Virus record (IMG/VR): IMGVR_UViG_3300028422_001968
Coordinates: 1-30,199 of that record
DNA from: a virus
DNA: 30,199 bases
Reading direction: 5' to 3' (one strand)
The position numbers were made by a program, and so were the translations under genes. Below, piece by piece: positions 1 through 30,199 of this stretch (its first letter is position 1; every line of letters starts with the position of its first letter). The notes beneath the pieces are model-generated. The model worked only from the letters and a program-made list of their open reading frames with translations. It made no database searches and was not told the DNA's origin.

Positions 1-792
1 TCAACCCTGCGGCTCCTGATAGTTCCATGTCAGACACTCGACTTTACGTTTTCCGGCGTTGCTTTTACCGGAAACGGACAGCGGTTTGTCGAAGTCCTTG
101 TACCTGATGCCGGGAATATCTCGCAGCGCGTCGATTTGCGGATCCGGATAGCTGGACAGCAGCCATCTTCCTTTGAGATCCGGCAGGATCATCAGAAGAT
201 CATAGAAAACGTCTTTTCCCGCTTTGTAGTGACCGCAATCGCTGTTGGCATAAGGCGGATCGAAGTAGAAAAACGTGTCCTTGGCATCGAATTTGGCGAT
301 GATATCCATGGCGTCGCGACAGAATATCTGCACTTCCTCCAGGCGTTCGGCCAGTTCCCGGGTGAAGGCCCGACGCCGGTTGGCGGTACTCCTGGCCGTG
401 TGCCCCTTGGAGAACGCGAACCCGCCGCACACGGTATGGCTGAACGTCAGCGCGGTCTGGCACCAGAAAGCCCAGGCGCGTTTCAGCGGCGTGTGCCCTT
501 CCGGATTTTTAATGATCATCTTGGATTCAAGATAGGCACTCTCGGCGTGAAGTGTACGCCGGATCATGCCCTGCAGCCGTTTGAAATCGGTCTGTGCAAC
601 CTGGTAAAAAATGACGGCCGCGTCGAGTTTGTCATTGATGACTTCGACGTCTGACTTTGGTTTTCCGAAGAACACGGCGCCGCCGCCGAAAAAAGGCTCG
701 ACGTAGGCGCGGTGGTCTCCGGGGATCAGCGGCAAAATGTGTTTTAACATTTGTGTTTTGCCGCCGTAGTAGATGATTGGTGATTTCACCAT
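1..792 (-). CDS. D12-class DNA adenine N6-methyltransferase (Dam-like)
   Basis: A 263-residue protein with the D12/Dam-family layout. An N-terminal SAM-binding segment has YYGGK (about residues 8-12) and PFFGGG (33-38). The catalytic motif IV is DPPY at residues 178-181. This family transfers a methyl group from S-adenosylmethionine to the N6 of adenine in a short DNA site. The target site cannot be read from the sequence. The start is supported by GGGAGG a few bases upstream of the ATG, and the stop codon is the first three bases of the window. It is the last visible gene of the leftward late operon, 20 bp after the spike gene. Inferred role: protecting phage DNA from host restriction or marking it for regulation. 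No partner endonuclease is visible, so an orphan phage methylase is most likely. Confidence 0.93.
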   Translation of the reverse strand: MVKSPIIYYGGKTQMLKHILPLIPGDHRAYVEPFFGGGAVFFGKPKSDVEVINDKLDAAVIFYQVAQTDFKRLQGMIRRTLHAESAYLESKMIIKNPEGHTPLKRAWAFWCQTALTFSHTVCGGFAFSKGHTARSTANRRRAFTRELAERLEEVQIFCRDAMDIIAKFDAKDTFFYFDPPYANSDCGHYKAGKDVFYDLLMILPDLKGRWLLSSYPDPQIDALRDIPGIRYKDFDKPLSVSGKSNAGKRKVECLTWNYQEPQG

Positions 793-812
793 ACACCTCC
801 CGGTTTTGTTGT

Positions 813-1859
813 TTATGTTTTGGTAAAGGCGTTGAGCTGCAGCTTCAAGCCTTCGATAATGGTCTTCTGTTCGGTTACAGCCGCCCCCTGGGAGATCGTG
901 CCGACGTCCGGGTGCGTGTGGCTGGCCAGCGTGGTCAGGGCGTTGATGACGGCGGTCATGAACGAGACATCGAGAACCAGCGCGTTGACCCCGTTCGTGC
1001 CTCCCTGAATTTTGTCCTCGTTTCTGACGGCGTTAATGCCCACGTTAGCGGATATGAGCCGGCAATAGCAGTCTTCGTCCTGGTTGTATGCGGCGCCGTA
1101 ACATTCGGCCTCCACCGGTACCTCGATTTTTTCGGATCCCGCGGCCATGTTTGCGTCGGCCGTGGTCAGTACCCGCACGTTGTCAGCGGCATCGGCGATG
1201 ATTGTTCCGAGTGGAATCATTAGTGGCACTGCGGTGTTAAGCCGTGAAAACGTGACCTTTCCAGTCGCCCGGGTTGCCGGACCGCCGATCCAGAGCTGAT
1301 TTCCCCGCATGGCCAGTTCTGATTGTTCGATGGCCGTGGTGCTTGATTTAAGGACGATTTTCCGGGCGGTCGTATTGTAATGGTCGGCCTGATCTCTGAT
1401 ATCCCGATTGGTGATCCGCGACCAGCTGCCGTTCCGATCGACTTCCTGAAATGAGTCGGCCGACTGCTGCCAGCGCATGGCCAGTTCGTCTATTTTGGGC
1501 AGTTTCAGATAGTGCGGCAGGACGGAACGCACGAACGGCAGGGTTTGCCGTCCGAATGCAAAAGCTATTTCAACGATGGTTCCGGGTTGCGGCAGACCGA
1601 CGAATCCTCGTTCCGGCGCCGCCGCGGGAAAAGCGACGGGAACGTCGCGGATCAGCGGCATATCTTCATCGATGGACAAGTCAGGGAGCAGCAAACGCAC
1701 ATCGACCGCGTATCTCGGCCGTTCGTCGGTGTGTTTCTCGCCGTTTTTCGGCGGATCCGGAATCCCGATGACAACGGCCAGCCGGGGAAGGTGTGTCCCG
1801 CTGTTCAGTTCCGGCCAATAGCGTTTGATAATGCTGGAAATCACTTGCTTCAGATTCAT
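813..1859 (-). CDS. Baseplate spike protein (gpV-like) with an inserted gpJ-like segment
   Basis: A 348-residue protein. The N-terminal 150 or so residues fit the OB-like part of P2 gpV-type baseplate proteins (the VGLPQPG segment and following). Near the C-terminus is an H-T-H motif (H314 and H316, in SHTHPD), the iron-binding pattern of contractile-phage spike tips. Between these, residues about 200-288 (FSR near 203, an IPLGT turn, a closing GGTN) follow the pattern of the baseplate J-family barrel. The gpJ homologue at 8410..9618 has the matching FSRSNT, IPAGT and APGTD landmarks. The start overlaps the hub stop codon as ATGA. Spike and hub neighbours fit together, since spike trimers sit on the hub and pierce the outer membrane. 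The spike call rests on position and the HxH motif. The J-like segment is seen by eye. Confidence 0.78.
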   Translation of the reverse strand: MNLKQVISSIIKRYWPELNSGTHLPRLAVVIGIPDPPKNGEKHTDERPRYAVDVRLLLPDLSIDEDMPLIRDVPVAFPAAAPERGFVGLPQPGTIVEIAFAFGRQTLPFVRSVLPHYLKLPKIDELAMRWQQSADSFQEVDRNGSWSRITNRDIRDQADHYNTTARKIVLKSSTTAIEQSELAMRGNQLWIGGPATRATGKVTFSRLNTAVPLMIPLGTIIADAADNVRVLTTADANMAAGSEKIEVPVEAECYGAAYNQDEDCYCRLISANVGINAVRNEDKIQGGTNGVNALVLDVSFMTAVINALTTLASHTHPDVGTISQGAAVTEQKTIIEGLKLQLNAFTKT

Positions 1860-2554
1860 GCCCAGCCCATCCTCATTTTTTCGTCGGTTGTGTTTATGGC
1901 GTTGATTTCACGTATGGGCCCGTCGCCGATTTGGATCCGCTGTCCCGGTCGTAACGACGGCAGCAGGGCGCAGGTCGTGCCGACAATTGACGTTTCAGTA
2001 AAAATATTTGCCGGCAGTTGAATGATTTTCTTGTCGGCCGACGTTCCGGCCGCGCTGCCGACGTAGATCGAACCGTCCGGCTGACACTGCCAGCGGAACC
2101 GGTCGATTTGTAAATGTTTTCCCAGCAGATCCAGCGCTTCGTAACCGCTGGCAATGTTGATGAAATGCGGAATACTTGTCTGGGCCCATTCGGATTCTTC
2201 AATATTGAATGCCAGACCGGTTTGCGCTGAGAGCTCCGTCAATACATCCCGGGCGGTGACATTCCGGAGCGCTATTGGCCATCGTGCGGCCAATACGGCG
2301 CCCATTTCCCGGATCATCAGCCTAACCTGGCATTTGTCGATTCGCGTACAGCTTTCAATATAGCCGGTGAACCAGCGGGAAATCTTTTTCAATTCCCCGA
2401 TAATCCCCATATCGAGCGTGACCAGTCCGGAACACATTTCATCACTTTTGATCGTGGCAATGCCGCGACCGGGCGATTCGATTTCCAGTGTCCAGCTGTC
2501 GCTGACCAGATGTTTCCTTACCCCGTTGACGGTAAATATTTTTAAATATTTCAT
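1856..2554 (-). CDS. Baseplate hub protein (gpD / gp27-like)
   Basis: A 232-residue protein placed immediately before the spike gene, with ATGA overlaps on both sides (2551..2554 and 1856..1859), so the three genes are probably translationally coupled. The segment around ARDVLTELSAQTGLAF (about residues 100-115) is the helix-and-loop pattern seen in phage late-control gene D and gp27-type hubs, which form the ring carrying the central spike. P2 gpD is considerably longer (387 residues), so this is a compact version. No enzymatic motif is seen. The function is inferred from this segment, the size class and the spike neighbour. It could instead be another hub-proximal baseplate protein. Confidence 0.65.
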   Translation of the reverse strand: MKYLKIFTVNGVRKHLVSDSWTLEIESPGRGIATIKSDEMCSGLVTLDMGIIGELKKISRWFTGYIESCTRIDKCQVRLMIREMGAVLAARWPIALRNVTARDVLTELSAQTGLAFNIEESEWAQTSIPHFINIASGYEALDLLGKHLQIDRFRWQCQPDGSIYVGSAAGTSADKKIIQLPANIFTETSIVGTTCALLPSLRPGQRIQIGDGPIREINAINTTDEKMRMGWA

Positions 2555-3063
2555 TCTTTTGCTTTTTCGACGGCCTGATTGATTTTTTCCGGGTCGCTGC
2601 TGGTTACTTTTTCCGTCCCATCCGCATTCGCAGCCTGAACTTCGGTTTTTTCATTGTCGCGCTCTTCGCGTTTTTCCGCCACGGACTGGTGTTCCTGGAG
2701 CGTTAATGAAACATCATAGCAGCGCAATCCTTCGCTCTCTCTTGCCTGGATGTCATCGACGAAAATCACCTGCCGGATTTTCGCGGCCGAACACAACGGA
2801 TCGGAAACGGCATAAACCTGTGGCGAACCATTGCTGTCGTCGGCTCCCGCCATGTCCAGCAGCTTGGTCAGACCGTCGCTTTTGTCCATCGGGATCTGCA
2901 GCGCCACACTGACCTTTTTGGGTTTATTTCCCGCGGATGAAAACGCCGAGCTGCTGCTTTGTCCGCTGAGGTCTTTGCGTTCAAAACTTGCCGTTATGCT
3001 TATTTTTACGTTTTTGCCGATGCTTTCCAGCGTCAGCTCGGTTCCGCTTCCGGACAATATCAT
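2551..3063 (-). CDS. Probable small baseplate or tail protein
   Basis: A 170-residue protein with GGAG just upstream of its ATG and an ATGA overlap with the hub gene. Residues 1-125 look like a beta-rich structural domain. From about residue 125 to the end the chain is charged and low in complexity (many K, E, D, N and S), which suggests a flexible tail. P2-like phages place gpU, gpX or similar small tail-tip proteins next to the hub and spike genes, and this gene holds that slot. I do not recognise the family with certainty. The structural assignment is from position and composition. Confidence 0.5.
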   Translation of the reverse strand: MILSGSGTELTLESIGKNVKISITASFERKDLSGQSSSSAFSSAGNKPKKVSVALQIPMDKSDGLTKLLDMAGADDSNGSPQVYAVSDPLCSAAKIRQVIFVDDIQARESEGLRCYDVSLTLQEHQSVAEKREERDNEKTEVQAANADGTEKVTSSDPEKINQAVEKAKE

Positions 3064-3084
3064 TTTTCTCCTCCAGCCGTGGCT

Positions 3085-3621
3085 TCACACATCGTAATAT
3101 TCCTCGATCAGCTTGATGCTGGTCCGTTCGATTTCCGCCAGGCGTTTCACCCGGGCTTCGTCGTAGTCCGGCGTTTCATCGTAATACTCGTAGAAATCCG
3201 GCGGCAACGGTTTGTCGGCCCAGAATGCCGCGTCCCCGCCCAACTTCAGCGCCTCGATGTATTCCGTGCGCCGGGAATTCCGCAGCGGCCGCAGAATCTT
3301 GCTGCCGTCGTCGATCTGGGTCTGCAGGTTTTTGGCGAACCAGAAATCCATCTTGCGTTTCCACGCCAGCCCGTCGGCCACCGACTTGAATTCCAGCGGA
3401 AACGTATAGCCCCAGTCATGCGGATGGCTGGTCGGATTGATATTCATGCCGTAAACGGTGTCCGGCGTCAGATGATACGTCCAGGACGTTTCCGAGCCGA
3501 CGCCGTTGGCCACTTCGTCGACCATCTCCGGGCAGTACTGCAGCATCAGCAGATAATCCTCCGGCCCCCGCAGCAGTAACCGTTTGGTCTCGATGAAAAC
3601 CTTGTCGATGTCCATTTTCAT
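3085..3621 (-). CDS. Phage protein with HDWxY-type motif, function unknown
   Basis: A 178-residue soluble protein. Its recognisable features are NGVGSE near residues 39-44, a PDTVYGMNINP stretch and then HPHDWGY, followed by a basic helical region (LRPLRNSRRTEYIEALKLGGDAAFW). This order resembles small phage proteins with a conserved HD-W-Y signature that recalls phospholipase A2-like or DUF1353-type proteins. That resemblance is from memory and was not computed. The start overlaps the lipoprotein stop (ATGA), and no good Shine-Dalgarno is visible, so translation is probably coupled. Its place beside a small membrane protein and a lipoprotein suggests a role in lysis or the cell envelope, but a structural role is equally possible. 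Confidence 0.5.
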   Translation of the reverse strand: MKMDIDKVFIETKRLLLRGPEDYLLMLQYCPEMVDEVANGVGSETSWTYHLTPDTVYGMNINPTSHPHDWGYTFPLEFKSVADGLAWKRKMDFWFAKNLQTQIDDGSKILRPLRNSRRTEYIEALKLGGDAAFWADKPLPPDFYEYYDETPDYDEARVKRLAEIERTSIKLIEEYYDV

Positions 3622-4145
3622 GGCGTAATAACTCCGCTGTCGGTTTCGGCCTTGTCGGTTGAGGTTCCTCCGGAAGATACGCCGTTGCCGCTTGTGGATG
3701 TACTGGCGGAGCCTTTCCCCGTGGAACTGGAAATGCCGGTGGCGCCCATGCTGACGTTATTTGCCCTCAGTGCGGTTACCACATTTGCCAACCCATCAAG
3801 CTGTTCGCGGGTTAATCCCTGTGGAACCGTCAAAATTGCATGGTCTGCGTTGCCTCCTTCAAGATCAAATGTTGGTAGCGGATCTTCGGTACTGGCAAAA
3901 ACAGCTTTGATTTTTGCAACCCAGCCGGTCGTATACACCAGACAGGTTTTGTTCTTGGTCGACTCGGTAATAGTTTTTGCAATTGATTCGTTGGTTTCGG
4001 TTATTCGAGAGACCTTTCCGGTTGTCGGATCGATGTCTGAAATTTTTGTCGTACTGCATCCGGCCAGCGCCATCAGCATGACGATCGCCGCCATGACGAT
4101 CAACCCGGCCAGCAACATTTTTCCCATTTGTCTCATCGCTCTCAT
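3618..4145 (-). CDS. Predicted phage lipoprotein
   Basis: A 175-residue protein with a lipoprotein signal: a basic N-terminus, a hydrophobic stretch (residues 10-28) and the lipobox L-A-G-C with Cys30 as the lipidation site. The mature part has a middle domain and a long Ser/Thr/Gly-rich C-terminal tail of low complexity (about 128-175). AAGGAG lies about 10 bases upstream of the ATG. It would be anchored in a membrane of the host envelope. In this position, beside a small one-helix membrane protein, it could serve as an outer-membrane spanin-like component. It is larger than classical Rz1 and not proline-rich, so that remains an inference. Confidence 0.7.
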   Translation of the reverse strand: MRAMRQMGKMLLAGLIVMAAIVMLMALAGCSTTKISDIDPTTGKVSRITETNESIAKTITESTKNKTCLVYTTGWVAKIKAVFASTEDPLPTFDLEGGNADHAILTVPQGLTREQLDGLANVVTALRANNVSMGATGISSSTGKGSASTSTSGNGVSSGGTSTDKAETDSGVITP

Positions 4146-4160
4146 GATAATATCACTCCT

Positions 4161-4475
4161 TTATTGTTCCGGGACGATCCCGGCGATTTTTACCCGTTCG
4201 TCCGGCTGTCTGGAGATCATCAACAGCCGGGTCATGTCCTGACGCAGTTCGGCCAGCTCCTGCTTGACCTCTTTGAAATCTTCTTTTTGTTCCAGTTCGT
4301 GCCTGGCGATCGCGGTTTTAACCGTGCCCAGCTCCTGGATCGCGGTGGCCGCCTGGTTGAACCATCTCCCGGCATAGTCGACCGTGGCGAATACCCCGTA
4401 AACCGCCGTGATTCCCGCAGCGGCGATGCTGGCGTATTTGCCGATGCTGATGCCCTCCTTTTTTACGTATGCCAT
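4161..4475 (-). CDS. Small membrane protein with coiled coil, holin or i-spanin-like candidate
   Basis: A 104-residue protein with one hydrophobic segment near residues 10-30 (IGKYASIAAAGITAVYGVFA) and then a charged helix with heptad-like spacing (about 45-95, rich in E, K, L and Q) that should form a coiled coil. AAGGAGGGGG sits just before the ATG. One membrane helix plus a coiled coil fits XhlA-type accessory holins or an inner-membrane spanin. It lies between the fibre assembly gene and the lipoprotein, a plausible lysis cassette. A structural tail-tip role cannot be excluded. Confidence 0.55.
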   Translation of the reverse strand: MAYVKKEGISIGKYASIAAAGITAVYGVFATVDYAGRWFNQAATAIQELGTVKTAIARHELEQKEDFKEVKQELAELRQDMTRLLMISRQPDERVKIAGIVPEQ

Positions 4476-4485
4476 AGCCCCCTCC

Positions 4486-4971
4486 TTATAGTGATTTTAG
4501 CTTGTTCCAGTAGTATTCCAGGGCGGCGCAATCGATCGCCGTCATGCCGGTCGTTCCGTCCGGAGCGGTACACGCCAGGCATTTGGCCAGAGCCGTGTCC
4601 ACCGTATCGACGGACGGGGCCAGATCGAGGCCGGTATATTTTTCGTTCAGGCTGGAAACGTATGCGGCAAAAGCCGCTTCGAGTTGCGTTTTCTGCTGTG
4701 CCTTGACCGCCGCCGCCTGTTCCGCCGCCGCCTTGGCCGCCTCGTTAATCAGCCATGATTCGGTTGCCGCGTCCCAGCCGCTGGCGAATGCGGGTTTGAC
4801 CGGCGCATTGACCGGCAAACCGTCCGCCCCCGGCTTGATCTCAAAACCGTTGGACTGCCCGTCCAGCAGCCCGGCGTGGCGTTCCGGCGTGATCTCGACC
4901 GCGTCGGCAGGGATTTCCAGGTGTATTTCATCGTCAAAAAAACCGTTATTCGATTGAGAATAGAAAATCAT
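4486..4971 (-). CDS. Tail fibre assembly protein (Tfa / gpG-like)
   Basis: A 161-residue protein beginning MIFYSQSNNGFF, followed by IPADAVEITPERHAGLLDG. This is the hallmark N-terminus of phage tail fibre assembly chaperones (P2 gpG, lambda Tfa, Mu gpU family). An Ala- and Gln-rich helical middle (about 75-105) precedes a short C-terminal domain. Proteins of this family help fold or trimerise the fibre tip and may stay attached to it. The gene lies 15 bp downstream of the fibre gene, the standard arrangement. AGGAG upstream of the ATG supports the start. Confidence 0.88.
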   Translation of the reverse strand: MIFYSQSNNGFFDDEIHLEIPADAVEITPERHAGLLDGQSNGFEIKPGADGLPVNAPVKPAFASGWDAATESWLINEAAKAAAEQAAAVKAQQKTQLEAAFAAYVSSLNEKYTGLDLAPSVDTVDTALAKCLACTAPDGTTGMTAIDCAALEYYWNKLKSL

Positions 4972-4986
4972 TTTGTTTTTCTCCTG

Positions 4987-6897
4987 TTAATAGCCGATGG
5001 CCCGCCAGTAGGCATACTGAAGGCCGGTCGGTGCCGATGAACTGTCGCGGTCGAAGACCACCGTGATCTCGGAATTGCTGTTGGCATAGGTATTGATGGC
5101 GATACACCCGCCCCCGGCGGTGGCCGCCTTCAGATTTCCGGTCACGTTGATGCAGGCGTTGGGAAATGCGATCGGCAAGGTTACCGTCACCGCCGTGCCC
5201 AACGTGCTGCCGTCCTCGACCAACGTGGCGGAAACCACCCCCCACTGCTCGATGGTGGCGCCCCCGTTGCCGTCCTGCGGCAGTTTCTGATAGCCGGAAG
5301 CCGCCCGTGAGGCGACATAGCCCGGCAGCGGAGTATAGACCGCCTGTCCTGCCGTATGGACCGTCGTACCGGTGATGACTGCCCCGTCCAGACTGGACGC
5401 ATAGACATATACGCCGGTGGCGGGGCGGGTCCCGGTGTTGGCCGGATTGTAGTTTTTGATTGCGCTGTTGAGGGCATAGATGCCATATGCGCCGCCCTCG
5501 AGATTGACCCCGGACAGCAGCAGATTGCTGTTGTCGATGCTGATGCCGCGCGAGGTCCCGGGCGAGGTCACCGCGTTCGGCAGCGCCACGCTGGCGTAAA
5601 ACAGATAGACCCGGTTGGCGTTGGTGATGGTCAGTCCGTAGCAGTAATCCGTAGCCGTATTGACTGCGGTGTTCCGGATATTGATGCGGGAAAGCTCGAC
5701 CGTTGCCGGGCAATCCTGTATCGCCACGACACCGCTGGCGCCGGTCAACGCTCCTCCGAACAATACCGCCTTGTTATTCGTGGTGGTCAACGCGGCCAGC
5801 CGGACTTTTCCCCCATAGAATTTACGTATGACTATGGTGGCGTCCTGATAGTAATACCCGTCATTGAAATTCAAGGCCGGAACGCAGCCGTTGACGTTTC
5901 TGATCGTCGCGTCTATTGCCGCCTGGATCTGGGCGGATGTGACTGCCTGTTTGTACCGTGCCCAGGTGGTTGCCAGCCCGGTTTCCGTGGCGGTGGTCGT
6001 GGTCGCCCAGCGGATGGTCGAGGTGAACACCTCGGTCAGCAGAAACGTGCCGTTGAAATTGACCGTATTCCCGATATTTACATAGTCCCCGGCCTCAAAC
6101 CCGTGGGTTCCGGTCAACGTCGCTGACGCGGTCGTGCCGTCGGCGGTGATGGCGGAGACCAGCACCGACGGTTTGCCGGAAATGCCGAATGTCACGGACA
6201 TATCGGCGGCCAGCCCTTTCGCGTATTGCGGATGCGGATTATCCGCCGCCACATGATCCGCCACGGATCCGGCCGGTTCGAATTTGCCCGGATGCGGACT
6301 GGCGGAAGAATTGTGGGTGGAGACGGATCCGGCCGGTTCGAATTTGCCCGGATGCGGACTGGCGGAAGAATTATGTGTGGCCACGGAACCCAGCGGCTCG
6401 TAGCGGTCGTCATGATTGTGATCATAGGCGGCATATAACCCGTCCAGATCCCATTGCCAGGTTTCGGCGTTGACGGTGATTCCCGTGAGATCGGAGACGT
6501 TATTGATCTGCAGCGCAAAATTTTTGCAGAGGATATTCCCGATGCGCAGTCCGGAAGTGGCGAATTTCAAATGCCGCGGAACATGGCAGACCGCCACCAG
6601 TACGTTTTCCGCGCTGGAATAAAGCCCGATCCAGTTGATGTAGAAATCGCCGATCTCGGCATTAAGAATTTTTGAATAGACGATGGTATCGGCGCCATTG
6701 AGACCGCACTGCTGAACATCGCATTGCATCATGATGTTCCCTGCTGCCGGCAACACGGTATTCACGGACGGAGCGACGTCGGCATCGAGCCCGGGAATGT
6801 CCGCAAAGATGAATTTATCCACATTCAATGTTTGATTGTTCGCTATTTTCTGAGCGATCAGCGCCGCTCCCGCCGCGGTTATTGTTGAGTTAGACAC
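4987..6897 (-). CDS. Tail fibre protein (gpH-like)
   Basis: A 636-residue fibre. Residues 1-155 form the baseplate-attaching domain typical of P2 gpH-type fibres. Residues about 165-225 hold three 20-residue units (EP-GSV, then HNSSASPHPGK or HVAADNPHPQY), encoded by a 60-bp tandem repeat. A long beta-rich shaft follows (about 280-520), and the C-terminus (about 540-636) should be the receptor-binding tip. The start codon is GTG at 6895..6897, chosen because GGAGGAGG lies 6 bases upstream. That site is inside the portal gene, which this gene overlaps by 8 bp. The next gene is the matching assembly chaperone. The distal domain, which sets host specificity, is not one I recognise. Confidence 0.87.
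   Translation of the reverse strand: MSNSTITAAGAALIAQKIANNQTLNVDKFIFADIPGLDADVAPSVNTVLPAAGNIMMQCDVQQCGLNGADTIVYSKILNAEIGDFYINWIGLYSSAENVLVAVCHVPRHLKFATSGLRIGNILCKNFALQINNVSDLTGITVNAETWQWDLDGLYAAYDHNHDDRYEPLGSVATHNSSASPHPGKFEPAGSVSTHNSSASPHPGKFEPAGSVADHVAADNPHPQYAKGLAADMSVTFGISGKPSVLVSAITADGTTASATLTGTHGFEAGDYVNIGNTVNFNGTFLLTEVFTSTIRWATTTTATETGLATTWARYKQAVTSAQIQAAIDATIRNVNGCVPALNFNDGYYYQDATIVIRKFYGGKVRLAALTTTNNKAVLFGGALTGASGVVAIQDCPATVELSRINIRNTAVNTATDYCYGLTITNANRVYLFYASVALPNAVTSPGTSRGISIDNSNLLLSGVNLEGGAYGIYALNSAIKNYNPANTGTRPATGVYVYASSLDGAVITGTTVHTAGQAVYTPLPGYVASRAASGYQKLPQDGNGGATIEQWGVVSATLVEDGSTLGTAVTVTLPIAFPNACINVTGNLKAATAGGGCIAINTYANSNSEITVVFDRDSSSAPTGLQYAYWRAIGY
6263..6372 (-). repeat. Tandem 60-bp repeat inside the tail fibre gene
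   Basis: Two 50-base stretches (6263..6312 and 6323..6372) are identical and start 60 bases apart. A third, diverged copy of the encoded 20-residue unit lies on each side at the protein level. The exact identity of two copies implies recent duplication or gene conversion. The repeat encodes the EPAGSV...HNSSASPHPGK unit and probably sets the length of the fibre neck. Confidence 0.95.
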
Positions 6898-7882
6898 TTT
6901 GGGCCTCCTCCTCCGGTTTTAAATTGAATTTCAGTCTCAGTGCCGCCGGCAACTGTTCGTTGATATCGATGAACGGTTGCGCCATGGCGCAGACCTCTGT
7001 GCGAATGTAAACTCGTTCCACCTTCTCCGGATCTCCCAGCGAACTGGTCCCCTGGGGAATTATTCCCATCAACACCGGCGGCACCCGATGCGCCTCCCGG
7101 ACGTCGTTTGCCGAGAGGTTTTTGATGTTGATAAATTCGTCTTTCTGCCCGATGTCGCCGATCGGAATTATCTGGATCGCCTTTTCGCCGCCGTTCGCGA
7201 TGTGGATATACGCGCTTTTGAAGTTGCCGACGCCTTTGCCTTCCCGGAATCGCTGTTCCAATTCTTTCTTCAGCTCCGGGTGCAGTTTGGCGTCGTTGGT
7301 GTACAGAATGTAACCCAGGTGTGCCCCATTGACGTAATAGCGGCGCCGGAACAGGGTCGCGTCCTGATTCAACAATGCCGACTGCAGTCCGCCGATCCAA
7401 TCGGGCATGCCGTAAATCTGCTGGTCGGTGTCGTATTCCTTGATCTGGATTACTTCCTGGTGATTGAAATCAAGATAAGAGCCGTTTTCGAGCAATAATC
7501 TGAAGCCGCGATTGTCGGTCATAACCCGCATGTTGATGGCCGGAATGTGGCGCAAGGCGGTAATCTGGCCAAACAGATTCCGGAGGGTTTGAACGTAAGC
7601 GTTGCCGAAGGTCAGCAGATCGGTAGCCGCCGCCCGAAAATGCCCGGGAGCCAGACCTCCGCCGGTATAAGCGTTGGCGATCATGTTGCGGCGAAAAAGC
7701 ACACATGACCCGTGCTGGCCGTTGGCCCGGCGCATTCTGCTGAGTCCGGACATCGATACCGGCGGTTCGTAGTATTCGCCGGCGGAATTGGGAAATGTTC
7801 CCAGGTAATCCAGAATTCGTTCCGAGTGCACCGGTTCCGGTTCGCCGAACGTGAAAAAGTTTTCGTTTTGTGTTTTCGCCAT
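6890..7882 (-). CDS. Portal protein (P2 gpQ / PBSX family)
   Basis: A 330-residue protein with the features of P2-type portals: the N-terminal FTFGEPEPV segment, YYEPPVS, a central GNAYVQ and HIPA region, YGMPDWIGGLQSALL, and a C-terminal segment with REAHRVPPVLMGIIPQG. The length is close to P2 gpQ (344 residues). Twelve copies form the DNA gate at the unique capsid vertex, to which the terminase docks. In P2 the portal gene is next to the large terminase gene. Here it lies between the gpI-like and tail fibre genes, about 11 kb from the terminase, and is transcribed with the tail genes. Family assignment is confident and the position is unusual. It overlaps the fibre start by 8 bp. Confidence 0.92.
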   Translation of the reverse strand: MAKTQNENFFTFGEPEPVHSERILDYLGTFPNSAGEYYEPPVSMSGLSRMRRANGQHGSCVLFRRNMIANAYTGGGLAPGHFRAAATDLLTFGNAYVQTLRNLFGQITALRHIPAINMRVMTDNRGFRLLLENGSYLDFNHQEVIQIKEYDTDQQIYGMPDWIGGLQSALLNQDATLFRRRYYVNGAHLGYILYTNDAKLHPELKKELEQRFREGKGVGNFKSAYIHIANGGEKAIQIIPIGDIGQKDEFINIKNLSANDVREAHRVPPVLMGIIPQGTSSLGDPEKVERVYIRTEVCAMAQPFIDINEQLPAALRLKFNLKPEEEAQSV

Positions 7883-7883
7883 A

Positions 7884-8423
7884 TTATCCCTCGTATGCCG
7901 CTATGCAGTTAAATGTTTCCAGCTCAAACTCGAACGGACGTATTCCCATCATCGATGACGACAGCGATTCAAATTCGTACCGCCGGCACGTCCGGCCATA
8001 TTGCCGGATCAGCGTGTCGAGCAGCCACACATAGCGGCCGAAGATCGTTTCATCGATGCGCAGCCGGATCACGTCCCAGTTTTCCTCATCGAACCGTTCG
8101 GTCTGCGAGATCGCGCCCAGTCCGAGCCGATTCCATATCCGGCTGAATCCTCCGGTGCTGCCGGCGTCTTTGGCGTTGACCAATGCGAATTTTACGCGCT
8201 TCCGGAACAGTGCGTCATCTTCACCCGGGAAACGGTCGATGTCCCGTTCCCAGCCCAGCAGTTCCACCAGCGATATCGGCGCGGTTTCCGCATCGATGGT
8301 TCCGGACACTTTATCCAGCCATCCTTGGGCCAGATCCCAGAAGGTGTCCGCGGCGCCGCCGATCTTTGTCAGCAATCCGGCCGCTTGCCAGAATCTAAGT
8401 GAAATGCGGTCACGCGTTGGCAT
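7884..8423 (-). CDS. Baseplate wedge protein (P2 gpI-like)
   Basis: A 179-residue protein directly after the gpJ homologue, overlapping it by 14 bp, in the J-I order of P2-type phages. A helical N-terminal half contains LVELLGWERDIDRFPGEDDALFRKRV (about residues 52-77), the characteristic pattern of gpI tail proteins, in which a short helix is followed by an aspartate-rich turn. The C-terminus is beta-rich. In the virion gpI works with gpJ and gpW in the baseplate wedge. The length is close to P2 gpI (176 residues). Confidence 0.82.
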   Translation of the reverse strand: MPTRDRISLRFWQAAGLLTKIGGAADTFWDLAQGWLDKVSGTIDAETAPISLVELLGWERDIDRFPGEDDALFRKRVKFALVNAKDAGSTGGFSRIWNRLGLGAISQTERFDEENWDVIRLRIDETIFGRYVWLLDTLIRQYGRTCRRYEFESLSSSMMGIRPFEFELETFNCIAAYEG

Positions 8424-9618
8424 CGATTACCTCCAGCGTGTTCAGCCGCGGCACTTCCAGCTCGTTGTCGATGTCTCCTCGGCTCCAGTTCAGTGCGGCG
8501 ATGCCGGGAAAATAGGCGTGCAGTTCGTGCGATAACTTCGACCAGCTGAAGAGTTCAAACGGCCTGACCTGAGTCACGTAATCGGCATAATCGGAATTTT
8601 CGCGAAAGGCGCAGCGGATGAACTGCTCGATCTCGGCCAGTAATGAGGCTTTGACCGTGTTCGACAGCGTATCGAGGAAGGTTACCGTTACCCCGATGTC
8701 ATAGGTGGTTTCCGGTACCGCTTTGACCAGTAAGTCGTCGCCGTGTCCGTGGTTTCCGGCCGATATGAAATCGTTGGCCACCTGCAGGTACTCGGTCGGT
8801 GTGGTTCCGGAGTCGAACAGGATGAAGGCGTCGGCGGAACCCGGTCCCCGCGGAATGTTGTGATTGAAAAATATCCGGTCGATGCTGAAGCCGGTCTGCG
8901 CCGCGATCATCGCCTTGTATTTCGCGTCGGTGTGCCAGTCGGAGACGGCGGAAAACTGGTTGCGGACGCGCAGCCGTAACTCCGCGTCGTTTTCATCGTC
9001 GGTTCCCGGCGCGGTCAACCAGTCCTGCGCGTTGGTGACCTCTGTGATGCCTGGCACGTCCGAGTCCATGATCGAATAATAGGTGGCGCCCAGATTATAA
9101 GCCACGCCGGTTTTTTCCGCTGTGGCCTCGATGGATATGCTGGCCTGGCCGACGTCCATGATGGCCTCTGCCCGGGTGATCATCCGGTAGACATTCCCGT
9201 TGATCGAAATGGTTTTGACGCGGGTGCCGGCAGGAATCAGCAGCTGCTGTACGGTATTGCTGCGCGAAAACACCAGGTTGCCGACCGCTTTCGTGGCCGT
9301 TTTCCGCTCGATGTCGAAACTCCAGGCCAGGATGTCCAGCATGGATCCGGAGGCGGTCTTCACGTAAAGATTGGGAACCACGCTTTTTATCATGTATGCG
9401 ATCAGCCAGCGTGTCGGCTCCACGATGGATTTTGAGCAAAAACACCAGAACGCCGAGTAGCGGTTCGGGTTGCTGATCTCCAGGTGTGCGGCATCGGCGA
9501 TCTGCTGCAGTTCGTCTTTCAGCCCGGCTTCGGTCACCGGCATTCCCGATGCGGCCATGGCGTCGGCAAACTGCTGCTGTTCGGCCGTCAGGTTATCCAA
9601 TTCCAAATAATCACTCAT
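8410..9618 (-). CDS. Baseplate J family protein (gpJ-like)
   Basis: A 402-residue protein. An N-terminal helical section (1-100) leads into the conserved J-family barrel: LVFSRSNTVQQLLIPAGTRV (about 112-131), a TGVAYNLG turn and VPGITEVTNA. This is followed by DENDAELRLRVRNQF, the usual landmark of the family, and then a C-terminal domain with ADYVTQVRPFELFSW. Baseplate J proteins form the outer part of the wedge and transmit the trigger from fibres to sheath. It is longer than P2 gpJ (302 residues), mainly at the N-terminus. A related segment recurs in the spike protein at 813..1859. Confidence 0.9.
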   Translation of the reverse strand: MSDYLELDNLTAEQQQFADAMAASGMPVTEAGLKDELQQIADAAHLEISNPNRYSAFWCFCSKSIVEPTRWLIAYMIKSVVPNLYVKTASGSMLDILAWSFDIERKTATKAVGNLVFSRSNTVQQLLIPAGTRVKTISINGNVYRMITRAEAIMDVGQASISIEATAEKTGVAYNLGATYYSIMDSDVPGITEVTNAQDWLTAPGTDDENDAELRLRVRNQFSAVSDWHTDAKYKAMIAAQTGFSIDRIFFNHNIPRGPGSADAFILFDSGTTPTEYLQVANDFISAGNHGHGDDLLVKAVPETTYDIGVTVTFLDTLSNTVKASLLAEIEQFIRCAFRENSDYADYVTQVRPFELFSWSKLSHELHAYFPGIAALNWSRGDIDNELEVPRLNTLEVIDANA

Positions 9619-9619
9619 G

Positions 9620-9961
9620 TCAATCCCCTGCTAACGTCAATGTTATGGTTCCGAATTCATACGTCGACGCGGTCAGCGTCCATCTTCCGGATCCGGCGAT
9701 GAAATTGTCCGCGGATGCGCCTATTTCCACCGTGCCGGGAATGATCCGGTCGTCATCCTCCGCCAGCAGAATGATTTTCGTCAACAGCAGATTCCGCCGT
9801 TCCGCGGAGCGCTCCGCCACCATTTTTACCAGGTAGCCGGATTCCCGGATGGCATGAATCAGATCCTGCGCGATCACGTCCCGGTCATAGATGGCCACCG
9901 CCTGACTGCCGTCCAGCGCCAGATCGTCGTTGCTGATAAGGATGTCTTTGTAAATCGCCAT
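9620..9961 (-). CDS. Small baseplate protein in the gpW/gp25 slot (DUF2590-like)
   Basis: A 113-residue protein before gpJ, with one base between the genes. The pattern of IYDRDVIAQDLIHAIRESG (about 24-42), RSAERRNLL, EDDDRIIPGTVEI (about 68-80) and a C-terminal LTASTYEFG beta section fits the DUF2590 proteins of P2/HP1-type phages. It sits where P2 has gpW, the T4 gp25-type wedge initiator. Its likely role is in the baseplate near the sheath. The family name is from recall. The position strongly supports a baseplate function. Confidence 0.75.
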   Translation of the reverse strand: MAIYKDILISNDDLALDGSQAVAIYDRDVIAQDLIHAIRESGYLVKMVAERSAERRNLLLTKIILLAEDDDRIIPGTVEIGASADNFIAGSGRWTLTASTYEFGTITLTLAGD

Positions 9962-9964
9962 CGT

Positions 9965-12316
9965 TTATACTCCCTGCATCGCGAAAAGTTCTTCCATCTC
10001 CCCGGGTCCGACCGGCGCCGTGGTGTTGATGGTGACGCCGCCGTAATTATTAACCTTGTTGTTGGTGTTGTTGCGAACGCCGCCGGCAGACACGTCGGTT
10101 TTCCGTGCGGCCGCCACACTCGGCACTGTCGGCTGCTTGACTTTCGCCTGGTCGGTCGTAACGTCGGGATTCAGGAACCCCAGCCCGGGAATGTTTGACA
10201 ATGTCCGGAGGATCTTGCCGACCCAGCCGTCCATCCCCGAAAAGATATTGACGATCCGTCCCCATAAATCGGTGCCGAGTCCGCCCAGCCAGGAGAACAG
10301 GGAGGAAATCATCTGTATTGCCGGAACCAGTTTTCCGCTCAGCCACTCGGTTATTGCATTGAACTTGTCGAACATGCCGTTCCAGATTGAACTTATGAAA
10401 TTTCCGACCCACAGCAGTTTGTTCGAGATGTCATCGATGATCCCGCCCCAGATGTTGGAGAAGAACGAGCCGATATTGTTCCACACGTCTTTCCAGAATG
10501 ACCAGATGCCGGTAACGCCGCTCCACCAGAGCGCAAACAATTTTTCCAGCAGATTGGCGATATTCGGACATATGTTCTTGAACGCGCCCCAGACATTTCC
10601 CAGCCACGCGGTGATTTTATCCCAGTTCCGGAAGGCGGCGATGACCAATCCGATTGGACCGAGCATCATCAACAGATAATCGGCATATTTGACCACGAAG
10701 GCACTGATTTCGTCCCAATAGTAAATACAGGCAACGATGGCCGCGATCAGCGCCGCTATTCCCACGACGATCCAGGTGATCGGACAGGCCAGCAGTGCGA
10801 CGGTAAAGCTCCACACGGCGGCGCAGCTTCCCCAGAACCCCAGCGCCATGGCTCCCTGGGCAATCGCCACCAGTTGCGCCCATACTACCGAGGCCAGCAT
10901 GACCGCTTTGTTCCAGATCAGATTGAGCCGCAGAAAATTCGCCGCATAGCTGACCCCTTTTATGCTGCCCTGCCAGATCCAGTTCCAGATCGCCGCCAGC
11001 TTTTGGGTAAAAGTCATCTCTCTGGTTACTACTTTCATGGCGACCAGCGCGTTGTTGACCAGGGTTATTTTCATGACCAGCGCTTGCCACAACTTTCCCG
11101 CCCCCATGACAATCTTCATCGTGCCCCAGGCAATGGTCAGCGTCACGATCACGGCGGTCAGTGCCGCGATTACCCACCGCAACGGCGGACATACTTCCAG
11201 CAGCCAGTTGACCGTCCTGCCGAACGCCGACATGGCATCAAGCACCATATTGACGCCCGGCAACAGAATCTGACCGAAGGTTATGGCCAACACTTGTCCG
11301 GTGCCGGTAAGTTTATCCAGCGGATCAACCATCTTTGCCGCCATGGTTGCCGCTCCGCTGCTGTCGTTGACCTTGGACAGATCTCCGGTGGCACTTTTCA
11401 GCTGATCGACCTTGTCCATAAGGTTGACCAGCGCCTTGCCGCCTTCCTCCCCGAACGCCAGCATTAATTTACCGGAATCGGCGGCGGTCAGTCCGGCCGG
11501 ACCCAGCTTGGCTTTGATCTTTTCCAGTACATCGACCATCGGCAGCGCCTTGCCGGCAGTATCTGTGAATTTCATCCCCAGCGCTTTTTCCGCCTGGCTG
11601 ATTTTATTGAGAAAAGATTTATAGGCGGTACCGGCATTGGCCCCGCCCATAGTCCCCTGCAGTACGCCGAGAACGGCCATCTGTTCGTCCATGCTTACCC
11701 CGTTGACTTTTCCGACGGACCCGAGATTGGTGAAGGCCGCGGACATTTCGTTCCCGGTAGTTCGAAACATTTTGATGGCGTAAGCGGTTTTTCCGGTGAG
11801 CTGATCCACCCATTTGGCCTGTCCGACCTTCTTGGCGTCTTCCTGAAAAACGTTATACATTGCCCCCATGTATTTGGTGATTGTATCGGAGTTTGACTTA
11901 CCGGCCTTGGCCAGCAATGCTCCCTGATAGGTGAACGCCGCCAAGGCGCCCTTGGCCAGTCCCGGGATCGAGGACTGGATGTCATAGGCCGACTTCGCAA
12001 TCTCCGTGGCGTCGCCGCCGAACTGCATGGCGAATTGTTTTGACGCCTGTCCCAGTTTGTTGAGTTCGTCCGGAGATACGTCAAGGGAGGCGACTTCCCC
12101 CAGCGCTTTGGAAAACCCGCGTGCCGGATCCGTGGCCTTCAACATGGAAAAAGCCATGCCGCCGATCGCGCCGCCGCCCTTGGCAAAGTCGATGATTCCG
12201 GACCGTGCGGTCTGATGGATCTTTTGGATCGATTTGGCCACCCCCTTGGAGGGTCCGGACAGCTTGTCGATCAGACCGATGGAGAAGTACAGTTTTTCAA
12301 TGGCGCCGGAACTCAT
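9965..12316 (-). CDS. Tail tape measure protein (TP901 family)
   Basis: A 783-residue protein, the longest in the window. The TP901 tape-measure core spans about residues 60-345 (Gly/Ala-rich, including YDIQSSIPG, TNLGSVGKV, VLGVLQGTMGGANAGTAYKS and GKLMLAFGEEGGKAL). Three hydrophobic stretches follow at about 375-405, 498-535 and 545-565, then tryptophan-rich repeats (SFFSNIWGG, FISSIWNGMF) and a basic C-terminus. Tape measure proteins set tail length and pass into the host with the DNA. The hydrophobic segments probably help cross the inner membrane. It follows the frameshifted chaperone pair, as expected. The ATG is preceded only by a weak GGA. Confidence 0.92.
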   Translation of the reverse strand: MSSGAIEKLYFSIGLIDKLSGPSKGVAKSIQKIHQTARSGIIDFAKGGGAIGGMAFSMLKATDPARGFSKALGEVASLDVSPDELNKLGQASKQFAMQFGGDATEIAKSAYDIQSSIPGLAKGALAAFTYQGALLAKAGKSNSDTITKYMGAMYNVFQEDAKKVGQAKWVDQLTGKTAYAIKMFRTTGNEMSAAFTNLGSVGKVNGVSMDEQMAVLGVLQGTMGGANAGTAYKSFLNKISQAEKALGMKFTDTAGKALPMVDVLEKIKAKLGPAGLTAADSGKLMLAFGEEGGKALVNLMDKVDQLKSATGDLSKVNDSSGAATMAAKMVDPLDKLTGTGQVLAITFGQILLPGVNMVLDAMSAFGRTVNWLLEVCPPLRWVIAALTAVIVTLTIAWGTMKIVMGAGKLWQALVMKITLVNNALVAMKVVTREMTFTQKLAAIWNWIWQGSIKGVSYAANFLRLNLIWNKAVMLASVVWAQLVAIAQGAMALGFWGSCAAVWSFTVALLACPITWIVVGIAALIAAIVACIYYWDEISAFVVKYADYLLMMLGPIGLVIAAFRNWDKITAWLGNVWGAFKNICPNIANLLEKLFALWWSGVTGIWSFWKDVWNNIGSFFSNIWGGIIDDISNKLLWVGNFISSIWNGMFDKFNAITEWLSGKLVPAIQMISSLFSWLGGLGTDLWGRIVNIFSGMDGWVGKILRTLSNIPGLGFLNPDVTTDQAKVKQPTVPSVAAARKTDVSAGGVRNNTNNKVNNYGGVTINTTAPVGPGEMEELFAMQGV

Positions 12317-12367
12317 TTGCTTTTTTTCCGATTAGCGGTTATAGTTGCTATTAACAAAGGGGCTGTT

Positions 12368-12511
12368 ATGTTTGCGTTTATATTCGTCTTATTCTTTTTG
12401 ATCGCTTCGTTTCTGCTGATCGGCGGAGCCGTGGCGGCATTCTGCATTATTCTGCTGCCCCACAGTCATCCGCTGAGTCGTTTTTTCCGGCGTACTGCCG
12501 TCAGACGTTGA
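12368..12511 (+). CDS. Candidate 47-residue membrane protein on the opposite strand
   Basis: A short reading frame in the 196-bp gap between the tape measure and chaperone genes, opposite to the late operon. AAAGGGG precedes the ATG by about 6 bases. Residues 1-30 are almost entirely hydrophobic and could span the membrane once. The tail is basic (SRFFRRTAVRR), which would favour a cytoplasmic C-terminus. It ends two bases before the chaperone stop codon on the other strand. I recognise no family. The coincidence of a good ribosome site, a clean fit in the gap and strong hydrophobicity is suggestive, but no promoter is evident and the hydrophobicity could be chance. Confidence 0.3.
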   Translation: MFAFIFVLFFLIASFLLIGGAVAAFCIILLPHSHPLSRFFRRTAVRR

Positions 12512-12512
12512 T

Positions 12513-12943
12513 TTATCCACCGAGCATTTTACCGAGGCGTTCCCAGAATTCGTTTTCCAGGAACCAGGCTTCAGCCAGGCTGTCGGTGCTGATCGGTCGC
12601 CCGGGAAAATGTTTCCGGGCATACACCATAAGCAGATCCAGACTGCCTTCATCTTTTTTTAACTGCTGAAGCCGCTGCTCTACTTTTTTACCTCGATCAG
12701 AACCTCGCCCTGAAATTCCTGAACGACCTCGCCGGCGATATTCAGCGCCAGTCCGAGATCGCAAAACTCATCGAGCGCTTTCTGTTGCTTCTCGTCGGTC
12801 AGGCTCCGGCGCAGAAAACGTTTTGCCGGCAGCACTTTATCGTCCGGTTTCATCTCATTGATGTACCGGTTGAAATTTTCACTGGTAACCGTAAAGGTGA
12901 AATCCGCCTTGCCGATGGTAACAACAATTTTTTTCTCAGCCAT
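12513..12943 (-). CDS. Frameshifted tail assembly chaperone (gpE+E'-type fusion)
   Basis: Inferred product of a -1 ribosomal frameshift at 12683..12689. It has the 87 residues of the upstream chaperone frame and then 56 residues from the -1 frame (from VEQRLQQLKK to the end LGKMLGG), 143 in total. The extension alone has no convincing start signal. Its downstream segment is a normal-looking helical sequence (YARKHFPGRP, AEAWFLENEFWERL). Most long-tailed phages make a short and a frameshifted long chaperone immediately before the tape measure gene, to coat and fold it, as in lambda gpG/GT and P2 E/E'. Position, overlap direction and slip site all agree here. Confidence 0.85.
12680..12943 (-). 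CDS. Tail assembly chaperone, unshifted short form (gpE-like)
   Basis: An 87-residue protein starting MAEKKIVVTIG, with a beta-strand N-terminus (FTFTVTSENFNRYINEM) and a helical C-terminal half ending EVLIEVKK. The pattern fits small phage tail assembly chaperones (Phage_TAC type). It lies between the tube and tape measure genes, the invariant place for these proteins. Translation that does not shift stops at the TAG at 12680..12682, one codon past the slip site. The main role is binding the tape measure protein during tail assembly. The chaperones are absent from finished virions. Confidence 0.85.
   Translation of the reverse strand: MAEKKIVVTIGKADFTFTVTSENFNRYINEMKPDDKVLPAKRFLRRSLTDEKQQKALDEFCDLGLALNIAGEVVQEFQGEVLIEVKK
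12683..12689 (-). other. Programmed -1 frameshift site A_AAA_AAG
   Basis: On the minus strand the heptamer reads A AAA AAG in the zero frame, the same slippery sequence used in E. coli dnaX. The zero-frame TAG follows at once. A shift of -1 reads AAA AAA GTA GAG and continues for 56 residues. A purine-rich AGGGCGAGG lies about 13 bases upstream and could act as an internal Shine-Dalgarno-type stimulator. A downstream stem was not established. Confidence 0.87.
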
Positions 12944-13004
12944 TTTTTTCTCGCTTTTCGTTAATGGGTTGTGAGTTGATGACTATTTATGGAACCGGGA
13001 TCCT

Positions 13005-13463
13005 CTAGCTGGAGGAAGTTTCCGATTCCTGGTTGACGTATGGGGTGCCGTCGATTTCGACGAACTTCGGACTGGTGACGACATAATCCAGTTCGAATTC
13101 CGTTTCATCGGTGCTGCCTTTGTCGATGTTGAGCAGACTGGCCAGCTTGATCTTGCAGCCGTAAACATTGACCTTGAACTCATCGTCGCCCAGCTTGGCA
13201 TAGCTCTGGATGTCGAACGTGTCGAGATCCTGGAACGATTTGGCGGTCTTTGCCGCGTTGGTGAACGCCTTCAGTCCGCTCCGGTCGATGGTGATTTTGC
13301 CGCTGCCTTCCACATCGCCCTTCAGCCAGCCGTCCGGACGGCCGTTTCGTTTGGCCGCCGTGCTGTTGTCGGTAATGTCCAGCGTGAATTTTTTCACGTG
13401 TACCGAAAATTCGCCCAGATCGATGTCGAAACTGAGCCCGTTGAACCTTTGTGTCCCGTTCAT
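13005..13463 (-). CDS. Tail tube protein (DUF2597-like)
   Basis: A 152-residue protein with the features of the DUF2597 tube family: GLSFDIDLGEFSVHVKKFTLDITDNS near the N-terminus, GRPDGWLKGDVEGSG (about 41-55), a central DTFDIQSYAKLGDDE, and DYVVTSPKFVEIDGTPYV near the end. It lies directly after the sheath gene, like P2 FI-FII. Tube subunits stack as rings inside the contractile sheath and form the DNA channel. The Ser-rich C-terminus (ESETSSS) is probably flexible. Confidence 0.83.
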   Translation of the reverse strand: MNGTQRFNGLSFDIDLGEFSVHVKKFTLDITDNSTAAKRNGRPDGWLKGDVEGSGKITIDRSGLKAFTNAAKTAKSFQDLDTFDIQSYAKLGDDEFKVNVYGCKIKLASLLNIDKGSTDETEFELDYVVTSPKFVEIDGTPYVNQESETSSS

Positions 13464-13494
13464 ATCGGAATGCCTCCTGTTTTGTGGTTATAGG

Positions 13495-14616
13495 TTAGGA
13501 AAGATCGAGCCCCAGATACAGCGTGATCGATTTCGGACATTTGTACGGTTTGGCGGTAATCGCGATCGCAACATCGGTGTTGGAACTCCAGACGATCGAG
13601 ATGGCATCCGCTGCCGGCGATTCGATCATCGGCGGCATTTCAACCCCGAGAATGGTGACCGGAACCGACGCTTGCCGCAATGGCCGCGCAAAATAGGTCT
13701 GGTTCGCGCTGATGCTCTTGGCCGTGTCGTTCAGACGCCGGTCCGCGATCCGGCTGATGGCCAGAATGCGGACGCGACGCGCCAGATAATCCAGGATCCG
13801 GCGATATTCGTAGACTTGAAAATCTCCCCCCTCGACATCGAGCATCATGTGATCGGCCCAATACATGCCGTCATAACCGGTATACCACTGCGCGACGCTG
13901 AATCTCGCGTCGGACAAGGTGGACACGGTGGCCGAATTCAACGGATCGCCGTTCTTATCCACCGGAGCGGCGCCGAGTCCGACCAGGGCGCCGGTTACCA
14001 CCCGCATCGGGCTGTCGGCAATCGAAGTGCCCGGATCGCAGAGTCTGCCGGAAACCACCCCGAGGTCATTGCCGTGCAGAAGAGGAACCAGGCAAACGCG
14101 ATCGGCGGCAACGTTATTGACCAGCAGTCCCAGCGCCGCCAGATAGTCGCTCCAGGTCTGGGTGGCGGCGTCAATGCCGGCCACCGCCGCGTGAATTGTC
14201 AAAAATTTGGCAAAACGGCTGAGGCATTCAACCGCCGCGACCTGTGCGCCTTCTACCTCGGCTTTGCTGGCGAGCTGGTGACAGATCACCACGGCTTCGA
14301 CATTCAAATCGTGCGGTTTTTCGAGCACGGAATACAGAATTTCTTTCCAGTCGTCGACATCGAAATCGACGCCAACCGCATAACAGGCGAAATTGGTGCT
14401 CCGGGCATTCTGCCGGGCTGCGGTTATCTGCGTTTTGAGTTCGGAGGTTCCGGCGCCGAGAAGAGCGTCCAGATCGCTGTTCGCACTGATCGGAATGACC
14501 TTATGCAGTGAAGCGGCGTTCGCGATCTCGCCGAGATACAGCCACACGCGCTCGACCGCAGTGAAGTTACCCTGATTGTTGTTAACCTGAATTACATTTA
14601 CGGTTCCGGTTGCCAT
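13495..14616 (-). CDS. Contractile tail sheath protein (DUF2586-like)
   Basis: A 373-residue protein with the N-terminus MATGTVNVIQVNNNQG, a long alternating alpha/beta body, and the segment YMYWAD-like GYDGMYWADHMM (about 247-258) leading to YEYRRILDYLARRVRILA. These features match the DUF2586 sheath proteins of P2/HP1-type phages, and the length is close to P2 FI (396). The sheath surrounds the tube and contracts on infection. It directly precedes the tube gene. Together they show the phage is a myovirus. Confidence 0.85.
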   Translation of the reverse strand: MATGTVNVIQVNNNQGNFTAVERVWLYLGEIANAASLHKVIPISANSDLDALLGAGTSELKTQITAARQNARSTNFACYAVGVDFDVDDWKEILYSVLEKPHDLNVEAVVICHQLASKAEVEGAQVAAVECLSRFAKFLTIHAAVAGIDAATQTWSDYLAALGLLVNNVAADRVCLVPLLHGNDLGVVSGRLCDPGTSIADSPMRVVTGALVGLGAAPVDKNGDPLNSATVSTLSDARFSVAQWYTGYDGMYWADHMMLDVEGGDFQVYEYRRILDYLARRVRILAISRIADRRLNDTAKSISANQTYFARPLRQASVPVTILGVEMPPMIESPAADAISIVWSSNTDVAIAITAKPYKCPKSITLYLGLDLS

Positions 14617-14632
14617 TTTTCAGTTTTCCTTA

Positions 14633-15427
14633 TTAATTGTTGTACTTGAATTTAAATTTTGCGGCCAACCTGCGCGGCATCAGATCCACATAGAGGTTTT
14701 CCATCACCGTGTCGCCCATGGCGCGGATCTGCTCCGGTCTCGCTCCCAGGAATGGGCGCGCCGGCGTGCCGTCCGGAATATTGCTCCATGATACTTTCTT
14801 CAACAGGGCTTCCACAATTGCCGCTGCCTTGGCCCGGGTGATATTTTCCCGGATCCAGCGATAGTCCGGCCTTCTGCCGCGGTAGACGAATCCCAGCCGG
14901 TACAGCATTGCCGCCTGGCTGATCGTACAGCCCGGCTCCCCGTTGACCCGCATCGGCTTGAGATTGCCGACCTTGGTCGGATCCAGAAAAAACGGGTAAT
15001 TCGGCGCCTTTCGCGACAAACCCAGAGCCTTCCCGCCGTATTGATGTTTCGCCGCCACCCGTCCGACTCCGTCCTTGCGGTATTTTATCGTCACCGTGTC
15101 GTCGTCTTCATGCCAGACCGAGAGATTTTTTTTTCTGGCCAGAAGCCACAGCATTTCCGGTCTGGTCTTGACGCGCTTGACGGATCCGTCCCGCTTTTTT
15201 CTCAGCTTGTATTGTCCCTGCGGCATTTTTCGCGGATGAAACGGGACGCCGTCAACGGTCTTCTGGGTCTTGATGTTTTCATTGGAGTTCTTGACCACCA
15301 TTCTGGCCAGCCGCCCCAGATAACGCCGTTTCAGCTTTGCCGGCAGCGTGGTGAGAAACAGGATCTCATTCAGGCTGTCGAAATTGATCTGCGAAAAATT
15401 TATTGCGATATCAGCCGGTTGCGACAT
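14633..15427 (-). CDS. Tail completion / virion morphogenesis protein (gpS-like)
   Basis: A 264-residue basic protein directly after the gpR homologue, as in P2 R-S. N-terminal features (LARMVVKNSNENIKTQKTVDGVPFHPRK, with many basic residues, and a KHQYGG-type turn) fit the gpS/phage virion morphogenesis family. It is much longer than P2 gpS (about 150), with an extra C-terminal part after about residue 150. I chose the ATG at 15427 (MSQPAD...) because AAGGGG lies about 11 bases upstream. An in-frame ATG at 15451 would add eight residues but has no good ribosome site. The likely role is finishing the tail so that heads can join. Confidence 0.78.
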   Translation of the reverse strand: MSQPADIAINFSQINFDSLNEILFLTTLPAKLKRRYLGRLARMVVKNSNENIKTQKTVDGVPFHPRKMPQGQYKLRKKRDGSVKRVKTRPEMLWLLARKKNLSVWHEDDDTVTIKYRKDGVGRVAAKHQYGGKALGLSRKAPNYPFFLDPTKVGNLKPMRVNGEPGCTISQAAMLYRLGFVYRGRRPDYRWIRENITRAKAAAIVEALLKKVSWSNIPDGTPARPFLGARPEQIRAMGDTVMENLYVDLMPRRLAAKFKFKYNN

Positions 15428-15896
15428 CCCCGATTGCCCCTTGTTCCGCATAGTTTACCGGGTACACTCCCAGGTCGTATTTTCCCCCGCGCCACTCGAT
15501 CGGGCCGGTTTCCGACTCCACCAGAAAAACCTCATCCACAAAATTGATTTCACACATCGCGTCGACCAGATTGCCGCCCAGATCCACGGACTCGATTACC
15601 GGCTGTTCCAGTCTATATGTATTTCGGGTGTCGTCGTGTTCGTCGAGCCATGCCCGGATCATCAACGCCAGCAAAGCAAACGTCTCCCCGGGCAATCGCT
15701 CGATATAGATCATTCCCCGATATCGGAAGTTCGCAAAATGCCAACCCTGCTCGGTTTCATTTTGCCCGCCGTTTTCGACGGTCATTTCCTCGACTTCGCT
15801 GTCGAAGTGTTCAACAGTGAATTTGAGAATATTCTTTTTGTCTTTCAGGTGCCTGCAAAGCTCCAGAAATCGGTTTCTGATCACGCCATCACTCAC
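15411..15896 (-). CDS. Tail completion protein (P2 gpR-like)
   Basis: A 161-residue protein. WHFANFRYRGMIYIERLPGETFALLALMIRAWLDEHDD (about residues 51-88) is the core pattern of P2 gpR-type tail completion proteins: a WHF/Y motif, a hydrophobic strand, then a helix before an aspartate-rich turn. It follows the gpL homologue and overlaps gpS, keeping the P2 L...R-S order. gpR is needed for tail completion. Its length is close to P2 gpR (155). Confidence 0.83.
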   Translation of the reverse strand: MSDGVIRNRFLELCRHLKDKKNILKFTVEHFDSEVEEMTVENGGQNETEQGWHFANFRYRGMIYIERLPGETFALLALMIRAWLDEHDDTRNTYRLEQPVIESVDLGGNLVDAMCEINFVDEVFLVESETGPIEWRGGKYDLGVYPVNYAEQGAIGDVATG

Positions 15897-15907
15897 GATT
15901 GTTTACC

Positions 15908-16360
15908 TCAAATCATCGTTATCGTCGTACTTGTCGTTCCGGTGATCGCGGCGATTGCGTCGGCCGCAAACTCCCGGTACTTTTCTTCCGTCTCCGCTCC
16001 GGTCACCGCCGCGTTTTCGGCGTCTTTGCGCCGATCGGCGGTCATGGTTTCGCGTAAAATTTCCGCTTTCGCTTCACAGTAGACCGACCGGTGCCATAGC
16101 AGCACCAGTTCGCCGGTGCCGTCAACGGTCTCCTGGGGAATCTCATCCAGCCGGGTTGCTTCCTGCTCCAGACGCCACACTTTCAATGCGCGACGGACCC
16201 GGATCACCGCCTGTTGCAGCTGTTCGATCACCGTCGCTTCCGGCAGTTCGACCGGAATGCGGTAATTCTCATAAAACTTACCGGTCGGAATCGCGGGAAA
16301 AAAATCACCGCAGAGAATGTCTCTGCTTTCCGGTACGGCAGTTTCGGTTCCCCAGCTCAT
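15908..16360 (-). CDS. Head completion protein (P2 gpL-like)
   Basis: A 150-residue protein with GDFFPAIPTGKFYENYRIPVELPE (about 18-41) followed by helical segments with LQQAVIRVRRALKVWRLEQE and LWHRSVYCEAKAEIL. These match the gpL head-completion family, which binds the portal after packaging. P2 gpL is 169 residues. The order O-N-M-L is conserved. GAGGAAAA just before the ATG supports the start. Confidence 0.85.
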   Translation of the reverse strand: MSWGTETAVPESRDILCGDFFPAIPTGKFYENYRIPVELPEATVIEQLQQAVIRVRRALKVWRLEQEATRLDEIPQETVDGTGELVLLWHRSVYCEAKAEILRETMTADRRKDAENAAVTGAETEEKYREFAADAIAAITGTTSTTITMI

Positions 16361-16471
16361 ATTTTCCTCGTTTTTATACGGTTAAAGGCGAAGCGACGTC
16401 TCCGAGTGTCTGGTCCGGCTTGTCTGAAACAATTCGTTCCCGACTCCGGACACGCCGCCCCGCGGGGTGAG

Positions 16472-17206
16472 TTATTCGTTCGTTTTGCTGCCGGGTTTCG
16501 CCTGTTCGTGTTTCAACGCTTCGGCTTTTTCGGCCACGGCCTTTTCCAGTTCTTTCCTCAGCGTCTTGACGGTGGCGGTCGGATCGATCGACTGCGCCTG
16601 GACACAACACTCCAGCGCACGTTCGATGTTGCCGGCTGCCTGGTATTCTTCCGCTGCGGCCTTCAGATACTTGACTTTGATTTCGTCATGGATCTGCCAG
16701 GTCATCACCTGTTCGAAAACTTTGGAAAAATACGGTTCGACCGGATTTTTCAATGCTTTCTGCAGCTTGCGCCAGTCCAGAAACGCATCCGCGACGAATG
16801 TTTTCACATCGCGGCCGAAGCGTTGCGGCATCGGCTGGTTCTGTGCGATCGCCACGTCGGCCATGGCCAGCGCCCGGTCAATTTCACCGAGGTCGAACAG
16901 CCACACCATTACCCGGGTAAGAACAAGGTTCTGAAATTCCTTGCCGGAGGAAATGTATTCGTCCACCAGCGGCAGATACGAGTTTACCAGTTCGCGTTTC
17001 AGCGGATCCCTCGCCGCCCCCTGCGGCAGTTCGCTCAAACGCTTGCAGTCGATATCGAGCTGCGTCAACAGCAGTTCAAAACTCGCTTTGTCTTCCGCCA
17101 TCTGCCGGATTTGCGCTTTTCCCGCGGTTTCAATGGCGGCTTTGGCGGCTTTCGCCGCGTTTTCCGCCCTTACCCGTTCACGATGTGCCCATGCCAAGCT
17201 GACCAT
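16472..17206 (-). CDS. Terminase small subunit / endonuclease (P2 gpM-like)
   Basis: A 244-residue, mainly helical protein (P2 gpM: 247). LLTQLDIDCKRLSELPQ, SYLPLVDEYISSG, VLTRVMVWLFDLGEIDRAL and QRFGRDVKTFVADAFLDW are in the order of the gpM family, including the aspartate-rich central region (WLFDLGEID, near residue 108-116). In P2 the small subunit cuts cos DNA and works with gpP. The C-terminus is lysine-rich with EKAEALKHEQ and may be a coiled coil. It lies 13 bp from the capsid gene. The next gene (gpL) is 111 bp further on, a larger gap than its neighbours have. Confidence 0.86.
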   Translation of the reverse strand: MVSLAWAHRERVRAENAAKAAKAAIETAGKAQIRQMAEDKASFELLLTQLDIDCKRLSELPQGAARDPLKRELVNSYLPLVDEYISSGKEFQNLVLTRVMVWLFDLGEIDRALAMADVAIAQNQPMPQRFGRDVKTFVADAFLDWRKLQKALKNPVEPYFSKVFEQVMTWQIHDEIKVKYLKAAAEEYQAAGNIERALECCVQAQSIDPTATVKTLRKELEKAVAEKAEALKHEQAKPGSKTNE

Positions 17207-17219
17207 AGCCGAAATCCCC

Positions 17220-18227
17220 TTATACGAATTTGACGTTGGCAGCTTCGATCCCGGCGGCCGCTTTCAGATTCCCGATCGCATATGCCTCATTCTGGCTGAT
17301 GTAATCGGCGACGCGGTTTTTCTTCGGCTCGTCAGCGCTCTGGCGACGGAGACTGGTCCGCTGATAATACAGCTGGAGATTCTTCGGATCCGTAACCAGC
17401 AGCCCGTTTTCCGGGAACTGCGGGACAATTACCGAACGCAGACCGCCGTAGGATTTGCCGAGGATCTGGAAGTTGACCTTTTCGGTCGGGGTTTCGGCGT
17501 GTTCGCCCAAAACCTTGTTCATGTCATGCGCCACCAGCTGCTGGCCGATGATCACCACTTCGCGACCGGTACGGTGTTCCTGGGGAATCAGACTGGAAAC
17601 ATCATAGACCAGCTGGTCGATGTTCTTGTAATCGCCGGTTGCCCCGATCTGGATCTTACCGGCTTCTACTGCTCCGGTGGTCAGATAGTTTTCGGCGTTA
17701 TTGGTCTTCAGGTCGTAAATCCAGCCCTTATTGACATCCTGCAGCTTCGGATTGGCAGCCCGATCCGTGGTGGCCGCGGCAGACATCCCAAACCAGCCGA
17801 TCAGAATGCGGTCCAGCGCGATCCGGCGATATACCGCGTTCATGTAGCGCTGGCGGAAATTCTTGTAACGCGCCCAGGCGTCGAGCAGCGAATAGAGAAT
17901 GCCGACGTCGAAATTGGTCTGTTTGCACTCGTACTGGCGACCGTCCGGAGCACCGGCCATCTGCGGCTGGCGTTCGCCGTCCCCGGTCGTATCGGTACGT
18001 CCGGCCACGGTACTGTGGATCTGCATGTCCAGGACTTCGCCCTTGATGTCATCCACCGGGATGATTGAAATTTCCGACAGAAAAGCGTCGGACTCCTGAA
18101 TGGCGTCGTTCAGCAACTGCGCCATCGGCTCGGTAGCGGAAAACTGCGCGGTCGCACTGTCCACGTCATATGCCTTGGCCATGGCCGCCAGCATCTGGTT
18201 GAATAAAAGTCTGGTCTCTCTACGCAT
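17220..18227 (-). CDS. Major capsid protein precursor (P2 gpN-like)
   Basis: A 335-residue protein (P2 gpN: 357) beginning MRRETRLLFNQMLAAMAKAY and containing the usual P2-type landmarks: a FLSEISIIPVDDIKGE segment, KQTNFDVGILYSLLDAWARY, RIALDRILIGWFGMSAA and a C-terminal NEAYAIGNLKAA. This is an HK97-fold shell protein, whose N-terminal part is normally removed by the gpO protease after assembly. It follows the scaffold gene with 27 bp between them. AGGATCC-type purine sequence precedes the ATG. Confidence 0.92.
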   Translation of the reverse strand: MRRETRLLFNQMLAAMAKAYDVDSATAQFSATEPMAQLLNDAIQESDAFLSEISIIPVDDIKGEVLDMQIHSTVAGRTDTTGDGERQPQMAGAPDGRQYECKQTNFDVGILYSLLDAWARYKNFRQRYMNAVYRRIALDRILIGWFGMSAAATTDRAANPKLQDVNKGWIYDLKTNNAENYLTTGAVEAGKIQIGATGDYKNIDQLVYDVSSLIPQEHRTGREVVIIGQQLVAHDMNKVLGEHAETPTEKVNFQILGKSYGGLRSVIVPQFPENGLLVTDPKNLQLYYQRTSLRRQSADEPKKNRVADYISQNEAYAIGNLKAAAGIEAANVKFV

Positions 18228-18254
18228 GGAAGGATCCTCCTGTGTACTGCGTGA

Positions 18255-19112
18255 TTAGATGAAATCGGGGGTGTCGTTGCCGCCGGTACCGGCCGGAATC
18301 TCCTTGCCCGTGCCCTTCATCGCGGCGGTCAGCTTTTCGCTCATACCGGCAATGCTTTCCTGCATGGCCTTCTGGCTTTCCAGCAGCTTGTTGAACTGCT
18401 CATCGGTGACGCCGGTCTTTTCCGTTTCGGTCTGGCTCTTTTCGTTTTTTTCGGCTTCGGTTTTGCCCGGTACGGCGGTAAATTTGCCGACCGCTTCGAC
18501 CAGCTTGGCGACGGCGGCAGTCGTGGCCGTGATCCCGTCTGTCAACTGCTTGAACTGTGCATCGTTCATTTCGTTTTCATCCTTTTTGTTGTTGAAAATT
18601 TCCTTCAGCTTTGATAAAAATGTTTTGTCCGGATCCGCGTCCGGTTCCTTGACGGTAAACAGCTCGGCGGGCAGCTCGATGCAGTCGGCACGTTCGGCGG
18701 TAATGTCCTGCTGGCAGAAATGGATTTCGGTTGTCCCCAGACTGGCCGGACTATCCGTCAACGCCAAGCCGGTCAGATACGCCTTCCCGGTGTCGGCAAA
18801 CTTCGGATTGATTTCCATCGACGTAAACAACCGGTATTTTTCGCTGTTCTGAGCCAGCATGTATTTATTGGGCTGGAACCGGGCTTCCAGCGTGGTAGCG
18901 CCGTCCTTGGCCTTGCCGGTCCGCAGTTCCGTAACCGTGCCGAAGTTACCGTATATGTGTTCCGCATTGATAACTGCAGTATACATTTCCGGGTCATATG
19001 TCGCGGCCGCTTCGATCAGCCACGCTTCTTTGATTTCCCGGCCGTCAGCGGTCTTTCCCGCCTTGCCGATCGTCACCCAGTCGGTGGTCAATGCAACTTT
19101 TTTACCAGGCAT
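18255..19112 (-). CDS. Capsid scaffold and maturation protease (P2 gpO-like)
   Basis: A 285-residue protein (P2 gpO: 284). The N-terminal half is the serine protease domain. Candidate triad residues are Asp11 (TTDW), His52 (NAEHIYG) and Ser121 in ALTDSPASLGT, the family's signature. From about residue 150 the protein becomes helical, charged and Ala/Lys/Glu-rich, and serves as scaffold, ending with a Gly-rich tail (GTGKEIPAGTGG). It guides assembly of the gpN shell, then cleaves itself and the capsid protein. It is the first gene of the leftward late operon. AGAGGGAC lies upstream of the ATG. Confidence 0.9.
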   Translation of the reverse strand: MPGKKVALTTDWVTIGKAGKTADGREIKEAWLIEAAATYDPEMYTAVINAEHIYGNFGTVTELRTGKAKDGATTLEARFQPNKYMLAQNSEKYRLFTSMEINPKFADTGKAYLTGLALTDSPASLGTTEIHFCQQDITAERADCIELPAELFTVKEPDADPDKTFLSKLKEIFNNKKDENEMNDAQFKQLTDGITATTAAVAKLVEAVGKFTAVPGKTEAEKNEKSQTETEKTGVTDEQFNKLLESQKAMQESIAGMSEKLTAAMKGTGKEIPAGTGGNDTPDFI

Positions 19113-19155
19113 TTTCGCTGTCCCTCTTTAGCGTTGATTTTTCATTGATAATAAC

Positions 19156-19195
19156 ATCATGACCACATGATAACGAGAATTTTTGCAAGTCGCAA
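19156..19195 (-). promoter_or_regulatory. Candidate leftward late promoter with overlapping palindrome
   Basis: On the minus strand, TTGCGA (19190..19195) and TATCAT (19167..19172) are separated by 17 bp, giving a start near 19160 and a 48-base leader before gpO. A perfect palindrome, ATCATG-ACCA-CATGAT (19156..19171), covers the -10 and start region and could bind a regulator. No copy of the P2 Ogr site pattern (TGT-N12-ACA) was found in the gap. Confidence 0.45.
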
Positions 19196-19214
19196 CTATC
19201 TATCCATGTGGGTG

Positions 19215-19249
19215 TTTGTGATATTGCGTTCATCGCATGACATCACAAA
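19215..19249. promoter_or_regulatory. Wide inverted repeat between the divergent O and P genes
   Basis: TTTGTGAT (19215..19222) and ATCACAAA (19242..19249) form 8-bp arms 19 bp apart, enclosing a second near-central pair TGCG/CGCA. The element lies midway in the 181-bp gap between the divergent scaffold and terminase genes, upstream of both. It may be the activator site for the late genes. TATAAT at 19282..19287 is only 6 bases before the terminase ATG, so a transcript from it would be nearly leaderless. Confidence 0.35.
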
Positions 19250-19293
19250 AAATGCGCCATGCACGGTCGTAAAAAAGGCGTTATAATGCCGGT

Positions 19294-21066
19294 ATGAAAT
19301 ACACCGATGAACAAAAAGACGAAGCCAAAGGGCTTTTTCTGAAAGGCGCGACGGCGCCGGAAATTTCCGAGCGGCTCGGGATTGAGCGACGGACCGTATA
19401 CAACTGGGTCAAGGACGGGAATTGGGACAAGTCCGTCAACAAGGAAGACACCCTGTACACCATCCGGAAGCGGATCCGGTTGCTGGCCGAACGCGAAAAT
19501 AAAACCGAACTGGAAATTCACGAACTCGACCACCTGATCGAAAACCTGATCAAGCTGGAAAATCTGCAGGCCAAACTGGTGGCCAAAGCGATGGATCAGG
19601 AATCTGACCACGGTGGCGCCGCCGATTCCGGCACCCCCAGGAAGAAAAAGCACAAGCCGCGGAAAAACGACTTTTCCGGGATCAACTTCGACGATCTGAT
19701 GGAGAAATTCCGGGACGGACTTTTCGGCTATCAGCTTGACTGCTGGGAACATCGTCACGAGCGGACGCGCAACATTCTGAAAAGCCGTCAGGTCGGGATG
19801 ACCTTCTATTTTGCCCGGGAGGCGTTCACCGACGCGCTGTTGACCGGCGACAACCAGATTTTCCTGTCGGCCTCCCGCGCCCAGAGCGATGTGTTCCGTG
19901 CCTACATCAAAACGTTTGCCCTGGAATGGTTCGGCATCGATCTGACCGGCAAAGACACCATCGAACTGATCACGCCGCACGGTACCGCCACCCTCTATTT
20001 CCTTTCCACCAATTCGGCCACGGCGCAGAGCTATCACGGCCATGTCTATATCGATGAATATTTCTGGATCCCCAAATTCGCCACCCTGAAGAAAGTGGCC
20101 ACCGCCATGGCCAGCCAGAAAAAGTGGCGGAAAACCTATTTTTCCACGCCCTCGGCCAAAAGCCACGAGGCCTATCCGATGTGGTCAGGCGATGAATTCA
20201 ACGAACGGATGAAACGCGCCAACAAGCCGGTGATCATTTTCCCGTCGCGCGATGAGTTGCGGAAAAACGGCATCCGCTGCGCCGATCTGCAGTGGCGCAA
20301 GATCATCACCATCGAAGATGCGGAAGCCGGCGGCTGCGATTTGTTCAACATCGAGGAACTGAAGCTCGAATATTCCGAGGACGAATTCCGGCAGCTGTTC
20401 CAGGCGTATTTCATCGACGACACCTTGTCGGTGTTCCGGTTCTCGCAACTGGAAAAATGCCTGGCGGATCCGGCGGAATGGAAATTCTACAATGCGGAAA
20501 ACTCTCCGCCATATCCCGGACCGGTGTGGATCGGCTACGATCCCAGCCGCACCCGCGACGGCGCCTGTATCGTGGTTCTGGCGGCGCCGCTGAAGACCGG
20601 CGGCAAATTCTACGTCCTGGAAAAGATTATGCTGCGTAATGTCGCCTGGCAGTTTCAGGCCTCAACCATCAAGGAGCTGTATGATAAATACGGCAGCCAG
20701 GTCGAACACATCGGCATCGATTGCACCGGACCGGGTTCCGGTGTGCTGGAACTGGTCCAGCGCTTCTATCCCGCTGCGGAAGGTATTTACTACACCCCGG
20801 ACAAAAAGACCAAGCTGGTATTGAAAGCGCAACAGGTTGTGGGTGACGGACGGATCGAGTGGAACATCGAGTGGTCGGATATCGCGGCCGGGTTCATGAT
20901 GATCCACCGGTGTGTCAACGGCAGCGGTCAGATCAGCTATGTGGCCGACCGCAGTGATCTTTCCGGCCATGCCGACGCCGCCTGGGCAATCATGCATGCC
21001 CTGATTCATGAAGATTTGATCCTTCCCAACGAGGATGAAGACTGTACGTTTGTTCTGGCGGGATAG
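19294..21066 (+). CDS. Terminase large subunit, ATPase (P2 gpP-like)
   Basis: A 590-residue protein, the same length as P2 gpP. An N-terminal helix-turn-helix (about 12-45, KGATAPEISERLGIERRTVYNW) precedes the ATPase domain: Walker A-like SRQVGMT at 164-170 and Walker B YIDEYF with D254 and E255. The C-terminal nuclease-type domain starts at WIGYDPSRTRDG (D416), continues with GIDCTGPGSG and has a late aspartate in HADAAW. It translocates DNA into the capsid through the portal. No strong Shine-Dalgarno precedes the ATG (AAAAAAGGCG is 13 bases away). It is transcribed opposite to the rest of the head genes, as in P2. P2 has gpQ beside it, but here the next gene is an Ogr-type regulator. Confidence 0.93.
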   Translation: MKYTDEQKDEAKGLFLKGATAPEISERLGIERRTVYNWVKDGNWDKSVNKEDTLYTIRKRIRLLAERENKTELEIHELDHLIENLIKLENLQAKLVAKAMDQESDHGGAADSGTPRKKKHKPRKNDFSGINFDDLMEKFRDGLFGYQLDCWEHRHERTRNILKSRQVGMTFYFAREAFTDALLTGDNQIFLSASRAQSDVFRAYIKTFALEWFGIDLTGKDTIELITPHGTATLYFLSTNSATAQSYHGHVYIDEYFWIPKFATLKKVATAMASQKKWRKTYFSTPSAKSHEAYPMWSGDEFNERMKRANKPVIIFPSRDELRKNGIRCADLQWRKIITIEDAEAGGCDLFNIEELKLEYSEDEFRQLFQAYFIDDTLSVFRFSQLEKCLADPAEWKFYNAENSPPYPGPVWIGYDPSRTRDGACIVVLAAPLKTGGKFYVLEKIMLRNVAWQFQASTIKELYDKYGSQVEHIGIDCTGPGSGVLELVQRFYPAAEGIYYTPDKKTKLVLKAQQVVGDGRIEWNIEWSDIAAGFMMIHRCVNGSGQISYVADRSDLSGHADAAWAIMHALIHEDLILPNEDEDCTFVLAG

Positions 21067-21079
21067 TTACATACAATAA

Positions 21080-21143
21080 AAATACAACTTATAGTATAAA
21101 TCTGCGGCTTTTATTCTCGAAAATACAATATATAGTATTGTAT
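21080..21143. promoter_or_regulatory. Paired AT-rich near-repeats and palindrome before the ogr-like gene
   Basis: Two 18-base near-repeats, differing at two positions, start at 21080 and 21121 (AAATACAA, two variable bases, then TATAGTAT). The second extends into a 21-bp palindrome, ATACAATA-TATAG-TATTGTAT (21123..21143), which ends 21 bases before the ATG of the activator gene. This looks like a regulated promoter or operator pair for that gene. No convincing -35/-10 pair was found. Confidence 0.45.
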
Positions 21144-21164
21144 AAAGCAAAAGGGGAGAGGCAC

Positions 21165-21422
21165 ATGAGGTTGAGGTGTCCTTACTGCAACGGGAAAACA
21201 GTGATAACGCATCATCAGGTCGTCGACAAGCGGGTTTCGTTTGCGTATGTGACCTGTACCAATCACGAGTGCGGCGCCAGAAGCAAGATCCGGATCAGTT
21301 ACGCCGGCACGATCACGCCGCCGGCGTCCGACCTCTATACCGCCATGCACGAATGGTTCGCCAATCTCCCCGAAGATGAACAGAAAAAGATCGCCCGCCA
21401 ATATCAACCCGCGCTGTTTTGA
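21165..21422 (+). CDS. Ogr/Delta-type zinc-finger late transcription activator
   Basis: An 85-residue protein starting MRLRCPYC. Cys5, Cys8, Cys31 and Cys36 give the CX2C...CX4C pattern of the P2 Ogr and P4 Delta activators, which bind a zinc ion and recruit RNA polymerase to late promoters. AAGGGGAG lies just upstream of the ATG at 21165. A TTG nine codons earlier is in frame but less likely. The basic stretch after the finger (ARSKIRISYAG) also fits the family. Probable targets are the O and P promoters in the 19113..19293 gap. Confidence 0.87.
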   Translation: MRLRCPYCNGKTVITHHQVVDKRVSFAYVTCTNHECGARSKIRISYAGTITPPASDLYTAMHEWFANLPEDEQKKIARQYQPALF

Positions 21423-21424
21423 TT

Positions 21425-21823
21425 TTATTTTGAACGTGAAGAATGTCTAAGCCACTTAATATTTCCGGGAATTTTCTCCAGAGAAAGTTCTTTTCGCAAA
21501 GATGAGCGTAGATCGTTCATGAGCTTATCAAGAGATGTTTTCTTTTCTCCTCGAGATATTTCATCCATAATTACCATGGCTAACTCGGCCTGTTCTCTTG
21601 AACCAAAAATTTGAATATCAGTTAAGGTATTTTCCAGTTTTATTGTCGTCTTTTCATCTATTTCCTTTTGAATTACTTCGCAAGCAAAAAAACGTATAGA
21701 GTCAACCAAATAGCCAATAGTAATTTCTCGTTTTTTTGCTTTTTGTTCCCTGAAAACGGCAAGAAAATGCACAATTACAGCACCTAGCACGAGAGACACC
21801 AAAGCCCACCAATTAAAAGTCAT
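21425..21823 (-). CDS. AT-rich single-pass membrane protein of unknown function
   Basis: A 132-residue protein with one N-terminal membrane segment (about residues 4-24) and a soluble, charged helical part after it. It converges on the activator gene with two bases between the stop codons. The gene is much AT-richer than the head and tail genes, which suggests recent acquisition. GGGGGGAAAT precedes the ATG. I do not recognise the family. Its place between late and immunity genes is typical of a lysogeny-expressed accessory gene, but nothing in the sequence shows what it does. Confidence 0.6.
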   Translation of the reverse strand: MTFNWWALVSLVLGAVIVHFLAVFREQKAKKREITIGYLVDSIRFFACEVIQKEIDEKTTIKLENTLTDIQIFGSREQAELAMVIMDEISRGEKKTSLDKLMNDLRSSLRKELSLEKIPGNIKWLRHSSRSK

Positions 21824-21847
21824 ATTTCCCCCCTTTATTTTTTGTTT

Positions 21848-22147
21848 TTACACTTCCAGCTGCTCGACGTGGATGCCGTAAGCTACGGCGATCTTTTCCA
21901 GTGTTGCGCGCTGGTTGTTTTCATTGTTTTCGATCTGGCTCAACGCCGCCTGGGAAATCCCCAGCTTTTTGGCCGCGTCTTTCTGGCTCATGCGCAGATA
22001 GACCCGCCACGCCTTGGCCGGGGAATAGCCTTTTTCCAGCATGAATCCGGCAACCTCGTGCGGAATTTCATCCGGCTCCAGGGGAATGTTGCCCCTTTCC
22101 GCATAGAAATTTTTCACTGAATTGAGGAAATTATATTCCGGCCTCAT
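21848..22147 (-). CDS. XRE-type helix-turn-helix regulator
   Basis: A 99-residue protein. Residues about 50-99 are a standard XRE/Cro-type domain with the helix-turn-helix MSQKDAAKKLGISQAALSQIE. The N-terminal half (residues 1-45) is a separate short region with PLEPDEIPHEVAGFMLEKGYSP. It lies 27 bp after higA and is probably in the same transcript, so it may be a third DNA-binding member of that operon or an independent regulator. The start is uncertain, because no good ribosome site precedes the ATG. Confidence 0.75.
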   Translation of the reverse strand: MRPEYNFLNSVKNFYAERGNIPLEPDEIPHEVAGFMLEKGYSPAKAWRVYLRMSQKDAAKKLGISQAALSQIENNENNQRATLEKIAVAYGIHVEQLEV

Positions 22148-22174
22148 TTTTCATTACCGTCTGTTTCCGAATCA

Positions 22175-22465
22175 TTACGCAAAGGCCAAAGTGTGAATTC
22201 GAGGCAGTTCTTCAGCCAATTCGCTCTGTGCCTTGGCAATATCATACAGTTCCTGAAGCCCAAGCCAAAACTCCGGCTTATTGCCGAAAAACTTAGCCAG
22301 TCTGACGGCGGTGTCCGCAGTAATTGCCCGACTGCCGTTGACAATGGCATTGATCCGGCGCACCGGAACCCGTATTTCCAATGCCAGCTTATTTTGCGAC
22401 AGATTGTAATCTTCCAAAAACTCAGCCAAAGCCATTCCCGGATGTACATTTGTAATATCAGCCAT
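22175..22465 (-). CDS. higA: HigA-family antitoxin
   Basis: A 96-residue protein matching HigA: HPGMALAEFLEDYNLSQNKLAL at residues 8-29, VPVRRINAIVNGSRAITADTAVRLAKFFG (about 33-61) and KPEFWLGLQELYDIAKAQ. HigA binds and neutralises the HigB mRNA-cleaving toxin and represses its own operon through the helix-turn-helix. It follows the toxin gene by 18 bp, the toxin-first order that marks higBA. AAGGGA upstream of the ATG supports the start. The reading frame is intact, unlike the toxin gene. Confidence 0.9.
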   Translation of the reverse strand: MADITNVHPGMALAEFLEDYNLSQNKLALEIRVPVRRINAIVNGSRAITADTAVRLAKFFGNKPEFWLGLQELYDIAKAQSELAEELPRIHTLAFA

Positions 22466-22483
22466 AATCTTTTCCCTTTTAAG

Positions 22484-22763
22484 TTAATGATAATCGGTGA
22501 ATTCAACATCAGCCGCATCAGAACCTGTCCACGTAAAACAAATTCGATACTGCTTGTCCACTCGAATTGAATACTGATTTTTTCTGTTGCCGCGCAACGC
22601 TTCCAATCGATTGCCCGGCGGCATAGACAAATCGCTCAATTCCGTTGCCAAAGTGAATGTAACGCAATTTCAAAAGTGTTTTTTGTTGCAGGACGCTGTT
22701 AAGCCTGGTCTTTTCCCCGTTCCAAATCTTTTCCGTCAATTTATCTTTAAAATTCTCGATCAT
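22484..22763 (-). pseudogene. higB: HigB-type toxin gene with a one-base frameshift
   Basis: The first part encodes MIENFKDKLTEKIWNGEK and continues to KLRYIHFG. From there the family's remaining residues are found in the +1 frame: ELSDLSMPPGNRLEALRG, then NRKNQYSIRV, DKQYRICFTWTG and a final VEFTDYH-stop at 22484..22486. Removing one G of the GG pair at 22648/22649 restores a 92-residue protein aligned without gaps to HigB, as remembered. The unshifted frame instead ends at 22518 as an 85-residue hybrid starting at 22775 or 22763. The toxin is therefore probably inactive, unless the base is an assembly error or a frameshift occurs. The RelE-like catalytic segment lies in the shifted half. 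Confidence 0.85.
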
Positions 22764-22798
22764 TAATGACCCCAAGCTTTTATTTTCATGTCTCTATA

Positions 22799-22835
22799 AG
22801 TATAACCTCAAAGGTAATAAAAAGCAAGTTTGCTT
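22799..22835 (-). promoter_or_regulatory. higBA promoter with palindromic operator candidates
   Basis: On the minus strand, TTGCTT (22822..22827) and TATACT (22799..22804) lie 17 bp apart, followed by higB about 30 bases on. The -35 is part of a perfect 14-bp palindrome, AAGCAA-GT-TTGCTT (22822..22835), and a second small palindrome, ACCT-CAA-AGGT (22805..22815), sits in the spacer. Either could be the HigA operator, since HigA represses its own promoter in known systems. Confidence 0.7.
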
Positions 22836-22839
22836 CTAT

Positions 22840-22863
22840 AAAAAAGGCGGCATTTTCGCCGCC
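22840..22863 (-). terminator. Intrinsic terminator of the C4-controlled operon
   Basis: The minus-strand RNA forms GGCGGC-GAAAAU-GCCGCC followed by six U residues. It lies 15 bp after the stop codon of the last gene of the leftward operon (22879..23091) and upstream of the higBA promoter. This separates the two transcription units. Confidence 0.85.
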
Positions 22864-22878
22864 CTGATGATGTACGCA

Positions 22879-23091
22879 TTATGGAACAATGCTGAAGAGC
22901 AACACCCGGAAACGGCTTCTCTCCGTTTTGCTGGCGTTGCTTTGGGCGAACAGCCGGTCAAGCGCCCGGCGATAGCGGTTGACGGCGGCGAGCTCGATCT
23001 CACGGACTACGTCGTCCGGAACGTCGATGCTGATGTCAGTCTTGACTCCGAGCTGCCAGTGAATGATTTCTTTTGCGGCATATGTTTTCAT
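22879..23091 (-). CDS. Small unknown protein, last gene of the C4-controlled operon
   Basis: A 70-residue protein beginning MKTYAAKEIIHWQLGVKTD, with a basic helical C-terminal half containing a NRYRRALDRLF motif. GGAGG lies 9 bases before the ATG. It is preceded by the 23110..23421 gene (18-bp gap) and followed by the terminator. I recognise no family. The mixed charged and hydrophobic helix could bind protein or nucleic acid, but nothing specific can be said. Confidence 0.6.
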   Translation of the reverse strand: MKTYAAKEIIHWQLGVKTDISIDVPDDVVREIELAAVNRYRRALDRLFAQSNASKTERSRFRVLLFSIVP

Positions 23092-23109
23092 GGCAATTTT
23101 CCTCCTTTG

Positions 23110-23421
23110 TCAGGTAGTGAGTTCTTCGGCTTGCTGCAACGATTCGACCAACGGCTCAGGCTTTATCTCTTCCCCGGCGTTGGCCAGCTCTTCGCAAGCC
23201 GCGAACACAATATTGCGGATGCACTCGTTGACGAACGGGCATTGCTTTTTGACGCACAGTTGCTGAATGACTTCGTCCGTCTGCTCGAGCAACGCGGAAC
23301 GGATTGCGTCCCACAATGTTTCCTTGCCGGAAAATTCGGACAGCTGACCGATGCCGGACACCAGACTTTCCCGGCGGGCGGCGTCGGCCACTTCTTTACT
23401 GAGAAAATATTCTACAGACAT
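23110..23421 (-). CDS. Unknown protein with a cysteine cluster, C4-controlled operon
   Basis: A 103-residue, mostly helical, acidic protein. It has a short cysteine cluster, CVKKQCPFVNEC (about residues 56-67), followed by FAACEEL, a possible metal site. GGAGGTGT just before the ATG is a strong ribosome site. It overlaps the end of the 41-residue gene by 10 bp, which implies coupled translation. The product is not recognised. Confidence 0.6.
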   Translation of the reverse strand: MSVEYFLSKEVADAARRESLVSGIGQLSEFSGKETLWDAIRSALLEQTDEVIQQLCVKKQCPFVNECIRNIVFAACEELANAGEEIKPEPLVESLQQAEELTT

Positions 23422-23537
23422 ATCACACCTCCAACAATGATCGCCGCCACCAGCCAGCAGACGGCAAAAGACATTGAACTTGTTTCGACCTCACGGGAAC
23501 TGTGCCCGCAACCGCCCAGTACGATAGGCGCGTTCAT
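23412..23537 (-). CDS. 41-residue single-pass membrane protein, C4-controlled operon
   Basis: A short protein starting MNAPIVLGGCGHSS, with a C-terminal hydrophobic helix (about residues 23-41, SFAVCWLVAAIIVGGVICL) that could span the membrane once. AAGGGGTGG lies a few bases before the ATG at 23537, which is why this start is chosen over longer in-frame extensions. It sits 10 bp after the first gene of the operon and overlaps the next by 10 bp. Its size and shape suggest a regulator of a membrane partner, a small toxin or a holin-like peptide. None of these can be decided. Confidence 0.55.
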   Translation of the reverse strand: MNAPIVLGGCGHSSREVETSSMSFAVCWLVAAIIVGGVICL

Positions 23538-23547
23538 GGTCCACCCC

Positions 23548-23988
23548 TTAAACCGCGGTTTGGCCGATGAGCGGGAAGTCTTTGCGGTGTGCGCGCCAGT
23601 TATAGCGGGAACGACAGTGCAGCTCGGCGCGGAGTTCCTTGATCTCAAGAATCAGCAAGCCAAGTTCGTGCTCGGTGTGTTTGATGACTTCGGCGCGTTG
23701 AAAGAACGCCTCCAGAAAATGCTGGATGCGCAGGTTGTCGATATTGCGGAAATGGTCGTAGTTTACCGCGCGGAAACCGGCTCCGGTCATTTCGGTGGCG
23801 ACGTGTTCCGGGAGCATCAGCAGGTTGGCCAGTTTCGCGCCGAGATCGCCGACAATGCCATCCAGTGTGTCCCGGTCGATACGGTAACGGGCGCAGATTT
23901 CCTTTTTGACCAGTTCGATTTTACGGTCTGCCGCGTCATCGGCCTGCAGAACGCTTTCCGGCGGGTACGTAGTGTGCTTTCCAGACAT
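23548..23988 (-). CDS. Unknown protein, first gene and direct target of the C4 antisense RNA
   Basis: A 146-residue, mainly helical protein with no recognised domain: an acidic N-terminus (ESVLQADDAADRKIEL), hydrophobic helices (LANLLMLPEHVATEM), and a basic tail (HCRSRYNWRAHRKDF). The start at 23988 is chosen because GGAG lies 8 bases upstream. An ATG six bases earlier is too close to that site. The site itself is the b2 target of the C4 RNA, so translation should be blocked when C4 RNA is abundant. In P1 the corresponding gene order leads to the antirepressor Ant. No similarity to Ant proteins is seen here, but an equivalent role is a reasonable guess. Confidence 0.65.
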   Translation of the reverse strand: MSGKHTTYPPESVLQADDAADRKIELVKKEICARYRIDRDTLDGIVGDLGAKLANLLMLPEHVATEMTGAGFRAVNYDHFRNIDNLRIQHFLEAFFQRAEVIKHTEHELGLLILEIKELRAELHCRSRYNWRAHRKDFPLIGQTAV

Positions 23989-23995
23989 TTTCATG

Positions 23996-24026
23996 TCTCC
24001 TTTTTTCATTGCCCATCTCACTGGGC
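23996..24026 (-). promoter_or_regulatory. C4 RNA target copy 2 (a2/b2) over the ribosome binding site
   Basis: In the minus-strand RNA a hairpin GCCCA-GUGAGA-UGGGC (24011..24026) is followed by AAAAAAGGAGA (23996..24006), which holds the Shine-Dalgarno of the 23548..23988 gene. UGAGAU in the hairpin is complementary to AUCUCA in the C4 RNA. AAAGGAGA is complementary to its UUUCCUUU loop, with one G-U pair. Confidence 0.82.
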
Positions 24027-24029
24027 GTT

Positions 24030-24105
24030 AAAAAGGCTGACTGCGGATCGTTGAGATTACAGGTAAAGGAAACCTGCATGTCCGAAGACACCACCACAGT
24101 CAGCC
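24030..24105 (-). ncRNA. c4: C4-type antisense RNA (phage P1/P7 c4 class)
   Basis: The minus-strand RNA has a 12-bp outer stem, GGCUGACUGUGG with CCGCAGUCAGCC, containing one G-U wobble. The other strand would have a C-A mismatch there, so this strand is the RNA. Inside are a UGUC-UUCG-GACA hairpin and a CAGGU-UUCCUUU-ACCUG hairpin, then single-stranded AAUCUCAAC, and five U residues follow the outer stem. Region b' (UUUCCUUU, 24065..24072) and region a' (AUCUCA, within 24050..24058) match target copies on both sides. This is the arrangement of the P1/P7 c4 RNA, which silences the antirepressor operon, and it resembles the P4 CI RNA. The UUCG hairpin and GGUUUCC loop agree with the C4 consensus as I remember it. 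Confidence 0.9.
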
Positions 24106-24123
24106 AAGAAAATCAAACGGGAT

Positions 24124-24154
24124 TTTCCTTTTTTGTATGCCATCTCACTGGCAT
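24124..24154 (-). promoter_or_regulatory. C4 RNA target copy 1 (a1/b1) at the 5' end of the leader
   Basis: Near the predicted transcript start, AUGCCA-GUGAGA-UGGCAU (24137..24154) forms a hairpin with the same GUGAGA loop as copy 2, followed by an A-rich run with AAAGGAAA (24124..24131), a perfect 8-base complement of the C4 b' loop. It lies upstream of the C4 RNA. In P1/P7 two such copies flank C4 in the same way. Confidence 0.82.
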
Positions 24155-24163
24155 ATGAAACAA

Positions 24164-24192
24164 ACAATACGGCTTTTTCCGTATTTTGTCAA
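24164..24192 (-). promoter_or_regulatory. Strong leftward promoter with a 20-bp operator in the spacer
   Basis: Minus strand: TTGACA (24187..24192), 17-bp spacer, TATTGT (24164..24169), with a predicted start near 24156. The spacer and -10 hold the perfect palindrome AATACGG-N6-CCGTATT (24166..24185). A protein bound there would block polymerase. The divergent HTH protein at 24265..24999 is the obvious candidate. The transcript begins with the a1 hairpin and reads through the C4 RNA into four genes. Confidence 0.85.
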
Positions 24193-24199
24193 ATATGAT

Positions 24200-24229
24200 T
24201 TGCAAAAAAAATATAGAATAACATATTTT
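24200..24229 (+). promoter_or_regulatory. Weak candidate promoter for the divergent repressor-like gene
   Basis: TTGCAA (24200..24205) and TATTTT (24224..24229) on the plus strand are 18 bp apart and lie back to back with the leftward promoter. Transcription would begin about 30 bases before the ATG at 24265. The match to consensus is modest and the region is generally AT-rich, so alternatives are possible. Confidence 0.35.
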
Positions 24230-24264
24230 GTAGATAGTTTTAACAAAAACGAAAGAGGGACAAG

Positions 24265-24999
24265 ATGGGAAAAGTAGATTTGGGTTTCGCAGCTGCCGAT
24301 GCGCTTGACCATTATATGAATCGTTATTGCGATGCCACTGCAAAAGAAATGGGGGAAAAACTAGGTGTTGCCGCATCAACAGTGGGCCGATGGAGAGGTA
24401 ATCCATTTTCTCAAGTTGAACCGGAAAAAATTGTGTTGATAAAGAACTTATGCGCGGAAACTTGGCCCAGCCCGGAAAAGATTGCGGAAATGGAGGACGA
24501 ATGGGACGGCTGCCTTATCTCCGAACGCAGAGGATGCTACTCTAAGTCCAGAGGAACTTGTGTTCCTCTTGATGATGATTCCTACAACGAGAGAGCAGAA
24601 CAAAAAGAATACGAGAGAACTGTTGCCAAACGTAAAAACGAAATGCACTACAAGCGAGTCGTTATGCTTGAGAAAAAATATAGTTTACCAGAGTTAAGAG
24701 GTAAATATTTCAGAAGCATCCGTTATAACCTTCTTATTGAGCTGTCAAAAGATTTGAGCATGCATCTGCCCGACATAATTGAAAAATATCCACAGTGCAA
24801 AGGCATAATATACCATAATGACCAAAAGTTCTGGGGAACCAATGCCAATAAATCACTCGTTGAGCTGGCCAACATTTCCCAAGAAAATCTGAGCCGCAAT
24901 GACAGATTCAATGTTTTCACGAAGAACGAGCAACAACAACTTGTCGGATGCTTTCCTGCAATAATTGTTATAGCGTTGTTGATCCTAGCTGTTATATAA
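24265..24999 (+). CDS. Putative phage repressor with N-terminal HTH and C-terminal membrane helix
   Basis: A 244-residue protein. Residues about 24-45 (ATAKEMGEKLGVAASTVGRWRG) are a helix-turn-helix of CI/Cro type. The middle is long, charged and helical, with no recognisable LexA/CI peptidase motifs. The last 18 residues (227-244, VGCFPAIIVIALLILAVI) are hydrophobic and would anchor the protein in the membrane by its tail. AGAGGGAC supports the ATG. The gene is AT-rich compared with its neighbours. It diverges from the C4-controlled operon and probably binds the palindrome in that promoter. If it is the immunity repressor, the membrane tail is unusual and suggests induction by a membrane signal instead of RecA-stimulated cleavage. 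The repressor role is inferred. Confidence 0.7.
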   Translation: MGKVDLGFAAADALDHYMNRYCDATAKEMGEKLGVAASTVGRWRGNPFSQVEPEKIVLIKNLCAETWPSPEKIAEMEDEWDGCLISERRGCYSKSRGTCVPLDDDSYNERAEQKEYERTVAKRKNEMHYKRVVMLEKKYSLPELRGKYFRSIRYNLLIELSKDLSMHLPDIIEKYPQCKGIIYHNDQKFWGTNANKSLVELANISQENLSRNDRFNVFTKNEQQQLVGCFPAIIVIALLILAVI

Positions 25000-25025
25000 A
25001 AAAAGCCCGGTTTTTCAGGCCGGGC
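24998..25025 (-). terminator. Intrinsic terminator of the leftward early-type operon
   Basis: The minus-strand RNA forms GCCCGG-N9-CCGGGC followed by seven U residues. It lies just after the last gene of the leftward operon (25034..25252) and abuts the end of the convergent repressor gene. It stops the long leftward transcript before it can enter the repressor gene antisense. Confidence 0.87.
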
Positions 25026-25033
25026 AGGGGAGG

Positions 25034-25252
25034 TTATATTTTCAATGCTAGTTGTTTTGGTTCTACTTGCGGCGGATCCGGATCATTGCGGTAATCGCGG
25101 TTGAGCCGGATCTGTTCGCGATCCCAGGTCTGGCCGCAGTGGCCGCACTTGACGATGATCCCGTCGCGGTCGACGAACGCCGCCTCCATGGGCGTCGCCT
25201 GGCCGCATTTCCCGCAGCGGATCGCAAACCGCATCGGCAAAGTATTATTCAT
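25034..25252 (-). CDS. Small zinc-ribbon protein
   Basis: A 72-residue protein starting MNNTLPMRF. Cys13-X2-Cys16 (CGKC) and Cys36-X2-Cys39 (CGHC) form a typical zinc ribbon with 19 residues between the pairs, and the remaining sequence is short and hydrophilic. AAGG upstream supports the ATG at 25252, and an in-frame ATG at 25273 would add seven residues. It overlaps the ASCH gene by 8 bp and is the last gene before the terminator. Zinc ribbons of this kind bind nucleic acid or protein. No specific role is evident. Confidence 0.72.
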   Translation of the reverse strand: MNNTLPMRFAIRCGKCGQATPMEAAFVDRDGIIVKCGHCGQTWDREQIRLNRDYRNDPDPPQVEPKQLALKI

Positions 25253-25676
25253 AATGAGCCTTGAACAAACCAAGTTGCCCTTTTAACGGACGGAACGGCA
25301 ATTCGATGGAGGCGGCAAGCAACCAGTGTTTTTGTCCGGGAGCCGCCCAGCGACTGGGACTGTTATCAACAATATCAATCAGCGAAGTCTGGCCGATAAT
25401 ACCGCCGAATTCGCCTTTAGTTGGTTTTGAACGTGCTGGAGTATCACCGAACACGACGCCGAAATGTTCGACAACCATTTTCCCAACTGTTGCCGCCTTG
25501 GCCTCTTCCACCCAGTAAAAAAACTCCCAATCAAACGATTTCCCTGCATGAATCAGTAGCGGTCCACGGTATGCCGTCGCCCATGTACGGTTCTCGACAT
25601 CCTTTCGCATGTCCGGAGGGAGTTGTTTGGTTACGATCAGCCACGCCCAGGGCTGTTTAATTGACAGGCATTTCAT
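25245..25676 (-). CDS. ASCH-domain protein
   Basis: A 143-residue protein with the ASCH core: SIKQPWAWLI at residues 5-14, VENRTWATAYRGPLLIHAGKS at about 27-47, and GGIIGQTSLIDIV in the C-terminal half. ASCH domains adopt a PUA-like fold and usually bind RNA. Some act as RNA-binding adapters or nucleases in phages. The start shares the ribosome site GGTGAAATCATG with several other genes in this operon. It overlaps the upstream gene's stop by ATGA. The exact activity is unknown. Confidence 0.85.
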   Translation of the reverse strand: MKCLSIKQPWAWLIVTKQLPPDMRKDVENRTWATAYRGPLLIHAGKSFDWEFFYWVEEAKAATVGKMVVEHFGVVFGDTPARSKPTKGEFGGIIGQTSLIDIVDNSPSRWAAPGQKHWLLAASIELPFRPLKGQLGLFKAHYE

Positions 25677-26044
25677 GATTTCACCTTTTTGACTTCAAAA
25701 GCATCATAATCAAGATCTAAAGCCTCAACGTAAGTGATCAGTATTCCCGTGGAGCCGTCAAGAGCTGGCCACCCCTCTTCACTTTTGAATCTTTCAATTA
25801 GGCCCTTTTCGCTGGTTGGACATTCAACCATCAGGAAAAGCGCATCACGAGCCAGCATTTTTAATACAACCTGGACAATATCGCCGTCACAATCATCCAG
25901 TCGATCCTCGGAATTACTCCAGAAATTATTGATTAAGTGCAGATCTTTATCGGTCATAACTGAATGATCGATTTCAAAATCAATTTCCCATTCAACATGA
26001 AAGAGGTCGACTGTTACGTTATATTTTTGTTTATTACTTTTCAT
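25673..26044 (-). CDS. Phage accessory protein (DUF2528-like)
   Basis: A 123-residue acidic protein. KYNVTVDLFHVEWEIDFEID followed by HLINNFWSNSEDRLDDCDGDIVQVVLKMLARDALFLM matches, as remembered, the DUF2528 family of phage early-region proteins, whose function is unknown. I use the ATG at 26044 because GGTGAAATAATG repeats the ribosome site of the neighbouring genes. An ATG at 26068, overlapping the upstream stop as ATGA, would add eight residues and is also possible. Confidence 0.68.
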   Translation of the reverse strand: MKSNKQKYNVTVDLFHVEWEIDFEIDHSVMTDKDLHLINNFWSNSEDRLDDCDGDIVQVVLKMLARDALFLMVECPTSEKGLIERFKSEEGWPALDGSTGILITYVEALDLDYDAFEVKKVKS

Positions 26045-26064
26045 TATTTCACCACTTTGAATGC

Positions 26065-26262
26065 TCATTTCTCCATTAACTCCTTGACGGTTTGGCGTAG
26101 GTCCGGTGCTTTTTCTGCGTTATGGACGCCCATGATGTTCCAGGACGGCGCTTTCTTGCGGTATTTTGCCGTGGCTTCCTCTGGTGATTCAGCGTTGATA
26201 TCTGTTGCTTTGAATTGAACCGAACTCCCCATCTTTTTGAACGATTGCACTGTAAATTTCAT
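26065..26262 (-). CDS. Small unknown basic protein
   Basis: A 65-residue protein starting MKFTVQSFKKMGSSVQF, with AESPEEATAKYRKKAPSW in the middle and a C-terminal helix (DLRQTVKELMEK). It has the repeated ribosome site AGAGGTGAAATC before its ATG. It overlaps the upstream gene by ATGA (26259..26262). I recognise no family. The length and charge are like many early phage accessory proteins. Confidence 0.55.
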   Translation of the reverse strand: MKFTVQSFKKMGSSVQFKATDINAESPEEATAKYRKKAPSWNIMGVHNAEKAPDLRQTVKELMEK

Positions 26263-26492
26263 GATTTCACCTCTTTATTTTTTTTGACTTCAATTTCATA
26301 CACGACATTACCAGTGGTGAGTGTCATTACTCCGTTATATTCCCGCAATATGTGTTCTGCTACAACATGAATTGCCGGATTGGTCACGTCGGTTTTTTCT
26401 CCTGCCCAACTTGTTGCGTTGGGAAATGCGCGTCCGATGTAAATTCGGTTTGTCAATGGTGACAAATCAATCTGCATGATTGTCTTCGACAT
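26259..26492 (-). CDS. Small phage protein, possibly DUF7446-like
   Basis: A 77-residue protein. SPLTNRIYIGRAF and EKTDVTNPAIHVVAEHI followed by VVYEIEVKK resemble a small phage family of unknown function (DUF7446 by recall, not checked). AAGGAGGTGCGCA upstream of the ATG is a near-ideal ribosome site. It overlaps the upstream gene by 26 bp and the downstream one by ATGA. Confidence 0.58.
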   Translation of the reverse strand: MSKTIMQIDLSPLTNRIYIGRAFPNATSWAGEKTDVTNPAIHVVAEHILREYNGVMTLTTGNVVYEIEVKKNKEVKS

Positions 26493-26679
26493 TGCGCACC
26501 TCCTTCGGTTCCGTGTTGATAATTGCCCGGATGGCGTTGAGCATGGAGACCTTGTCGCAATCCGGCGTCGGAACGGTCCGTAAAACCAGTTCCATTTGTT
26601 CCAGTTCCGCCCGTTCCGATGATCCGACCAGACCGATCAGCGCATCCCGCAACAGCTTAATTGTTTCTTTGTTCGTCAT
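26467..26679 (-). CDS. Small helical protein of unknown function
   Basis: A 70-residue acidic, helical protein (NKETIKLLRDALIGLVGSSERAELEQMELVL) with one VPTPDCDKVSML turn in the middle. GAGGAATC precedes the ATG. It overlaps the upstream gene by 4 bp and the downstream gene by 26 bp. The family is not recognised. A small DNA- or protein-binding accessory is possible. Confidence 0.55.
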   Translation of the reverse strand: MTNKETIKLLRDALIGLVGSSERAELEQMELVLRTVPTPDCDKVSMLNAIRAIINTEPKEVRNVEDNHAD

Positions 26680-26987
26680 TTTATTTTTGATTCCTCATAG
26701 CTAATTCGTTCATTTTCATCCTCATTGATTACGGAATTGATTAACGCCAGCATGGTACAGCGATCGCAGTAATCAAACGCGCACCGACACCGGAGCCGGG
26801 TTATCATGGGAAGAATGGACTTCAATGTTTCCTGCAATTTTTGATTTTCCTTTTCCAGATTTCCCAACAACATCCGGGCCTGATGGACATTTAGTCCGGA
26901 CGGCTGGCCTTCAAGCAATGCCGCAACCAACTGGGTTTGTTTTTCCAGTTCCTGCCGATACTCTTCAATTGTATTCAGTTCTTTCAT
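26676..26987 (-). CDS. Small coiled-coil protein with a cysteine cluster
   Basis: A 103-residue protein from the ATG at 26987 (MKELNTIEEY). Residues about 4-60 are a helix with heptad-like spacing, probably a coiled coil. It is followed by the cysteine pattern CRCAFDYCDRC (about residues 66-76), a possible zinc site. An in-frame ATG at 27029 would add 14 residues and overlap the 37-residue gene more deeply, and it has no ribosome site. The ATG at 26987 overlaps the upstream stop codon. The family is not recognised. Confidence 0.55.
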   Translation of the reverse strand: MKELNTIEEYRQELEKQTQLVAALLEGQPSGLNVHQARMLLGNLEKENQKLQETLKSILPMITRLRCRCAFDYCDRCTMLALINSVINEDENERISYEESKIK

Positions 26988-27097
26988 GATTGTTTTTTCT
27001 CTTCTTTTTGGGGACCGATGATCTTCCATCCGGCCAATTGTTCCCGTTTCAGATAGGCAATAAACTTCCGAGCAATGATGTATTTTTTATCATTCAT
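26984..27097 (-). CDS. 37-residue basic protein
   Basis: A short frame starting MNDKKYIIARKFIAYLKREQ, with GWKIIGPQ and a lysine-rich end. AAAGGTGAAAATC lies just before the ATG, the same ribosome site as the neighbouring genes. It fills the gap between the 27110..27574 and 26676..26987 genes and ends in an overlap with the next ATG. Strongly basic, so nucleic-acid binding is possible. It may have been missed as too short. Confidence 0.6.
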   Translation of the reverse strand: MNDKKYIIARKFIAYLKREQLAGWKIIGPQKEEKKQS

Positions 27098-27109
27098 GAT
27101 TTTCACCTT

Positions 27110-27574
27110 TTATCTAAAGAGAATGTTTTCGCGTTGTTGATACGCCTGACAACATCCAAGGGCAAACCGTTTAGTTGTTTCGTACCACTGTGAATAATCA
27201 GGATCATCCTTACTCTGACGGATAATCAGCAATAATCGCAGGGCAATTTTGCCAGCATTATGCCAGCGGATGCAGCCGTCACAATCAGAATGATCCAGCA
27301 ATATCTTGAGTGGATCAGAAATTGATTGCCAAGATATGCCTTTGCAATCCTGCATATGCCGCAGAACTTGATATCCTGAATGCAACGGTTCATTATAACA
27401 GTCTGCGCCAAGTTGTTTCCGTATCGCGTCAACTTCCTCCGTGGTTACATAATAGCCGGTGTGTCCTTGCATCATATCCAGCGGCAATCCGATTTGCTTT
27501 GCCAGCCAAATGCGCCAGTAATTAAAAGTATGGAATCCGCCATGATAACAATCATGTGTGATGTCAAGCCCCAT
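27110..27574 (-). CDS. Phage protein with LLDHSDCDG motif, function unknown
   Basis: A 154-residue protein. The start MGLDITHDCYHGGFHTFNYW and the later LLDHSDCDGCI (about residues 90-100) are the landmark pattern of a recurring family of hypothetical proteins in phage early regions. A conserved His/Cys/Asp mix suggests metal binding or an enzyme site, though nothing is established. GGAGGG upstream of the ATG supports the start. Its neighbours are small membrane and basic proteins of the same operon. Confidence 0.62.
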   Translation of the reverse strand: MGLDITHDCYHGGFHTFNYWRIWLAKQIGLPLDMMQGHTGYYVTTEEVDAIRKQLGADCYNEPLHSGYQVLRHMQDCKGISWQSISDPLKILLDHSDCDGCIRWHNAGKIALRLLLIIRQSKDDPDYSQWYETTKRFALGCCQAYQQRENILFR

Positions 27575-27576
27575 GA

Positions 27577-27846
27577 TTATTTTCCCTCCGTCTTTTTCTT
27601 TTTTGCGTACAGTTCACATTCCCCATCCAAGCCCAAATACATGCACCTAAAAGGAGCAAGGCTGCAGACCTCAATTTTTCGGGCCTGGCGTTTGTGGTAT
27701 TCGTTGTATATGGAATAAAACATCGACAACAATACGAAAAACACTGCGATGTGCAGAAAGATCAATTCCCAGACGGCGTCCGGAACCAGAAACGACAGCA
27801 TCAGAAAAATCAGCGCATAGAAATCAAGGCGAGGTATTGTAATCAT
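27577..27846 (-). CDS. Two-helix membrane protein
   Basis: An 89-residue protein. Two hydrophobic segments (about residues 8-25 and 28-45) form a membrane hairpin. A soluble, basic C-terminal part follows with Cys61 and Cys68 (EVCSLAPFRCMYLG) and a lysine-rich end. AAAGGAAAATT precedes the ATG. I do not recognise the family. It could be a superinfection-exclusion or membrane-associated regulator, by analogy only. Confidence 0.58.
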   Translation of the reverse strand: MITIPRLDFYALIFLMLSFLVPDAVWELIFLHIAVFFVLLSMFYSIYNEYHKRQARKIEVCSLAPFRCMYLGLDGECELYAKKKKTEGK

Positions 27847-27893
27847 AATTTTCCTTTCGCCCGGGTCGGAGCGAACCGTCCCGGGCAGTGAGT

Positions 27894-28031
27894 TTATTTT
27901 TTCGGTTTGGCTACGTTAAACATCTTGCGTTCCCGGAACTCTTCCAGCTTGCCTTTGTTCCAGTTGCACGTCGGTCGGAAGTAGCCGCACACCCGGCTAA
28001 ACACTTCCGTGGGCTGTCCACATTTACTCAT
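27894..28031 (-). CDS. Stand-alone NrdD glycyl-radical-domain-like protein, 45 residues
   Basis: A 45-residue protein starting MSKCGQPTEV. It contains RVCGY (residues 13-17), the glycyl-radical loop pattern of anaerobic ribonucleotide reductase (candidate Gly16), then NWNKGKLEEFRERK (23-36), matching the stretch that follows that loop at the NrdD C-terminus. The rest of NrdD, including the barrel and substrate site, is absent. AAAAAAGGAAAAAG upstream of the ATG at 28031 supports translation. Glycyl-radical spare-part proteins such as GrcA (YfiD) repair damaged pyruvate formate-lyase, and a similar repair or capture role toward host NrdD is conceivable but inferred. A pure decay remnant is less likely, given its clean start and stop. 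It sits 16 bp after the 28048..28284 gene. Confidence 0.7.
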   Translation of the reverse strand: MSKCGQPTEVFSRVCGYFRPTCNWNKGKLEEFRERKMFNVAKPKK

Positions 28032-28047
28032 GATACTTTTTCCTTTT

Positions 28048-28284
28048 TTATTGATATTCAATGGTGTCGCACTTGCGGCAACGCATCCGGTTCTGGCCGG
28101 AATGGGGATGGACGCCGTCCGGCCGAAATTCATGTCCGCCGGTTTTCAGGCAAACCGCCACGTCCAGCTGGCGTATTTCCGATATCAGCTTGTTAGCTTC
28201 GCTGTTCAATTCGAGCACGCGAAGCTGCCGGGCATTCATGGCCGCATACAATTCGTCCGGCGTTGCCTGGGGATCGATGTACAT
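28048..28284 (-). CDS. Small protein with C-terminal His/Cys metal-binding motif
   Basis: A 78-residue protein starting at the ATG at 28284 (MYIDPQATPDELYAAM), because GGAGGTTTGAG is directly upstream. The longer frame from 28323 has no good site. An acidic helical N-terminal half leads to CLKTGGHEF..., HPHSGQNRMRCRKC and a short end, so a zinc-finger-type site is likely. It begins one base after the ParB-like gene stops. The family is not recognised. A nucleic-acid-binding role is possible. Confidence 0.62.
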   Translation of the reverse strand: MYIDPQATPDELYAAMNARQLRVLELNSEANKLISEIRQLDVAVCLKTGGHEFRPDGVHPHSGQNRMRCRKCDTIEYQ

Positions 28285-28285
28285 C

Positions 28286-29746
28286 TCAAACCTCCAACAT
28301 GCTTTGAGGTACGGGGATTTCATTGATCGCGGACATCATGTATTCATCCCATTCCAGGTTCAGCAGCTTGCAGACCTCGAGCGCGGCATCGATGGACAAA
28401 TCAGCCAGCCGAGTTTCCGATTCGCATTTGATCGCCTGACCGATGTCGCCTTTGATCCAGCGCCACTGCCGCCGGGTAATTTCCTTCATCGGCGCGGCCA
28501 TGGCGGCCGCCAGACTGTCGAGGCCCGGCTCGAAGGGACAATCATCCTGCCAGCCGCCGATGCTGTCGACGCCGCGCAAGCCGATCAGACGGACCAACGT
28601 TTCGAGATCCGGCTCCGGCAGTTCGTTATTCAGGATATGTTCGTACAGCTTTTCCAGGGCGCGTTTCCAGCGGCGTTTTTCCAGACGTTCAACCGGATCC
28701 TCGACGATCACCGGCGCGGCAGTACCGCCGGAGGAAGGGGCGGCGGTATCATTCTTTCGGATCCGGCAGTAAGTCCCGGCGCCGTCACCTCCGACGATAT
28801 AGGCGTTGGCTTCCGCTTCCGGAACATCATTGTCCAGAATTTCAAAGTCATGCTTGTCGACGGAACCGAACTTTGGTTTTTCGTTGTAACAATAACTGTT
28901 GGTGACCAGTTCGATTTTTCGTTCCGGCTGAGTCTTGATCACTTTGACTTCGGCCTGGACGGCGGCGGCGGTTTTACGGTCCCAGCATTTGGGATCGAGA
29001 CACCGGTCTTCTTCCGGATCCTTCAGTTCATCGAACAGCCACGGTTCGGCCAGCGACCGATGCGGACAATCGGCACATTCGCCGGTGGGGAATCCGGCAT
29101 CGAGCAGCCGCCGGCAGAAATATTTATCCAACATGAAGGTAAAATTCTCGACGCTGCCGGGATGATCGAAGGTGCCAGGCTGATGGAACCCCTTGTGCAG
29201 ATGTTCCTGGACGGAGGCAGGGAAGCGGCTGATCGCGGCGTAATGCCCGATCTTCATTGCCGGGAAGCGCTCTTTCATCATGGCGTCCATCCAGTACGGA
29301 ATCAGACTGCAGAACTGCAGCCGCAGCCGGATGTATTTTTCCGACCGGCCCAGCAGCGAGGCGATTTCCGCGACGTCATAGCGTTCCCGGAGCTGACTGA
29401 GCTGTGCAACTTCCTCCGTCAACGCCACCGCCCGGCGTTCGAAGTTTTCGACAAAGGAAATAAGTTCCGGATCGTCGGTGTCCAGCAGCCGGTAGTGGTC
29501 TGCCGGCAGCTCGTACCGTTCCAGGAGCATCAGTGCCAGGAAGCGGCAGCGTCCGGCGATGACGTCATATTTCTTGCCGTCGATTTCCGGTGCCAGCCTG
29601 GCCAGCGTGATCGGATTAATCAGACCGGTGTTGCCGATCGACGCCGCCATGCTCTTGACGTCGTCGTCGGTGATCTCGCGGTTCTTGACACAGCGGATCT
29701 CGTTCAGGTTAATGTTTACAGGAACTTTCGCGGTTGCCTTTTTCAT
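28286..29746 (-). CDS. ParB/RepB-type DNA-binding protein
   Basis: A 486-residue protein. The N-terminal ParB domain (about 10-115) has MAASIGNTGLINPITLAR, YDVIAGRCRFLALMLL and ENFERRAVALTEEV, which correspond to the conserved ParB boxes. A helix-turn-helix follows (about 124-145, DVAEIASLLGRSEKYIRLRL). The long C-terminal part has two cysteine-rich segments (CADCPHRS, CLDPKCW) and is not familiar. Such long ParB-like proteins appear in early regions of several temperate and Mu-like phages, where they may act in DNA replication, partition or regulation. No ParA-type ATPase is visible here. The start overlaps the small upstream gene as ATGA. Confidence 0.86.
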   Translation of the reverse strand: MKKATAKVPVNINLNEIRCVKNREITDDDVKSMAASIGNTGLINPITLARLAPEIDGKKYDVIAGRCRFLALMLLERYELPADHYRLLDTDDPELISFVENFERRAVALTEEVAQLSQLRERYDVAEIASLLGRSEKYIRLRLQFCSLIPYWMDAMMKERFPAMKIGHYAAISRFPASVQEHLHKGFHQPGTFDHPGSVENFTFMLDKYFCRRLLDAGFPTGECADCPHRSLAEPWLFDELKDPEEDRCLDPKCWDRKTAAAVQAEVKVIKTQPERKIELVTNSYCYNEKPKFGSVDKHDFEILDNDVPEAEANAYIVGGDGAGTYCRIRKNDTAAPSSGGTAAPVIVEDPVERLEKRRWKRALEKLYEHILNNELPEPDLETLVRLIGLRGVDSIGGWQDDCPFEPGLDSLAAAMAAPMKEITRRQWRWIKGDIGQAIKCESETRLADLSIDAALEVCKLLNLEWDEYMMSAINEIPVPQSMLEV

Positions 29747-29874
29747 TTTTCTTCTCCGGCTTCTTTGATTTCGACAGTTGTTTTGCCGAGGGAACGCAAC
29801 GTTCCAGTTTTGTACAGCTTGCGCAATTTGGAGAGTTTGAACTTCGGGTTGTTACTGCGATTTGTCTTTTTCAT
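29743..29874 (-). CDS. 43-residue basic protein
   Basis: A short frame starting MKKTNRSNNPKFKLSKLRKL, with LRSLGKTTVEI and an acidic end (KEAGEEK). GGGGTGAG lies 3 bases before the ATG. It overlaps the ParB-like start as ATGA, which implies coupled translation. Strongly basic N-terminal half, so it may bind DNA or act as a cofactor for the next gene. No family is recognised. Confidence 0.6.
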   Translation of the reverse strand: MKKTNRSNNPKFKLSKLRKLYKTGTLRSLGKTTVEIKEAGEEK

Positions 29875-29896
29875 GGTCTCACCCCATTGTTTTCCG

Positions 29897-30199
29897 TTAT
29901 TCCACGGAGGTTAATTTTTCAGCCAGGACGCGCCCGGCTTCGGTCAACATCAAATCCCGCATGCGACGGTCACCGACTTTGTATTCGACGGTCACCAGTT
30001 TCAGGCGGGTCCATTTCTTGTTTTTTCTGCCGTTGGCCAGCATGGCCACTTTTTCCTGGACCGTTTTCTGATCCATGAGCAGAACTTCGGACAGCTCCCG
30101 GATGCAGAAGCCGGGATGCTCGTAAATCGTCAACAGAATCAGAAGGCTGGCGAGATCCAGCGACGGATATTGCCCGGCCACATCGATAAGATTATTCAT
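29897..30199 (-). CDS. Winged-helix DNA-binding protein (possibly incomplete at the window edge)
   Basis: A 100-residue protein with a winged-helix arrangement: helix LASLLILLTIYEHPGFCIRELSEVLLMDQKTVQEKVAML (about residues 17-55), then basic wing-like strands (KWTRLKLVTVEYKVGDRRMRDLMLTEAG) as in MarR-type regulators. The first codon is the last three bases of the window, so the true start and ribosome site cannot be checked. It is upstream of the ParB-like operon genes and probably regulates early phage functions. Confidence 0.72.
   Translation of the reverse strand: MNNLIDVAGQYPSLDLASLLILLTIYEHPGFCIRELSEVLLMDQKTVQEKVAMLANGRKNKKWTRLKLVTVEYKVGDRRMRDLMLTEAGRVLAEKLTSVE

Follow-up and report, generated by a model that had tools for sequence, protein, structure and literature searches.

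The closest described counterpart of the locus reported here is the C4 antisense RNA of phages P1 and P7. In P1 and P7, the 5′ end of C4 is generated by RNase P and the RNA acts in trans, with b′ partly occluding ribosome sites and a′ conferring specificity (PMC5320573); its role in P1 is also described (PMC12197685, PMC8546580). The literature also lists C4 under ‘Proteobacteria, phages’ (PMC2864571), gives proteobacterial orders and Caudovirales as the orders of a 2010 C4 survey (PMC5320573), and describes P22 sar as a small phage RNA that holds down antirepressor or early genes (PMC12197685). The P1 sequence record lists a promoter, a1, b1, c4, a2, b2, icd and ant1/ant2. The P4 CI RNA also restrains antirepressor or early genes; P22 sar and P4 CI are, like the RNA reported here, small phage RNAs, and their fold and target layout presumably differ from it.

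The DNA analysed, here called the window, is a stretch of 30,199 nucleotides from a virus record (IMGVR_UViG_3300028422_001968) that corresponds to positions 12390-42588 of a 42.6-kb contig. The first 12 kb of the contig carry bacterial genes (YidC, KhpB-like, glycosyltransferase, oxidoreductase) and are followed by P2-type baseplate, tail, capsid, scaffold and terminase genes; the phage was therefore taken to be a prophage. Among named bacterial records, the best match to its terminase (70%) was that of Victivallales bacterium CSMAG_1858, and because the C4 places agree, this genome was taken to be the one listed in the same order as the window's. Victivallales belongs to Lentisphaerota, a host group outside the ‘Proteobacteria, phages’ entry in PMC2864571. 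A literature search covering titles and the beginnings of abstracts, with most subscription papers outside it, returned no report of C4 in this phylum. An Ogr/Delta-like zinc-finger protein, expected for late control in P2-like phages, is encoded next to the terminase at 21138-21422 (+). Two weak PADLOC matches (E 1.4e-4 and 4.4e-5) were set aside.

On the minus strand, the 197 bases from 24192 to 23996 hold a promoter-like site, a first target, a small hairpin, a 71-nt RNA, a U-tract and a second target before the next gene:

24164-24192, minus: sigma-70-type promoter-like site (-35 TTGACA at 24192-24187, -10 TATTGT at 24169-24164, spacer 17)
24136-24155, minus: target a′1, hairpin UAUGCCA-GUGAGA-UGGCAUA, with pairing letters UGAGAU at 24147-24142
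24124-24131, minus: target b′1, AAAGGAAA, complementary to the C4 loop UUUCCUUU
24108-24127, minus: small hairpin GAAAAUC-CCGUUU-GAUUUUC, predicted by folding, which separates target 1 from C4 and overlaps b′1
24035-24105, minus: C4-type RNA, a three-way junction of 71 nt (covariance model, fold, covariation)
24105-24094 with 24046-24035, minus: basal stem of the C4 RNA, 12 bp with one G-U (fold)
24072-24065, minus: loop UUUCCUUU of hairpin 2 of the C4 RNA, which also has a UUCG hairpin
24057-24052, minus: specificity segment AUCUCA of the C4 RNA, 3′ of hairpin 2, the complement of both target copies
24030-24034, minus: U-tract directly after the basal stem, terminator-like in sequence
24011-24026, minus: target a′2, hairpin GCCCA-GUGAGA-UGGGC, with pairing letters UGAGAU at 24020-24015
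23996-24003, minus: target b′2, AAAGGAGA, the Shine-Dalgarno region of the next gene (AAGGAG at 24002-23997)

Most of these parts had been proposed in a sequence-only reading, and they were recovered here: the GUGAGA hairpin and both flanking target copies are present base by base, the C4-shaped RNA lies on the minus strand with its single G-U in the 12-bp stem, and the complementarity of the hairpin-2 loop and of AUCUCA to both copies holds letter by letter. The UGAGAU of a′1 pairs with the AUCUCA segment; as the hairpin loop proper is GUGAGA, pairing of all six AUCUCA letters opens the closing A-U pair. The basal stem begins with GGC. The second target copy falls on the ribosome site of the next gene, as claimed, with AAGGAG inside b′2 at 24003-23996, and the gene may start at ATG 23994 or at ATG 23988, of which the latter is better spaced from AAGGAG. 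The promoter that had been called strong is there as TTGACA-17-TATTGT (24192-24164, 10/12 to consensus); taken alone, this match is weak, because two promoter-like sites were found in a 501-base region against 0.7 expected by chance.

Two of the checks suggested with that reading came out in its favour. The Rfam C4 model (RF01695) gave a significant, full-length match of 37.5 bits on the minus strand, with E = 9.7e-6 when a 381-base stretch was compared with all 4227 Rfam families and E = 1.9e-5 when the C4 model alone was run against the whole 3.2-Mb genome. This score lies under the gathering score of 45 bits, so an Rfam scan of the window at curated cut-offs is empty. Folding gave a stable three-way junction (-34.9 kcal/mol against -18.2 ± 2.7 for 200 shuffled sequences, none as good; z = -6.3) with a long basal stem, a UUCG hairpin, a second hairpin and a single-stranded segment.

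Related loci were sought among viral stretches with a related terminase, of which the best 80 of 242 were kept, and among bacterial genomes. The Rfam C4 model was run on 40 records (39 of the best 80 viral contigs and the genome that carries L090) and matched in seven. Five of these were over the cut-off; the others were a phage in a viral contig (L002; 17.7 bits), whose terminase matches that of the window at 74%, and a Victivallales MAG (L155; 30.3 bits). A covariance model, R1, was then built from the three junctions of the window, L002 and L155 with all targets excluded; its 94.7-bit score on the window RNA is a self-match. R1 found two further loci: L090, which is the same as L165 and lies beside the terminase in the MAG of L155, and L166, which is the same as L167 and lies in another genome. 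Besides the window's, four C4-type loci were thus found, one in a viral contig and the other three spread over two genomes from the same order.

The Rfam model has low sensitivity for this branch of C4: L002/L143 and L090 carry the RNA and their scans were empty. In L002, C4 was undetected at E 0.1 against all Rfam families and gave E 0.018 when searched alone; scans of L002-L004 at E 0.1, and of L090, L142, L143, L147 and L149 at E 0.05, returned nothing. With R1 under strict filters, and counting the window's own genome, 3 of 137 genomes of the order and 2 of 387 of the phylum were positive; in the draw of 387, no match to the Rfam C4 model at E <= 0.01, likewise with strict filters, was seen besides the window's. 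L003, which has the second-closest terminase among the best 80 of 242 viral stretches, had no C4 match in its record and no R1 match in the part searched; C4 is therefore not taken to be general among P2-like phages of this group. A DNA pattern for C4 picked out nine viral-contig stretches, of which one (L143, again the L002 phage) was accepted and eight were rejected by eye; other pattern searches for C4, and for the R2 family described below, gave no matches in viral contigs. The sequence-only reading had placed the RNA in a P2-type phage, and the gene content agrees; the combination is not unusual in itself, since five of the 40 P2-like records were over the cut-off. The loci behind those matches (L150-L154, L157) likewise combine a P2-type terminase and C4 in one record, and differ from the present group in a score over the cut-off and in having at most three U after the RNA. 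One of these records (G426; L150 and L157) contains two C4 RNAs that score strongly, at 83.4 and 75.8 bits, and a BRO-N-like reading frame was seen by eye after the C4 of L153.

The five loci of the present group differ in the specificity segment of the RNA, and their target loops change accordingly. The RNA segment and target loop are AUCUCA and UGAGAU in the window, GUUUCA and UGAAAC in L002, and UGUUGAA and UUCAACA in L155; in the two loci discovered by R1, a model without any target, they are ACUCGAA and (G,U)UCGAGU (L090) and CUAUCAA and UUG(G,A)UAG (L166). All ten target copies form an a′ helix of 6-8 bp in a single register, four of them with G-U, and complementary regions matching a′ and b′ lie both before and after the RNA. 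The hairpin-2 loop also varies, being UUUCCUUA in L002, against targets UAAGGAAA and UAAGGAG, and UUCUCUU in L090, against AAGAGAA; b′ pairing showed no locus specificity between loci. When each RNA was assigned to each set of targets, the true matching was the best of the 120 assignments, which is the floor of the test (1/120), both for Watson-Crick helices (sum 61, next 52, mean 33.6) and with G-U allowed (65, next 59, mean 43.6). Some foreign fits are good once G-U is allowed (eight pairs for the L155 RNA on L166 targets, six for the L002 RNA on window targets), and without G-U the first target copy of L166 retains only three Watson-Crick pairs in a row; because the five loci share descent, the counts are not independent. 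One MAG (G331) contains two of the loci, L155 and L165, whose first proteins are 93% alike, and RNA and targets of the two cross-pair over at most five contiguous positions, G-U included.

The stems also co-vary. Across the five C4 sequences, 95.5% of cells are paired and 9 of 22 pairs show double changes, a number reached by 5 of 500 shuffles; the covariation score was reached by none of 500. The sequence-only reading had staked its claim on a C4 match and on conserved pairing in related phages, and pairing was found to co-vary in all five loci. That relatives alter the RNA and both targets in step suggests that the pairing matters. These data also bear on the proposal that the locus is functionless, a stable hairpin flanked by a direct repeat that is neutral or arose by chance. 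The Rfam score below the cut-off, the frequency with which promoter-like matches arise by chance in this stretch, and the finding that 1.9% of random loops reach six contiguous pairs when G-U is counted are in keeping with that proposal; the corresponding figure for two independent loops is 0.05%, although real copies are not independent. The joint shift of RNA and both target copies contradicts it, and further evidence against it comes from the co-varying stems and the conservation of the region, which is 80% alike between window (23983-24272) and L002 where the terminase gene is 72% alike. A functionless repeat is consequently regarded as exceedingly improbable.

Direct comparison with P1 was also possible. 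The window's order of parts (promoter, a′b′, C4 RNA, a′b′, gene) is that of the P1 annotation (P1c4 promoter, a1, b1, c4, a2, b2, icd), which bears out the P1/P7 arrangement originally proposed. P1 a′ (UUGACAG) pairs with the same C4 position as in the window and P1 b′ with the same loop, and R1 gave P1 c4 a score of 26.8 bits (E 1e-3), its second-best match in P1 reaching 15.1 bits. A search for exact complements recovered the annotated P1 targets, with a′ and b′ flanking C4 on either side; it recovered most targets on both sides in the five loci, missing a′1 of L166, which needs G-U, and b′2 of L090, and found flanking complements in whole or in part at the six over-cut-off loci. The shared features are thus a three-way junction with a UUCG hairpin, a hairpin-2 loop that pairs with b′ at a ribosome site, a segment 3′ of hairpin 2 that pairs with a′, targets on both sides and an upstream promoter on the same strand.

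Several features set the window and its relatives apart from P1/P7. Besides the Rfam score below the cut-off, a′ lies in a hairpin loop, b′ is the Shine-Dalgarno sequence itself, a U-tract follows the RNA and no icd or ant was recognised in the operon. The U-tract amounts to 4-5 U after the basal stem in all five loci, against at most three in P1 and the six over-cut-off C4 loci (n = 7). A same-strand promoter-like site precedes the first target by consensus match in the group (10, 11, 11 and 8 of 12 for the best sites before the other four cores, weak in L166), and its -10 box ends 51-56 nt before the C4 core in all five loci, against 119 nt by the P1 annotation. Inverted repeats like the hairpin at 24108-24127 are visible in the other four loci, and folding predicts a hairpin in three of them, L166 being the exception. 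What is new here is the host group and a variant layout, comprising the short leader, the hairpin-borne a′, the U-tract and an operon in which no antirepressor is recognised.

The genes around the RNA were as follows:

23548-23994, minus: first gene after target 2, 148 aa (146 aa from ATG 23988), no family above cut-off, homologue in L002
23412-23537, minus: 41-aa peptide MNAPIVLGGCGHS..., whose C-terminal stretch is hydrophobic and which has a relative downstream of all five C4 loci
23110-23421, minus: 103-aa protein with a KKQCPFVN motif; in L002 and L167 the gene that comes first after C4 encodes a relative
22879-23091, minus: 70-aa protein, conserved in L002
24265-24999, plus: divergent gene whose product is hydrophobic at its C-terminus and has a weak, sub-cut-off match to a CI-repressor HTH (E 0.079); a candidate for the partner regulator

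The L002 homologue of the 148-aa protein is 46% identical. No other was found in genome contigs, viral contigs or named phages, and only the protein itself in 137 genomes of the order; as one of these searches missed the L002 homologue, the blank results are weak. An AlphaFold model from two sequences was too poor for a structure search (mean pLDDT 55.8). The first gene varies, being the 148-aa protein in the window, a CPFVN-type protein in L002 and L167 and, in both L155 (contig L158) and L090, a protein of 110 aa whose two copies are 93% alike. The gene order differs between window and L002, and the RNA stays first in both. The constant member is the peptide of about 40 aa, which has a GGCG(H/R)S motif and a hydrophobic stretch, no Pfam match, and relatives in L002, L158, L090, L167 and L184-L187. 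In viral contigs the peptide profile matched only the phage of L002, and in the order four genomes at E 0.001-0.009 were taken as chance matches. None of the operon proteins scanned (the CPFVN protein of L002 left out) had a Pfam match above cut-off, and the 148-aa and 103-aa proteins had no PHROG match; no antirepressor family was found among the proteins scanned, which match no family at all. The homologue of the divergent 24265-24999 product in L002 (14337-15965) is a 542-aa protein with a BRCT domain. Further along, 22175-22775 (-) holds an HTH gene that resembles an antitoxin (PHROG ‘plasmid antitoxin’), next to a short reading frame that matched nothing in Pfam; a YefM/RelE-like pair was seen by eye in the same place in the phages of L002 (12246-12768) and L167. 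A ParB-like protein at 28286-29746 (-) has about 40% identity in L002 and L003.

The best explanation for these observations is that a P2-like prophage carries here a C4-type antisense module whose RNA acts on a ribosome site in trans, a reading that we hold to be highly probable. C4-type control in this phage is well supported by the sequence evidence: the predicted fold, the duplicated targets, their co-variation with the RNA and the position of the putative promoter are each borne out by comparison. We infer that the locus is transcribed, that the RNA is released and represses, that it confers immunity, and that the operon has an anti-lysogeny role. One promoter would drive a transcript that starts at target copy 1 and runs through the C4 RNA and over target 2 into the operon. 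Once folded as a three-way junction, the RNA would contact the apical loop of the a′ hairpin through the variable segment by hairpin 2 (AUCUCA), giving specificity, and its hairpin-2 loop would pair with the Shine-Dalgarno region b′2. Translation of the first gene would thereby be blocked, and coupling, or transcription that stops early, could silence the remaining genes of the operon. The RNA may be set free by termination at the U-tract, by processing or by both, and would act in trans on the same phage type, which should give superinfection immunity of one specificity. The P1 logic, C4 against ant, is putative for this operon, in whose scanned proteins no antirepressor domain was found.

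The same parts could be arranged differently. The junction and U-tract might serve mainly as an intrinsic terminator or leader switch, with loop contacts inside one mRNA and no free RNA. Such a cis-only attenuator would account for the four or five U directly after the stem in every locus, where the seven comparison C4 loci have at most three, and the R2 family described below appears suited to contacts within a transcript. It fits poorly with the presence of a complete target on each side of the RNA, of which the second covers the Shine-Dalgarno sequence as in P1, and with the two loci of G331, whose different specificities suit discrimination in trans; we consider it unlikely. The P4 CI RNA ends transcription early in the leader, and a trans-acting RNA could do so here instead of blocking the ribosome site, for which the target copy upstream of the RNA and the U-tract after it would be apt. 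With copy 2 on the Shine-Dalgarno sequence, and b′ identical to it, the first-order fit is translational, and this version of the immunity is judged quite unlikely. A sequence logic known from C4 recurs here in a distant phylum, where five natural specificities shift as threes (RNA, target 1, target 2); these sets provide a ready test bed for the origin of RNA immunity types.

The peptide profile also matched three genomes without C4 (G006 in three places, G117 and G138; E about 1e-7 or better). In G006 and G117 the peptide operon is preceded by another three-way junction; no such junction was found near the copy in G138. A covariance model, R2, was made from these four junctions and detected 21 loci in 16 of 137 genomes of the order; 17 of these loci had not been used in the model. 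They are numbered L188-L208, for example L188:1501-1568 (-), L201:859-926 (+) and L200:1501-1570 (-), and some are near duplicates. In a draw of 230 genomes of the phylum, 11 were positive, ten from the order and one from elsewhere in the class. Nineteen of the 21 loci were scanned with Rfam at E 0.1, and no family except tRNA was matched. The best R1 score on R2 loci was 20.9 bits (L175), the window's C4 RNA (24030-24107) had no R2 match, and an R2 match at 28088-28157 of the window (14.8 bits, E 0.26) was taken as chance.

R2 resembles the C4-type locus in having a three-way junction before the Shine-Dalgarno sequence of an operon, usually a U-tract, and a variable loop that is complementary to upstream sequence, and four members precede the same kind of peptide operon. 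It differs in that the complement found lies upstream and no second copy on the Shine-Dalgarno sequence was noticed. In an alignment fitted to the model, 20 distinct rows had 94.9% of stem cells paired and double changes in 17 of 20 pairs, which none of 500 shuffles reached. In 19 of 21 loci, including 15 of the 17 that were new, the 200 nt upstream hold a stretch of 6 nt or more that exactly complements the variable hairpin-2 loop, against 22/410 for comparisons between loci and 260/4200 for shuffled controls; in 18 of 21 the stretch forms part of the loop of a hairpin that lies 64-102 nt upstream. Pairing of hairpin 1 with a second upstream hairpin (seven pairs in L188, six in L189, eight in L203) was not adopted, as the automatic test failed in many loci.

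Of the proteins encoded by 11 R2 first genes, nine were scanned with both Pfam and PHROGs, one with Pfam and one with PHROGs. Four proved to be of antirepressor type, with pRha in three and BRO-N in one; two of these four come from a single genome, and the remaining proteins scanned had no Pfam or PHROG match. The follow-up has thus exposed a larger RNA family that Rfam does not know, with four members directly before antirepressor-type genes, and their position in this order hints at what the window's operon may do. Whether Victivallales phages carry a class of leader three-way-junction antisense RNAs, with C4 and R2 branches, that repress lysogeny-breaking operons and use hypervariable barcode loops to form many coexisting immunity groups is, in our estimate, evenly balanced. 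If so, R2 and C4 would hold down Rha/BRO-type antirepressors or a new small-membrane-peptide operon, and the loop barcodes would allow many immunity groups side by side, even in a single genome. The predicted duplex of the Shine-Dalgarno region with the arm that precedes the R2 core was on average stronger within a locus (-17.6 kcal/mol) than in comparisons between loci (-13.3, sd 3.9), which is at most suggestive of sequestration.
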